This document shows positions 1-64,000 of a stretch of DNA of 64,000 bases, piece after piece; position 1 is the stretch's first letter, and each line of letters starts with the position of its first letter. The stretch lies in the NCBI GenBank assembly GCA_943736015.1, contig OX031071.1, forward strand, positions 560,501-624,500. The letters run 5' to 3'. The notes under the pieces were generated by a model. It was not told the DNA's origin. It did no database searches and worked only from the letters and a program-made list of their open reading frames with translations. Made by a program: the position numbers and the translations under genes. This DNA comes from Tridacna crocea (lineage: Eukaryota > Mollusca > Bivalvia > Cardiida > Cardiidae).

Positions 1-932
1 TGCCCATCTTTGCTTTTGTCTCACTGTTTTGATATTCTGTATAATTTTCCTTTTCTATTGAAACTATGTCTCTCTCATTTAAACTTCTCAGTGTACATAG
101 TTGTCTCTGGCTTTCTCCATTTGAACCAAGGCTTTAAATGTTGAGCACAAAATCCATATTATTTTCAGAGTAGATCAGGATCAGACTGTACAAATTGCAG
201 TTTGATCTTAAATTCTGTGCCTGCTTCTGTATAATATTTTCTGGCAAAAAAAACAACCTAGGAACTGCAATATTTTGTTATTTTGAACGTCTTTTTACAT
301 TTTGGGTTTGTAAAGGTTAGATTTTATCTGCTACAGTATACAGGAGGTCAAAGGTCAAATAGATCTTCAATATTCAGCTTCTAATGTATATAATATTGAT
401 CATACATGTGTGTTTTAGCTGATGTGTTGGATTGATATTAGAGTTCAGGGTTTAGCCCCTTTTCTCCTACAGATAATTTCTTACATACTGTAATAGACTA
501 CTTTCGAAAATATTGTAGAGAAAGGGGAAATATTAAAGAGCTATTTCTTCTTCAGCAGCTATCCTCAGAGAAGTTAAGTTTATATTTATTTAACCTGGAT
601 TCATGTTGATTATATACAGTATTTTACAATGATGTTTTCACAAATTGTCTGAGGAAAAATTAGTTCACATGGTTGAAATTTTGAATTTAAACTTTCAAGT
701 ATTTTTGGGATAACTGAATGTCGAAATTGTTTGGTACAGAACTTGTGTGAGCAAATTTGAAGGAAAAATGTTTTTATGGTTGAATGTAATTTACATTGTG
801 TCTACATTGCATTCCTTCTAAAGTCTAAATATACCAAATCATTGCAGCAAAAGGATAAATTATAGTATAAAGGTATGGAAATATACATAGGGGCACTTTC
901 AACATTTTTTTCACATCAGATAGAAAGTAGAC
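1..932. other. AT-rich unique sequence, no gene seen
   Basis: No open frame of note and no recognisable coding similarity. It holds a degenerate family 3 palindrome at about 171-214 (GATCAGACTGTAC ... GCAGTTTGATC) and the direct repeat described separately at 345-357. It may be intronic or intergenic. Confidence 0.5.
345..357. promoter_or_regulatory. DR1-type nuclear receptor half-site pair
   Basis: The sequence AGGTCA-A-AGGTCA is an exact direct repeat of the nuclear receptor half-site with 1 bp spacing, the consensus bound by RXR/HNF4/PPAR-type receptors. No gene start is visible next to it, and a 13 bp match in 64 kb could be chance. Function is not shown. Confidence 0.2.
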
Positions 933-1186
933 TTAAACTCTTTACCAAACAACAAAATTTTAGACATGTCCAAATTTAAAGCATTTGCAGATGACAAAAT
1001 ATATGTGGCTCAGAAATTGAAATTTATTTTGGGAAGGGTTGAAAATATTGTGGTAAAGGGAGAAAATGCTGGTTACCAGCATTTTCTTTCTCTAGTTACC
1101 AGCATTTTCTCTTTTTCCCTCAATGTTTTCAAAAGGCTTCTTTCTCAGGGTTGTTAAAAGTCGGGATTGTCTGGTAAAGAGCTAAA
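933..1186 (-). mobile_element. Family 1 TTAA hairpin MITE
   Basis: Starts TTAAACTCTTTACC and ends GGTAAAGAGCTAA. The arm with ACAAAATTTTAGAC and GCATTTGCAGATGAC (B arm) is on the left. The centre carries the GAGAAAATGCTGG / CCAGCATTTTCTC palindrome, here with a short internal duplication. It sits at the left edge of the ~160 bp satellite. Confidence 0.8.
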
Positions 1187-1881
1187 AGGGGAAAAAAACA
1201 TTGAGGTTAAAGGATATAGTTTCTTCTAAAAATAGGACTGATATTTAGCAAACATACATAATTACATTTTCAATAATTTCTGCTATATCAAATAAAAACT
1301 CAGGGAATCAAGTACATCAAGGTGAAAGGTTAAATTGCCAGTTCACATTGTACCTTTTATAGATTTAACTGTTGAATGGACTACTTGTATATGAAACATC
1401 TGGAATTATACTTTAGTGCAGTTTCAACAATAATTGCAAAATTGAATAAAAACATAACTTCCCAAATAAAATGCATGTAGATAAAAGGTAAAATTGGCTG
1501 TATGTTTTATAGATTGTTGTTTGGACTCCTTGTTTTTGAATCACAAGGAAACATACTTAAATACATTTTCAACAATAATTGTAATATCAAATAAATTTCT
1601 ACAATGATTGTATTGTCAAATAGAACTGAACTTAATGAATAACAAACATGTAGGCAGACATTTAAATTGTGAGTTTAGTTTGTGCCTTTGAAAGAAAAAA
1701 TCTGTTGCTTAGACTACTGACATATTTAGCTTCATTAGGAATCATACTTAAGTATACTTTCAACAATTATTGCTGAATCAGATAAAAACCTAACTTTGTA
1801 GATCCAACACATTTAGGAAAAAGGTTTAATTGCATATAAAACTCGACACCTTTTTGAAAATTTTGATACACTAAAAATTAT

Positions 1882-2107
1882 GCTTGATCCTTCACCACTC
1901 AATCCCGACTTTTACCAACCCTGAGAATGTAGACTTTTGAAAGCATTATGGGAAAAGGAGAAAATGTTGTAAACCAGCATTTTCTCCTTTCCCTTAATGT
2001 TTTCTATTCAAACACAAATTCTGTCATTTGAGCCAGGTATAATTTGCCATCCACATAAGCCTTCAACTTGGACAATTCTACAGTTTTGTTGTGTGGTTAA
2101 GAGTTTA
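1882..2107 (+). mobile_element. Family 1 TTAA hairpin MITE in satellite
   Basis: A arm (CACTCAATCCCGACTTTT) on the left, palindromic centre AGAAAATGTTG/CAGCATTTTCT, and a right end like TGTGGTTAAGAGTTTAA. It splits one unit of the ~160 bp array, so it is younger than the array. Confidence 0.75.
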
Positions 2108-2149
2108 AACATTTTCAACAATTACTGCATTTAAAGAAAAAAACTTATA

Positions 2150-2377
2150 TTAACCCTTTACCACACAATCCCAACTTTTGATGACCCCAAGAGACAAGCC
2201 TCTTGAAAAGACAGTGGGAAAAGGAGAAAATGCTGGATACCAGCATTTTTTTCTCTTCCCACAATGTTTTCTACTCGTCACAAAAGAAATTTTGATTTTT
2301 CAGTCACCTTTATTTTGTCATCTGTGACTGCTTTCAATTTGAACAAGCCTAAAATTTTGTTATGTGGTAAAGAGTTC
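2150..2377 (+). mobile_element. Family 1 TTAA hairpin MITE in satellite
   Basis: Starts TTAACCCTTTACCACACAAT. The centre GGAGAAAATGCTGGATACCAG pairs with the following arm, and the right end is TGGTAAAGAGTT(C). Second insertion in the same satellite stretch. Confidence 0.8.
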
Positions 2378-2766
2378 AGAGTTTAAATACCTGTAGGCAA
2401 AAGGTTAAATTGCCATTTATTTTTTTGCCTTTTTGTCAGTTGGAATGTTATCAGGACTACTTGTTTATGAAATACAATGAATAATATTTAAAGGTAATTT
2501 CATCAATTATTGCGATATCAAATAAAAACTTTGCCTTAAAAATAAGATACCTGTAGGTCAAAGGGTTAACTGTGCATTATAGTTTGATGCCTTTTATAGA
2601 TTAAACTGTTGTTTAGACTACTGGTGTATGAAATCCCAGGAATCATACTTTAGGGAAATTTCAACAATAATGCAATTTTACATAAAAACTTTAAAAATAA
2701 TAAAACACCTCTAGGCTAAAGGCTTAATTGCTCATAAAATTTGATGCCTCTTAAAGCTCTAAACAG

Positions 2767-2995
2767 TTAACCCATTACCACACAATCCCTACTTTTGAGG
2801 CCCCTGAGAAAGAAGCCTTAAGAAAACATTGTGGGAAAAGGAGAAAATGCTGGTAACCAGCATTTTCTCCTTTTCCCACAATGTTTTCTACCCTTCACAA
2901 AACAAATTTCAAATTTTTAGTCACTTTTATTTTGTCGTCTGCAAATGCTTTCAGTTTGGACCAGTCTAAAATATTGTCGTTTGGTAATGGGTTAA
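2767..2995 (+). mobile_element. Family 1 MITE, complete reference copy
   Basis: TTAA is intact at both outer ends (2767-2770 and 2992-2995), giving 229 bp overall. Terminal bases CCCATTACCA and TGGTAATGGG are inverted repeats. The two outer arms differ in sequence while the centre (about 2826-2890) is a near-perfect palindrome. TTAA duplication plus CCC ends is the signature of piggyBac-type elements. No transposase is present, so movement would have to be in trans. Confidence 0.85.
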
Positions 2996-3125
2996 AGTCC
3001 TGGTTTATGAAACAATAAAAATTATATTTAAGTTCAGTTTCAAGAATCAGTTCAATATTTTTCTCAAATTAAAAACTTAATTCTCTAAGTAAAATACATG
3101 TACATATAAGGTTTGCTACAGGTTA

Positions 3126-4142
3126 TATAAACATGTATATAGGACAGTGTGTTGACAAGTTTTCATGGGGATTTTGTTCTTTACTTTCATTATTGTAATG
3201 ATTTTTACCCTTACCTGTTACACAAGTCCCTATAGTCTCCACTGTGAAAGACTGCTGTAGAAAACCTTGTGACAGATGAGGACTTGACTTCAGTGATAGA
3301 TGGTTTCGGGAAACATTGTTACAAATAGAGAAATGGTTAAAACTATTTTCTCCATTTGTTTTTGTGTTTTGGCATAACTTTTTTTTCTGCTAATGTCTTT
3401 AGACTTGTCCAAAAACGAAGTGTATCATGGCTAAAGTTAACAGAAGTAATTGTTGTATAATTTTAGTTTTACTTGGCATTGAAATGAAAGGTCGTAAAGC
3501 ACTGTTCAAGATATCCTTGGCTCCAAATAGACTTGTATTTGCATGGTAGCACAAGTAAATGTTGGTTTTTGGAGAAAATAATTGCACTTTGAATCTGCAT
3601 TTAGAACTCTGTGTGTGGTTGTTTCTTGGTTAGACGGTTTCATAACTTTCAAACCCATAGACATACATTCTCTCTAGAAACATTGGTGTTCCATCATTAT
3701 CACTAAAGGACTTGAAACTTTACAAGAGTTCACTTGAAATACATGTTGTTTTGTGCAGTAAGAACACATCATTACAATCCCAGTGGGAATCAACTGCTCA
3801 TACACAAACTTGGTTGAAGAGTCATTCAAGGGGAATAATTCACTAAAAGTCTTGTCTGGACTGAGTTACCTCCCTTGGCACTGGTGAGTGGTCATGGGTG
3901 CTCTTCTGGTTTCCTTGTATTTTATTGTGTTAAAAAAAAAATGTTTGAATAAAATCAAGAACTCAGAGTAATCTCCTGTAGCGTTTTATTATTCAATTCC
4001 CACTTACCTGCCCCTCCCCTCCTGGTTGACCAAGTTTGCTGATCGATATCCACATTCAGAAATAATCAAGTTAACTTGTTACCTCCTGAGACAAACTTGC
4101 AGCAGACAACAGTTTCATCAAAAACTAAATGAATACAAGTAA
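3126..4142. other. Unique sequence, no gene seen
   Basis: No convincing coding segment. AATAAA at 3948-3953, after a T-rich/GT-containing stretch, could belong to a plus-strand 3' UTR, but no upstream exon is recognised. Confidence 0.35.
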
Positions 4143-4412
4143 AAACATTGTAGCAAAAGGAGAAATGCTCTAACTTTTCACCACACAGTCCAATATTTTA
4201 AAGACTTCAAAAGCATTGTGGAAAAAGAAGAAATGCCGACAAGCATTTTCTCCATTTTCCACAATGTTTTCTACTCTGATACACAACTGTCTTACTCGAG
4301 AGTCACATTTAATTTGTTGTCTGCAAATGCTTTCAACTTGGAAAAGTCTCAATTTTGTTGTTTGGTAAAGAGTTAAGAACAATTTCTCCATTCGCTACAA
4401 TGTTTTCAACTG
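4143..4412. mobile_element. Family 1 hairpin core split by another copy
   Basis: ACATTGTAGCAAAAGGAGAAA at the left and TTTCTCCATTCGCTACAATG at the right are the two arms of one family 1 hairpin. Between them lies a second family 1 copy at 4170-4376. The arms share the changed block TAGC/GCTA, so pairing is kept. Confidence 0.65.
4170..4376 (+). mobile_element. Family 1 MITE nested in another family 1
   Basis: A arm left (CACCACACAGTCC), B arm right (TCTGCAAATGCTTTCAACTTGG), ending TTGGTAAAGAGTTAA. It lies inside the hairpin loop of the copy at 4143-4412. Confidence 0.7.
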
Positions 4413-4599
4413 TTGTCCGCTGTAAGAAACGATTAGTCTACAGAAGGTAACATAGTTCTTTCTTACTTTATATCAAAGTTGACAAGACCACAAAATATTA
4501 TGTATGAAGAAGATATTTCTCATGCTAAGGCATGAGCAATAGAATCTTTTCACATAGTAATTTACAGTCGATTAAACACTGTGGAAAAAGTATAAGTTG

Positions 4600-4824
4600 G
4601 TAATACTTCAGTGCTCAACCATATGACAAAATTGTAGACATGTTACAATTTGCATGACAAATCATATGCTGCTCACATGATGGGATTTCTCTCAGAAAAA
4701 ATACAAAACATTGTGGGAAAAGGAGAAAATGCTGGTTATCAGCATTTTCTCCTTTTCCCACAATGTTTTCAGAAGCATTATCTGTCAAGGTTGATAAAAC
4801 TGGGAATGTGTGGTACAAGGTTAA
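4600..4824 (-). mobile_element. Family 1 MITE with perfect core hairpin
   Basis: B arm left (GACAAAATTGTAGAC), A arm right ending GTGTGGTACAAGGTTAA. The core at about 4706-4771 (CATTGTGGGAAAAGGAG ... CTCCTTTTCCCACAATG) is a perfect inverted repeat. Confidence 0.75.
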
Positions 4825-4989
4825 GCATGAACCACAAATGTTTTATACAGTGTATTGTAACAATCTTGTCAACTTTGACATAAAGATCAGATAGAAGTTA
4901 ACTTGGCTATTTTTCCAATCATTGAACTTCTTAAAACATTGTAAGACACGGACTCCTGCAAACAAATGGCACAAATTGCTCCAGACCAG

Positions 4990-5067
4990 CTTGAAATACA
5001 TGGTGGTAAGAGGAGAAACTGCTGATAATAAACAGTTTCTTCTTTTGCCACTATATTTTCAGGTGTA
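4990..5067. repeat. Diverged family 1 hairpin core
   Basis: GTGGTAAGAGGAGAAACTG pairs with CAGTTTCTTCTTTTGCCAC. The three non-Watson-Crick positions are all G-T (G-U in RNA) pairs. Outer arms are not recognisable. Confidence 0.6.
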
Positions 5068-5823
5068 TTCCTGTACGTAAAGCTTTACACTTGCAAGTTA
5101 TCCATATTTCACCAGAATGTTTTTATAGTCACCGCCATATTGTTACAGGGTCATGTGTTAACATTTTGACTGCTGTATACCACCCGGGGTTACCCGATTT
5201 AGCACACTCGGAGGGTTGGGGAACTCGGAGGTAAACAAAGACAGTCACGCTAGACTAGGGTCCATGTTTATCCTGATTTATCTTTAAAAGACAAACCTTT
5301 TTGAATATTAAATAAACGTACATGTTAAGTTTAGAAGCCAAATGATCTATAACCGTTTTTGGTGTTAGCTTACAGGCCATCTAACAATGAAAAAATTCAT
5401 CTAAACTGGAAATTTTACTGTTTTGAAAATCAATTTCAACTCTAACCGTCTCGTTGTAGGTTAAGGGGTGATTTGTCGCAATACCTCTATTGGTGTCTTA
5501 AATTATAGGGTCTCTTTTTAGGATCTAACACATTTTCAGTCTCCAGTATGTAAAAAATCATGTGTTTTAAACCAGATGAAAGTGGGAGGTATCAAATTTT
5601 TGGGTGTGGTAAATCTCGGAGGTATAATATTGTTAACTCGGAGCATCATCATATTCATGATATGGGTGAACTCATGGGATTTATATACTGCAGAATGTGC
5701 TCGTTTGTCTCTGAACCTTACCAGGCTTTAATTCTACGAAATAGTGTCCTGTTTATTATAAGCCTCTGAAAATATATCATGTAATACAACCTTTAAGCAA
5801 ATATCTCGTCAAGGTAGCGTATG

Positions 5824-6053
5824 AGTTAACATTATTCCAAACAACAAATTTTAGAATCGTCCAAACTGAACAAGTTTGCAGACGATAATTTAAACTAGAT
5901 GAATATGACGGAACGTTCTCCAAACGGATAGAATACACTTGGGGAAAAGGACAAGTTGCTTGTTACGAGCAATTTCCCCTATTCTTACGGTGTTTTCAAA
6001 ATGTTCGTACTACAGACACATAAAAAGAAGGGTTTGTTTGGGAAGTGTTACAT
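5824..6053 (-). mobile_element. Family 1 MITE, diverged
   Basis: GTTAACATTATTCCAAAC at the left, then the B-arm words TTAGAATCGTCCAAACTG and TTTGCAGACGATAA. The core GGGGAAAAGGACAAGTTGCTT is imperfect. Ends near TGTTTGGGAAGTGTTA. Confidence 0.6.
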
Positions 6054-6114
6054 CAAAAAAATTGTTAGATAAAATAGCCATTTTTGTCAGCGGGTGAAAC
6101 ATTTACTTGTACAG

Positions 6115-6272
6115 CACAATCCCAAGTTTTAACGACCCTTAGAAGTTTTTACAAACATTGTAGGAATGGGAGGAAATGCTGGTAAGCAGCATTTTCTCCT
6201 TTTCCAACGATGTTTTCTAATCTATCAAACGCTGTTATTTGAGCCATGTTTAAATTTTTGTCTGCAAATGAC
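6115..6272 (+). mobile_element. Family 1 MITE, degenerate
   Basis: A-arm words CACAATCCCAAGTTTTAACG, core GAAATGCTGGTAAGCAGCATTT, then the B-arm words TGAGCCATGTTTAAATTTTT and GTCTGCAAATGAC. The outer right end is lost. A further left-arm scrap lies at about 6425-6490. Confidence 0.55.
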
Positions 6273-6794
6273 TTCTTTTAGTATAATTTATTAGCATTTA
6301 ATGCGATTTAAACAGCTTGGGTCATACCAGTGACCAGTACTGACACAACTTTCTTTCCAAACAAGGCATCAAAGGTAAAAGGCAATAAATCACAGAAAAG
6401 GAAGTTTGCTGAACAGGGTATTTTTGCCACACAATGAAGACTTAACGACCCTCTAGTGAGGCCTTCTGAAAACATTGTTGAAAAAGTTGTTGTTTCTACT
6501 TCAGCTGTTGCTGTTCATGATTTTGGACATTCTAACAAGTTTCCTTTAAGTCATGCACTGAATAACAATTAATATGGCATAAATGACAAGTGGATCAGAA
6601 AGAAGACCATGCTGGAAATTTAAACCAGCGACCCTGATTTCAAGTTTTTGAGCTACCAACTCCGTTAAAGGGATCGGCAAAACTTTTATCAAGCATATTA
6701 TTTGGCCTACAAGGATTTTGAGATGTAAAACCTCAAAATTATACTAAAACTGGTTTTCAGTACTCTAAGATGCCTTTCAACAATTGCACTATTG

Positions 6795-6910
6795 TCACAG
6801 ATTAATAAGATAGAAAACATTGCTTAGATGCACTCTCTCCATTTCCACAAGTGTCTTTAAAGCCCTCTTCCACAGAGTCATAAAAACTTGGGATTGTTTT
6901 GGAAAGGGAT
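6795..6910 (-). mobile_element. Family 1 MITE, right half
   Basis: AAAACATTGC..., a broken core, and then AAAACTTGGGATTGTTTTGG as the A arm reversed. Confidence 0.45.
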
Positions 6911-6973
6911 CATTTATTCAAGTTCTTGTTTTCTGCTTGTGCTCCTGTATATCTGTTTAAGCCACAAATAAAC

Positions 6974-7238
6974 GAGCCGTGCTTTGGCAAAAGGGGATTT
7001 CTTGCATCCTCATGATGGATAAAACCAAGCAAGACATAAATGATTATTGGTCCATAATAACCTATTCTTTTAACAATCCGCTTCGTTTTTGTGTAGACCG
7101 ATCCTTCGATGTACAGAAAATTGACCTATGGCGAAAAGTTTCAGCCCAGGTCTGCCTGTGCAGGCTGCACAGGCTGACCGTCTGCACAGGCTGACCTATG
7201 TCTATACTATTTGCAGATCGATTAAGGCACCCTTTTAC
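6974..7238. mobile_element. Family 2 palindromic MITE
   Basis: Left end GAGCCGTGCTTTGGCAAAAG and right end ATTAAGGCACCCTTTT are inverted. The interior holds the family words TTGACCTATGGCGAAAAGTTT and GTCTGCCTGTGCAG...CTGCACAGGCTGAC with a local duplication of the core hairpin. Confidence 0.65.
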
Positions 7239-7383
7239 TTTTTTAGATTTTTACAGTCAAGTATAAAGGAAACCTGTGCAAAGAAAATAATACATATAAG
7301 ATCTGTAGCTGGCAAAAACCCGCTGCCTTCAGCACGTCAGCGCTTTGGTTTTCTGTCACTCTAGGGTTACCTTTGGATTATGG

Positions 7384-7520
7384 AAATTTCCCCTTTCAAA
7401 AGCATATTTTTATCCTGCTGGAAACTACTTTCAATTTTCGAAATGTGCTTATATTGTCGTCTGCAAGTGCTTTCAATTTGGACCTGTGCAAAATTTTGGC
7501 GTTTGGTAAAGAGTTAAGGA
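7384..7520 (+). mobile_element. Family 1 MITE, right half
   Basis: The B arm only: GTCGTCTGCAAGTGCTTTCA, CAAAATTTTGGCGTTTGGTA and AAGAGTTAA. Confidence 0.55.
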
Positions 7521-7866
7521 AACATTTCCACACTATATAGTTATATACTGTAGTACTATGGCTAGTCGATTGATTTTTTTGTAATTGAGTATATGATCAA
7601 TGCAGATGCAAATCTATCGTTTGCCATCTATAAAGGAAATGTACAGTATGTTAAATACCATAATCGTCCGTGCTCATTATCCACTTTTCTGGCTTTTTTT
7701 TCCTGTTTTTTCTCTCTCATGTATTGTTATGGCAATTTTTTAAGTGACCTATTAGATGTCAAATATGTATTTGTATGTACGAAATGCATGTGTATTCATA
7801 AGTATTCAATAAATTCTTCTCTTCATGAAAATCTTAGCTAACTAGACGGTTGTTCAGGAAAAACAT

Positions 7867-8218
7867 GTCGAGCCCGCGTGACCTTGACCTTGGGCCTACG
7901 TTAAAAAAAAATGTTTCAAATGGCACGTCATGGACACTCATGATGGAGAACAATTGTGCAAATTTATACAGAATCCCATTCAAAATTGTATCAGTTATGG
8001 TACGGACAAAAAATTGACCTTCAAGTTTGACCTTGGGCCTACCTGTACGAATGTTTCAAATATCACATCTACATGTGATGGAGAACAATTATGTCAAATT
8101 ATTTTGAAATCCATCCACAATAGTCGAAGTTATGGTTTGGACGGATGGTCGCACGCACCCACATTCACCCAACTGCGATTGTGACATCTATGTCTCGCTC
8201 ACTGCAAGCGGGCTCGAC
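7867..8218. mobile_element. Pearl/HINE-like element with two core repeats
   Basis: Bounded by GTCGAGCCCGC and GCGGGCTCGAC. Two diverged core units share TGACCTTGGGCCTAC, ATGTTTCAAAT, ACATG/CTCATGATGGAGAACAAT and ATTNGAAGTTATGG. The end carries GGACGGATGG and CTCGCTCACTGCAAGCG. This layout (subterminal inverted sequence, tandem core, terminal stem) is that of pearl elements and Helitron-like HINEs of molluscs. No coding capacity. Confidence 0.6.
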
Positions 8219-8695
8219 AAAAATTGTTGTGGCTGAAAAATCGTTTTGTAAGAAGCTTCAACCTATGTTTTGGTACTCACTATAATCGTCTCGTCAAGAT
8301 TATTTTAATGGGTACCAATAACACAGGATTTGGTTGAATCTCGTGTAAAATCTTATCAATGGAAACCAGATTTGTACCTCTTACTAGGACAAACTAGTAC
8401 AAATATATACATTACAATAAGACGTCTATGCAATATACAACGATTTTACAGCTCTAAAAGTGACAAATTTTCAGTTGACTTTTATTCACAAATGAAGTTT
8501 TAGCGTGTAGGCTAGAACACCATCTGCGAGTGGTTCTAACAAGTAAACAAAGCCGCAATTAAGAGCTAAAATATGAAATAGTAATGTACATTCCAGTTTA
8601 ATAAATGTGGGATGCGAGCCTGTCTACATACAAAAGACGAATTATCCTGTTGGTTACTCATCTACTTTCATTGCATACATTGAAAACTTACCTCC

Positions 8696-8733
8696 CCTTA
8701 ATACCTACCTCTGCCTACCTACCTACCTACCTT
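8696..8733. repeat. (CCTA)n microsatellite
   Basis: CCTACCT/CTACCTACCTACC tract. Confidence 0.8.
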
Positions 8734-9537
8734 CCGACACATTCATATAATCTGACATTAACATTTTCGAAAACAATCAGCTCTTCGAAAAGTTAAAACC
8801 TCCGACTTCCCAAACCCATACCTCCGAGTTCACAAAATTACATTTAGAAATTACTCCGAGAATTCCCGGATCAAATTTTGTGATACGTCGTTAATTTTTT
8901 TATGCATATAGAGTTTATCCTTATACATGAGTGTACCGTGACACCCAAGATCTGTAGTAGAATAACTGAATCTTTATTTAAAGATGGCAGATTGTTGCTA
9001 AAATGGTATATTCGTTCAAAATTAAACAGTGAATACGAACAATCTCGCTGCGTTAACATAATTCCGAGTTTAAAATAGTATATTATCTTTAAATGATCAC
9101 ATAATAAGAAAAGATGTTCATAAACTGTTTCATTATTATGTTGGCCAATAACCTACAACACTAATAATATCCGATGTTGCTTTAACGTCATATTATAAAT
9201 GATATAATTCAGACCCTGGTCTACCGTGACTATCTTTGTTTACCTCCGAGTTCCCGGACCCTCCGAGTGTGCTAAATCAGGTAACCCCGGGTGTATACAT
9301 GAAACCAACAACTTAAAGTTCATAGGAAGGTCCCCAAATCATAGCAATGTTAGGGTCGCTTTGGTCTAAATACACCAAAAAATATTGGAAAATGAAGATC
9401 AGTGATCAGAATGCATATTTTTTGCAGTATAATCTTAATCTGCAAAAAACACAAAAGCACTTTTGGTTTCGCTCAGTTTGCAAACAGTTCAGTCTTTGCA
9501 GGCTCTTTTCAGGCTTTATGATGTGCTTTATTGGACA

Positions 9538-9598
9538 GTGTAGATCAGATCAGATTGTTCATAACATGCAGTCTGATCTTGGTCTACACTGTAAACTT
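9538..9598. repeat. Family 3 palindrome
   Basis: GTGTAGATCAGATCAGATTG ... CATGCAGTCTGATCTTGG ... CTACACTG, a ~60 bp inverted repeat. Confidence 0.65.
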
Positions 9599-9675
9599 TT
9601 GGTTTTCTTCTAGTCAAAGAACACATGAAACACAATATATGGGCAGTTTCCTATGACTTAAGTTGTAATTTTATC

Positions 9676-10081
9676 TAACCCTTTACCAAACAAATCAGTA
9701 GTTCACCCTACAGGGTAAGAAAGCTACAGTAAAACAATGGGAGAAAAGGAGAAAATACTGGTTATCATTATTTTCTTCTTTTCCGACATTGTCTACAAGT
9801 TTATAAACACATGCTCTCATATCAGCCAAATTGGTCATCTGCAAATGCTTTAACCCTTGGAGCTCTGAGTATAATTTGTACTTATCTAGTGTATGTCAAG
9901 ATCAGACTGCACAAAACATGCAGTCTGATCTTAGACCTACCAAGTACCCTTCTTCAAATTACACTGTTGCCAAAACAATGTCAGAAATAAACTATTTTGA
10001 CCTTTTTCCACAAAATAAGCAAGTTCACACAGTTATTTTACCACTCTAAGGGTTAAAAAACTGTCATCAGGTAATGGGTTA
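9676..10081 (+). mobile_element. Family 1 MITE split by a second TTAA element
   Basis: Left: TAACCCTTTACCAAACAAAT and core GAGAAAATACTGGTTATCA. The B arm stops at TCTGCAAATGCTT (9849) and resumes at AAAAACTGTCATCAGGTAA (10056) to the right end ATGGGTTA. The gap is the element at 9850-10056. Confidence 0.65.
9850..10056. mobile_element. 207 bp TTAA MITE nested in family 1
   Basis: TTAA flanks both ends. Inverted ends are TTAACCCTTGGAG and CTCTAAGGGTTAA. The interior holds a family 3 palindrome (9900-9945: GATCAGACTGCACAAAACAT, GCAGTCTGATC). This is a second TTAA/CCC family, distinct from family 1, landing in a TTAA of a family 1 copy. Confidence 0.7.
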
Positions 10082-11465
10082 GCAGCCAAAACCTTTAAGA
10101 AGTTCATAATTGGGACTGAATGTGGAATATCAATACATCTAGAAGTTGGAGCAATAGAACATGTCTCAGTTACTATCTTACTTGCTATCAAATGAGCAAC
10201 AATTTGTCTTCTCTAAACTCAATAGATTTTGACTTTTCCAAACAATGCTGTGCATTTAAGGTAAGACCTGTGTAATGCACTTCCGATGAAAATTCTAATT
10301 GGTTGATAAATGAGGATAAATAAGGATATATGCAGAAATAATATTTTTACACATTTCTAACAGATCAGAAATTCCGTTTATGTCTATCTTGAAATTATTT
10401 ATTGATAATTTTGTTAGTTTTCTGAAAAGGGAGGTAATTATTATCTCTTTTTAAATTGAGAATATAATTCAAAGAAGGAAAAAATGGAAAAATAGTACAA
10501 GTAACAAAGATCTCTTTTCAGTTTTGTAGTATTTATAAGAATCATTTCCAAGCGCATAATTATGACATGTTCCATTATCTCTAACTTCTAACATTAGGGC
10601 AGCTTTTCACCTCTCATTTTTTGTCATTCTTGACTAATTTTGTATTTCAACTAGTTTTGTACTTTAATGTAAAACAATATTACAGTGACCAGCCGGCTAT
10701 TTCCTGTCTTTCCTAGGTTTAACCAGTACTAGACTGGGGACTACACAGTGAACTGTCTAGAGTAACAAGCAACAACGGAGTTAAACCAAGATTTTCTATT
10801 TACAGAAATCAGACTTAAGACAAAATTTTTGTAAACAGTGCAGATCCAAGATCATTCAACAAAGACCTTGAGGCATGGTCTTTGATCTACTCCAATACTT
10901 AAAGATGTACTAAAAAATAGACTTGAGCATAAATAATATTTTCTTGTCTAGTAGAAAATGCATATTTCTATCACTTGGCAGTAAAAATGTCACAGAGGTC
11001 ATATGTTACTTGTTACATTGTTCTGGGTTTTCCAAACCATAACAAAAGTTTTGAGTAAGAATTTTGAGAATAAAGAAAGCATTAATTAAATTTACAAAGA
11101 AACCAGATTGTCTTAAAGCAAAGTATATATTTAAGGTAGAAAAATAAACTGGTCTGAATGGAGGCTAGTCACTGAAGTCCTCTGACCTTTAGCTGGTATT
11201 CTACTGTAGTCTGTTGTTTCTTGGCCAAACTATCATCTTTTCGTGTTTACTTTCAATTTTCAAACCCCACAGAAGATAAGCAATAATTATGGTTGGTGAA
11301 AAGCAACCCTAAAGATCAGCAAACTTGGTCAACCACATAAAAATACATACATGTACATATTACAATACATGAAAACAAATATAGGAACATTAATCAATAA
11401 ACAAATACATGTATACATAAATACACAGATATAGAGTCAAAAGAACATGACTTGTACACTCATGT
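10082..11465. other. AT-rich sequence, no gene or repeat recognised
   Basis: Only short frames interrupted by stops, no splice-bounded coding segment, and no tandem structure seen on either strand. Confidence 0.4.
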
Positions 11466-11714
11466 GATCCATGCTCTTTTGAAAAGGGGGCTTAATACAT
11501 TCCCATGATGCATCATACCAATTAAGCCATCATATAGCCATAGATCCATAATAGCTAGTTTTGTTTTAACAACTGGCTTAATTATGAGGTAGACTGACCC
11601 TTGTACATACAGAAAATTGACAAGAAGTTTCATCTCAACCTTCACAGACTGTGCCGTCTCACCTGGGTCGATACTTTTTGCAGATGCATTAAGCCCCTTT
11701 TTTCAGAGCATGAC
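11466..11714. mobile_element. Family 2 palindromic MITE, near complete
   Basis: Left ATCCATGCTCTTTTGAAAAG followed by GGGGGCTTAAT; right GATGCATTAAGCCCCTTTTT and CAGAGCATGA as inverse. The middle holds AAAATTGACAAGAAGTTTCA and a cytosine-rich stem CACAGACTGTGCC. Confidence 0.65.
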
Positions 11715-11869
11715 TTATATCATTGAGCCATGCTCTTTGAAGAGGGGACTCAACTCTTTACCACACAATCACGACTTTTAACGACCCTGGAAAAGAAGAC
11801 TTTTGAAAACATTGTGGGAAAAGGAGACAAGAGGGCCATGATGGCCCTGAAATCGCTCACCTGAGTTTA

Positions 11870-13612
11870 TTGACCAAACATGCACCATCTAGTTTCCCAG
11901 TGACCTAGTTTTTTATCAGACATTACCCATCATCAAACACTTTTGAGATATCAATAAGACAAACATTCTGGCCAAGTTTCATGAGTATTGGACTGAAAAT
12001 GTGGCCTCTACAGTGTACAAAAGGTTTTTCTAAGATTTCATCAAGTGACCTAGTTTTGGACCCGACAAATACCCATTATCAAACTCTTTTGAGACATCAC
12101 CAAAACAAACATTCTGACCAAGTCTGAAGAGTATCAGGCAGAAAATGTAGCCTCTGGAGTGTACACAAGGTTTTTCTAATATTTGACCCATTGACCTAGT
12201 TTTTGACTCCACATGACCCATTTTCAAACTCATTCAAGGTATCACCAGGACAAATATTATGAACAAGTTTTAGGAGTATCAGACTGAAAATGTGTCCTCC
12301 AGAGCATACAAAAAGTGTTTATAACATTTGACCTATCGACCCAGTTTTTTACCCAACATGACCCATTTTCAAAGTCATCCAAGATATTATAAAGGCAAAC
12401 ATTCTGACTAATTTTCAAGAGTGTTGGACTGAAAATGTGGCATCCAGAGCATATACAAGGTTTTTCTAAGATTTGACCCGGTGACCTAGTTTTTAACCCC
12501 CAATGACCCATTTTCAAACCTGTCTGAGATATCATCAAGACAAACATTCTGACCAACTTACAAGAGTTTCGGACTGAAAATGTGGCCTCTAGAGCCTACA
12601 AAAGGTTTTTCTAACATTTGACCTAGTGACCTAGTTTTTGACCCCACGTGACCCATTTTCGTTCTTGTCCGAGATATCATCCAGGCAAACATCCTGACCA
12701 ACTTTCATGAGTATCCGACTGAAAATGTGGCCTCTAGAGCGTACAAAAGGTTTTTCTAAGATTTGACCTGGTGACCTAGTTTTTGACCCCACGTGACCCA
12801 TTTTCGTTCTTGTCCGAGATATCATCCAGACAAACATCCTGACCAACTTTCATGAGTATCCGACTGAAAATGTGGCCTCTAGAGCGTACAAAAGGTTTTT
12901 CTAAGATTTGACCTGGTGACCTAGTTTTTGACCCCACGTGACCCATTTTCGAACTCGTCCGAGATATCATCCAGACAAACATCCTGACCAACTTTCATGA
13001 GTATCCGACTGAAAATGTGGCCTCTAGAGCCTACAAAAGGTTTTTCTAAGATTTGACCTGGTGACCTAGTTTTTGACCCCACGTGACCCATTTTCGAACT
13101 CGTCCGAGATATCATCCAGACAAACATCCTGACCAACTTTCATGAGTATCCGACTGAAAATGGCCTCTAGAGCCTACAAAAGGTTTTTCTAAGATTTGAC
13201 CTGGTGACCTAGTTTTTGACCCCACGTGACCCACTTTCGAACTCGTCCGAGATATCATCCAGACAAACATCCTGACCAACTTTCATGAGTATCCGACTGA
13301 AAATGTGGCCTCTAGAGCGTACACAAGGTTTTTCTAAGATTTGACCTAGTGACCTAGTTTTTGACCCCACATGACCCACTTTCGAACTCGTCCGAGATAT
13401 CATCGAGACAAACATCCTGACCAACTTTCATGAGTATCGGACTCAAAATGCGGCCTCTAGAGCGTACACAAGGTTTTTCTAAGATTTGACCTAGTGACCT
13501 AGTTTTTGACCCCACATGACCCATTTTCGAACTCGTCCGAGATTTCATCGAGACAAACATCCTGACCAACTTTCATGAGTATCCGACCAAAACTGTGGCC
13601 TGTAGAGCGTAC
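11870..13612. repeat. 145 bp tandem array, about 12 units
   Basis: The unit includes TGACCTAGTTTTTGACCCCA, TGACCCATTTTCGAACTCGT, CCGAGATATCATCCAGACAA and GAAAATGTGGCCTCTAGAGC. From about 12610 rightward, units are almost identical at 145 bp spacing (one lacks 2 bp). Leftward units are increasingly diverged, so recent expansion was at the right side. Confidence 0.85.
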
Positions 13613-13667
13613 ACAAGGTAAAAAGTTGACGACGGACGACGGACGACGGACACAGCACGATCACAAT

Positions 13668-13701
13668 AGCTCACCATGAGCACTTCGTGCTCAGGTGAGC
13701 T
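13668..13701. terminator. Terminal hairpin of pearl/HINE element
   Basis: AGCTCACC[A]TGAGCAC-TTC-GTGCTCAGGTGAGCT forms a stem at the right terminus. Helitron-like elements carry such a hairpin as a rolling-circle termination signal. It is an element-end signal, not a transcription terminator. Confidence 0.6.
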
Positions 13702-14089
13702 AAAAATGCTGGTAACCAGCATTTTCTCCTCTTCCCACTATGTTTTCTACCCTATCAAAGAAAGATTGCACAATTTGAGCTACATTGAAATTGTTGTCTA
13801 AAAATGGTTTCAATTTTGAAAAGTCTAGAATATAGTTTGGTAAAGAGTTAATACATTTCTAACCATGCATTACACCACATTAATCATCATATAATTACAG
13901 ATACATTAAGTTTATTTTGTCCAGAAGTTGACTGGATCTGGAGGTAGAATAGTCTTTTGACATCCTGAAAATTGACGAATAGTAAAACTTTTGACCCCTG
14001 TATGGACTGCACACACTGACATTTGTTTATACTTTTTTGCAGATGCACCAAGCCCCTTTTTAACTATGCAAGCCTCGTTCAGTTAAAGC

Positions 14090-14735
14090 CGCATGTAACA
14101 TACATTTCATTTCCAATGACCAGCATGTGAGTATAGTCCCAGTGCTATACATAAACCTCAACCAGTACTCTATACAGTGGGATGGGGGTGTATATAGATA
14201 ACTTTTTTGAACCCGGTCCAAGGGCTATACGTAAACACGTTCACCACAACCAGTACTGTATACAGTGGGAAAGGGCTGTATATAGATAACTTTTTTTAAC
14301 CCAGTCCCAGTGATCTACATGAACACGTTCACCTCAACCAGTACTGCATACAGTGGGACAGGGCTGCATATAGGTAACTTTTTTGAACCCGGTCCCAGTG
14401 CTATATATAAACATGTTCACCTCAACCAGTACTGTATTCAGTTGGACAGGCCTGTATATAGATTACATTTTTTTAACCCAGTCCCAGTGCTACACGTAAA
14501 GACGTTCACCTCAACCAGTACTGTATACAGTTGGACAGGCCTGTATATAGATAACTTTTTTAAACCTAGGGCTATACGTAAACACGTTCACCTCAACCAG
14601 TACTGTATACAGTGGGACAGGGCTGCATATAGATAACTTTTTTGAACCTAGTCCCAGTGCTATACATAAACACGTTCACCTCAACCAGTACTGTATACAG
14701 TGGGACAGGGCTGTATATAGATAACTTGTTTTTAC
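14090..14735. repeat. 88 bp minisatellite, about 7 units
   Basis: The anchor ACCAGTACTG recurs at 14161, 14249, 14337, 14425, 14514, 14596 and 14684. The unit also has GTCCCAGTGCTATAC, CACGTTCACCTCA, TATACAGTGGGACAGGGCTG and TATATAGATAACTTTTTT. Spacing is 88 bp with one 82 bp unit. Confidence 0.9.
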
Positions 14736-14751
14736 CAATATTTTGTGGTCT

Positions 14752-14985
14752 TTAACTCTTTACAAAACATCACAATTTTAGACTGGTTCAAATTGAAAGC
14801 ATTTGCAGACAACAAAATAAACCAGGCTAAAGAAATGAATTTGTTTCAGGAAGGGAAAAAAACACTGTGTTTAAGGAAAAAGGAGAAAATAATGGTTACC
14901 AGCATTTTCTCCATTTCCCCCAATGTTTTCAAAAGGCTTCTTTCATATGGGTGTTATAAGTCAGGGTTGTGTGGTAAAGAGTTAA
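14752..14985 (-). mobile_element. Family 1 TTAA hairpin MITE
   Basis: TTAACTCTTTACAAAACATC at the left, B arm first, A arm reversed ending GTGTGGTAAAGAGTTAA. TTAA at both ends. Abuts the 88 bp array. Confidence 0.8.
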
Positions 14986-15061
14986 GAGACTGATGGCTGC
15001 TTTTATATGACAGGTAAATCACCCAAGATTAAAGAAAAAGGAGCCTTGGTGTACACCTTCG

Positions 15062-15297
15062 TTAACTCCACAAAATCTCCACTTTTAATGACACTGAGGA
15101 AAAAGCCCTTAGCAAGCATAGTAGGAAAAGGAGAAAATGCTGGTTACCAGCATTTTCTCCTTTTCCTACAATGTTTTCTACCCTTCCCAAACCATATTTC
15201 AATTTTTCAGTCACAATTATTTTGTCGTCTGCAAATGCTTTTACAATCTGGACCAGTCTGGGCCAGTCTATAATTTTGTTGTTTGGTAAAGAGTTAA
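15062..15297 (+). mobile_element. Family 1 MITE with compensated hairpin
   Basis: TTAA at both ends. The stem here reads GTAGGAAAAGG / CCTTTTCCTAC where the family norm is GTGGGAAAAGG / CCTTTTCCCAC, so both strands of the stem changed together. Confidence 0.85.
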
Positions 15298-15445
15298 GAA
15301 TTGATATTTTGCTGTTTTCAAAAACTTCTAAGATAGTTCTACAATTTATTGTGATCAAGATCTACCAAATCAGTTGTAACTCAATCATTACCTAAGATCT
15401 ATCAAACAGTAATATCTCAACAAATACCAAATGGTCAAGAGATGT

Positions 15446-15928
15446 GAGCCAAGCTCTGCGAAAAGGGTGTTTAATATATCTGCCAAAAGTATTAACTCAT
15501 TACCAAACAAAATTTTAGACTGGTCCAAACTGAAAGCATTTGCAGATGACAAAGTAAAAGTGACTGAAAGTTTGAAATTTGTTTTGTGAAGAGTAGAAAA
15601 CATTGTGGGAAAAGGAGAAAATGCTGGTGACCAGCATTTTCTACTTTTCCCACAATGTTTTCTAAAGAGTTCTTCCTCAGGGTCGTCAAAAGTAGGGAAT
15701 GTGTGGTAATGGGTTAAACCAGGTCAGCCTGTGCAGTCCACACCGTGTGACCTGGTTCAAAACTTTTTGCCATTGGTCAATTTACTGTATGTCAAAGGAA
15801 CAGTCTACCTAATGGTTCAGTCAGTAATAAGACAAAATAAATTAAATGGATCCAAAATTATGTGATGACTTGCTTGGTATAAAACATCAAGGAGATACAT
15901 CTAACCTCCTTTTACCAGAGCACAGCTC
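15446..15928. mobile_element. Family 2 MITE split by family 1
   Basis: Left part GAGCCAAGCTCTGCGAAAAG ... GCCAAAAGTA (to 15491) continues after the insertion as ACCAGGTCAGCCTGTGCAGT ... AACTTTTTGCCATTGGTCAA ... TTATGTGATGACTTGC ... CCTTTTACCAGAGCACAGCTC. Confidence 0.7.
15492..15717 (-). mobile_element. Family 1 MITE inserted in family 2
   Basis: TTAACTCATTACCAAAC to TGTGGTAATGGGTTAA, with TTAA on both sides. The family 2 host reads through across one TTAA when the insert is removed. Confidence 0.85.
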
Positions 15929-15985
15929 GTCTTCTATTTGTACAACAGCAGAGTAGGAAAAGCAGCTAGGGGGAGGACTATTCTT

Positions 15986-16064
15986 CTAAGCATTATAGTC
16001 TTTCTCTGTATGTTGTCCATAATCATATCTACCTGGTCTTGACTGTAACACATTTGGAATATAT
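15986..16064 (-). CDS. Possible terminal exon of a minus-strand gene
   Basis: On the minus strand a pyrimidine-rich tract ends in TTTTTCATTACAG, a good 3' splice site, with the exon starting at 16064. In the frame that continues the exon at 22556-22717 (which leaves two codon bases) it encodes YIPNVLQSRPGRYDYGQHTE and a few more residues, then TAG. An alternative frame (IFQMCYSQDQVDMIMDNIQR..., stop near 15934) is also open. A GTAGAT inside could instead be a donor, making a 32 bp exon. A diverged second copy of part of this segment lies at about 16130-16185. Protein family not recognised. Confidence 0.33.
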
Positions 16065-16199
16065 CTGTAATGAAAAAGGAGTGTGGGAATGGGGAGAGGC
16101 TGTGGAGAGGGGGAAGGGAATAGTTTAAGGTGTCTCGTCTTCTTTAAGTTCTGTCTCTGTATGTTATTCAACCATCCACCTGCCATCCACCTGGTTTTC

Positions 16200-16800
16200 T
16201 GTTAGTCTGGCTGAAAATATAAAATATAATTTTTTGGTTACTTGGATTGTAATTGTAAGTATGCTTTAAAGGTGGGATCTTAGAAATTTCACATCACACC
16301 AAATCAAAAAATATATATATCACTGAAATCTATATGAAGAAACAATAAAAATCATCAATAATTAAGAATCATAAAATTATCAAAAAAAATTTTTTTGATG
16401 GTATTCCCCTAAAAGGCTATGTAGCCTCTTAAGCTATTTTTAGATTTCACACCAAAAACAAAAAAATGCATTGTGGGAATGTTCAGTCACTGGCACTTGC
16501 CTAATGACGCTTGAATACCATTACATAATAAACATGTAATTATTTTTCATATTATCTTCTTCGGACGCTATGTTTGAAGCTTCGTCTGTGTTTTTCCAGT
16601 ATGTAAATGAGCGAGGTGTTCATGTAAAAATAGAATGTGTTTTTCGTCGATGTCGACCTTGGCCGTAGTAAATCTCTAATTTCTCGTGTTGTCGGATGGT
16701 TTACGACTACTGGGGTTTAATGAATAACGATTATAAGGCTTTGGGAGTATAAGGATGATATTTTTGTATTTTTGTAAAATTTTGTCCCAAATACTGAAGG
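16200..16800. other. AT-rich sequence, no feature recognised
   Basis: Contains a short (TA)n and A/T tracts. No supported exon, RNA or repeat. Confidence 0.35.
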
Positions 16801-16827
16801 GCCACAAGTCAAAACCTTTTGCTATTT

Positions 16828-17057
16828 TTAACCCATTACCACACAATCCCTACTTTTGACAACCCTGAGAAAGAAGCCTTTAGAAAACCTTCTGGGAAAC
16901 GGAGAAAATGCTATTTACCAGCATTTTCTCCTTTTCCCGCAATGTTATCTACCCTTCACAAAACAAATTTCAAATTTTCAGTCACTTTTATTTTGTCATC
17001 TGCAGACACTTTCGATTTGGACAAACCCTTAAATTTTGTCATTTTGTAATGAGATAA
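16828..17057 (+). mobile_element. Family 1 MITE in family 2, first of three
   Basis: TTAACCCATTACCACACAAT to TTTTGTAATGAGATAA. The right TTAA has mutated. Intact core palindrome. Confidence 0.8.
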
Positions 17058-17157
17058 TTTTTTTGCATGTCAAAGAACCATTCAACCTCCTGGTTCACTT
17101 GAATGATAAATAAGTCTAACAATGAGTCTATGGATCCAAAATTATACGAGGACTTGC

Positions 17158-17386
17158 TTAACCCATTCCCAAACGACAAACTTTTGGATTAGACTAAATT
17201 GAAAGCATTTGCAGACGACAATTCAACCCTTGCTGACAAGATAATTTCTGTCTATGATAAGGTAGAAAACATTGTGGGAAAAGGAGAAAATGCTGGTTAC
17301 CAGCATTTTCTCCTTTTCCCACAATGTTCTCAAAAGGCTACTATTCCAGACCCGTAAAAACCAGGGACTGTTTGGGAAAGGGTTAA
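17158..17386 (-). mobile_element. Family 1 MITE in family 2, second of three
   Basis: 229 bp with TTAA at both ends. B arm first (CAAACGACAAACTTTTGG) and perfect core CATTGTGGGAAAAGGAG...CTCCTTTTCCCACAATG. Confidence 0.85.
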
Positions 17387-17409
17387 TAAAATGTATCAAG
17401 GAGATACAT

Positions 17410-17611
17410 TCACCAATTACCACACAATCCCTACTTTTGACGATCCTGAGGAAGAAGCCTTCTGAAAATATTGTGGAAATGGAGAAAATGCTGGTAACCT
17501 TTCTTCACCATGTTTTCTACTCTTCACAAAACCAATTTCAAATATTCAGTCACATTTATTTTGTCGTCTGCAAATGCTTTCAATTTGGACAAACCTACAA
17601 TATTGAGTTAA
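17410..17611 (+). mobile_element. Family 1 MITE in family 2, third of three
   Basis: CCAATTACCACACAATCCC to TATTGAGTTAA. The hairpin is shortened: the second core arm has lost CAGCATTTTCTCC. Confidence 0.75.
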
Positions 17612-17849
17612 ACCCCCTTGTCCCAGAATTTGGATCAAATCCACTGAATGTGTTACAAGGGCAAATAATTTCCAAATACAGCCTTCAACTAATTTATTTC
17701 TCCTTTGCTCCACTTCTTCAGTGTTTACCTGTCTTTAGCAGTGAATGAATATGTATTACAAAGCTAATGAGGGCCGGAGACTGATAGCCGCCTGCAACCT
17801 TGATATCTGCCTCAAGGGCTTTAGGTAGCCAATGAAATTATACCCCACC

Positions 17850-17968
17850 ACTCCGGCTCCTTCCCAGACCACTTCCAGCTCCTTCCCAGACCACTTCCGG
17901 CTCCTTCCCAGACATCTTCTAGCTCCTTCCCAGACCACTTCCTGCTCCCCCAACCACTTCCAGCTCTG
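17850..17968. repeat. 22 bp tandem repeat
   Basis: CCTTCCCAGACCACTTCCAGCT-like unit with CCTTCCC at 17859, 17881, 17903 and 17925, plus degenerate ends. Confidence 0.85.
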
Positions 17969-18344
17969 AGATAGTATTAAGACGAGCATTCTGAACAAGT
18001 TTCCAGAGTGTCAGACTGAAAACGTCACCTGTAAAGCATACACAAGGCAAAAAGTTTAGGACAGACAACGGACGATGTGCAACACATGACAGATGCTGAA
18101 AACAGAATGATCACAAAAGCTCACCTTGAGCACTTTGTGCTCAGGGCCTGTATTCACCAACCATTCTTGAGAATATTCTTAGTCTTATTCTCCAAGGTTT
18201 TCTAGATTTGTAAGTTACAAAACTTCCAATTGGCTAAACCATAAGCCAATCAGAAGTTGTGTTACTTACAAATGTAGACAATTCTGAGGATTAGGACAAA
18301 GAATGTTTTTAAGAATGGTTGGTGAATACAGGCCCAGGTGAGCT
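17965..18344 (+). mobile_element. Pearl/HINE right-end remnant
   Basis: Part of one 145 bp core unit (TTCTGAACAAGTTTCCAGAG, GTCAGACTGAAAACG), then GCATACACAAGGCAAAAAGT, GACAACGGACGATG and the terminal stem AGCTCACCTTGAGCACTTTG. The stem is interrupted at 18145-18334 and resumes CAGGTGAGCT. The left end is missing. Confidence 0.65.
18145..18334. mobile_element. 190 bp Harbinger-like MITE with CAG duplication
   Basis: Perfect terminal inverted repeats GGCCTGTATTCACCAACC / GGTTGGTGAATACAGGCC. The host word CTCAGGTGAG is split with CAG repeated on both sides (18142-18144 and 18335-18337). A 3 bp duplication with GGCC-type ends fits PIF/Harbinger non-autonomous elements. The interior is also partly palindromic (TTGTAAGT...ACTTACAA, CCAATTGGC...GCCAATC). 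Confidence 0.75.
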
Positions 18345-18354
18345 ACAAACATTG

Positions 18355-18558
18355 AACTCATTACCAAACACCAAAATCTTGGACCGGACCAAAATGAAAG
18401 AGTCTGCAGACTACAAATTCAATGTCGCATAATCAATCAATTCTGTCATTGTGAGGGTAGAAAACATTGTTTCTTAATTTTCTCCTTTTCCCACGATGTT
18501 TTCAAAAGCCTTCCCCATTAAGGTTGTTAAAAACTTGGGATTGTTTGGTAAATGATAA
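18355..18558 (-). mobile_element. Family 1 MITE, internal deletion
   Basis: CTCATTACCAAACACC, B arm, then one core arm only (TTTTCTCCTTTTCCCACGAT), A arm reversed ending TGTTTGGTAAATGATAA. Confidence 0.65.
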
Positions 18559-18572
18559 AATCAAGATTTTGT

Positions 18573-18801
18573 TTAACCCTTTACCCCCTTAGCAAAATTT
18601 AAGACCTATTTAAATTGAAAGCATTTGCAGACAACATTTTCATAGTGTCTCATATGATGTAATTTTTCTTTGATAGGTTAGAAAACTTTGGGGGAAAAGA
18701 AGAAAATGATGTTTACCAGCATTTCTCCTTTTCCCACAATGTTTTCAACAGGCTTCTCTCTAAAAGGCATTAAAAGACATCATTGAGTGATAAAGGGTTA
18801 T
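18573..18801 (-). mobile_element. Family 1 TTAA hairpin MITE
   Basis: TTAACCCTTTACCCCCTTAG, AATTGAAAGCATTTGCAGAC, core TTTACCAGCATTTCTCCTTT, ending GTGATAAAGGGTTA. Confidence 0.7.
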
Positions 18802-19321
18802 GAAGTCAGGTGCTATCTTACTTCATGTCAAAAGTTGCTGTCTGAGGTCATAACTGAGGTACTTTATCTGTGTTTTATCATTCATCACGGCTCATTCAGC
18901 TAAACTTCATGTTTGTGTCCTGTATCAGGCAGGTAGTTACAAACAATACTGAAATATAGAGATCAGATTTAAACTAGAGCAATCACTAAACATGATTATA
19001 CCAACCACCAGCTCCTTGTTACAAAAACAGTCTTTGTCACAGAATGCATAATGGTTTAGTACAAAAGTAAGAGTTGAAAAAAGTTCACAGGGAAATAATT
19101 CCACAACAAATCGCGGTGGGATCATGAAAATTACACATGCACAACCTCATATATATAGGAACACTGTGTGTAAATTTTAGTTCAGTGCCTTAAAAAGTGT
19201 TGGATTATAATTGCTCCAGACAAATTTGTGTCTACGGACAGACAGTCACCATAATACCCGCCCTCCACTTCCTTTGGGGGTGGGGGTATAATAATTTACC
19301 TAAATAACTGTCCATTGATTA

Positions 19322-19467
19322 ACAAGACGGCAATGATGGCCCTGAAGTCACTCACCTGAGTCTTTTGACCTAACATGACCCATTTTCACTCTCTTTTAAG
19401 GTATTATGACAAACATTCTAGCAAAGCTTTCATAATTATTAGACTGAAAATCTGGCCTCTAGCATTT
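19322..19467 (+). mobile_element. Pearl/HINE left-end fragment
   Basis: ACAAGACGGCAATGATGGCC, then CACTCACCTGAGTCTTTTGA and most of one 145 bp core unit (ATGACCCATTTTCACTC ... CTGAAAATCTGGCCTCTAGC). It ends where a family 1 arm begins. Confidence 0.6.
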
Positions 19468-19725
19468 AGACAGGTCCAACTTGGAAGGACTTGCAGACAA
19501 CAAAATAAATGAAACTCAAAAATTGAAATTTGTTTCCAGCGGGGTTGAAAACATTATGGGAAAAGGAGAACATGCTGGTTACCAGCATGTTCTTCTTTTC
19601 CCACAATGTTTTCGAAAGGCTTCTATTTCAGGGTCATAAAATTAAAAACCAGGGATTGTTTGATAAAGGGTTTAAGACTTCTTTTTTAGGATCCTCAAAA
19701 TTCAGGATTGTATCATGGTAAAGGG
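19468..19725 (-). mobile_element. Family 1 MITE with covaried hairpin, plus end scrap
   Basis: Starts in the B arm (CAGGTCCAACTTGG). The core reads GAGAACATGCTGG...CCAGCATGTTCTT: the A-to-C change is matched by T-to-G on the other arm. Ends TTTGATAAAGGGTTTAA near 19676; a second A-arm end (TTCAGGATTGTATCATGGTA AAGG) follows to 19725. Confidence 0.65.
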
Positions 19726-19976
19726 TTAATCCGGTCCGACAGATCACCGAAATACCACCGAAACACCGAAATACCCCTAAGTTTTTATTACTATATTATT
19801 ATTACTATTGAAGTTCAACAGATTTGTCTTTTTTGTGGAATTTGACCCAAATAATGTAGAGATGAAGGGCTGTTAGTTTAAATCATAATGACAAAATAAC
19901 AACGTATCATTGAGGTCCAACGTAAACAATGCACTGAGATAGACGTATGTAAGTCCACCAAAATCGGTCCTACTAA

Positions 19977-20095
19977 ATACCACAAAGACACCCTAAACAC
20001 CACAAAGACACACAAAGACGCACAAAGACACACAAAGACACCACAAAGACGCACAAAGACACCACAATGACGCACAAAGACACCACAAAGATGTT
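19977..20095. repeat. CACAAAGACAC-rich tandem repeat
   Basis: Runs of ACCACAAAGACGCACAAAGAC with a basic period near 10-11 bp. Confidence 0.8.
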
Positions 20096-20479
20096 AAAAC
20101 ATGTAAAAAAAAGAGTGTTTTTGTTCTCCATCATTCAGAAACTAATTTCATGATTTCAATACTTGATTAGTGGTCTCCAACTTTGAGTCTGTAGGAGTCT
20201 GATAATTCTGTCGTTTTGTAAATAGCTTACAATTTTGCAGTGCAGAATAAGATAAAAAGAAAACGGCTAATGATAAATTGTCAACTTTGCCTTTGAATAT
20301 GCAAAATTGAACTTTATAGAAGGTTTTCAAGCAATATGCTAGCAAGTAGATATATCATCATCATCATCAATCATTTATCATGGTGTTTACTAGAGAAAAT
20401 ATTTGGTATACACGTATAAGAAATTAGTCTTTTCTATCTTGGACCACATAATGGTAAATGGTTAAATAATTTTTTTTCT

Positions 20480-20586
20480 TACATTCAACGCAATAATTAA
20501 TGTCCTAGTTACATTTATTTTGTCTTGAGCAAATGCTTTTAATTTAAGCGAGTATATATATTTATCTTTTGGTACTCGGTTTGAAC
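20480..20586 (+). mobile_element. Family 1 MITE, right-arm scrap
   Basis: AGTTACATTTATTTTGTCTT, GCAAATGCTTTTAATTTAAG and TCTTTTGGTACTCGGTT. Confidence 0.4.
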
Positions 20587-20691
20587 TAGTACTTTGTATA
20601 TAACTTTGAATGAATTGCTAGTCTGAAACGAGAGTTATTTCCCCTCATGTATTTATAAACATGTAGAATGTCCGCCAAACACTTTCAATAA

Positions 20692-21060
20692 TATCACATC
20701 GATTTAACGCATAAAGATCGATCATTTCCAAATTACTTTTGCACAGATGATAGATAATAACAAAATCTACAAGATAAAACCCAAAACTCATGCTTTTATG
20801 GCTGTATAATTGCTGTGGCGTATACATTTCTACTGTGGCGTATCTGTTGTGGATAATTCACATGTGGCGTATTTTATAAGATCGATTTCCTGCATAAATA
20901 TAAAATATTTCTCAATTATTTTTGCACAGATGATAGATTATGACTTAATCTACTAGATAAAACATAAAAATCCCATTTTAATAACTGCATATTTGCTGTG
21001 GCGTATACATTTCTCCTGTGGCGTACCTGTGGCGTATATTTCTTCTGTGGCGTATTTTAG
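20692..21060. repeat. 185 bp tandem duplication with TGTGGCGTAT motifs
   Basis: Two diverged copies share TTGCACAGATGATAGAT, TAGATAAAAC-like words and TTGCTGTGGCGTATACATTT, each ending in several CTGTGGCGTA repeats and GTGGCGTATTTTA. No function seen. Confidence 0.75.
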
Positions 21061-21061
21061 T

Positions 21062-22407
21062 GTGACCAAAGGCGGGTCTCACTAAACTATCATAGCTCTA
21101 TGCCTTCTAATTATAGAGAAGAAGAATCTTAAAATTTTCTTTCATTGTTCCTATGTTTGAACTTGTGACCCCCGGGTCAGGGCCAGTTTTGACCCCACGG
21201 GCATGATTTGAACAAACTTGGTAGAGGTCCACTAGGAGATGCCACATACCAAATATCAAAGCTCTATGCCACCTAGTTTCAGAGAAGAAGAAATTTAAAG
21301 TTTTCCTTCTTTGTTCCTATGCTCAAACTAGTGACCCCCATGGGGGGGGGGGGGGGGGGGGGGGGGGGCCAGATTTGACCTCAAGGACATTATTTGAATA
21401 AACTTGGTAGAGGTCCACTAGGAGATACAACAGACCAAATATCAAAGCTCTATGCTTTCTAGTTTCTGAGGAAAAGAATTTTAAAGTTTTCCTTCTTTGT
21501 TCCTATGCTCAAATTTGTGATCCCCGGGGTGGGGCCAGTTTTGACCCCAGGGATATAATTTGAACAAACTTGGTAGAGGTCCACTAGGAGATGCCACATA
21601 TTAAATATCAAAGCTCTACGCCTTCAAGTTTCAGAGGAAAAGATTTTTAAAGTTTTCCTTCTTTGTTCCAATGCTCAAACTTGTGACCCCCGGGGTGGGA
21701 CCAGTTTTGACCCCAGGGGCATAATTTGAACAAACTTTGTAGAAGTCCACTAGGAGATGTCACATACTAAATATCAAAGCTCTACGCCTTCAAGTTTCAG
21801 AGGAGAAGATTTTTAAAGTTTTCCTTCTTTGTTCCTATGCTCAAACTTGTGACCCCTGGGGTGGGGCCAGTTTTGACCCCAGGGACATAATTTGAACAAA
21901 CTTGGTAGAGGTCCACTAGGAGATGCTACATACCAAATATCAAAGCTCTACCCCTTCAGGTTTCAGAGGAGAAGATTTTTAAAGTTTTCCTTCTATGTTC
22001 CTATGCTCAAACGTGCTAAAACACGTTATCCCGCTTGGGCGGGGCCAGTTTTGACCCTATGGGCATAATTTGAACAAATTTGGTAGAGGTTCATTGGGAG
22101 ATGCTACATTCCAAATATCAAAGCTGTACCCCTTTTAGTTTCAGAGGAGAAGATTTTCAAAGATTTCATTTTTTTTTTTTCGTTTTGTTGCCACATGGCA
22201 ACCAGAGTTATGGGTGGAATTAAATTCTTTGAACAATTTTGGTAGAGCTTCACCCAAGAAACATTCCTGCCAAGTTTCATGAAGATTGGCCCAGTGGTTT
22301 AGGAGGAGAAGATGTTTAAAAAAATTGTTGACGGACGACGTACGACAGACGCCGGACATTGGGTGATCACAATAGCTCACCTTTAGCACTTTGTGCTAAG
22401 GTGAGCT
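21062..22407 (+). mobile_element. Pearl/HINE-type element with 166 bp core units
   Basis: About seven units of 162-185 bp with AACAAACTTGGTAGAGGTCC, ACTAGGAGATGCCACATACC, CAAATATCAAAGCTCTA and GGGGCCAGTTTTGACCCCAG. The end carries TTGACGGACGACG, GGGTGATCACAATAGCTCAC and the stem AGCTCACCTTTAGCACTTTG ... GGTGAGCT (22374-22407). This terminus matches the element at 11828-13702, but the core repeat is unrelated. No typical left end was found. Confidence 0.65.
21342..21368 (+). repeat. G27 homopolymer
   Basis: Twenty-seven consecutive G in one 166 bp unit where sister units have CCCCCGGGGTGGGG. It can form G-quadruplexes. Its length could be a sequencing or assembly artefact. Confidence 0.8.
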
Positions 22408-22555
22408 AAAAATGGGGTATTTCGGTGTTTCGGTGGTATTTCGGTGCTTCGTCGGACCCGGGTTAATCCTTATACTTTAAGGTTTTTTATAAAACATAGT
22501 TTGAAATCAAATATTAATGAATGCTAAATATACATGTACATAAGAGTTATATTAC

Positions 22556-22717
22556 CTATAGAAAAACTGTCGTTCTAAAATTGCTGAAAAGTACACAACG
22601 TCCAGGTTTTGCCCAGTGGGTTCCATTTTACCAAACAGAGTAAGTATATCAGGTACACAGTATTTAACACAAGTATCACACATCACAAAGTAGTCTGGTG
22701 CGCATTTTTCCTTGCCA
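22556..22717 (-). CDS. Internal coding exon of an unrecognised gene
   Basis: On the minus strand TTTTGTGTTATTTCAG precedes the exon and CTATAG|GTAATATAAC follows it, so both splice sites are canonical. The exon is 162 bp, starts with one codon base and ends with two (symmetric phase). It is open for 53 codons, with a Cys-rich start (C5, C13, C16, C20 of the exon: GKEKCAPDYFVMCDTCVKYC), then VPDILTLFGKMEPTG and VVYFSAILERQFFY. CxxC spacing could bind metal, but no family is recognised. The next good acceptor downstream in matching phase is at 16064, about 6.5 kb away. Confidence 0.5.
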
Positions 22718-22802
22718 CTGAAATAACACAAAAATAACACAAAAACATCAGTCATTGAAAAGAACTTGTGTATTCTGTACAGACTGATAATTAATTGCTA
22801 TT

Positions 22803-23026
22803 AAGCTGTTACCAAACGGCAAAATTTTAGATCTATTCAAATTGAAAGCATTTGCAGATTACAATTTCAAAGCGGCTCAAATGGTGCAATTTTGCTTTAG
22901 TAGGGTAGAAAACTTTATGGAAAAAGGAGAAAATGCTGGTTACCAGCATTTTCTCCTTGTCCCACAATACTATTAGAAGGCTTCTTCCTTAGGGTCGTTT
23001 AAAGTCGTCATTGTGTGGTAAGGAAT
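22803..23026 (-). mobile_element. Family 1 MITE
   Basis: GTTACCAAACGGCAAAATTT, AATTGAAAGCATTTGCAG, core GAGAAAATGCTGGTTACCAG, A arm reversed ending GTGTGGTAAGGAATTTTA. Confidence 0.75.
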
Positions 23027-23047
23027 TTTAAAAATTTTGAGGATTTG

Positions 23048-23345
23048 GGTGCAGGACAACTCGCCCCAAAGACAACTCGCCCCAAGACAACTCGCCCCCA
23101 CAAAAATCTCGCCCCAAGACAACTCGCCCCCAAAGACAACTCGCCCCAAGACAACTCGCCCCCACAAAAATCTCGCCCCAAAACAACTCGCCCCCACAAA
23201 AATCTCGCCCCAAGACAACTCGCCCCCACAAAAATCTCGCCCCAAGACAACTCGCCCCACCTTCAGAAGACAACTCGCCCCAAATTTGGGGACAACTGGC
23301 ACCACATCCAAGACAACTTGCCCACATACAAGACAACTCGCCCCG
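23048..23345 (+). repeat. Left tandem-repeat inverted end
   Basis: About 18 GACAACTCGCCCC-like units, some spaced by CACAAAAATCTCGCCCCAA. Long open frames on both strands are a by-product of the repeat. Confidence 0.85.
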
Positions 23346-23509
23346 CTTTTGTTACTATTTCCGGTATGTACATATAAGATAAAGGATAGAGGTGTAAAAC
23401 TTATGATTATTATTTTTGAACAGATATATATATTTGTAATAAACTGTTTATATATATATACAGATGCTTATTTTTTTTTTGAATTTGAGTTGATAAATGT
23501 ACAAATTAT

Positions 23510-23738
23510 TTAACTCTTTACCAAACGACGACATCTTAGTCCGGTCCAAATTTAAAGCATTTGCAAATGACAAAATGAACGTGACTCAGAAGCGGAAATT
23601 TGACTTTATAAGAGTTGAAAACACCGTGCGAATAGGAGAAAATGCTCATAACCAGCATTTTCTCCTTTTCCCACAATGTTTTCAGAAAGCTTCTTCCTCG
23701 AGTTCGTAAAAAACAGGACTTGCTTGGTAAAGGGTTAA
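23510..23738 (-). mobile_element. Family 1 MITE, complete
   Basis: TTAA at 23510-23513 and 23735-23738, 229 bp. B arm left (CAAACGACGACATCTTAG), A arm right. Inserted in the Foldback-like element. Confidence 0.85.
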
Positions 23739-23844
23739 ACAATCTAGTTATAGATGGGGCATCAAGCCCGAAGCCGTCCACTTAAGTTTTTTCCTGGTTC
23801 CTTTTTTCGTGGCACACTGCTATCTAAGTACAGTACTGTGCAGT

Positions 23845-23990
23845 GCACCGGTAGCTCAGCCGGTAGTTTAACGGACTTGAGGACAAGGGGTTTCTGGGTT
23901 CGATCCTTGGCTCGTTCAATTTCTTTCCGAGGATTGATGATAGTCATTGTTACATGAATCATTCCTCTCTCAATTCAATTCAATTCAAGA
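23845..23990 (+). mobile_element. tRNA-derived SINE, 3' truncated
   Basis: The tRNA-like head has an A-box-like GTAGCTCAGCCGG and B-box GGGTTCGATCC 35-40 bp downstream. It is followed by CAATTTCTTTCCGAGGATTG and ATGATAGTCATTG, which recur in other SINE pieces here. Ends in (AATTC)n. Lacks the usual TGTTGAAAACGGCGTTAAA tail. Confidence 0.6.
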
Positions 23991-24242
23991 GGCAATGAGT
24001 CAATTAATGAATGATGTTTTTCAAGCAGTGTCATAATTGCACAACATATCATTTCCGGTACAATCGAGTGACACCATGTTAATCAAGCATTATCTTCTAC
24101 ATACACATGTATAAGACCCGGAAAAGTCTGCTTTATTTGGATCGGGGTAATGTGCGAATGTGTGATACCGGTAATGTGGGTAATGTGTGAGTTTACCAAA
24201 ATAACGCTGAGCACTAAGCCCGACCCACTGACCGTTTACAGA

Positions 24243-24302
24243 CAATGTATACCAAAATCAGACTACAAAGAAAGCGCAGTCTGATCTTTAATTTACACAG
24301 TC
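24243..24302. repeat. Family 3 palindrome
   Basis: ATGTATACCAAAATCAGACT ... GCAGTCTGATCTTTAATTTA. Confidence 0.55.
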
Positions 24303-24344
24303 CAGTAAGGACCAATTTTCAATAAAAAAAAATTGATACCGGCA

Positions 24345-24437
24345 AAATTTCATTTCTTTTTGATAATGTGGAATGTGTCGTCTGCAAGTGCTTCAATTTG
24401 GTCGAGTCTAAAATTTTGTTATTAGGTAAAGGGTTAA
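24345..24437 (+). mobile_element. Family 1 MITE, right arm
   Basis: TGTCGTCTGCAAGTGCTTCA, GTCTAAAATTTTGTTATTAG and GTAAAGGGTTAA. Confidence 0.5.
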
Positions 24438-24774
24438 TTAGATAATTCCAAAAAGTTGCTTCTATGAAAGTGTGACACAATTATGAAATTACTTTGATGC
24501 ACCCACACTTCTTATGTTAATCCTTAAATGAAGATTATTGTCGTTAAATCAGGTATCAAATTCATAATCATGTTTTCATACCAAGCGTGACTTAGCACCC
24601 TTCAGCAGACACATTACAGACCGTGATACGCTTTAATTTATCAGTTCTTAACTGACCGATTAAAGAAGGAAAAGCATAAGCATGTAAACATAATTTACAT
24701 GAAAAGTATTATTGCAGAAATTGGGAAATCGCCGACCAAAAATGTAACATGATACAGTCGGAAACCGGTGATTT

Positions 24775-24862
24775 AACCCTCTACCATACAATCCCAATTT
24801 TTAACAACACTGAAAGAGAGGATTCTGAGAATATTCTTGGAAATATTGACAATGCAATATAA
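24775..24862 (+). mobile_element. Family 1 MITE, left arm
   Basis: TTAACCCTCTACCATACAAT, CCCAATTTTTAACAACACTG and GAATATTCTTGGAAATATTG. A matching right-arm scrap is at about 25165-25262 (TTCTCCTTTTCCCAATAGG). Confidence 0.5.
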
Positions 24863-25412
24863 TATGTTCATTCACTCTGTTCCTTTTACAGAAATCAAGA
24901 TGTAAATGTAAATAAAAAAAAAATAAAGGGGCAAAAAAAAAAAATTTTGCCAAACATTAAATATTTTGCCAAACATTGTTCGAGTTCATAATGTGAGAGA
25001 GAGAGTGTGGGGGAGAGGTGGGAAGGGAGTGCCTTACTATCAGTTGCAGAGATTGTTTTTTTTTTAAATCGTACATTAGTTTGAAGGAACTAATAATGGT
25101 TTTGATAAATTTACACAAATTTCAGGCCGGTTTGTAGAATTTCCAAGACATTCAAATTCAATAACAACATTAAAGAAGATGTTCTCCTTTTCCCAATAGG
25201 TTTTTTAACCTTTCCAAATTAAGTTTCAGTTTCTGAGGCACATTAATTCTGTCATCAATCAATCAATCAATCAATCAATTTATCTATCCATTACTTAATG
25301 CATCAATCTGTCCGCCCGTCAATTATTCAAACAATTGATCACTTTGTTTAAATTGGGCTCAATTCTTGAAAATCTGTGAGCTAGTCCGAGTATTTATAAA
25401 CTTGACGCGACT

Positions 25413-25552
25413 TGTCTTCGATGTGGGGCGAGTTGTCCCTTAATTTGGGGCGAGTTGTCTTCTAAATTTGGGACGAGTTGTCTTGGGGCGAGTTTTTTGA
25501 GGGGCAAGTTGTCTTTGGGCGAGTTGTCTTTGGGGCGAGTTGTCTGTCATTC
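25413..25552 (-). repeat. Right tandem-repeat inverted end
   Basis: GTGGGGCGAGTTGTC, TTTGGGGCGAGTTGTCT and similar units, inverted relative to 23048-23345. Confidence 0.8.
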
Positions 25553-25848
25553 GAGGATTTGATGCCGAGAAGTCTTCAGTTCAGATTGAAGGTCGTGGTT
25601 ACTGGTTAGCCGTATTACCAGTAAAGCCACATCCTAAAACATGATTCACGGGTCAAACACTTTAAATGAAATTACTAAAGTGAACAATAAAGAAAGAAGT
25701 TGCGCTTCAATGCACAATATTTAAATTTTACCTTCCTCGAATTTCCACACACGTCCCGTTGCCGCCATATTTAACGGTGCTACCGTAAAAATACAGTACC
25801 CGTAAAAATCACAGTAGCAACTGTATTGAATACATGTTTACATAATAT

Positions 25849-26302
25849 GTCGTAGTCCAAACTAGAATCCAGGCAGATCCGGAATCTGCCTAGACCAAAC
25901 TGGAATTTGTCTATAACAAATCAGGATTCCAGTTTAGCTTTGCAGCTCTACAATCTGCCTAAACCAAATTTTAATAATTTCTCGTTGAATATAGGGCGTC
26001 TACATATGAATCATCTTACCTTTAAACGTAAACCCCAAAATAAAAGAAGTTTTAGTAAGAAATTCAGAGTAAATATAAATTTTGAATGTTTTGTACTAAT
26101 AAAAAAGGTGGGAAAAAGAGCAATTGTGGAAAAATCATGTAAAATGCTTTAAATGAAAATACCTCTCAATTGTAAACGAAATTAAATCAATATATTTTAA
26201 AGAAATATTAGAAAACAATGCATTTTGGTCTAAACAAAATTTGAATTCTAATTTGGTCTAGGCAGATTCCGGATCTGCCTAGATTCCAATCTGGCCTACG
26301 AC
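25849..26302. mobile_element. 454 bp MITE with ~48 bp self-palindromic ends
   Basis: Left GTCGTAGTCCAAACTAGAAT then GGCAGATCCGGAATCTGCC TAGACC; the right end is its inverse. Each terminal repeat contains GGCAGAT-CCGG-ATCTGCC-like palindromes, so each end can fold alone. ATAT borders both ends (25845-25848 and 26303-26306), a possible duplication. The AT-rich interior carries only a short spurious frame. Confidence 0.65.
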
Positions 26303-26559
26303 ATATACATGTAATTCGCTTAAAATAAGGCAAATATTGTTCACATCTCTTTCACGATGAGTTTAAACCAGGTGTTGAAAGTCTGATAGCATGCGTACAT
26401 CCTTTTGTCATATAGCAGAAATATCTAACATTGTTGCAAGGATTGATAATTGTCTCGCAAAGGCTGGTCAAGTATCAATTCTCCCTACCTTGTTAGATGT
26501 GTTTTGATTGTGGCGCCGCGTGAGCGGCGGCACTATATTTTGATCGGTTTTGAAAAGTA

Positions 26560-26745
26560 CCAATGGAGGCAGCCATATTGTTTACTCGGCTTCAAGTTCT
26601 TAACTAGGCCATTTCGTACAATTTTAATCATTTCGTATCCACCTATACATTTTATTTTGGTCATTCCGTACCTAGATCTACTTCGATCATTTAATTGGTA
26701 CCCAGTTTGGTCAATTCATATCCAGTTTTTATAATCAATTTGGTA
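26560..26745. repeat. Degenerate ~20-30 bp repeat
   Basis: Variants of GGTCATTTCGTACC(T)AG and ATCATTTNGTATCCA recur about eight times. Weak. Confidence 0.35.
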
Positions 26746-27129
26746 ATTTGGAATCTAGTTTTAATACTGATTTCTTGTGTTGTTTCTCGAATCACAACTG
26801 CTTTTGTACATTGCTCCAATTGAAATTATGTTAAATTTCGCCGAAGAATGGATATGATTGTGTCTTACTATTATTATTATTATTATTCATTATTTAATTT
26901 TTTTTAAGTCATAAGTTGCATTCTAAATATTGTTTAGGACTTCTCCGTTCATGTCTCACCGAGTTCTGAAAATTTTTACTTTGGTCAGTTTAAAATACTG
27001 TAATGTGCCCTTAAAAAAAAAAAAAAAAATAGAAACAACTGGTTTGCGGCGCACTGATTTATTCATCAATATTTTCTTGTATACAACATTATATTCTCTA
27101 TTTTTCACATTAGTACACTTGTTTGCAGT

Positions 27130-27357
27130 TTAAACCTTTATCAGAAAACAAAATTTTAGCTTTGTCCAAATTGAAAGCATCTGCAGATGACAATTTCAAT
27201 GCAGCTTAAAGAGTGTGATCTTTCTTTGATAGGGTAAAAAACATTGTGGGAAAAACAGAAAATGCTGGTTAGCAGCATTCTCTCATTTTCCGACAATGTT
27301 TTCAAATTGATTTTTTCTGAGGGTCGTTAAAATCGGCACTGTGCAGTAAAAGGTTAA
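27130..27357 (-). mobile_element. Family 1 TTAA hairpin MITE
   Basis: TTAA at both ends. B arm left (GAAAACAAAATTTTAGC). The right TTAA (27354-27357) is shared with a truncated second copy that runs to about 27412 before an A tract. Confidence 0.8.
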
Positions 27358-27740
27358 ACCTTTACCAGACAAAAAAAAAAAAAAAATGAACTTGTCTAAA
27401 TCTAACATTTCTTACAGAGTTGTCAGGACTCGTCCATTTCTAGCATTTTTTTTTTAGATTTTCCTCCTATCCAGTACAGTTGTGGTTCTTCTTCTTCCTT
27501 GACCTTTTCAATTCTTATCTTTTTGCTAACAATATTTTTCATTTCACAAACTATTACATAGATTGGGCAAAATTATTCGGAATAAAATTTGACCCATCAA
27601 GCAGAAAGGGAATTCTGTCAATCATTAACATGAAAACAGATCAACAATAGTGCAGATCAATTTAAGTTGATACAGGTAATTAGAAAATGATTGTATAACA
27701 AGGTACAACGACCACTTTTAATACAGAAAATGTCATTAAA

Positions 27741-27806
27741 GCGAAAAGTATCAACCCTGGTCAGCTTGCAAAATTCACGCAGTCTGACCAGGGTTGAGAC
27801 TTTCGC
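27741..27806. repeat. Family 2 core hairpin alone
   Basis: GCGAAAAGTATCAACCCTGG TCAG pairs with CTGACCAGGGTTGAGACTTT CGC. It matches the middle of family 2 (GCGAAAAGT..., TGGTCAGCCTG). Confidence 0.6.
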
Positions 27807-27894
27807 AGTTCCCAGAAGGTCCCTTTTTGCGTGATGGTTTACAGATATAAAAGCAACTTTTATCCTTTTCTCAAAAACTATTTTGGACTTTTCC

Positions 27895-28015
27895 TATTCA
27901 TAAGCATTTACAGATGACATATGAAGTGTGACTTCAGTGGTTGAAATTTTCCTTGAAAGAGTTTTAACAACAAATAAAAGAACCTTATTGGAAAAGGAGA
28001 AAATGTTGGTAATTT
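27895..28015 (-). mobile_element. Family 1 MITE, left part
   Basis: ATTCATAAGCATTTACAGAT, GAAATTTTCCTTGAAAGAG and TTATTGGAAAAGGAGAAAAT. Confidence 0.5.
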
Positions 28016-28167
28016 AAACATGCTGCACAGAATTTGATTTGCAGTCTCATTTTGATCTACACTCTCATTAGAAGCATACATTGCCGTCCAAAACAAGGAC
28101 AGAGTAAATGATACATATCTACATTCTTTCTACATCATTTCTTCTTTTCTGACACATGTACTTTTTG

Positions 28168-28396
28168 TTAACCCTTTCCCAAACAAACCCTGGTTTCTAC
28201 GACCCTGAGATAGAAACCTTTTAAAAACATTGTGGGAAAAGGAGAAAATGCTGGTAACCAGCATTTTCTCCTTTTCCCACAATGTTTTCTACCCAGCTGG
28301 AAACAAATTTCAATTTTTGAGTTACATTTATTTTGATGTCTGTGAGTGCTTTCAGTTTGGGGCAGTTTAAAATTTTGTTGTTTGGGAAAGAGTTAA
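28168..28396 (+). mobile_element. Family 1 MITE, complete
   Basis: TTAACCCTTTCCCAAACAAA to TTGTTTGGGAAAGAGTTAA, 229 bp, TTAA both ends, perfect core (28229-28290). Confidence 0.85.
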
Positions 28397-28487
28397 ACAA
28401 GATAAACAAAACCAAATTTTGTAAGAAGTCTCTCATAATTAAAAAATTGTTTTCACCCTAGTCTTGATTTATATATAGTTGTCTCAA

Positions 28488-28723
28488 TTAACTTTACCAA
28501 GCAACAAAATTTTAGACTGGTCGAAGTAAAAGGTAATTGCAGAGGACAAATTAAAGATGGCTAAAAAAATTAAAAATGGCAGAATTTACCCTTCATAGAG
28601 TAGAAAATATTTTGGGAAGAGGAGAAATTATGGTTACCAACATGTTTTCCTCTCACCACAACGTTTTCAGAAGACTTCTCTCCAAGAGTCAATAAAACCA
28701 AGGGTTATTTGGCAAAGAATTAA
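28488..28723 (-). mobile_element. Family 1 MITE
   Basis: TTAACTTTACCAAGCAACAA to TTTGGCAAAGAATTAA. TTAA both ends, imperfect core. Confidence 0.75.
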
Positions 28724-28739
28724 TGGAAAAAGCTCTTGC

Positions 28740-28965
28740 CAAGTTGTTCACCCAGCGCTATGGTCTGTAGGTAAGGCATTCTGTGATTGCTTCCAAACGG
28801 CGGCTCGTTGGAATGTCCTTTGGCAATTCACTTCAAAGCCCCAGCCTTTTACGATCTGAATCTAGCAGGAATAGGTTGTTTCCATAACACAACTGAAATT
28901 TTATCAAAAAGAGAAATTAGCATGTCATGAACATCCACAAAGAACGAGTGCGCCATATAGGAGTA
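28740..28965. other. Between MITE and Tc1 element
   Basis: Contains CCAGCGCTATGGTCTGTAGG and TTCACTTCAAAGCC; possibly a diverged SINE. No gene. Confidence 0.25.
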
Positions 28966-30242
28966 TACTTACCGCCATCAAAAAGTAGCCACTCTTAAAA
29001 TTGTGTACATGTACATTTCGAGCATATTTTCGTCCCGCAATTTTATTTAGGCTTTAACATATTCCGTGGTATTCAATGTATACAACAGGAGTAAAATATG
29101 CCAAATTGTATACACAGACCTCTTTATATGGGCTGCACGGGTAGAATGCCACTATTTTTGGATTACCTCTGGTAAAACAAGCACATTGCCAAAATTTTAT
29201 TGCACCGCATTATAGCAACTCGACAATATAGGAAAAAATGTCTTTTGCTTGCATTATATCGCTATTATGGCATGTTGGAATGGCGTTCAAGGAAACCAAG
29301 CCGTGGGTATGATTGCTGTGGGTAATTCATATCACCGACTCTGGATATCATGGGCTACGTAACCACGTCGCATACCGTGGCAACATGCCCGAGCATAGTA
29401 AAAATCGATTTGTTTGGTGTCGACAGCATTTGCGATGGACGCAACAGTATTTAAGTTGGACTCAACAGCAATGCGTCACTTTTACTGACGAGTCACGGTT
29501 TGGCCTGTATATATCCGACGGACGTGTCGGGGTATGGCGACGTCGTGGTGAGCATTATTCTGACTGTTGTGTTCGCCAAGCACCGAGTTGGGGAGGTGGT
29601 AGAGCAATGATGTGGGCGGTATCTCATGGAATGATAGGACACCTCTTGTTGTCTTGATGGGAATCTTACTGCACGCCTTTACGTTGATGAGATACTGCAA
29701 CTGGTAGTGTTATAATTCCTTGCTAGACATCCCGACATCATACTGTTCCAACATGGTAATACCAGGCCACACTCTGCAAGTCTGACGTCAGACTTTCTGG
29801 TAGCTAATAAAGTTAATAAGCTTTCATGGCCTGTATTTTCACCGGATCTTAGTCTGATAGAGCATCTGTGGGATCAGCTTTGACACAGGGTCTGCAATAG
29901 TAGCCAGCCTATCCGGAACCATCAACAGCTGATCGACGTCCTAACCACTGAGTAGAGGAACATGCCACAATACAGAATACAGCGCCTGACACTCGTATAC
30001 GTCGTAGATGCAATGCAGGATGCAAGAGGTGGTCACATACGATATACATTGTCTGCGATTTTTTATTTCAGTCAGATAAATATCAACAGCACTTTTTAGT
30101 GTATATACTGTGGTCTTCTTTTTTATCAATTTTGAAATGTCAATGCTCTCACCAAAAATGGAAAAACATTCAAATGTGCAGTTGATCTGAAATTTGGTTC
30201 ATATTTCAAAATATAGAGGTGACATTTTTTTGATCGTGAGTA
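28966..30242 (+). mobile_element. Tc1/mariner-type element, ~1.28 kb
   Basis: The ends TACTTACCGCCATCAAAAAG and (inverse) TACTCACGATCAAAAAAATG are imperfect inverted repeats, flanked by TA (28964-28965 and 30243-30244). It encloses a decayed transposase. Length and TA duplication are typical of Tc1-like elements. Confidence 0.75.
29313..30050 (+). pseudogene. Tc1-like DDE transposase pseudogene
   Basis: The first open part (29313-29657) encodes SKNRFVWCRQHLRWT and then FTDESRF, the first catalytic Asp of the Tc1 DDE domain, followed by DGRVGVWRRRGE and WGGGRAMMW. A frameshift near 29655 leads to DGNLTARLYVDEIL, a TAA stop, then PDIILFQHGNTRPHSA, FSPDLSLIEHLWDQL (third acidic residue, E of IEH), another stop, and near the end ARGGHIRY, the usual Tc1 C-terminal signature. 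Where the family has Asp in the QxDN...RPH motif this copy has Gly, so the second catalytic Asp is lost. Frameshift, at least three stops and that substitution make it dead. The N-terminal DNA-binding region is not clearly readable. Confidence 0.85.
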
Positions 30243-30453
30243 TATTTGTTTTGTGTTTCTGATATAATTTTGAGTACCTTCTGAGTAGCGTAGCGAAGGT
30301 GGAGGAAGGTACTCGGAAATGTAGCGTATATAGGTGGAACATGAAAGTTCGAATGAATTTCTCCTCAAAAGCAACTTTTAAACCTCAATAGTTACTGAGT
30401 TGTTAAGTCATAGCTGTACATTATAGATGGATTTATGTTGCAGCTGAACACAA

Positions 30454-30708
30454 CATGGCCTGTAAAACGCGAAAAGGGACATTTGGACATTTGCGTAAAA
30501 TGTGGTCACAGATCAGCCTACGCAGTCCGCACTGAATCACCCGAAACGACACTTTCCGTTTTTATGGCATTTTCTGTTTGCACAAGTCTACTGCAGCACA
30601 AAATCTAATTAAGTCGTAAAGTGCCGTCTTGGATTAGCCGGCGCAGACTGATCTTAGACGACACTTTACGCAAATGTCCGAATGCTCCTTTTCGTGTATG
30701 CAGGCCAT
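30454..30708. mobile_element. ~255 bp palindromic MITE
   Basis: ATGGCCTGTAAAACGCGAAA AGG ... GACATTTGCGTAAAATGTGG is mirrored by CACTTTACGCAAATGTCC ... CCTTTTCGTGTATGCAGGCC AT. Inner arms GATCAGCCTACGCAGTCCGC and GCGCAGACTGATCTTAGACG also pair. Target duplication not clear. Confidence 0.6.
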
Positions 30709-30748
30709 ATAGGGTTTTGGAGAAAAGCGGTATAACGGTCGTCCAGAG

Positions 30749-31545
30749 TGTTACGGGAGATTACTCCTTCCTTACTGCATGGCTTTCCCGTATAAAATCA
30801 ATACCTGACAGAGCTCATCTTCGCAAGCCATGGATACTAACTCCACTTTGTTCGTTTCGTACCCTTGGTCGCTCGCCTCTTTAAAAATCGAAACTTCCGC
30901 TGCGCCACCTATCGAATATCGGGAGTTGCGTAACTTTTGCTGATGTTATTTCTGGCCAATCAAAATGCTCGTAATAAAATTTGTTAGACTATGCATCAAT
31001 TACGGCTGCGCTTCCGGATTCATCACATCAAAAACAAGACGATCAGGCATACGATGATTCGCAATCATTTGGCTGTGGAACCCGTCCTAATATTTCACAT
31101 AATTGATCGTAAACTATAAAAAAAAAATCATTAAATATCGATCGTCTACTCTTTTTTGGCAAATGTACGTCATAAACACGACAATTTTCGTTTTTGACGG
31201 GCGCCGCCATTATTGTTTTCTGTTTTGCGAAAGATTTCTTGTTATGGATGGTTTGATTGGACGCGATGGGTTTTGATCGCATCCAATGAAATGGCACAGC
31301 GGGAGCTTCGATTTTTAAAGAGGCGAGCGGCCAAGGGTACTAACTTAGTATCCTTGGCTCGCGAAGATGGACAGAGCTCTGCGTCAGAGAGAATTCTCTT
31401 TGGCATAATGGTTATGGTATATTGGTCTTTTAAACCCCCCAAAACGAGAATATTTGTCCCATCAAGGGTTCGAATCCCGCCAGATGCTGTTTGTATTTGA
31501 GCAATGCATTTATTTGTTTCTTTGTTACGGACTTTGGTTGTAAAA
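30749..31545 (+). repeat. 5' LTR of TRIM copy A (interrupted)
   Basis: Starts TGTTACGGGAGATTACTCC and ends GTTACGGACTTTGG...TAAAA before the primer-binding site. A tRNA-like block carries A box TGGCATAATGG (31401) and B box GGTTCGAATC (31467-31476). The element at 30816-31369 splits it just after CAATACCT. Confidence 0.7.
30816..31369. mobile_element. 554 bp MULE-like element with ~95 bp inverted ends
   Basis: CATCTTCGCAAGCCATGGAT ACTAA ... CGCTCGCCTCTTTAAAAATC GAA at the left is mirrored by TTCGATTTTTAAAGAGGCGA ... TTAGTATCCTTGGCTCGCGA AGATG at the right. GACAGAGCT is duplicated on both sides (30807-30815 and 31370-31378). Long inverted ends with a 9 bp duplication suggest a non-autonomous Mutator-like element. 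No transposase. Confidence 0.7.
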
Positions 31546-31563
31546 TGGGGGCTCGTCCGGGAT
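31546..31563 (+). other. Primer-binding site, tRNA-Pro type
   Basis: TGGGGGCTCGTCCGGGAT directly follows the LTR. It is complementary to the 3' end of tRNA-Pro, a common retroelement primer. Confidence 0.75.
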
Positions 31564-31652
31564 TGGCCATTGATCCATTAATCCCACGTTTTGCCCCAAA
31601 ACGGACTTTCTGCCTAAAAAAGCTTTAAGCCATCAATAAATGATGACTTAAA

Positions 31653-32131
31653 CTCCCCGTGGGGTCCCGGGGGTTTTTGTATAGAATAGGACCTCAGCCT
31701 TTCTCTATGGCATGTCGTAGAAGGCGACTAAAATTAGAGACAAACGGCTGCTTTCCTCGTAATTCGTAGGATTGCAGCAGGCTGGGTAGTTCTAATTCCA
31801 AATCCTATATTTTTTTCTCGATGTAAATAGGGTTTGGAATGGGAATCAATTGGCCTGTGGGACCCCGTGTGGTTTAATCGGGGGTATAAGAATAAACCAC
31901 TGCAGTCCCGCGATCGTCACATCTGCCATTTCATCTGGCGGAACAAAAGTGACAGCATGCATGTCGTAAAAGGCGACAAAAGGGGCATCATTTTGTGTTT
32001 CATCCATTCCTCATTTATCATGTTTGTCTTGTGTTGTTCGACATGTATGTTATTTTCACCTCACATTATTGTTTACTAAGTGCGCCCAATATGACCTAAG
32101 TTGTCGACGGGCCTTAAAACACTATTCATTC
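31653..32131 (+). mobile_element. ~479 bp dimeric SINE-like insertion
   Basis: Flanked by a 13 bp target duplication ATGATGACTTAAA (31640-31652 and 32132-32144), so it retroposed into the TRIM interior. Two related halves each contain a (G)GACCCCGTGTGG / GGGGTCCCGGGGG word and ATGTCGTAGAAGGCGACTAA / ATGTCGTAAAAGGCGACAAA. It ends GGGCCTTAAAACACTATTCA TTC, a short ATTC tail. No pol III boxes assigned with confidence. Confidence 0.65.
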
Positions 32132-32153
32132 ATGATGACTTAAAGAAGGGGTG

Positions 32154-32380
32154 TGTTACGGGAGATCATTCCTTCCTCACTGCATAGCTTTCCCGTATAA
32201 AATCAATAACTGACAACTGTGTCAGAGAGAATTCTCTTTGGCTCAGTGGTTATGGTATTGGTCTTTTAAACCTCGAATAGCGAGGATATTTGTCCCTTCA
32301 AGGGTTCGAATCTCGCCAGTTGTGGTTTGTATTGAACTATGCATTTATTTGTTTCTTTGTTACGGTCTTAATTCGTAAGA
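32154..32380 (+). repeat. 3' LTR of TRIM copy A
   Basis: TGTTACGGGAGATCATTCC to TTAATTCGTAAGA, 227 bp. tRNA-like block with A box TGGCTCAGTGG (32239-32249) and B box GGTTCGAATC (32303-32312); the segment between differs from copy B, with a longer variable region. Confidence 0.75.
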
Positions 32381-32439
32381 CAGAGACCAAACAACTCTTA
32401 ACCATAGAACAAAATTTTAGGGTTGGATTGAAGTATTAG

Positions 32440-32598
32440 TTTGGGGCTTGTAACCTGGGGTGATCTTGGGCAATACGCTTCGAGAGCCATTGCCTTGTGC
32501 TAGTGCATTTCATAATAAACATCGAAAACGTATATAAGCTCTTGTCATGAAAGGACTGGAATAATGTTGAAAGCGGTGTTCAACACCATTCAATCAAA
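32440..32598 (+). mobile_element. SINE 3' fragment
   Basis: The end GGAATAATGTTGAAAGCGGT GTTCAACACCATTCAATC matches the tail of the SINEs at 46978 and 57771 (ATAATGTTGAAAACGGCGTT). A family 1 left-arm scrap precedes it (32397-32435: CTTAACCATAGAACAAAATTTTAG-like). Confidence 0.5.
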
Positions 32599-32762
32599 AA
32601 AATATTAGACTGGTCCGCATTGAAACATTTGCAGATGACAAATCAAGTGTTGCTTGAAGTCTGCCCAGTATTGGTCTTTGAAAAGCCTGAAAACTACTGT
32701 GGGGAAGAGAAAAGCCTTCTTTTCAACATTTCTGCCTTTTCCAAAATGGTTCTGATTTTTTT
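32598..32762 (-). mobile_element. Family 1 MITE, degenerate
   Basis: AATATTAGACTGGTCCGCAT TG, ACATTTGCAGATGACAAAT, then a weak core AGAAAAGCCTTCTTTTC. Confidence 0.5.
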
Positions 32763-32930
32763 TATACCCCCGAAAACCGAATGTTTTAGGGGGTATACTG
32801 GAATCAGTCTGCCTGTCTGTGTGTCGGTCCATGTGTTCGTGTGTCCGTCTGTGTACAAAATACTGGTAATTCCCCGTTTCTGTCAAAGCGCTTGCGGGGG
32901 TATTAAGTCACATTCGGTGATAGCTCTAGT
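32763..32930 (+). mobile_element. Helitron-like terminal fragment
   Basis: TATACCCCCGAAAACCGAAT ... GGGGGTATACTGGAATCA is a stem, followed by (TGTCTGTGTGTC)-like repeats and GCGGGGGTATTAAGTCACAT TCGGTGATAGCTC. Similar end modules border pearl/HINE elements in molluscs. A related GGGGGTGGGGGTATA end is at about 19270-19290. Confidence 0.45.
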
Positions 32931-33186
32931 TTTTCCAGGAGTGTCCTGTATATGCTCGTATCTAGTGTTTATATGTGTATAAGAACAGATTAGACTTCAT
33001 GTATGATCTTGATCTACTCCCTCTGCAACGTTATTTGTAGTCGAGCAGGATAAAGGCTACTTGCAACAGAGTTTATATTTAGACTGATGATTACAACATG
33101 GTTACTTCATTCATACATCCAATCCTTGGTCCATCCATCCATTCAACCTTAGGAAGGTAAACGGAACTGAAAAAAAAACTTCTGTG

Positions 33187-33250
33187 GACGGTGTATATCT
33201 AGATCAGACTGCACAGAACATGCAGTCTGATCTTCAATCTACATTGTCCG
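33187..33250. repeat. Family 3 palindrome
   Basis: GGTGTATATCTAGATCAGAC TGCACAGAACATGCAGTCTG ATCTTCAATCTACATTG: nearly perfect inverted repeat. Confidence 0.7.
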
Positions 33251-33604
33251 ATAAGGAAACATTTTTCTCCCAAAAAATATCTTTGATTTTAGCAAATTTT
33301 TTGGTTTTTACGATGCAAATCAATATATCGATTCTTAGAGCTCCAGATAAGAGGGAGTGATGGTATTCTAAATCCATTGTTTCTCATTGAAACACTATGT
33401 TGTGGGTACTCAATAGAATAGTCTCTATGAGACGATTCTAATGAATACCCATAACATAGGGTTTAGTGGAGCATAATCAATATTTTCAATTTTGAAATCA
33501 AAATCACTCCATCTATCTGGAGCTTTGGATTCTTGAGGTTGTAACGCACAATCCATGTGTAAGAGGAGTGATATGTCTAGTCCAGCAATTTGAACTGACA
33601 ACCC

Positions 33605-33888
33605 CTGTATTACGGACGTTGTGTACCAAGCTCGGTACCTCAGTCAGAGTGTAGGGTTTGTAATCCAAGGGTCGCCAGTCTAGGCTCGACCACATTGTTC
33701 CAGCATTAATGATAGCCAATGGGGCAAGATTCAGCTGTCCCTTATGATGTTTATATGAAGAAAGCACTAAGCAGCCAGTTATTAGAAAAAAAAATAGTAA
33801 AGTACTGATGCAAGAAACTTCGGCAAAGTCTGGATAGTTGAACTGGCTGTCACGACATAACTGAGATACTGTTGAAAATGGCGTAAAT
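33605..33888 (+). mobile_element. tRNA-derived SINE
   Basis: Head CTCGGTACCTCAGTCAGAGT GTAGGGTTTGTAATCCAAGG GTCGCCAGTCTAGGCTCG resembles a tRNA with decayed boxes. The body ACTAAGCAGCCAGTTATTAG and the tail ATAACTGAGATACTGTTGAA AATGGCGTAAATAC match other SINE tails in the window. Confidence 0.55.
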
Positions 33889-34461
33889 ACCGAACTATCT
33901 GTAGGTAGACAGTCGAGGTTGAGATTCTGACTCAGAAATCATCAGAAGTATTTTTATAGTCAGTTACCTGTGCTTAGGAAAATATATTACTGGAAGCTAT
34001 CAATGACACTGCTGTGTAGAAACAATAACAAAACAACAAGTTTATAGAAATACAAATATTCAAAGTTTATTACATATAATTATTCGAAATAAAGAACTAC
34101 ATTATATCAGAAGGAACAGAACACAATGTAGGACAAATTGAACACATTAAAACGTATTTTGTATCTTAGAAGGAGGGTATTGAGATTATTATGACAAAAT
34201 AAAACATTAAACGTTTTTCATTGAACTACTTGTAAGAATGAAAAGAGGTGATAAAAGTGCAAGACATACTTTTTATGGTATTTTTCTAATGAAATACGTA
34301 GTCTCTTAATGAAAAAATACATGATGTATAAAATTACACTACAACAAAATGTAAACAAAGAATTGACGGAGTTTTTCTTTTTATAAATTCAACAATAATA
34401 ATATACATGTAATAAATATGAAAAAAATGCCGACATGCATACAGTTCCAATGAAATCTCTG

Positions 34462-34508
<47 letters not shown>

Positions 34509-35143
34509 GGTAAAACACGAATTGAACCCGAAAATGAACAAATGCAAACCCGTAATCATCGATGAAATAAAACAACCACATGTGAATTATGGGGACTAGA
34601 AAAGAAGAAGGGTAGTCTGTGATTTAACAGCAGTTTTTGTAGAAAGAAAACATTTAGAACGGCGATAATGATGCATACAGATAAATTACTGCTGCCACGT
34701 TGTTTTACCGGATAAACAATGTTTGATAGAATCACGTTTAGAAGTCAAATAATGTTTATAGGTTATCTAGAATTGTGATTTTTTTTTTCAAAAGTGTGGG
34801 GGGGGGGGGGGGAGGCGGTAAAGTTAAATTTATGAATAGCAAGTGATTCGGAGAAAGTGGGTGGGTCGAGTTCGATTAAAATTGGCGAAAATAAATAAAT
34901 TACTAGATCAAAAACAAATAAATAAATAAATTAATAAATAAATAAATGAAGCCAAATAATTAAATGATGACAAGATTTCCAACGACAGCTAGCTTACTAA
35001 ACAAAATACAATGAAATGTTGAAAATAGTTATTTATCCCGCATCCTGCCGAATGTCCGTTAAAATAAACTATCACAGACATAGATTTCATGAAGTTTATC
35101 GGCAGAAAATGGAGATCATTGAATCAAACTTATTGAAGGAAAT
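33889..35143. other. Probable 3' flank of the gene, with microsatellites
   Basis: No coding sequence. On the minus strand AATAAA (plus-strand TTTATT at 34066-34071) lies about 1.28 kb past the stop of the 478-codon gene and could end a long 3' UTR. Simple repeats: (TCTCTG/TC)n at 34456-34508, a G run of about 14 at 34798-34812, and (AAAT)n at 34888-34950. Confidence 0.4.
34456..34508. repeat. (TCTGTC)/(TC)n microsatellite
   Basis: CTGTCTGTCTCTGTCTCTGT followed by a CT tract. Confidence 0.85.
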
Positions 35144-35209
35144 GCGGAGATTGTAGACAAAGATCAGCCTGCACTTACGTGCAGGCTGATCTTTGCCTAC
35201 AATCTCCGC
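35144..35209. repeat. 66 bp perfect-stem hairpin
   Basis: GCGGAGATTGTAGACAAAGA TCAGCCTGCAC - TTAC - GTGCAGGCTGATCTTTGCCT ACAATCTCCGC, one mismatch. It lies about 140 bp downstream of the gene's stop codon, probably inside its 3' UTR. It shares GATCAGNCTGCAC with family 3 but has longer, cleaner stems. Confidence 0.75.
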
Positions 35210-35350
35210 AAAAAAAAATTCAAAGTCATATATGGGTTGAAAATGAGGTAACACGGTAACCATGGTAACAATAGAATAAATTGTGGTGCAGATTTCAATG
35301 TCCGATGACTAAAGTCCACAATGATATACAATGTCCAGGTCGAGGTGCCG

Positions 35351-36787
35351 TTACAGCAGTCGGACCACAGTAACAAACTTCTTTAAAGATGGCGGGCCCC
35401 AACAGCTGATAAATAATTTGTCTCTGTAATAACACAGAGCCAAGGGTTTCTCTGTATAATCTGTAGTCTGATCTAACACCGACTTGTATCGAGTCAGATC
35501 AGCATCCAGTTTATAAACTTTGTTGTGCCACTGTGCACTTACATAAACGTTGTTATCTGGGTCTACAATGATTCCTATAGGCCTCGACCCTTTAATTGTT
35601 ATTTCTGAGATAAGTTGACCCTCAACATTTCTACAGTGTACTTTGTTATTGTACACATTCGTTATATAGACTCGTCCAGAAACAACGGCGAGATCAGGAA
35701 TGTAACCATAGATACCAGTGTCAAACTTGTTTAGCGTGTCTCCGTCTGTAGAGTAAATATAAACAGAACAGCGAGAGTCAGGATCTCTACAGACGGTAAA
35801 AATCTTGTCATCATAAAACTGTATAGACCGACATTTTTCCTCTGTTTGGATTATTTTTTGTGGTTTTGCAGGTTTTTTGCTTAAATCAATAAACATTATT
35901 TGACGTTTGTATGGTAACGTTACAGCTATCAAACATTGTTTATCCGGATCAGCCTGGTCTGTTTCAGAAATATTAGAACTACTGCCGGACACTAAGTTCG
36001 GTTCAGTAGAATTCCGTTTTAAATCTATTTCTGTAACACCCCATGGTCCAGAGTCAGACCCTACAAACCGTATACAACGTTGTAGTACGTGACTTCCCAG
36101 TTTAAATATTTTAATACAAAGATTATAAAAATCACAGACTACCAACCTTTTGTTCTCCAGTCCACACAATCCAATTATAAAACAATCCTTCTGATCCAAT
36201 TCGTGTTTTACTTCAAAGCGATCAAAAATACTTACGTGGCTGTTTTCAAACATCTCTATTCTCTCTGTTTCACTCTCAGCCATCAGATCATCCAACAGCA
36301 AGCTTCTTTTTCTATCACACTCCTCTTCCAATCTCTCACTCACACTTGTCTCTCTCTCCTCTCTCTCAATCCCCGCTTCCAGTCGCATTCGCTTTGTTTT
36401 TTTGCCCAATCCCTTTCCCTTGCTTTTTGTTCTCCCACTCAAACCCTGCTCGCCCATTCTGGCACTCTCACTTGTCTCTCTCCCATTCTCTCTCTCGCTC
36501 TCCTTCCTCCACACTTTCATACCCTTATGAGATTTGTGTTTAGGCAAACAGTTTACGCAGACATATATCTCGCAAGCAAAACAAAGAAAAACAGCCACCC
36601 TCTCATACCAACCCTTACCCTCGTACAAACTCTTACTCACACAACTTTCACAAATAACCGATTTCCTCTCTCTCTCAACAACACTCAGTTCCTCTAACTT
36701 TATCTGTGTGTAGATTTCTTCTTCTTCTTCCGATGTTTCTCTCTCCTCATCACTGATGTCCAACCTGCTGTAAATGAGCTCTGCCAT
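35351..36787 (-). CDS. B-box zinc finger / beta-propeller protein (TRIM-like, no RING)
   Basis: Single uninterrupted 478-codon frame from ATG at 36787 to a stop at 35351; no intron needed. After an acidic start (residues 12-40, ERETSEEEEE) there is a C6H2 zinc-binding pattern: C46-x2-C49-x19-C69-x2-C72-x4-C77-x2-C80-x3-H84-x2-H87. This fits a B-box of the TRIM superfamily (B-box 1-like). Residues 90-195 are highly charged, rich in RERE/ERETS, and may form a coiled coil around 130-185. Residues 200-478 show repeated blade-like strands (LVVCDFYNLCIKIFKLG, DLAVVSGRVYITNVYNNKV, PIGIIVDPDNNVYVSAQWHN, PLALCYYRDKLFISCWG) typical of NHL/WD-like propellers in TRIM2/3/56/71-like proteins. No RING precedes the B-box, so ubiquitin-ligase activity cannot be assumed; it may act as an adaptor that binds protein or RNA. 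Mollusc genomes carry many such genes, and a role in innate immunity is often proposed, but that is inference. A family 1 MITE begins 49 bp upstream of the start codon. Confidence 0.88.
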   Translation of the reverse strand: MAELIYSRLDISDEERETSEEEEEIYTQIKLEELSVVERERKSVICESCVSKSLYEGKGWYERVAVFLCFACEIYVCVNCLPKHKSHKGMKVWRKESERENGRETSESARMGEQGLSGRTKSKGKGLGKKTKRMRLEAGIEREERETSVSERLEEECDRKRSLLLDDLMAESETERIEMFENSHVSIFDRFEVKHELDQKDCFIIGLCGLENKRLVVCDFYNLCIKIFKLGSHVLQRCIRFVGSDSGPWGVTEIDLKRNSTEPNLVSGSSSNISETDQADPDKQCLIAVTLPYKRQIMFIDLSKKPAKPQKIIQTEEKCRSIQFYDDKIFTVCRDPDSRCSVYIYSTDGDTLNKFDTGIYGYIPDLAVVSGRVYITNVYNNKVHCRNVEGQLISEITIKGSRPIGIIVDPDNNVYVSAQWHNKVYKLDADLTRYKSVLDQTTDYTEKPLALCYYRDKLFISCWGPPSLKKFVTVVRLL

Positions 36788-36835
36788 TTTTCAATGTGTG
36801 TCTGTAATAGATTAAGATCATTAATTTAACTAAAC
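36788..36835 (-). promoter_or_regulatory. Short 5' flank of the gene
   Basis: Only 48 bp separate the start codon from the inserted MITE. No TATA box is obvious here, so the core promoter lies either in or beyond the MITE, or an upstream noncoding exon exists. Confidence 0.3.
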
Positions 36836-37140
36836 TTAACTCTTTGCCAATAATGTTGTGTTTTAACCAACTTCAAGAAGAAAGCCTCGGGAAACATTTC
36901 GAAAAAAGGAGAAAATGCTGGTAACCAGTGCTTTCTCCTTTTCCCACAATCTTTCTTCTCATTTATCGTCTGCATGTACAAGCTGTGTTTCTGTTTTAAT
37001 AAACAGCATTTTCTCCTTTTCCCACAATATTTCCTCCCATAATAAAAAAGATAGATCTTCAGGTAATTTATGAACGTCCAATTTCACGTCTGCAACTGAT
37101 TTCATTTTTCAAGCTGTTTTTTTTTTTGATAATGCATATA
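36836..37140 (+). mobile_element. Family 1 MITE upstream of the gene
   Basis: TTAACTCTTTGCCAATAATG, core GAGAAAATGCTGGTAACCAG, then a second AGCATTTTCTCCTTTTCCCA and the B-arm words GTCTGCAACTGATTTCA. The doubled right core arm shows a duplication or a second partial insertion. Confidence 0.65.
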
Positions 37141-37204
37141 GGTCTCTATCTACCAGTGTAGATATATCTCCAATAAAAAAGCAATTTTACAAAGGTATGC
37201 TTTC

Positions 37205-37310
37205 AACATCTTATCCATGCTCCGACTATGGTTAGATGGGAAGGCAGCCAGTGGCTTGGGAAGATTACATGGCGAAGTACCGGTTGCCCTATCTCCATAC
37301 AAACATGTAT
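37205..37310 (+). mobile_element. SINE body fragment
   Basis: ATGCTCCGACTATGGTTAGA TGGGAAGGCAGCCAGTGGCT TGGGAAGATTAC matches the middle of the SINEs at 46978 and 57771 (GTGGGAAAGCAGCCAGTGGC). Confidence 0.55.
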
Positions 37311-38007
37311 TGGTAGATCAAACTGTTATTTACCTGATGTAGATCTACTTATAAATCTGGCTTTCAGCAAAATAAATCTGGCTTTCAGCAAAATAAACTG
37401 GCGTTGGATGTTCGTAAATGAAATCTGAAAAAAGTAAACAATGGCGTTAGATATAGATCTAGATCAGGTCAAGATTAAATATTTCTGACATATACTGGCT
37501 TGCGACCAGTTCTCGCCAAGTACCAGTTCTCGCCAACTACCGCATTACACGCCGAAATCGCGATGATTTAGCACGCGATTTTTTCCCAAGTTAAAAGAAG
37601 TTGCTGTCAGAGTTTGTGGTAAATAAAGATAAGAAATGTCAAGTATTAAGGAAGAAATACGCATTTCCCTTAAGCGACCCCGTCAAATGTAAACAACAAA
37701 TTCCAGGGGATCACGTGACGCCCTACTCTATAAATAAATATGTCCAACACAGAGCAGCGAAAACTTCCATTGCTTGCCAGAGACAAACAAAGATATTTTT
37801 TCTCACCTTGAAGTTCATTGATCCAAGGAAATTTGAATATTTCACTTCAAACCCCTATAAATAAAGTAGTGCTGATTTCGCCACGTTCCTCTACAATGCA
37901 CAAACTGAACGCGCCACAGTTTGACCTTGAAATGACATCATTTAGTGGGAAAAACCAAAATTCCTTCATGGAGCAGTCATTATTCACTATCATTTCTTAA
38001 CCTCCCG

Positions 38008-38222
38008 TTGACAAATTAAACCTATACTAAATATCAAATTTTTAGACTTAACTAAATCGAAAGCATATGTAGACGACAAATTTAATGAACTAAAAGATGG
38101 ACGTGGTATTTGGTGGAATAGAAAACATTGTGTGAAAAGGAGAACTAATTTAATGTTTTCAGATGGGTTCTTCCTCGGGGTCTTTATCAAAAGTCGATCG
38201 GGGTTATGTGGAAGGGGATCAA
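38008..38222 (-). mobile_element. Family 1 MITE, hairpin partly deleted
   Basis: TTAAACCTATACTAAATATC, TTTTTAGACTTAACTAAATC, GCATATGTAGACGACAAATT, then GTGTGAAAAGGAGAACTAAT and the A arm reversed. Confidence 0.6.
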
Positions 38223-38419
38223 GCAACTTTTTGCACAATGCTTTGCAATGATTATTCTTTTTTCTTTTTTACTATCGCAGGAACAATTGATTGTAAAACA
38301 ATCAAATATACAATATTGATGATGATCAGTAATGGCATGTAGAAAACTGCATTCTGTCAAGTTTCGATATGCAGATATTAGTATAATTGACTATTGATAG
38401 TTAAATATATTCAACCTTT

Positions 38420-38530
38420 TCCCCAGTATGCGCTAATTTATAAAAAGAAAGGGTCTGCAAATGCTTTCAATTTGGGCGAGACCAAAATTTTGTCATCTCG
38501 GAGGTATGCATCAAGTTTAAAACCAACTTT
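38420..38530 (+). mobile_element. Family 1 MITE, right-arm scrap
   Basis: GGGTCTGCAAATGCTTTCAA and GCGAGACCAAAATTTTGTCA. Confidence 0.45.
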
Positions 38531-39023
38531 AATACACCCTTTCACCGGGCGGCGATTCTACTGCACTTTTAAAGGCGATCATGGCACTTTTCCGAAATCT
38601 TCCAATTGTTGACGAGGAAGCGCAGGCTTTCTGCAACATTCTGGAGCTATAACATTACCTGGGTGTTTATAGAATGTTTCATGATCTCGCTGCGCTGGTC
38701 ACGGTCCTGTCAGGCCGTGGTTGCGCTTAGAACTACGATGCTTCAAAGCGGCTTCTACTACGCTTATAAATTTACGGGATTTCAGGCTAACTACCTTGCA
38801 GCTGTGACCTTACTACGACTTATGCGCAGGAGGAGCACTTCTGTACATTGTGTTTTTTGAACGTTTCTATAAAAAAGAAAAGTCGTTAAAGTGGCTATCA
38901 TGAAGCGCTCTTTACACTTTTACATCAATCAAAGCATTTCTACTGCACTTTTGCCGTTCGTGCTACGCGTGGAGGAGTTTTTACTAAAATTTCGGACGAA
39001 TCTCTCTTCAGCAGAATTGAGGT

Positions 39024-39251
39024 TTAACCCTTTATCAAACACACCCTGATTTTAACTTTCCTGAGATAGAAGCCTTTTGAAAATATTGTGGGAAAAGGAA
39101 AAAATGCTGGTTACTCGCATTTTCTCCCTTTCCCACAATGTTTTCTAGCCTGCTGGAAACAATTTTCAATTCTTGTATTACGTTTATTTTGTGAGTGCAA
39201 ATGCTTTCAATTAGGACAAGTCTAAAGTTTTGTCGTTTGGTAATGGGTCAA
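39024..39251 (+). mobile_element. Family 1 MITE
   Basis: TTAACCCTTTATCAAACACA to GTTTGGTAATGGGTCAA. Right TTAA mutated to TCAA. Confidence 0.8.
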
Positions 39252-40197
39252 AGTGCCGATCATGAAACTTCCGACATGCGTGTACTACAATCATGCACTT
39301 CCACTGTGCTGTTGCCGTTACGCGTTCGATTCACGGCATTTCGACCGAAATTTCGAAACATAGCCGAATCGCCGCACAGTGGAATGGCTTCAATTTACAT
39401 CTTTGAGGTAAGAATATTTATTTATCCTTAATAGTTATTTTAATTGATAATGAATATATCACAATCAACATGAACTTCTGAAAGGGTGAAAATGGCACGT
39501 GTAAAAACTGTCAGTGCTTTTATTTCACGCGCGCATGAAACTGACATTTTCAGCCGATCACATTACCAGGAATAAATACCGCTGGTACATCATCAATAAT
39601 GTCTTAAATGTCGGTTTGTCATGGTACCGAATGGAAATTAACTTTGAATAATACGGAGGAAGAAAATAATCATTTTCTGTACATATATTAATGTCCTATC
39701 CAGATTATAAAAATGTTGGCGAGAACTGGTACTGTGAACGTCAGAAATTAACGCAATAGGGTAGTAAAATAACTGCTCCCTGGCATATCGCGCATGCGCA
39801 CAGCAATGGAAAAAAATAATGTCACGTGTGAACAAAAGGTCATGTTACCACAACATGAGGTCGCATAAGGGATTAATTTATCGTTTACGATGTAAGTACA
39901 GAACATGTTCCAAAATTGGCGAGAACTGGTCGCCAGCCAGTAGATCTAGATCCAGAGCGCTCTCAATCATTCTCACGGATGAAGATCGACTACATTCTAA
40001 TCTTATGATCAATCAGCTTTGTTTAATAAAAACTTCACAACATCTGAATAGATTTAGATCTATTATTTAACAATAAATGTTTGCCTTGACATAAGTTAAT
40101 TAGAGTAGACTCTACTGTTAAAATGAGCAAAAAAAGGCATTCAATTATGGTTCTAAATCTATATCGACAATTCTAAGAAAGAAAAGCTTGAAAGCGG

Positions 40198-40256
40198 ATA
40201 GTGTAGATCTAGCATCAGACTGCATGTTCTGTTATCTGATCGTGATCTGCACTCTT
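40198..40256. repeat. Family 3 palindrome
   Basis: GTGTAGATCTAGCATCAGAC TGCATGTTCTGTTATCTGAT CGTGATCTGCACTC, imperfect. Confidence 0.5.
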
Positions 40257-40551
40257 AGCAACAATTCGCAAGATTTTATAAATAAAACAAACAAATAATT
40301 GCGTGAATATCAATTATAAATGATAGAAATACTTAAAATTCCAGAATGTCCAAATTCTCCAGATATGTCAACACCTAAAAGTCTAAAGGAAAGACCGCTA
40401 GAGATACAAGTGCAATGTAATGAAACGCTGAGACTGGTGACAAGAATTACGTCATAATATGACGTGACAAAATGACGTCACTCATTGAGAAGGCATCAAC
40501 ATCTTTGAGCTGCTTTACTGAATGTACTCGGTATGCCACTTAGTCTATATA

Positions 40552-40655
40552 TGAGCCATGCTCTGAGAAAAGAGGGCCTAATGTAGACTATTGCGAAAAG
40601 TATCAACCCAGGTCAGCCTGCGTAGTCTAAAACTTTTCGCTCTTGGTCAATTTTA
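40552..40655. mobile_element. Family 2 MITE, left part
   Basis: GAGCCATGCTCTGAGAAAAG, GCGAAAAGTATCAACCCAGG TCAGCCTGCGTAGTC and CTTGGTCAATTTTAC. It stops where the candidate exon 40657-40893 begins. Confidence 0.6.
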
Positions 40656-40656
40656 C

Positions 40657-40893
40657 TTGGTACCATGGAATACAGAGATACAGTAAGCCTCCCTTTGTCA
40701 GAGTACAGATCATAATTATGTAAAGTAGGGGATTTTGGAATAATTCTGAAATAAGATCTAAGCATTCTCTCACAATGGTGCTTGAAGCAAATCGGTTTTA
40801 TAAACATCTCAAAAAGTTTTATCCCGTCTTTTGCGATGCTTCCCTGATTAATCGTGGTAAGTGGACAAATCTTAGGCTGTTTTCTTACAAAGT
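40657..40893 (-). CDS. Candidate internal exon, unrecognised protein
   Basis: On the minus strand TGTTCCTCTCACATCGCAG is a strong acceptor. The frame then runs open for 79 codons: DFVRKQPKICPLTTINQGS, IAKDGIKLFEMFIKPICF, KHHCERMLRSYFRIIPKS, LHNYDLYSDKGRLTVSLYS. A possible donor CAA|GTAAAA gives a 237 bp, phase-symmetric exon. The donor is weak and sits at the junction with a family 2 MITE, so the exon could be truncated. Composition is protein-like and unlike the repeats around it. Family not recognised. Confidence 0.4.
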
Positions 40894-40995
40894 CTGCGAT
40901 GTGAGAGGAACAAATCCAGTGTAACACAGACTAACTTATAGTCAATGCATGGAATTCAATATTTGCAAAACGGGGAAAACGGACGGTGAAAACGG

Positions 40996-41250
40996 ACGGT
41001 GTAGAGTCGGCATTGGACTGTACGCTCTGTGTATTCTAATCTTGATCTATACTATTAACCTAAGTACCTTAAGTTTGACTCAGTATTGCTAGGATCAACT
41101 TACAGTGTCAAATTAACTTTGTGTTAGACTCGGGATTGGACTGTATGTTCTGTTTAGTCTAATCTTGATCTATACTATTTAGGTAAGTACCTTAGTCCGA
41201 CTCAGTATTGCTAGGATCAATTTACAGAGTAAAATTAACTTTTTACCAGA
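40996..41250. repeat. ~124 bp tandem duplication with family 3 core
   Basis: Two copies share GACTCGG(G/C)ATTGGACTGTA, TCTAATCTTGATCTATACTA TT, AAGTACCTTA, GACTCAGTATTGCTAGGATC AA and AAATTAACTTT. Confidence 0.75.
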
Positions 41251-41255
41251 CTAGA

Positions 41256-43800
41256 TAAGCCATGCTCTGTGAAATGGAGACTTAATGCATCAGCAAAAAG
41301 TATCGCCTCGAGCGAGCCTGTGCAGTCCCACCAGGGGCGAAACGTTTTGTTATTGGTCAATATTTTGCGAGTTTAAGGACCTGTTTACCCCATGATTCAA
41401 CTGGTTCTTAAACAAAATGTTCTTATGGATCTATAACTGGTTCTTAAACAAAATGTACTTTGTGGATCTATAACTGGTCGTCAGACAAAATGTACTCTAT
41501 AGATCTATAACTGGTCGTCAGACAAAATGTACTCTGTGGTTCTATAACTGGTCGTCAGACAAAATGTACTCTGTAGATCTATAACTGGTCGTCAGACAAA
41601 ATGGACTCTATAGATCTATAACTGGTCGTCAGACAAAATGGACTCTATAGATCTATAACTGGTCGTCAGACAAAATGGACTCTGTAGATCTATAACTGGT
41701 CGTCAGACAAAATGGACTCTATAGATCTATAACTGGTCGTCAGACAAAATGGACTCTATGGTTCTATAACTGGTCGTCAGACAAAATGGACTCTGTGGTT
41801 CTATAACTGGTCGTCAGACAAAATGGACTCTGTGGTTCTATAACTGGTCGTCAGACAAAATGTACTCTGTGGTTCTATAACTGGTCGTCAGACAAAATGT
41901 ACTTTGTGGTTCTATAACTGGTCGTCAGACAAAATGTACTCTATAGATCTATAACTGGTCGTCAGACAAAATGTTCTTATAGATCTATAACTGGTCGTCA
42001 GACAAAATGTTCTCTATAGTTCTATAACTGGTCGTCAGACAAAATGGACTCTGTAGATCTATAACTGGTCGTCAGACAAAATGGACTCTGTGGTTCTATA
42101 ACTGGTCGTCAGACAAAATGGACTCTGTAGATCTATAACTGGTCGTCAGACAAAATGGACTCTGTAGATCTATAACTGGTCGTCAGACAAAATGGACTCT
42201 ATAGGTCTATAACTGGTCGTCAGACAAAATGGACTCTATAGGTCTATAACTGGTCGTCAGACAAAATGGACTCTATAGGTCTATAACTGGTCGTCAGACA
42301 AAATGTACTTTGTGGTTCTATAACTGGTCGTCAGACAAAATGTACTTTGTGGTTCTATAACTGGTCGTCAGACAAAATGGACTTTGTGGTTCTATAACTG
42401 GTCGTCAGACAAAATGGACTCTGTAGATCTATAACTGGTCGTCAGACAAAATGGACTCTGTAGATCTATAACTGGTCGTCAGACAAAATGGACTCTGTAG
42501 ATCTATAACTGGTCGTCAGACAAAATGGACTCTGTGGTTCTATAACTGGTCGTCAGACAAAATGGACTCTGTGGTTCTATAACTGGTCGTCAGACAAAAT
42601 GGACTCTGTGGATCTATAACTGGTCGTCAGACAAAATGGACTCTGTAGATCTATAACTGGTCGTCAGACAAAATGGACTCTGTGGATCTATAACTGGTCG
42701 TCAGACAAAATGTACTCTGTGGTTCTATAACTGGTCGTCAGACAAAATGTACTCTGTGGTTCTATAACTGGTCGTCAGACAAAATGTACTCTATAGATCT
42801 ATAACTGGTCGTCAGACAAAATGTTCTTATAGATCTATAACTGGTCGTCAGACAAAATGGACTCTATAGTTCTATAACTGGTCGTCAGACAAAATGGACT
42901 CTGTGGTTCTATAACTGGTCGTCAGACAAAATGGACTCTGTAGTTCTATAACTGGTCGTCAGACAAAATGGACTCTGTGGTTCTATAACTGGTCGTCAGA
43001 CAAAATGTACTCTGTAGATCTATAACTGGTCGTCAGACAAAATGTACTCTGTGGTTCTATAACTGGTCGTCAGACAAAATGTACTCTGTGGTTCTATAAC
43101 TGGTCGTCAGACAAAATGGACTCTGTGGTTCTATAACTGGTCGTCAGACAAAATGGACTCTATAGATCTATAACTGGTCGTCAGACAAAATGGACTCTGT
43201 AGATCTATAACTGGTCGTCAGACAAAATGGACTCTGTGGTTCTATAACTGGTCGTCAGACAAAATGGACTTTATAGATCTATAACTGGTCGTCAGACAAA
43301 ATGTACTTTGTGGTTCTATAACTGGTCGTCAGACAAAATGGACTCTATAGATCTATAACTGGTCGTCAGACAAAATGTACTCTGTAGATCTATAACTGGT
43401 CGTCAGACAAAATGTACTTTGTGGTTCTATAACTGGTCGTCAGACAAAATGGACTCTGTAGATCTATAACTGGTCGTCAGACAAAATGGACTTTGTGGTT
43501 CTATAACTGGTTGTCAGACAAAATGGACTCTGTGGGTCTATAACTGGTCGTCAGACAAAATGTACTCTGTAGATCTATAACTGGTCGTCAGACAAAATGG
43601 ACTTTGTGGTTCTATAACTGGTTGTCAGACAAAATGTACTCTGTGGTTCTATAACTGGTCGTCAGACAAAATGTTCTTTGTGGTTCTATAACTGGTTGTC
43701 AGACAAAATGGACTTTATAGATCTATAATTATGTGATGACTTGCTTGCTATAATTCATCTCGGAGATGCATTAAGCCCCCTTTTGTCAGAACATGCCTCA
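41256..43800. mobile_element. Family 2 MITE with expanded interior
   Basis: Left tip TAAGCCATGCTCTGTGAAAT GG, core TGTGCAGTCCCACCAGGGGC GAAACG, TATTGGTCAAT. The right part AATTATGTGATGACTTGCTT G, GGAGATGCATTAAGCCCCCT TTTGTCAGAACATG closes the element. Between them lies the 37 bp array, so the array grew inside this MITE. Confidence 0.75.
41396..43735 (+). repeat. 37 bp satellite, about 63 units
   Basis: The unit is ATCTATAACTGGTCGTCAGA CAAAATGNACTCTGTAG, period exactly 37 bp. Variation is confined to G/T after AAAATG and to the last ~8 bases (CTCTATAGAT, CTCTGTGGTT, CTCTGTAGGT). The first two units read GGTTCTTAAACAAAATG, closer to the host MITE, and the last joins host sequence at CTATAATTATGTGATG. 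No gene. Confidence 0.95.
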
Positions 43801-43885
43801 TACTATTCCGTTTTCATCGACCCTGACGTTGACGGCTTTTGATAACATTGTGGACAAAGGAGAAACACCCGACAAGAAAAAAAAA
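43801..43885 (+). mobile_element. Family 1 MITE, left-arm scrap
   Basis: TTTTCATCGACCCTGACGTT, GCTTTTGATAACATTGTGGA CAAAGGAGAAA. Confidence 0.45.
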
Positions 43886-43973
43886 AAAATGTTTTACATT
43901 TCGAAGCGGTCTGACGAATCACTGAAATTTTAGAAAATTTACAATTTTAATGTCTAAAGTTCTACTACACTGT

Positions 43974-44202
43974 TTAGCCCTTTACCACACAATGACAACT
44001 TTTAATGCCCCTGAGGAAGAAGCCTTTTGAAAAGACTGTGGGAAAAGGAGAAAATGCTGGTAACCAGCATTTTATCCTTTTCCCATAACGTTTTCTACAT
44101 TATCAAAGCAAAATTGAACCATTTGAGCCACTTTTATATTGTCATTTGCAAATGCTTTCAATTTAGATAGGTCTAAAATTTTGCTGTGTGGTAACTGGTT
44201 AA
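43974..44202 (+). mobile_element. Family 1 MITE, GAGCCAC subfamily
   Basis: TTAGCCCTTTACCACACAAT G to GCTGTGTGGTAACTGGTTAA. It shares ACAATGACA and the words ATTTGAGCC and TTTAGATAGGTC with the copy at 55113-55332, forming a subfamily. Confidence 0.8.
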
Positions 44203-44461
44203 GGCAAGGTAAAAATACCACGTATTCATTTTTCCTTTTTCCTTTCACAAAAGCAGGTACAAGATGGTATGGATTTAGAATGAGTCTGAACGTTTCTAGT
44301 AGTCTAATCTTAATCTACATTCAATGGTCTTTACAAGCTACTATATCTAGCTGCCTTCTCACAAAGACAATGTTCCATGGTAAGAGAAGAATTTCAATGT
44401 ATCAATAACCATCATCAGTGATAGTAACGAGTGACTTTTGTCTAACAGAGTAAATGAAAGG

Positions 44462-44515
44462 TCTAGATTTAGGGTCAGTCTGTACGCTCTGAGAAGCCTG
44501 ATCCTAGTCTATACT
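44462..44515. repeat. Family 3 palindrome, diverged
   Basis: AGATTTAGGGTCAGTCTGTA CGCTCTGAGAAGCCTGATCC TAGTCTATACT. Confidence 0.45.
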
Positions 44516-44572
44516 ACCTGTGTAAGTTGTTTTCAGTTTGGACGGGTCTAATCTCATGTTGTTTTATATCGA

Positions 44573-44765
44573 ATTAAATCTTTATCAGTCGGCCAAATTT
44601 TAGACCAGTCCAAATTAAAAGCAATATCAATATATGATTGTGGCCTAAATTATTAGAACTGACCTAAAAAAGACTTTTAAAAATATATATACCAGCAATT
44701 TCTGCATTTCCCACGATGTTTTCGAAAGCTGTATGTCTCGGGGAATTTAAGACACATTATTTGTA
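44573..44765 (-). mobile_element. Family 1 MITE, strongly diverged
   Basis: TTAAATCTTTATCAGTCGGC, ATTTTAGACCAGTCCAAATT, then a core remnant CCAGCAATTTCTGCATTTCC CACGATG. Confidence 0.5.
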
Positions 44766-44847
44766 AATACTTAAAACAAGTATATAGGACTTTTGCTTAT
44801 TCGAAATAATTTCTGCTTTCTCACATTACTATCGTCGAAAAAACAGA

Positions 44848-44946
44848 TGGACGGTGAGACAGGAATGAATGAATCATGTCGCAATGACTGTCATCAACCC
44901 TCGGAAAGAAAGTCGATAAGCTGGGAATACTGACCAGCCTACCCTC
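44848..44946 (-). mobile_element. SINE fragment
   Basis: In reverse complement it reads CTTTCTTTCCGAGGGTTGAT GACAGTCATTGCGACATGAT TCATTC, matching the SINE at 23845-23990. Confidence 0.55.
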
Positions 44947-45057
44947 TAATTAAGCTCTCTCAGCGCCAAATAAATAAACACGAAGCCTTTTCACGACAAA
45001 AAAAAAATAAGATCCAAGGAAACTCGAGTTTTTTTCCTCGTGTGCTTGACTAAACAG

Positions 45058-45115
45058 TATAGATATAAGATCAGACTGCAAGTTCTATCTAGACTCTTCT
45101 TGATCTTAAATATCC
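45058..45115. repeat. Family 3 palindrome
   Basis: TATAGATATAAGATCAGACT GCAAGTTCTATCTAGACTCT TCTTGATCTTAAATAT. Confidence 0.45.
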
Positions 45116-45235
45116 ACAATATTTCCTGTTTTCGGTTATGGCGATAAATCGATTAAACCTTATCCTGCTAAATAACTACATAAAATTTTAATTCCCAAAG
45201 TATTGCCTTTTCAAATATATGATTTTGGGAGTATC

Positions 45236-45300
45236 AGTGTAGATCCCAGATCAGACTGCACGTTCTGTGCAGTCTGATCTTGATCTACACTGTCCGCAAA
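45236..45300. repeat. Family 3 palindrome, best copy
   Basis: GTGTAGATCCCAGATCAGAC TGCACGTTCTGTGCAGTCTG ATCTTGATCTACACTGTCC, nearly perfect. Confidence 0.75.
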
Positions 45301-45774
45301 AGGTCAGTGAGTCGCGCTTAGCAGCATAAGGGTTAAACCGTGTACGTGATCGACTAAACTAAAGAGTGCGGTAAAAAACAACCTTGTAACAGGTTTTGCA
45401 TGGAGATCCCTTTCCATATTTCTCGTGGACTAATGGTTGGCTTTGCAATGTCTTGCTCAAGGGCTCTTTCACGTTACCTAAAGTGCCAGCAGCGGTCAGT
45501 TCAGAATTTCCTTTTTAAAAACCTCACAGTGGTTTGGAATAACACAAAATTCAGTGATTTGAACCTGATTCGATTTGTCGTGAGCATCATGCTTTATGAT
45601 ATCCATGGACGAGTCTAAAGGTTATATGCAGTAAGAGAAATGTTTGCCGTTAAAATAACAGGTCGGTCCATTTGCCAAATCTGGAATTCTTAAGCCGTCA
45701 TCGTTTTTTGTTTTTTATGATCTGATATAATCGATGTGTGGTTTTGACCGTTATACATTCATACCAGCATATAT

Positions 45775-45982
45775 TCTTACGAACGAAGTCCGTAACAAAG
45801 AAACAAATGAATAAATGCATGGCAGAAATAAGGATCGGAGCGGGATTCGAACTCCGAACTCCCGGACGCAAAGCCAATACCCTAACCACTGAGCCAAAGA
45901 GATATCTCTCTGACGCAGTAGCCAGGTATTGTATTTAAATCGGGAGTATATGCCATGCAGGAAGGAGTGGTCTCCCGTAACA
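45775..45982 (-). repeat. 3' LTR of TRIM copy B, with tRNA-like block
   Basis: On the minus strand it starts TGTTACGGGAGACCACTCC and ends ACTTCGTTCGTAAGA. Inside, A box TGGCTCAGTGG (45896-45886) and B box GTTCGAATCC (45852-45843) have tRNA-like spacing, with an anticodon-arm-like TTGGCTTTGCGTCCGG between. A pol III promoter could thus drive transcription from within the LTR. Confidence 0.75.
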
Positions 45983-46080
45983 CACCCCCTCTTAAAGTCA
46001 TCATTTATTGATGACTCAAAGCCTTATTAGGCAGGAAGTCCGATTTTGGACAACAAATGGGATTAATGGCTCAATGGCCA

Positions 46081-46098
46081 ATCCCGGACGAGCCCCCA
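46081..46098 (-). other. Primer-binding site, tRNA-Pro type
   Basis: TGGGGGCTCGTCCGGGAT on the minus strand, abutting the 5' LTR with no gap. Identical to the site in copy A. Confidence 0.8.
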
Positions 46099-46306
46099 TC
46101 TTACGAACGAAGTCCGTAACAAAGAAACAAATGAATAAATGCATGGCAGAAATAAGGATCGGAGCGGGATTCGAACTCCGAACTCCCGGACGCAAAGCCA
46201 ATACCCTAACCACTGAGCCAAAGAGATATCTCTCTGACGCAGTAGCCAGGTATTGTATTTAAATCGGGAGTATATGCCATGCAGGAAGGAGTGGTCTCCC
46301 GTAACA
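46099..46306 (-). repeat. 5' LTR of TRIM copy B
   Basis: Same 208 bp as 45775-45982, with no difference seen by eye. A and B boxes are at the same offsets. Confidence 0.8.
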
Positions 46307-46311
46307 ATATA

Positions 46312-46977
46312 CAAACATTTAGAGCGAAATCAGCGCTAGTACGCGCTAGTTTCTATATGTCCTTAATTTCATCAGAACTAAGCTTTAGATCTGCAGGTGT
46401 AATGACTCAAGTCAATAACTTACAAATAAGTTGTTTTGACTGTTTATCTGATATACGGTACTAACTGTACGTGGAAAACATATGCACTGCCTCGGCAATG
46501 TAAAATTATAAAATGAAATGCTTTCTTAGCTTCAGCAAGACACAGGCGAACAGGCGACTGTCATGGCTGACTGAAGAAACACAGAAGGGGCGCTCCCCAC
46601 AACGTTAAAATTCAAGGTCAAAGGTAGACAATCACGGGTCTGATTATTCCATAGTCTGCTCAGTGATTATCTTCCCTACCTAGACAAGATATTAACAGAC
46701 GCTAATTCACTACAGAAGGGTCTTGCCCAGGGATACTTTCATGACAATTACAGCACTTCAAGTGGAAGTTCGAAACTGAGACTTCAAATTTTCCTGGGTA
46801 CATGTATGACAAGTACCAGACAGCAGATCTAAAGTGTGTTGTCCACGTGACCAGTAACATTGATACCAAGTCCAATGCTATAACAAACAATCTTCGAAAA
46901 ACTTTTGATTAAACGAGAAATTACTTGCGAATAAAGATACATGAAATTGATTTGTACAAAGTTTGACCTGCTACAAT
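46312..46977. other. Unique sequence, no gene recognised
   Basis: No splice-bounded coding stretch or repeat found. Confidence 0.35.
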
Positions 46978-47322
46978 CTTGTTGGTGGTAAGGTAGAGGA
47001 CTCGCCGTGTTCCCAAGGCCAGTTCATACTATCTCGCCGAGCACCCGCACGCAGTCGGTACCGTACAGGAATCAAGAATGGGGGTCGCTGGTTCGATCCT
47101 GGCTCGGCCAATTTCTTTCCGAAGATTGATAATAGTCATTCCTCTTTCACCACATTGTTTCGACGATGGTTATGTGGGAAAGCAGCCAGTGGCATGGAAA
47201 GAATAATGTGCGGAGTACTGGTAAAAGAAACCCCCAAAAGCATAGATAGGTGCAGTGGTCGCTGTTATATAACATAACTAATGTTGAAAACGGCGTTAAA
47301 TTCCATACAATCAATCAATCAT
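46978..47322 (+). mobile_element. tRNA-derived SINE with full tail
   Basis: The head includes B box GCTGGTTCGATCCTGGCTCG. The body CAATTTCTTTCCGAAGATTG, ATGTGGGAAAGCAGCCAGTG GC and the tail AATGTTGAAAACGGCGTTAA A, ending (CAAT)n, match the copy at 57771. The A-box side is disrupted by extra sequence. Confidence 0.65.
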
Positions 47323-47328
47323 ACCATT

Positions 47329-47478
47329 TCTTTACCACTAGAATAAAACATGGACTTGTCTAGATTCAAAGCATTTGCCAACGACAATTTTAACTATATC
47401 CCAAATCTTGAAATTTGTCGTTGATAAGATAGAAAACATTGTCTGGAACAGAAAAAATGCCGATGACCAGAAATAATA
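47329..47478 (-). mobile_element. Family 1 MITE, left part
   Basis: TTTCTTTACCACTAGAATAA, GCATTTGCCAACGACAATTT, AGAAAACATTGTCTGGAACA G; the second core arm is missing. Confidence 0.55.
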
Positions 47479-47627
47479 TACCTTTGTCATTCATAAAAAC
47501 AGAAGTTTCGTGATCAACTGCAAGAATGAAGCCTTCAAATTCCATGTTTGGCTCTTTTAAAGGTTTGAACCCCGAGGTGAATACATGAATTACTTTAACA
47601 CTAACTTATCCATTACATACATTTATA

Positions 47628-47886
47628 TAAGCCATGCTCTGACAAAAGGGGGCCTAATGGATCTGCATGATGCATTATGACACACAAAACCTCACCTACT
47701 TAGAGATCTATATAATCTATTTTGTCAAACAATCCACTGAATCACGATGTAAAATTATCCTTTGAAATGCAGAAAAGTTAAAGATAGCGAAAAGTTTTGG
47801 CCCATGTCAGTCTGCCTGGACTGCACAGGCTGACATGAGTCTATAACTTTCGCAACTGTATGATGCCCCTTTTCATAGAGTACGAC
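47628..47886. mobile_element. Family 2 palindromic MITE
   Basis: TAAGCCATGCTCTGACAAAA GGGGG to GATGCCCCTTTTCATAGAGT A. Inner stem GCGAAAAGTTTTGGCCCATG TCAGTC ... GCTGACATGAGTCTATAACT TTCGC. Confidence 0.7.
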
Positions 47887-48000
47887 TAACACAGATCTAG
47901 TGTTGGCTATATTTATTGTTTTGAAGACATAGATATCTACTAGACTTTACCACAAGACAGTTACATATATTTATATAGATCTATTACAGGCTCTTAGAGA

Positions 48001-48130
48001 TGTACAAGCCGACATCGAATACGGACATTTGACAAGATATACCGAGTTTAGACTAGGGGTTCGTCTCAAAATCTACGAGACTATCGATAAAGGTAATTCG
48101 CTATTTAAGAGACGCTCGCTGTCGATCGTC
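48001..48130 (+). repeat. Left half of a 3.3 kb-spaced inverted repeat
   Basis: GAGATGTACAAGCCGACATC G ... ATCGATAAAGGTAATTCGCT A is matched in reverse complement at about 51270-51398 (TTATCGATAATCTC, TCGGCTTGTACATCTC). Upstream (47925-48000) is one unit like those of the 51387 array (TACTAGACTTTACCACAAGA CAGTTA). Confidence 0.6.
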
Positions 48131-48392
48131 TGCTTTTGCAAGGTACTTTTAAATAGACCACGCTAAAATTTCACTTCTCAGAGAATCAAAATGATGTCTG
48201 TAATATTTCTATGAGGAACTGTAACATATGTAACACACTGAGTTACGTTTGGCCGTAACTCTTCTTTGGATCGTATTGGGGATTTTAGTTTACTACTCTT
48301 TGGTCTATTGCAATACAAGTAAAATACCCAAACCACCCAAACATTAACTAAAAACATGAACCAGTTCCTTTGGTAAAACCCTTCACGGTTTC

Positions 48393-48620
48393 TTAACCCT
48401 TTCCCAAAAAATCCCTGGTTTTTACGGGTCTGAAATAGTAGCCTTTTGAAAATATGTGGGAAAAGGAGAAAATACTGGTAACCAGCATTTTCTCCTTTTC
48501 CCACAATGTTTTCTACCCTATCATAGACAGAAATCATCTTTTCAGCAAGATTTGAATTGTCGTCTGCAAATGATTTCAATTTGGTCTAGTCTAAAAATTT
48601 GTCGTTTGGGAAAGGGTTAA
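48393..48620 (+). mobile_element. Family 1 MITE, complete
   Basis: TTAACCCTTTCCCAAAAAAT to TCGTTTGGGAAAGGGTTAA, TTAA both ends. Confidence 0.85.
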
Positions 48621-48909
48621 GTCAATTGTTCCTCCATTCTAGATCTAATCACTTCAGTATGATGGTACCGCAACATTCTGTCCTTATCTTAACATTCTCT
48701 CAACAGATCTTAGCTAAATAAGTATTTACATAAAAAAAACGATTGTGCATCGCACACCTCATTTTTAGGGTAATAAAACACCCCTAAAACCGGTATTCAT
48801 ACGGCGGTATAAGCGAAAGAGGCATCAATAGCAAAAAGCTCGAAGAAAACTATATTCCAATAATGCATTTCTCAATAAGTCATAGAATTCTTGTATATTG
48901 AGTCTTCAC

Positions 48910-49515
48910 TTAAAACGTTTTAAACTTCCACCTTTTTACATTATGAGACTGATGCGTCTTTTTCGGCATACCAAAGCAGAGCATACTCTTACTGTCACAC
49001 CGAGAAACTGTCGGGGTGATGCCAAACTGAACTCAAGCTTTTGTACCCCTTTACCTGGGCGATTGCATGTTCAACAGACACTCTATACCTCCTGTAGTAT
49101 CTGTTGTACCTCTCACACATTACCCTTTCTTGACCCTGTATTCTGAGGAGATGTGCTATACGGCGTTATGATTGGGTATCCATTTGGGTAAATTTGGCCC
49201 GCAAGAAAAACACAATCGACAGGAAAAGGTAGATCTTGAGCATCTATTGACGCATAATTCTTTAAGTTGGTGCATCATTCTGATGGCCAAGAAAACCAGG
49301 CTCAATATATCTAATCATACCTACATTGTCAACGATAATTTGAGTATGAAGGCAGTGATAATTTCTATGGCCAGAATAAAACTGTTGTTGGTTTTGAACT
49401 GGTCGGTATATTTCATGGCTTGTTCCATCTATCGCCCAAACAGCAGAATGTATTTCAAGCCAATTTTCCTTCAGTTCTCTCCTTTCTGCAATAGAGGACC
49501 ATTGTATAGGCCTAT
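48910..49515 (-). pseudogene. PIF/Harbinger-type (DDE_Tnp_4) transposase pseudogene
   Basis: Reading the minus strand from 49515: WLEIHSAVWAIDGTSHEI (first catalytic Asp), then QQFYSGHRNYHCLHTQIIVD (second Asp, in IVDNVG), IRYIEPGFLGHQNDAPT, a stop, a frameshift into ASIDAQDLPFPVDCVFLAGQ and GYPIITPYST, a further shift, then RYRVSVEHAIAQVKGYKSL (the catalytic Glu in VEHAIA). This D-D-E order with the YSGH..H..Q motif is that of the DDE_Tnp_4 nuclease of PIF/Harbinger-type elements. At least one stop and two frameshifts make it non-functional. The N-terminal end is cut off where a family 1 MITE begins near 49515. The partner Myb-like gene is not seen. Confidence 0.8.
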
Positions 49516-49690
49516 ACATCGACAAAGTGGAGGAAAAAGAGAAAATGTTGCAACTAGCTTTTTATCCCTTCCACATAATATTTTCTTTCCAATCAAAGGC
49601 AGGAAACATAAATTTAGCAACACTTAATTTGCTGTATTCAAGTGCTTTCGATTTGGTCAGTCAAAAATTTTGTGGTAAAGTTTTAAATGA
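49515..49690 (+). mobile_element. Family 1 MITE, left end missing
   Basis: AAAGTGGAGGAAAAAGAGAA AATGTTGC, core arm TTTTTATCCCTTCCACATAA T, B arm TCAAGTGCTTTCGATTTGG, ending TGTGGTAAAGTTTTAA. Confidence 0.6.
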
Positions 49691-50271
49691 TGCTGTGTTT
49701 TCATTTGCTTTCGTTTCTTATCATGTCAATTGTACATGCTACTTTGATTAAAGTCATTAACGTCTCTCAGAGGATCTCGCTACTTCATGATTTAAATTCA
49801 TGATTTTTTGGCCCCAAACCAGTGCATAAAAATCGGTATTCACTTTACCATGGGTTTGTTATATTTTTTTGACATAAATATACAATTTGACATCTACATT
49901 AATTTGCGAGCAAAATAAATATTTGTTGAACGACTGTAAAATAAACATGTTAAAATGACTAATTTCTTTAAAAAATTGACAGAGGTTGGCACATGAAATC
50001 GTTTGATGTTGACTTTTTGTTTTTTGCAAATGCGAGTAGATTCCTTTCATATATTCCACGGAAACAAATTAAAGGTACTCATGTTTTTCTGGCTTTCTCA
50101 CACAACTGTCTTTGCATATATCTTTGCATGTAACTGACTACTTTTCTCACATGCACCAGAGCGGTGAAAAAAGCCGGAGAAAGGTTTGGTTCATCTAAGT
50201 ATCCAACGCGCAATTTTCTGCAAAAAAGGGGGGGGGGGGTTTAAATGCATTTCCGTTATCCATGGTACCAA

Positions 50272-50448
50272 ATAATTCATCATATAGTTATGGGTACATG
50301 ACATCTACCTTTTTTAACAACCTACTTAATAATGAGGTTGACTGGTCCTTTGACATACAAAACTGATCAATAGCCAAAATTTTCTGCCAAGGTCAGCGTG
50401 ATGCTTTTCGCAGATGCACTAAGCCCCCTTTTCCCAGAACATCCCTGA
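50272..50448. mobile_element. Family 2 MITE, right part
   Basis: GAGGTTGACTGGTCCTTTGA CATAC, TGATCAATAGCCAAAATTTT, CGCAGATGCACTAAGCCCCC TTTTCCCAGAACAT. Confidence 0.6.
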
Positions 50449-50869
50449 ATGATATTTTGGTTTCATATGCAGGAGCTTGCTCACTCTTGTCATAAATGTG
50501 CCAGGAAAACGGGAGCCGTCGCATGAACATGGTCACATTTTGGAGCAATCGTAAATCACTCTATATTTATACCAATGTTAATGCCAAGATGTAAATCAAA
50601 AGCCAGAGGGAAAATTGACGAAAGTCTCATAAACTATTCTTTTTCAATTTATGCGAAATTTAACGATATAAAATCTTATTTACCCATTACACGAGTCGTC
50701 GACGTCTGAGCAGTGAGATACATGCCAATGGTTTTACAATGATTAGATGGCATTTTAGCACTCAGAAAACCTACGACAGGCTTAAAGTTTCAACTCAGGT
50801 TACGCTATGCAGTCCAAAAAAGGATAATACGTATTGGTCGATACTTGTCCCTCGGATGCTCGAAGGCAT

Positions 50870-51072
50870 AGATCATGAATGGCTTTCGAAAACATTGCGG
50901 GAAAAGGACGAAATGCTAGTGACAAACATTTTTCACCTTTTCCCACAATGTTTTCTACATGTACCTAATCAAAGACAGAAACCTCCAGTTAAGCTACATT
51001 TAATTAGTCGTCTGCAATTGCTTTTATTTGGTCTGGTAAAAAAAAAAGGCAATTTAGTAAAGATTTCATTGT
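50870..51072 (+). mobile_element. Family 1 MITE
   Basis: GGCTTTCGAAAACATTGCGG GAAAAGGACGAAATGCT, right arm CTTTTCCCACAATGTTTTCT, AGTCGTCTGCAATTGCTTTT. Confidence 0.6.
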
Positions 51073-51386
51073 AAAAAAAAAAACCTAGCCTGTGTTCCAG
51101 CCCGATCATTTTTGTTTTCTCTTTTATATTCGGACTTTACTCTGTCAAAAATACAGGGTCATTTTTTGATAAATTTACGTCCAAATGTAAAGATGGGAAA
51201 AATGATTGGACTGAAATCCTGGGAGAGTAAAAACCATACAGGTACTACAGAAAAACGGTAGATGCGGATAGAGGTAATTAGCGGATTACATTTATCGATA
51301 ATCTCCTAGCTTCTGAGATGACCCCCGCTCAAAATATCCGTACTCCGTGCTTTTATTCCTTACTCGGTGTCGGCTTGTACATCTCT

Positions 51387-51790
51387 CTTACGGCTAATTA
51401 TTGTTTTCACGAGATACTAAGCTACTAGACTTTACCACAAGACAGTTATTTATATAGATCTAATGAGGTATCTTACGGCTAATTATTGTTTTTACGACAT
51501 ATTAAGCTACTAGATTTTACCACAAGACAGTTATTTGTATAGATCTATATAAAGCCTCTTACGCCTAATTTGTGTTTTCACGACATAGAAATCTCCTAAA
51601 CTTTACCACAAGACAGTTATTTGTATAGATCTATATAAAGGCTCTAACGCCTAATTAGTGTTTTCACGACATAGAAATCTAGACTTTACCAGGTATTTGT
51701 ATAAATCTATATAAAGGCTCTTACGCCTAATTTGTGTTTTCACGACATAGTAAGCTACTAGACTTTACCACAAGACAATTATTTAACCTC
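51387..51790 (+). repeat. ~80 bp tandem array, 5 units
   Basis: The unit is CTCTTACGCCTAATTTGTGT TTTCACGACATAG, then CTACTAGACTTTACCACAAG ACAGTTATTTGTATAGATCT ATATAAAGG. Starts near 51387, 51469, 51551, 51636 and 51717; the fourth unit is shortened. Confidence 0.85.
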
Positions 51791-51945
51791 GTCTATTTAC
51801 AAAACATTTGCAGACGACACATTAAATGTAACCCACATGTAACATTTCGCAAAAAAGGGTAGCAATCATAAGAAAAGGAAAAAATAATATTTATCAGCAT
51901 TGTCTCCTTTTTCCACAATGTTTTCTAATTTAATTAGACCCCCTT
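51784..51945 (-). mobile_element. Family 1 MITE, degenerate
   Basis: TTAACCTCGTCTATTTACAA, AACATTTGCAGACGACACAT T, then core arm TTATCAGCATTGTCTCCTTT TTCCACAATGTTTTC. Confidence 0.6.
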
Positions 51946-52027
51946 TTTTTTTGGGGGGGGGGGAGGGGAGAGGTCGATTAAGTGGGGAAAATGTGAACTA
52001 TAAGACTGACGACAAGCCTAGTGCCTT

Positions 52028-52092
52028 TGTGAAAATATAGATCAAGATCACTCTAGATCAAGATCAGAGTGCACAAATAGTGTAGTCTGATT
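52028..52092. repeat. Family 3 palindrome, diverged
   Basis: AAATATAGATCAAGATCACT CTAGATCAAGATCAGAGTGC ACAAATAGTGTAGTCTGATT. Confidence 0.45.
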
Positions 52093-52426
52093 TCTTATCT
52101 TTGGTAAGCCTCTCTGACTGAAAATATTTTAATCGTAAATTTAACACGTGAAATAATAAAAATACTAATGATAATAATAATGATAATATTAATACATATA
52201 ATATAGGTAATAATAGTTGTTGTCCGGTTTCTACATGTATTTGCTTAATTAATTGTTGTGAATTTCATTTATGTTGCAGGTACTCCAAACGTTTGCTGAT
52301 ATATAAAAAAATGAAACTGGAAACAAAGAAAAAAAATGATAGTTTGTTTAAAATTTGAAAAAAATTAATAAGCTTAAGATTTATTGTTTTTCTTGACTAA
52401 AACAGATTCACGCATGACAGACTTAC

Positions 52427-52640
52427 CCAGAAACTGGCTTCTTTTCAACATTAGCAAAATGAAAAAGCTAATCAGAAATACAAGATGTATTAATCTTGTT
52501 GCAATGTAGAACAGATAACTATCCCAAAAGGCGATGTTTCTTTTCGATTGGTCGCCTCTGTGTACAGAGACGATCAAGACAAATTCGGTTGAAAGCTCTG
52601 CACAGATTGTGTGTGCAAGTTTTAACGCTAATATTTTCGC
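52427..52640 (-). CDS. Possible exon with a membrane segment
   Basis: On the minus strand an open frame runs LALKLAHTICAELSTEFVLI, VSVHRGDQSKRNIAFWDSYL, FYIATRLIHLVFLISFFILL MLKRSQFL and then meets CTGG|GTAAGT, a consensus donor at 52426-52421. The hydrophobic stretch would span a membrane once. The acceptor is uncertain (AATATTAG near 52640), and no in-frame ATG precedes the hydrophobic stretch, so it could also be chance. Confidence 0.28.
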
Positions 52641-53570
52641 AAATACAGCAAATCACCGTGGGCGTCTGTTTCTTGAGACTAGTTACAATGATTATTGCTA
52701 TTCTTCAGAAAGAATTAGAACTACATTTAGTAATTGGATAATGTAATGAAATACTGATTAAACAATAGGTACTTATCCAAATGAATAGATTATTTGACAT
52801 GTCTGATCAACATCTACACCGTTCATTCAAGTATCGAAAGACATGTATACGCAGCAGTTAACTGTTTACCTAATAAACCAGGGTTCAAATGACCTTGGGG
52901 AATATTTTGAACCAATATTCTCACGTTTTTCAAGAGTTTGCACCCTTTTAAAGTCTAATAAAATAATTTCAGCCATTTGCAAATCTTCCCATTTGACAGG
53001 TTTGAAATTGGCTGTGTGTGACAGAGTAAACACGCTGTGAAAACTATCAATTTTGACACCCCAAGAATACATGCATACTTAGAGCATTATAATAGATATA
53101 ATGTGAGAAATCTGATCTGTACCTATACTTTTCAGCATTGTTGGTCCGACGTAGCTCTACATCGAAATATGGATTATACAATACGTTACTGTTAAATACT
53201 TCGGTGTCTTTGTTCTGAGCAATCTAATATATTGTTCACTTTTGAACATATTGGCGAGTTATAACTGTTTGTTGGAATAGAAATACTTTAGAAAACGGTA
53301 AAACAGCAGTTCTGAATGTTCATCATGACAAGCAATCACAGCGGCTGCTTACTGCTTTATACACAACAACATGTTTGACATTAATATGAAGATTTACAGG
53401 CCAGACAAACGCAGGAACTTGTCCTGTAAACAAACAAACTAACAAAAAAATAGCCAACTTGATACTCCGTAATTCGAATTCAAAGATAACTTGAAATGTG
53501 AGCTACGAAACGAATAGGTAAACATTCAAAATTATTGAATGTGAATCAAATAAAATAAAAAAAATCCTAC

Positions 53571-53725
53571 CTTTGGTTGCGACTGCGGTCTCTAACTATG
53601 AATATAGTTCAGAAATTTTTCTTGAAATGTTTTGAGACAACGGTGACGATATAAGATATTGCAGTAGCGGAAACATGAAATTTTGCAAGTAACTCAGTGA
53701 GTCCTGGGAGGTGAATATATAGCAC
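53571..53725 (-). promoter_or_regulatory. TATA-like box and possible first exon
   Basis: On the minus strand GCTATATATTCACC (about 53722-53709) is followed by noncoding sequence that ends in CAACCAAAG|GTAGGA, a good donor (exon end 53571). It is placed correctly to be the start of a minus-strand transcript feeding the candidate exon at 52427-52640. Confidence 0.22.
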
Positions 53726-54105
53726 CGAGTTGCGCAATCGTAATTATCCAATCGTATTTGAGTAAACAGGTGACGTGTAAGTGTTTGGGGCGTGTTAAAC
53801 CTTTATCTTGAAAGCAGCTGATGCAGAATCTAGTATACACAGAAACATTGAAACAAATGGAGAAGTTGCCAACTGACATTCTTCATGTCCATTGCATTCC
53901 CCTTTAAGTAAGATACTTTGTATACTTTTTGTACTTTGATATTGTTACAAGCACTTTTAGATAGACAATATCTATATGGTTTCTGCATAAGAAAAATGAA
54001 GGGCACAGCCCTGACCTTTCATCGCAATTTACTGAAAATTTTACACGTGTGCAAATCTTTGTATCGGACGATCTTGTGTTTCAATGACCTTGCAGTAGTC
54101 GGGCT

Positions 54106-54262
54106 TTGAAAATATGGTGGAGCAAGGAAAAATTCATGATAACCACCACTTTCTCTAATTTCCACATCGTTTTATCTCCTTTCAAAGACAAACTTCAAGC
54201 CTTTTAAACAGTTTTTTCCGTTTAGCTTTGACTTTGTAGAATTCTAGACTTTTGTCGTCTGC
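54106..54262 (+). mobile_element. Family 1 MITE, degenerate
   Basis: TTTGAAAATATGGTGGAGCA, core remnant ATGATAACCACC, AATTTCCACATCGTTTTATC and TCTAGACTTTTGTCGTCTGC. Confidence 0.45.
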
Positions 54263-54855
54263 TTAAATCGCAAAGTAAGTGTAAATCATTTGATTACGGA
54301 CAATCAACGGTTGTGACCACCATCTTTCCTGCATGTTTGACAACATACATTGTTTGACTACGGAAAAAAATACGATTTTCAGTTTTTAGACTAGCGAAGC
54401 TAGTCTGTAGGCATCCTGATTGAGCCAGACTCAATGTAAACAAAATACCCACAGTTGTCAAATACTGCCTCTCAGAAAAATAACTTCCTATTGTTAGGAA
54501 TCTTAATTCAGTCATTATGACAACTTTGACTTAAAGTGCAGAATCTCCCAATTTGAACTTGTCCACTTTCAAAGCAATAGACTGTACACTATGTCATTGA
54601 TAAGGTACATGATGCTTGCTTATATGTAAATTAAGTGACCTATATGCAAATCAGGCTCATATCACTGATTCCTACTCCGCAGTACATAAAAGTATAAATG
54701 GATCTGAAAATGATATCCCAGGTGACTTGTAGCATATCCCACTTAGACCAACCCTCACTGGCCAGGGAACCCTTCTCATTCCTCCAGTCATTCATTATTT
54801 AGATCACTGTGAAAGCGAAACTGATATGTTAAACTGTTGTTTAACGTCTTGTACG

Positions 54856-55086
54856 TTAACCCTTTACCACACAATCCCGACTTTTCACATAAGTGGGGAA
54901 GAAGCCCTTTGAAAACAGTGCGGGAAAAGAAAGAAAAAAACGCTGGTTACAAGGATTTTCCCCTTTTCTCATGTTGTTTTCAACCCTTTTAGAATGTTTT
55001 CATCAATTTAGTCACATTTACCTTTATCGTCTGGAACAGCTTTTAATGTGGAGGGCCATAAAATGTTTCGTTTAGTAGAGAGTTAA
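54856..55086 (+). mobile_element. Family 1 MITE
   Basis: TTAACCCTTTACCACACAAT CCCGAC to TTTAGTAGAGAGTTAA. TTAA both ends, core diverged (GCTGGTTACAAGGATTTTCC). Confidence 0.75.
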
Positions 55087-55112
55087 ATAGTTGACTACTG
55101 CATCCTGTGCTG

Positions 55113-55332
55113 TTAACCCTTTATCACACAATGACAGCTTTTAACACCCCTGATGGAGAAGCCTTTTGAAAACATTGTGGGAAAAGGAGAAAACCAGCAA
55201 TTTCTCCTTTTCCCATAACGTTTTCTACCCTTTCAAAGCAAAATTGCACCATTTGAGCCGCTTTGAAATTGCCATCTGCAAATGCTTTCCATTTGGATAG
55301 GTCTATAATTTTGCTATGTGGTAACAGGTTAA
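55113..55332 (+). mobile_element. Family 1 MITE, GAGCCAC subfamily
   Basis: TTAACCCTTTATCACACAAT GAC to GCTATGTGGTAACAGGTTAA. The loop is shortened (AGAAAACCAGCAATTTCTCC). Confidence 0.8.
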
Positions 55333-55460
55333 TTAACTGCATAATCCTCAACCTGCTAAAAAAAGTTAAATGAAACATTCTGGCGGATGGTGAAAACCTG
55401 AATATAGTTATTTCAAAGCTATATTTAAAAAAAGAAATACATGTATCCCATTATCGGTTA

Positions 55461-55520
55461 GTATAGATCCAAGATCAGATTGTACAGACTGTGTAGCCTG
55501 ATCTTGTTCCAGACTGTCTG
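55461..55520. repeat. Family 3 palindrome
   Basis: TATAGATCCAAGATCAGATT GTACAGACTGTGTAGCCTGA TCTTGTTCCAGACTGTC. Confidence 0.6.
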
Positions 55521-56220
55521 TCCGCTCCTCTGTCCAGACAGACATCTTTTACAATCCTTGATGAAAATTGGTGAAACATCATTCATGTATTCCTTACGAT
55601 AGTCCACCGATAAAGATTTTTTTTTCATTTGATGCCCTGTTATCGGAAAAAGGGGCTTGGTGTATTTTTCCATTACGGACTGATATCTTTTTAACTACTG
55701 GACAAAATTTATGAAACTTCGTATTCATTTTGTTTGTCATAGGCCACAGATAATCATGTTTGTTTTATCTTTTAAAATGCATGCTATGGAAATAACTAAA
55801 AGGCCAGGTGTACATGCAAAACACAATTTAACTCTTATTTGTTTCTATCTAAAGATGTCTTTTTAGGCAGGATATTTCATTTCAACAAAATAACCTGAAG
55901 TTTTTCGTAATATTTCTTGTTTAGAGACGAAAATAGTCGGGTAAAATCAATGGAATGAACTACATTTGAATTGAACCGAATTGAATTGAACCGAATTGGA
56001 TCTAATAACCAGAATGAACCGATGGACCTGGAACGTATTCAGAAACCGAATATGACAATATTTCTTCAGTCTAGTACAAAAAAAAAATACTTTTACCATA
56101 GCCACTTACGAGTTTAAAATTCGCTAGTCTGTCAGTACTTTCAATACTTTGATTTGTAACTGTTTGCTTTTTACATTACATGACAATTCGACCCATCTTA
56201 GAAGCTTGATTATACCTGTA

Positions 56221-56362
56221 GACAGTATAGGTTCCAAATCAAAATTTACAATTTTCGGAGTCTGATTTGATCTGTATGTTTCTTAGATTTTTAGCCCAGC
56301 AGCTTAGGTTCCAAACTAGACTTTACAATCTTTGGTGTCTGATCTAGATCTGTCTTCCACAA
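56221..56362. repeat. Two family 3-like units in tandem
   Basis: GGTTCCAAATCAAAATTTAC AATTTTCGGAGTCTGATTTG ATCTGT and GGTTCCAAACTAGACTTTAC AATCTTTGGTGTCTGATCTA GATCTGT, about 76 bp apart. Confidence 0.55.
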
Positions 56363-56631
56363 ACATTTCTTTTTCCATCTTTAATATTAATGGTCAGTTA
56401 CAAGAAACCTGATATTACTGAATGGATAACAGTAGATAACATTAAGTCTCCGATGACTCGGAGAGTAAAGTGTCTTTAAATATATAAAATATGACCATAC
56501 TTCAGACTGGTCAATTTCTAGTCATTTGAAGACATTACATCTACCTATAATCTTTTCTAAAACTTAGAGCCCTATTACATATCAAAGTTTTACACAAATT
56601 AACTGTAATTCACATGACGGAGGTTGTCTTT

Positions 56632-56716
56632 GCCAGGATTGAAAACATTTTGAAAAAAGAAAAACTTCTTGTTACAAGCAGATTCCCCTTTTCCTACAAA
56701 AAAGTTAAAATACATA
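56632..56716 (-). mobile_element. Family 1 core remnant
   Basis: GGATTGAAAACATTTTGAAA AAAG, TTCTTGTTACAAGCAGATTC CCCTTTTCCTAC. Confidence 0.45.
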
Positions 56717-57314
56717 TTTTTTTTTTTAAGTCGTGTTTTGGATTGTGTGATAAACTGTTAAAGGATAACTGTACTTTACCAAGCGATAAGTGTATTTTAA
56801 GGTACATTTAATTTGTCATTTGCGGTATTAACGAGTCTAATTTTTCTCTTCTTGTAAAGACTCTGATTCAGTTTAGTACAGCATAAAATGAAAGATCGGT
56901 TAATTGGATGAGAAAAGGTCACACTGTACCTGTAATAGAGGACGGATACGGCATTTTTTTGCATAACTGAATTCTTATTTGTGAAACTGGTTTTCTCCAA
57001 TTACACTGATCACGCGATACAGTTTTTAAACCATACTGATTGTTATCCTTATATGGTGCGATTGTGTATAATCCAAGGACGTAATTCTTTTCAGGTCAAG
57101 GATGATATAAAATTATAAATATTTAACGAATTGCAGGCCTCAATATGTTTTCGGATCAAATGACGGTAAAAGTAACAATTTTGAGAAAAGAGAACATTTC
57201 TTTTCCATCATTTTACATCTTTCACAGTGTGTGTGTTTTTTTATTTACGTATATATTTCAACATAAAGCGTTTTTTTTTTTTTAATATATATAAAACCGT
57301 GAAATTCAAGTATG

Positions 57315-57366
57315 CAGGCAAAAATCAAACTGCCAGAACATGCAGTCTGATCTTAGATCTACACAT
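57315..57366. repeat. Family 3 palindrome
   Basis: AATCAAACTGCCAGAACATG CAGTCTGATCTTAGATCTAC A. Confidence 0.5.
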
Positions 57367-57466
57367 GAGATACTATTTTTATACGCAAGATATTCCAGAT
57401 GAAATACTTTTTAGAATGCAATGATTTGATTTGTTCATTTTTCTTTACTATTAAAGTACCTTTGGT

Positions 57467-57645
57467 TTGACTCTTTACTAACCGACAGTATTTTACATTT
57501 GCTCAAATAGAAAACATTTGCAAACGACAACCCAAAGATGGACGAAATGGTGAAATTTACCCTTGGTTGGGCAGGAAAACATTGTGGGGAAAGCATAAAA
57601 TGCTGATTATCAGTCGTTAAAAGTCAGGGTTGTGATCTAAAAGAA
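57467..57645 (-). mobile_element. Family 1 MITE, one core arm deleted
   Basis: TTTGACTCTTTACTAACCGA C, AAACATTTGCAAACGACAAC, AAAACATTGTGGGGAAAGCA, then directly TCGTTAAAAGTCAGGGTTGT G. Confidence 0.6.
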
Positions 57646-57770
57646 TATTTGAAAACATGATGGGATGAGAAATATTAATAATCAGAGATTACTTTTCCAA
57701 CAATGTCGTTTGCTTTTTCATTGGCAAGCTTCATCACTGAACACCATTTATTGTCTTTATTTTCTGCAAA

Positions 57771-58046
57771 GCCCCGGTAGCTGTGTCGGTAGCGTGCTAG
57801 ACTTGAGAACAGCTAGTCCTAGGGTTATTGCGACAAATCATTCCCTCCCACCGCTGATCATCTTTTCGAAGATGCTTACGTGGGAAAGCAGCCAGTGGCT
57901 TGGAAATAAAATTGTGCTGAGTATTGGCAAGAAGAGACTCCTAAAAACCATGGATAGATGTACTGGCAGCAGCGATATAACTGAAATAATGTTGAAAACG
58001 GCGTTGAATAGCAAACAACAACAGCAACAACAACAACAACAACAGC
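57771..58046 (+). mobile_element. tRNA-derived SINE, full body
   Basis: Head CCCCGGTAGCTGTGTCGGTA GCGTGCTAGACTTGAGAACA (A-box side) with a decayed B box CTAGGGTTATTGCG. Body CATTCCCTCCCACCG, TTACGTGGGAAAGCAGCCAG TGGCTTGG. Tail GATATAACTGAAATAATGTT GAAAACGGCGTTGAA, ending in (CAA)n. The (CAA)n tail creates a chance polyglutamine frame. Confidence 0.7.
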
Positions 58047-58055
58047 TGTATTTGC

Positions 58056-58150
58056 TTTGAACAAATTAAAATTTTTGTCATTTGGTAAAGAGTCAATGGT
58101 TATTTAACCCTACCAAACAACAAAAATTGTAGTCTTGCCTTATTTGGCCA
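58056..58150. mobile_element. Two family 1 end scraps
   Basis: TTTTTGTCATTTGGTAAAGA GTCAA (right end) and TTTAACCCTACCAAACAACA AAAATTG (left end) in close succession. Confidence 0.45.
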
Positions 58151-58739
58151 AGATATCGGCCTTCATTTATGATTTCTGTTTGTGTTTGGGAGTGCTGGCC
58201 CCTAGCTTAGATGGAACTGTCGGCATAAACATTAGCCGGTGGGGAACTTTCACCTCGTCACTGTTTGAAGGGAAATCCGTGGGAATAGTTGTGACTCCGT
58301 GAACTTAAATATATAACGGCGGCCTGAAGACGACTTGATTAATCAAATTTAAAATGTTCAACGTGCAGTCTTGTCTTGGATCTATACTGGCACTATCTTG
58401 TGAGTCATTGTGGCACAGAGAAAACCTTTATTTACAATGTTAAGATATTTTATCTGGAGATACCTATTTCATATATCTGTCTTTGGGTACATAATAATAT
58501 ATAAGAACAAACAAGTTATTCATAAAGCAAGCCGAGGCTTTTAATAGTGATACGTCTTCCGACTCATTCTGCTTTTAACAAAACCAGCTCTTACCAATCC
58601 ACCAAAACTGAGGCAGCTTTTCCTCTTTATTTCTTTTTATCTTTAAGGCTCGTCCAGGTAATCTGGCAACATAGATCAAGATCAAACTAAACTTAAATGA
58701 CTAAAACATAATATTTTGAAACTCAGCTTGAGTTTTGCC

Positions 58740-59450
58740 TTGTACGTTTGAGTTTAGAGGAGACCAGTATTGCATAGAAATAAGATTGTATGTTACAAGA
58801 ATGTGATTTCTGATCTTAATTTATGTCGTCAGAAAAAAAAAGGTATTTCTGCTTTTCGTTGAAAGGGTTAAACAGAGAAAGCAAGAATGGATGCCAACAA
58901 GACATTGTGTCAGGCGACCAGTATTACCCAAAGATCAGATTGTATGTTACAAGGGTGTGATATCTGATCTTGATCTATGTCGCCAGCAAAAAAGTTATTT
59001 CTGCTTTTCGCTGAAAGGGTTAACCCATTACCACACAATCCCTACTTTTGACGCCCCTGAGAAAAAAAGCCTTCTAAAAACATTGTGGGAAAAGGAGAAA
59101 ATGCTGGAAAACAGCATTTTCTCCTTTTCCCACAATGTTTTCTACCCTTCCCAAATCAAATTAAAATTTTTCAGTCACATTTACTTTGTCGTCTGCAAAT
59201 GCTTTCAATTTGGACCAGTCAATAAATTTGTTATTTGGTAAAGAGTTAAACAGAGAAAGCAAGAATGGATATCAACAAGACATTGCACCAGACAACCAAA
59301 ATACACAAAGATCAAATTGTATGTTACATGAATGTGATGTCTGATCTCTATCAATGTCATCAGCAAGAAAAAGTTATTTCTTTTTTTCGCCGAAAGGGTT
59401 AAACAGAGAAAGCAAGACATTGCATCAGACAAACAAAAGGCACAAAAGTA
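58740..59450 (+). repeat. ~152 bp tandem array with family 3 core
   Basis: Units contain GGGTTAAACAGAGAAAGCAA G, CAACAAGACATTG, AGATCA(A/G)ATTGTATGTTACA, TGTGATNTCTGATCT and GTTATTTCTGCTTTTCGCTG AAA. Unit joints are at 58866, 59020/59249 (with a MITE between) and 59398. Confidence 0.8.
59020..59249 (+). mobile_element. Family 1 MITE at the TTAA of a repeat unit
   Basis: TTAA at both ends (59020-59023 and 59246-59249). The neighbouring empty sites at 58866 and 59398 read GAAAGGGTTAAACAGAGAAA, so removal of the insert plus one TTAA restores the unit exactly. Confidence 0.9.
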
Positions 59451-60049
59451 ACACTTAAGTCCTAAAAGATAAATAGAAAAGTGGCGTTAAGCCCCAATAC
59501 AACCAACCAACAGAAAGTTGAAATATCTTGTATTGTTTTAAGTACAAGATGAATGTTTTAAAGAAATGACCAATATATGATGGTGAAAGGAAACGTGGAG
59601 AAATCAGCAAAAATACAGTATTTAATGAATAAATAAATTCACAATTTATTGCTGCATATATAAGTTTACAGGTATTAAGTAAAGCATCAGTTGACCAACT
59701 TTAAATTTAGAAATCCCCGCTTTATTTTCTGTCATATATATGTGCCGCGTGATCTTCACAAAAAAGCAGGAATTCAGTCAAACATTATATAAGTCGGTTA
59801 CAGCAAATGAAACATTATCTGCTTAAAAACATATCCGTCTGCTTTTCAGGGAATAGTGATATTTTATCTCCATTATATTTGTGTTTTCCTTCAAAAAACA
59901 TAGACAGTCAGGACACGATTCAGAGCACTTTAGCAATGGGTGAAAGTTCAGATCAGACTTTCTAATGATTAAGCTGTCTGTTTTTCTATCTCTCTGTGAT
60001 CAGTTTCTACATGCTACAAATAAATTATACCAGAAAGATCATCAATTAG

Positions 60050-60176
60050 CTGTAGATCTATAACTGAATCTTGAGGTAGACTGGTCCTTTGACATGCGTT
60101 AACTTGACTTATAGCAAAGAGCTTGATCCCGGACTGCGCAGGCTGATATAGATCGACACTTTGTGCAGCTGCTTTA
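60050..60176. mobile_element. Family 2 MITE, right part
   Basis: GTAGATCTATAACTG, GAGGTAGACTGGTCCTTTGA CAT, ACTGCGCAGGCTGATATAGA TCGACACTTTGTGCAGCTGC. It stops at TTTAA where the next family 1 copy begins. Confidence 0.6.
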
Positions 60177-60350
60177 ACTCTAACATTTTAGACTAGTCAA
60201 AAATTCAAAACATTTGTAGACAAAATCATAAAGGTGACTCAAAAATTGTAACTTGTTTTGGGAAGTGTAGAAAACATTGTTGGCGAAGTGAAAAAAAAAT
60301 ATTGCTCAGCAGCATTTTGTCTTTTTCCCAAAATGTTTTTATTAACTAAA
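60174..60350 (-). mobile_element. Family 1 MITE in family 2 TTAA site
   Basis: TTAACTCTAACATTTTAGAC TAG, ACATTTGTAGACAAAATC, core TTGCTCAGCAGCATTTTGTC TTTTTCCC. The outer right end is lost. Confidence 0.6.
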
Positions 60351-60460
60351 CGAAATGCAATTTTGAAACTGCGTTAGTCAGATTAACTCTGTAGAACCTG
60401 TAGAGTCCCCTTGGTATTTAACATACACAGACTTTCTGGTAAAATAAAATAAAGACCATG

Positions 60461-60816
60461 TACGGAATCCTGTTTCCGCCATCCACTTTTCGACCTACGA
60501 GGAACTCGAAAAGTGGAAATTAGGCTCTCTAACTTCCACTTTTCTAGCAAAAAAGTTACCTCGAAAAGTCGAAAAGTTGAAGTTTTTGACCTGATAATTG
60601 TCATAAAACTTTCCACTTTTTTGACCCCAGGTTTGTCTAGAAAAGTAGAAATTAGGACGCACTAACTTCCACTTTTCGCCTTACTAATGCTAGGTCGAAA
60701 AGTAGAAAAGTGGAAGTTTTTCACATGACAATTGTCAATAAAACTTCCACTTTTCGACCTAAAAAAGACAAGGTCGAAAAGTTGAAAAGTTGAAAAGACG
60801 GAAACAGGATTCCGTA
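60461..60816. mobile_element. 356 bp multi-hairpin element with 6 bp duplication
   Basis: TACGGAATCCTGTTTCCG and CGGAAACAGGATTCCGTA are terminal inverted repeats; ACCATG is duplicated outside (60455-60460 and 60817-60822). The interior alternates CTTCCACTTTTCGACCT and AGGTCGAAAAGTGGAAGTT in both orientations about ten times, giving many possible stems. Confidence 0.75.
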
Positions 60817-60979
60817 ACCATGTGTGTGCAGCGACCGATTATTGCTCTGCTGCCAAAGTACAAGTGGAAACCAGGAAACACATCAATAAATAAGCTGTGG
60901 CGGTGGTATAACCCAAAAACTGCTGAACTAATCAGTCAAATTAATGAATTTTGGGGCTTAACCCTAAAACTAAGTTAAC

Positions 60980-63486
60980 ACAGGCCATTTCTTTTTTTAT
61001 TTTTGTGAGGGTTTACTCGTCCTAAATAACATAAAAAGTAGGACGAAATCGGAAGATATGAAACTCGACATTTCTGCGAGTTTTAGTTCTCAGCTGCAAC
61101 CGTTTTTGTACGAATAGGGCTTATGGGTAAACTTTGCATATTCAAACTATTTCAAGGTTTCTATTGTATGTAACATTTTCTGATAAACCTAATGTTTAAT
61201 TTAGTAATTATTTTAAATATTTTGTCTTCCTTTTTGGTGCTTTTAAGTTAAATAATAAAAAAGGCCAATATCGACTTAACCCACCTCCCACACTACATTT
61301 TGCATTATATTTTCAGTATCAAATTTAGCGGGGAACTGAATTGCCATGTGTATGAATCATTTCCTTTTTGATGATAAATGCTTATCAAACGGCTAGACAT
61401 ACTTTAAATGGCTGGCGTCGGTTAAAGTCTGGCACAATGTCTTGTGATGGAATCATGAGTTGCCAAATCTGAGTCCTATTGTAGATTTATTTTGTGAAAC
61501 AATATTGTTGATAGATAAACTTGAATGGTTGGTTGAATGACTTTTCATGCCACAATCAGCTTTGTTTAAATCGTATCACAGTGGCAGCTCACATATTCAT
61601 GTATTACCTAGGTTTCACCACTAAAAGGCTAGGGCACTGAAGTGTCTTGCCAAACAACACTCCATGAAAAAAATCTGGAATAAATTTGAATTTGTGTATT
61701 TTAAGTCTCATTCCAGTTAGAAAACTGTGTAAACATATTTTTGACAAGATGCAGGTAATAATTCAACTTATGATTATTGACAAAATTTACAACACTTTTT
61801 TTTTGTTTTATACTTACCCTGTTGCTTTTCAGCTTTTATTTTGGCATAAGCAAACCTTGAAACACCATCTTAATAAAAGGAAAGTAGTGCTATCAACTGC
61901 AGGGGCATATTTCGTCAGCTAATGGTTAAATACATGTACTCCCACAGAAGTGTCTTTCAAACTTTGTTGGAGACTTACTTTCCAATTTAAAAAACAGATA
62001 ATTGCATGTATGTGTTAAAAAGCCATGTGCAAGGGTTGTCCAAAATATTTGTACACTTTATCAACAGAGGGTCTTTTATGATAAATCAATATCATCTGTT
62101 ACATATAGAAGATGATTTATGTTCTACTACATGTATTAAATTAAGCTGTCCACTGTAATAAAATGTTACCTAGCCAACCAGTAGATCCATGCCTCAGACA
62201 GATCTTATACACAGAAAATGCTAATTGATAAATTATAAACAATGTTATGGGTGCTAAATCACATCTTCTTAAAAGCTGATGTTATGATGACATTTCCAGT
62301 TATCACTACAGAAAATCGTCAGCAGAGGTACATAATATTTGCAACATTATTATTAAAGAGAAACTTTCAGACAGAGACATCAAGCAACAAGCTAGATCCA
62401 GTTCTTTGATGCCACAGTATGATAGACATCTGTGGATTTTGGAAACGGACAGGCTGCAGTTTGAATTCCGTAAAGATTTCCTTACGTAGTCACAAATAAA
62501 AGGACCGCCGGATGATTTTCAACCAAGGTTAGAAACATGCAGTGTAGAATAATAGATGGTATTAGAGTAGGGGCGACCTTCTAACAATCGAATGAAGTCC
62601 TTGTGGTAAATATGTAAATTAGCTTATCTCCATGCGTGAACCAGAAGATAACTGCTCGGAGACCAACTACTTGACATCAGTCTATAAGCAGTTTCATATC
62701 AACTACTAATGATAAAAATCCCAGCGAAGAAGGACAAGATAAAGTCAATGGCAAGGCAGCTGTATTAACACGATTTATCAAAAAGTGCAGATTTTGGCAA
62801 GTTTTAAACCAGGCGCCAACCTGTCGAGAACCTCAAGAATCGTATCCAGTCTTAGGTGAAAGTTTTGACTTGGAATCTACTGCTAATTCTCGCAATAAAT
62901 TCAACCCCAAGAGTGTCATACTAGCGTCTAGAGCTGGGGTTTCAGTTAAACAGATCTTTCTTTGATGGCTTCTCCAGCTTTCTCAATGTAAATTGTAATG
63001 GCAACAAGCATGTTTCTTCTTTGCTAAGGAAACAGGTCACACAGTCTCTGTTTTAATCGAATGCTTCTTCCGATTATGATGCGGATAAAATCACAACGAT
63101 AGAGAAGTTTTTAATCTTGACTTTCATTGGTTACATGTAAGCCGGGCATGCCAAATCAGACAAGACAACTTCCTCTCGGTGTCTGCACAGAACTCGCCCA
63201 AAACCTGACAATAAACATGCATCAGGCAGTGCATATTTGAAAATATGCCCGGATCACGCGTTTGTGCACTAAATCACCTCGAAAGGAAATCATATGGTTG
63301 CCGTTAACTTTTAGGTAATACCTTAATCTCCAACAAACCCTGTTTAACTTAGTGACAAAATTTTCAGCTGCTCGTGTTCATTTGCTCCACTCTTTCCTAG
63401 GAAATAGGAAAAAGTATCTGTATATGGGATTCTGACAGTTTATCTACATGTAGATCTACATGAATACGATTAAGGTCAGTGCAAGT
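60980..63486. other. Mostly unique sequence, no gene established
   Basis: The longest stretch without recognised repeats. Short frames only; no exon with convincing splice sites on both sides. It could be intron or UTR of a gene outside the recognised exons. Confidence 0.35.
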
Positions 63487-63722
63487 TTAACTCATTACCA
63501 AACAACAATACCTGTATTTTAGACTTGTCAAAATCGAAAGCATTTGCAGACGACAAAATAAAAGTGACTGAAAATTTAAAATTTGTTTTGTGAAGATTAG
63601 AAAACATTGTTGGAAAAGGAGAAAAAGCTGGTTACTAGCATTTTCTTCTTTTCCCACAATGTTTTCTAAAGGTTTTTTTTCTCTGGGTCGTCAAAAGTAG
63701 GAATTGTGTGGTAATGGGTTAA
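63487..63722 (-). mobile_element. Family 1 MITE, complete
   Basis: TTAACTCATTACCAAACAAC to GTGTGGTAATGGGTTAA. TTAA both ends, B arm left, core GAGAAAAAGCTGGTTACTAG. Confidence 0.85.
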
Positions 63723-64000
63723 ATCCTCGGTCGTCTGTCCTGTAACCAGAAAGACAAAACGATATTAAAGTGTTCTGCAGAATTTCAGAACGGTTAAAAA
63801 ATGCATGATTATCTTCTGCGTTATGACAATGGACGGGAGGTAGAGATGATGGGAAAATCCTGAAATATATCAAGCTGCTGTTAGGTTTACCTATTACTGT
63901 CAAGAGAAAAATCGACTTGTAATGAAAAACTTGCGAGATGGGCTCTAATAAAGTTACAAATGGCGAAATTCATGTGAATAAAAATGCTTTAAAAAAATCA
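63723..64000. other. Window edge, nothing recognised
   Basis: No coding or repeat signal that can be supported. Confidence 0.35.

Follow-up and report, generated by a model that had tools for sequence, protein, structure and literature searches.

What kind of element occupies positions 45775-46306 of the 64,000-nt stretch of DNA analysed here (the window), and do its LTRs carry a tRNA-type promoter? Here we report that it is very probably a TRIM of the Helenus type, i.e., an LTR retrotransposon that is non-autonomous and has tRNA-type pol III boxes in its LTRs. The observed features of the element are paired LTRs, a primer site, a purine tract, a flanking duplication, two members in the window, and boxes in all four of their LTRs.

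The element at 45775-46306, hereafter copy B, is a complete TRIM of 532 bp (i.e., under 1000 bp) arranged as LTR-interior-LTR, and it reads on the minus strand, a correction to the earlier sequence-only reading of this DNA. Its 5' LTR (46099-46306, minus strand) and 3' LTR (45775-45982, minus strand) are each 208 bp long and were found by BLAST and alignment to be identical at 208 of 208 bases; copy B is therefore probably young, and probably represents a recent insertion. The interior (45983-46098, minus strand) measures 116 bp and contains no ORF of at least 120 aa; none in the ORF list of the 64,000-nt window overlaps any part of the copy. Abutting the 5' LTR is an 18-nt primer-binding site, TGGGGGCTCGTCCGGGAT (46081-46098, minus strand), which we take to be the complement of the tRNA-Pro 3' end. 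With up to 3 mismatches allowed, this sequence has two matches in the window, one in each copy of the element, and none in 100 shuffles. At the other end of the interior, the polypurine tract AAGAGGGGG (45985-45993, minus strand) is followed by TG, and the interior terminates in AAGAGGGGGTG just before the 3' LTR. The sequence-only reading had claimed LTRs of 208 bp, an 18 bp tRNA-Pro primer site abutting the LTR, a noncoding interior of 116 bp and a polypurine tract, and all of these are in place, tRNA-Pro being the presumed primer. Its 5 bp target site duplication is not: with these ends only 4 bp, ATAT, are repeated (45771-45774 and 46307-46310), the five bases on either side being TATAT at the end of one flank and ATATA at the start of the other, and this repeat weighs little because the flanks are AT-rich. 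An interior hairpin, GTCATCAATAAATGATGAC (45997-46015), adjoins the purine tract of copy B and is mostly retained in the second copy; the surrounding 41 nt fold at -12.7 kcal/mol, a value that stands without a shuffle control.

The second family member, copy A, lies on the plus strand at 30749-32380, likewise arranged as LTR-interior-LTR, and is an older relative of copy B. Its span of 1632 bp, by the coordinates of the earlier reading, is inflated by two nested insertions of 554 and 479 bp. The first (30816-31369, with no strand assigned) splits the 5' LTR (30749-31545, plus strand); its inverted ends and its 9 bp flanking repeat GACAGAGCT, of which a tenth base matches too, are presumably those of a Mutator-like non-autonomous DNA transposon, for which inverted ends with a repeat of 9-10 bp would speak. 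The second (31653-32131, plus strand) interrupts the interior, has a ATTCATTC end, and is flanked by a 13 bp repeat, ATGATGACTTAAA; from that end and the repeat we presume a SINE or a truncated LINE. The primer-binding site (31546-31563, plus strand) has the same sequence as that of copy B, the polypurine tract AAAGAAGGGG lies at 32142-32151 (plus strand), the 3' LTR of 227 bp at 32154-32380 (plus strand), and the whole is flanked by a 5 bp duplication, CAGAG, at 30744-30748 and 32381-32385. Without the 479 bp insert the interior of copy A is 116 bp long and identical to that of copy B at 102 of 116 positions. Within copy A, the alignment of the two LTRs has 198 matching positions out of 227 and 7 gap columns; against the copy B LTR, the 5' LTR matches at 143 of 207 positions with 28 gap columns and the 3' LTR at 145 of 206 with 23. 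Both copies have the same short form, and therefore at least two insertions have occurred and an LTR with boxes did not arise as a single accident. BLAST of both copies found no third copy within the window, the matches elsewhere being scattered stretches of 18-30 bp. Scans of contigs from viruses, bacteria and archaea with exact patterns, drawn from the LTR tail and from the regions of box A and the primer site, found 0 matches, which says little about the host because the collections are confined to those three groups.

Promoter boxes were sought on both strands of the window as an exact box A (TRGYNNARNGG, or one N longer) paired with a box B (GGTTCGANTCC, at most 1 mismatch), with box starts 22-80 bp apart. 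Four pairs were found, one per LTR and nowhere else in the window. When box B was also required to be exact, the pair in the copy A 5' LTR alone was found, and tolerating one mismatch in box A too brought out a single additional pair, again within the copy A 5' LTR. In 20 shuffled windows the mean number of pairs was 0.0, 0.0 and 0.2 at box A/box B mismatches of (0,0), (0,1) and (1,1), respectively. On the minus strand of copy B, box A (TGGCTCAGTGG in the 5' LTR) occupies 46210-46220 and 45886-45896, and box B (AGTTCGAATCC in the 5' LTR, one mismatch to GGTTCGANTCC) occupies 46167-46177 and 45843-45853, in the 5' and 3' LTR respectively. On the plus strand of copy A, box A lies at 31401-31411 in the 5' LTR (TGGCATAATGG, which the loose consensus still fits) and at 32239-32249 in the 3' LTR, and box B at 31467-31477 (an exact GGTTCGAATCC) and 32303-32313 (one mismatch). 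As the sequence-only reading had it, TGGCTCAGTGG and GTTCGAATCC are present inside each copy B LTR at tRNA spacing, their starts being 43 bp apart, which is about the box spacing of ordinary tRNA genes; in copy A the distance is 66 bp in the 5' LTR and 64 bp in the 3' LTR. Each of the four LTRs also has, one base upstream of its box A, a perfect 12 bp palindrome (46222-46233 and 45898-45909 in copy B; 31388-31399 and 32226-32237 in copy A), with a centre that reads GATATC in copy B and GAATTC in copy A and is palindromic in both.

The description of these LTRs as “tRNA-like” can be kept for the boxes and, in copy B, for their spacing; it does not extend to a recognisable tRNA, and a functional tRNA in the LTR was rejected, none being called by ARAGORN at its default settings or by Rfam. 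The Rfam rows returned (1 in one search, 9 in the copy B 5' LTR with a best E of 0.045, and 5 in the copy A 3' LTR) belong to other families, lie far under the gathering scores, and were treated as chance hits. No row for 5S rRNA was returned at E <=10 in the copy B 5' LTR or the copy A 3' LTR. Loosened ARAGORN settings (introns allowed, low threshold) produced 172 calls in copy B and 145 in the copy A 3' LTR, and these were dropped as undiscriminating; among the calls listed, most overlapped and many wrapped round the ends.

Are the boxes conserved beyond the LTR sequence around them, as the sequence-only reading had considered? Spacers, tails and heads of the LTRs were aligned and compared with single-letter shuffles. 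Between the two copies the box spacer cannot be aligned, as 653 and 495 of 2000 shuffles did equally well, whereas the spacers of the two copy A LTRs are clearly homologous to each other (35/42, 0 of 2000 shuffles). The LTR tails of copies A and B align well (0 of 2000 shuffles each), as does the head of the copy A 3' LTR with copy B, the one head tested (0 of 2000). Box B with its neighbours, GTTCGAATCCCGC, is exact in the copy A 5' LTR and copy B (0 of 2000 shuffles), and the copy A 3' LTR shares with copy B a box B match of 9 bp, a length reached in 49 of 2000 shuffles. The stretch past box B aligns between the copy A 5' LTR and copy B (0 of 2000) and, for the copy A 3' LTR and copy B, was equalled in 1004 of 2000. 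The 9 bp match and this uneven alignment past box B count against the reading given here. Box B persists next to a spacer that cannot be aligned; the conservation of box A is not specific because it sits in a longer conserved block. The related claim that copy A keeps both boxes despite a differing intervening sequence is borne out, the boxes being present in both of its LTRs and the spacer unalignable with that of copy B. As a lead from two copies, box B appears to have persisted while the adjacent spacer turned over.

Based on these boxes, we propose a life cycle that would begin with pol III initiating in the 5' LTR, a short way ahead of box A, and reading through the element; for copy B we infer this read-through because its sense strand contains no run of four Ts. 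Such an absence of TTTT from 324 bp (LTR plus interior of copy B) has a chance of 0.017 in dinucleotide and 0.058 in mononucleotide shuffles, and the first TTTT downstream lies 120 bp past the 3' LTR. The LTR of copy B lacks a canonical pol III terminator. The RNA would run into or beyond the 3' LTR, and LTR sequence would therefore be common to both of its ends. Priming would be by tRNA-Pro for the first strand and by the purine tract for the second, with reverse transcriptase and integrase supplied in trans by a Gypsy-type element.

Judged by its sequence, the element has pol III as its main promoter on the reading we somewhat favour. The competing view, that pol II transcribes this TRIM and that the tRNA-type boxes are passengers left from a SINE that inserted long ago, we consider unlikely though deserving of weight. 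TATAAA is found 43 bp ahead of box A in both copy A LTRs, with TTTAAA at a like place in copy B, and in both LTRs of copy A a TTTT falls between the boxes (31428 and 32264), in addition to one in its own interior (31589). The TATAAA and the TTTT between the boxes speak for pol II; the TATAAA of copy A would, however, suit either polymerase, and the TTTT runs of copy A could stop pol III. The TTTT between the boxes lies within CTTTTAA, which resembles the anticodon loop of tRNA-Lys-TTT, and tRNA-Lys-TTT genes contain CTTTTAA yet are transcribed. Against the pol II view, box B persists next to a preceding spacer that has lost all alignable similarity, the copy B LTR has neither AATAAA nor ATTAAA, and the boxes of copy B keep the spacing of ordinary tRNA genes. 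Pol III transcription of Helenus itself is, according to PMC10886601, not yet experimentally shown, and copy B, with its identical LTRs, may be a good template for testing it.

Helenus elements are TRIMs carrying tRNA-derived LTR sequence, reported from fungi, animals and one plant (Kojima 2024, PMC10886601), a source beyond which we found no literature on them. Their 51 bivalve families come from five pteriomorph orders (PMC10886601), contrary to the sequence-only statement that no described bivalve family is like this element; because Helenus was named in 2024 (PMC10886601), the element is a new example of a described kind. Copies A and B represent a new member of that kind, or possibly a published family. 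Like Helenus, the element is a TRIM of under 1 kb with tRNA-type boxes in the LTRs, a primer site and a purine tract. Published lengths are 311 to 1263 bp, bivalve primers include tRNA-Pro, and animal duplications are 4 bp (PMC10886601); compared by description, the anatomy and the tRNA-Pro primer match the animal families, the 4 bp duplication of copy B, in its AT-rich flanks, may agree with them, and the 5 bp duplication of copy A differs from them. The tRNA origin of Helenus was recognised with Censor and tRNAscan-SE (PMC10886601), whereas copies A and B yielded no tRNA with default ARAGORN or Rfam. The Helenus box A motif is found in copy B and in the copy A 3' LTR, the copy A 5' LTR having TRGCA, and the box B start GGTTC, called conserved in PMC10886601, is present in both copy A LTRs but replaced by AGTTC in copy B. 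In Figure 2 of PMC10886601, molluscan Helenus are aligned with Aplysia tRNA-Lys-TTT. The primer sites of animal Helenus resemble those of Gypsy elements only, including Gypsy-13_CGi with tRNA-Pro (PMC10886601).

Two other origins were weighed against membership of Helenus. A TRIM lineage that acquired its boxes separately from the published bivalve Helenus, and so resembles them in kind and not by descent, would fit the several Helenus origins argued for in PMC10886601 and the 5 bp duplication of copy A; the primer type, the size and the box placement fit published animal Helenus instead, as may the 4 bp duplication of copy B, and we regard separate capture as rather doubtful. That copy B arose by deletion from a larger LTR element with a one-off SINE in its LTR, belonging to no family, is highly improbable given two separate insertions that both have a 116 bp interior. 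The sequence-only reading had named such a one-off SINE insertion as what would overturn it, and the boxes are matched in position across the four LTRs.

A Helenus-type TRIM may also be set beside other small elements. Cassandra of plants, as outlined in PMC10886601, is a TRIM with a 5S rRNA-derived promoter in its LTRs; the present element is likewise a TRIM whose LTRs bear pol III promoter sequence, and it differs from Cassandra so described in that no 5S match was found in the copy B 5' LTR or the copy A 3' LTR. The earlier view of it as an animal counterpart of Cassandra with a tRNA-type promoter agrees with the anatomy and with a box B surviving amid unalignable sequence, and the activity of that promoter is inferred. 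Ajax of nemerteans, with a 5S-derived promoter, a tRNA-Leu primer and 5 bp duplications (PMC10886601), is again an animal TRIM whose LTRs contain a pol III promoter sequence, distinguished by its tRNA-Leu primer and by the 5S derivation, for which the same two LTRs gave no match. The bivalve biv-TRIM (Satovic 2019, PMC6934838) is a TRIM without a clear primer site, and shares with copies A and B its class and, on the sequence-only reading's assignment of the host to bivalves, its setting, but not the primer site that they possess. Its conserved interior segment TGATCCCAAAGGAC is absent from both copies, the best match on either strand having 5 of 14 positions mismatched in copy B and 4 of 14 in copy A. 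TRIMs of ants are the subject of a separate paper (PMC3532108).

The two copies allow one further, tentative and on balance improbable, suggestion: that the promoter is modular, its spacer (42 bp in copy A, 21 bp in copy B, with no homology detected) having been exchanged while box B, both ends of the LTR and the interior were retained, in a host that may lie outside the range of bivalve Helenus. Such an exchange would look like the renewed capture of a piece of tRNA or SINE, with selection keeping the two boxes workably spaced. Turnover of the box spacer in an otherwise alike family is not discussed in the main text of PMC10886601. The changed spacer can be viewed as a small natural experiment on promoter requirements, and the element, picked out of raw sequence, as an independent case of the SINE-LTR element hybrids described not long ago.

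Elsewhere in the window, open frames at 17266-17748, 48178-48585, 50664-51074 and 58807-59241 contain common phrases (LWEKEKMLVTSIFSFSHNVF or KRLLFQTRKNQG), and these probably belong to a common dispersed repeat, because the frame at 48181-48585 (minus strand) has 221 database relatives. A tandem array at 23055-23258 has a period of 32 bp, 6.4 copies and 91% matches, and long frames on both strands read through it. A frame of 478 aa at 35351-36787 (minus strand) matches an NHL repeat (Pfam PF01436, E 4.5e-05) and, with 84 database relatives at identities of up to 70%, appears to belong to an expanded gene family.
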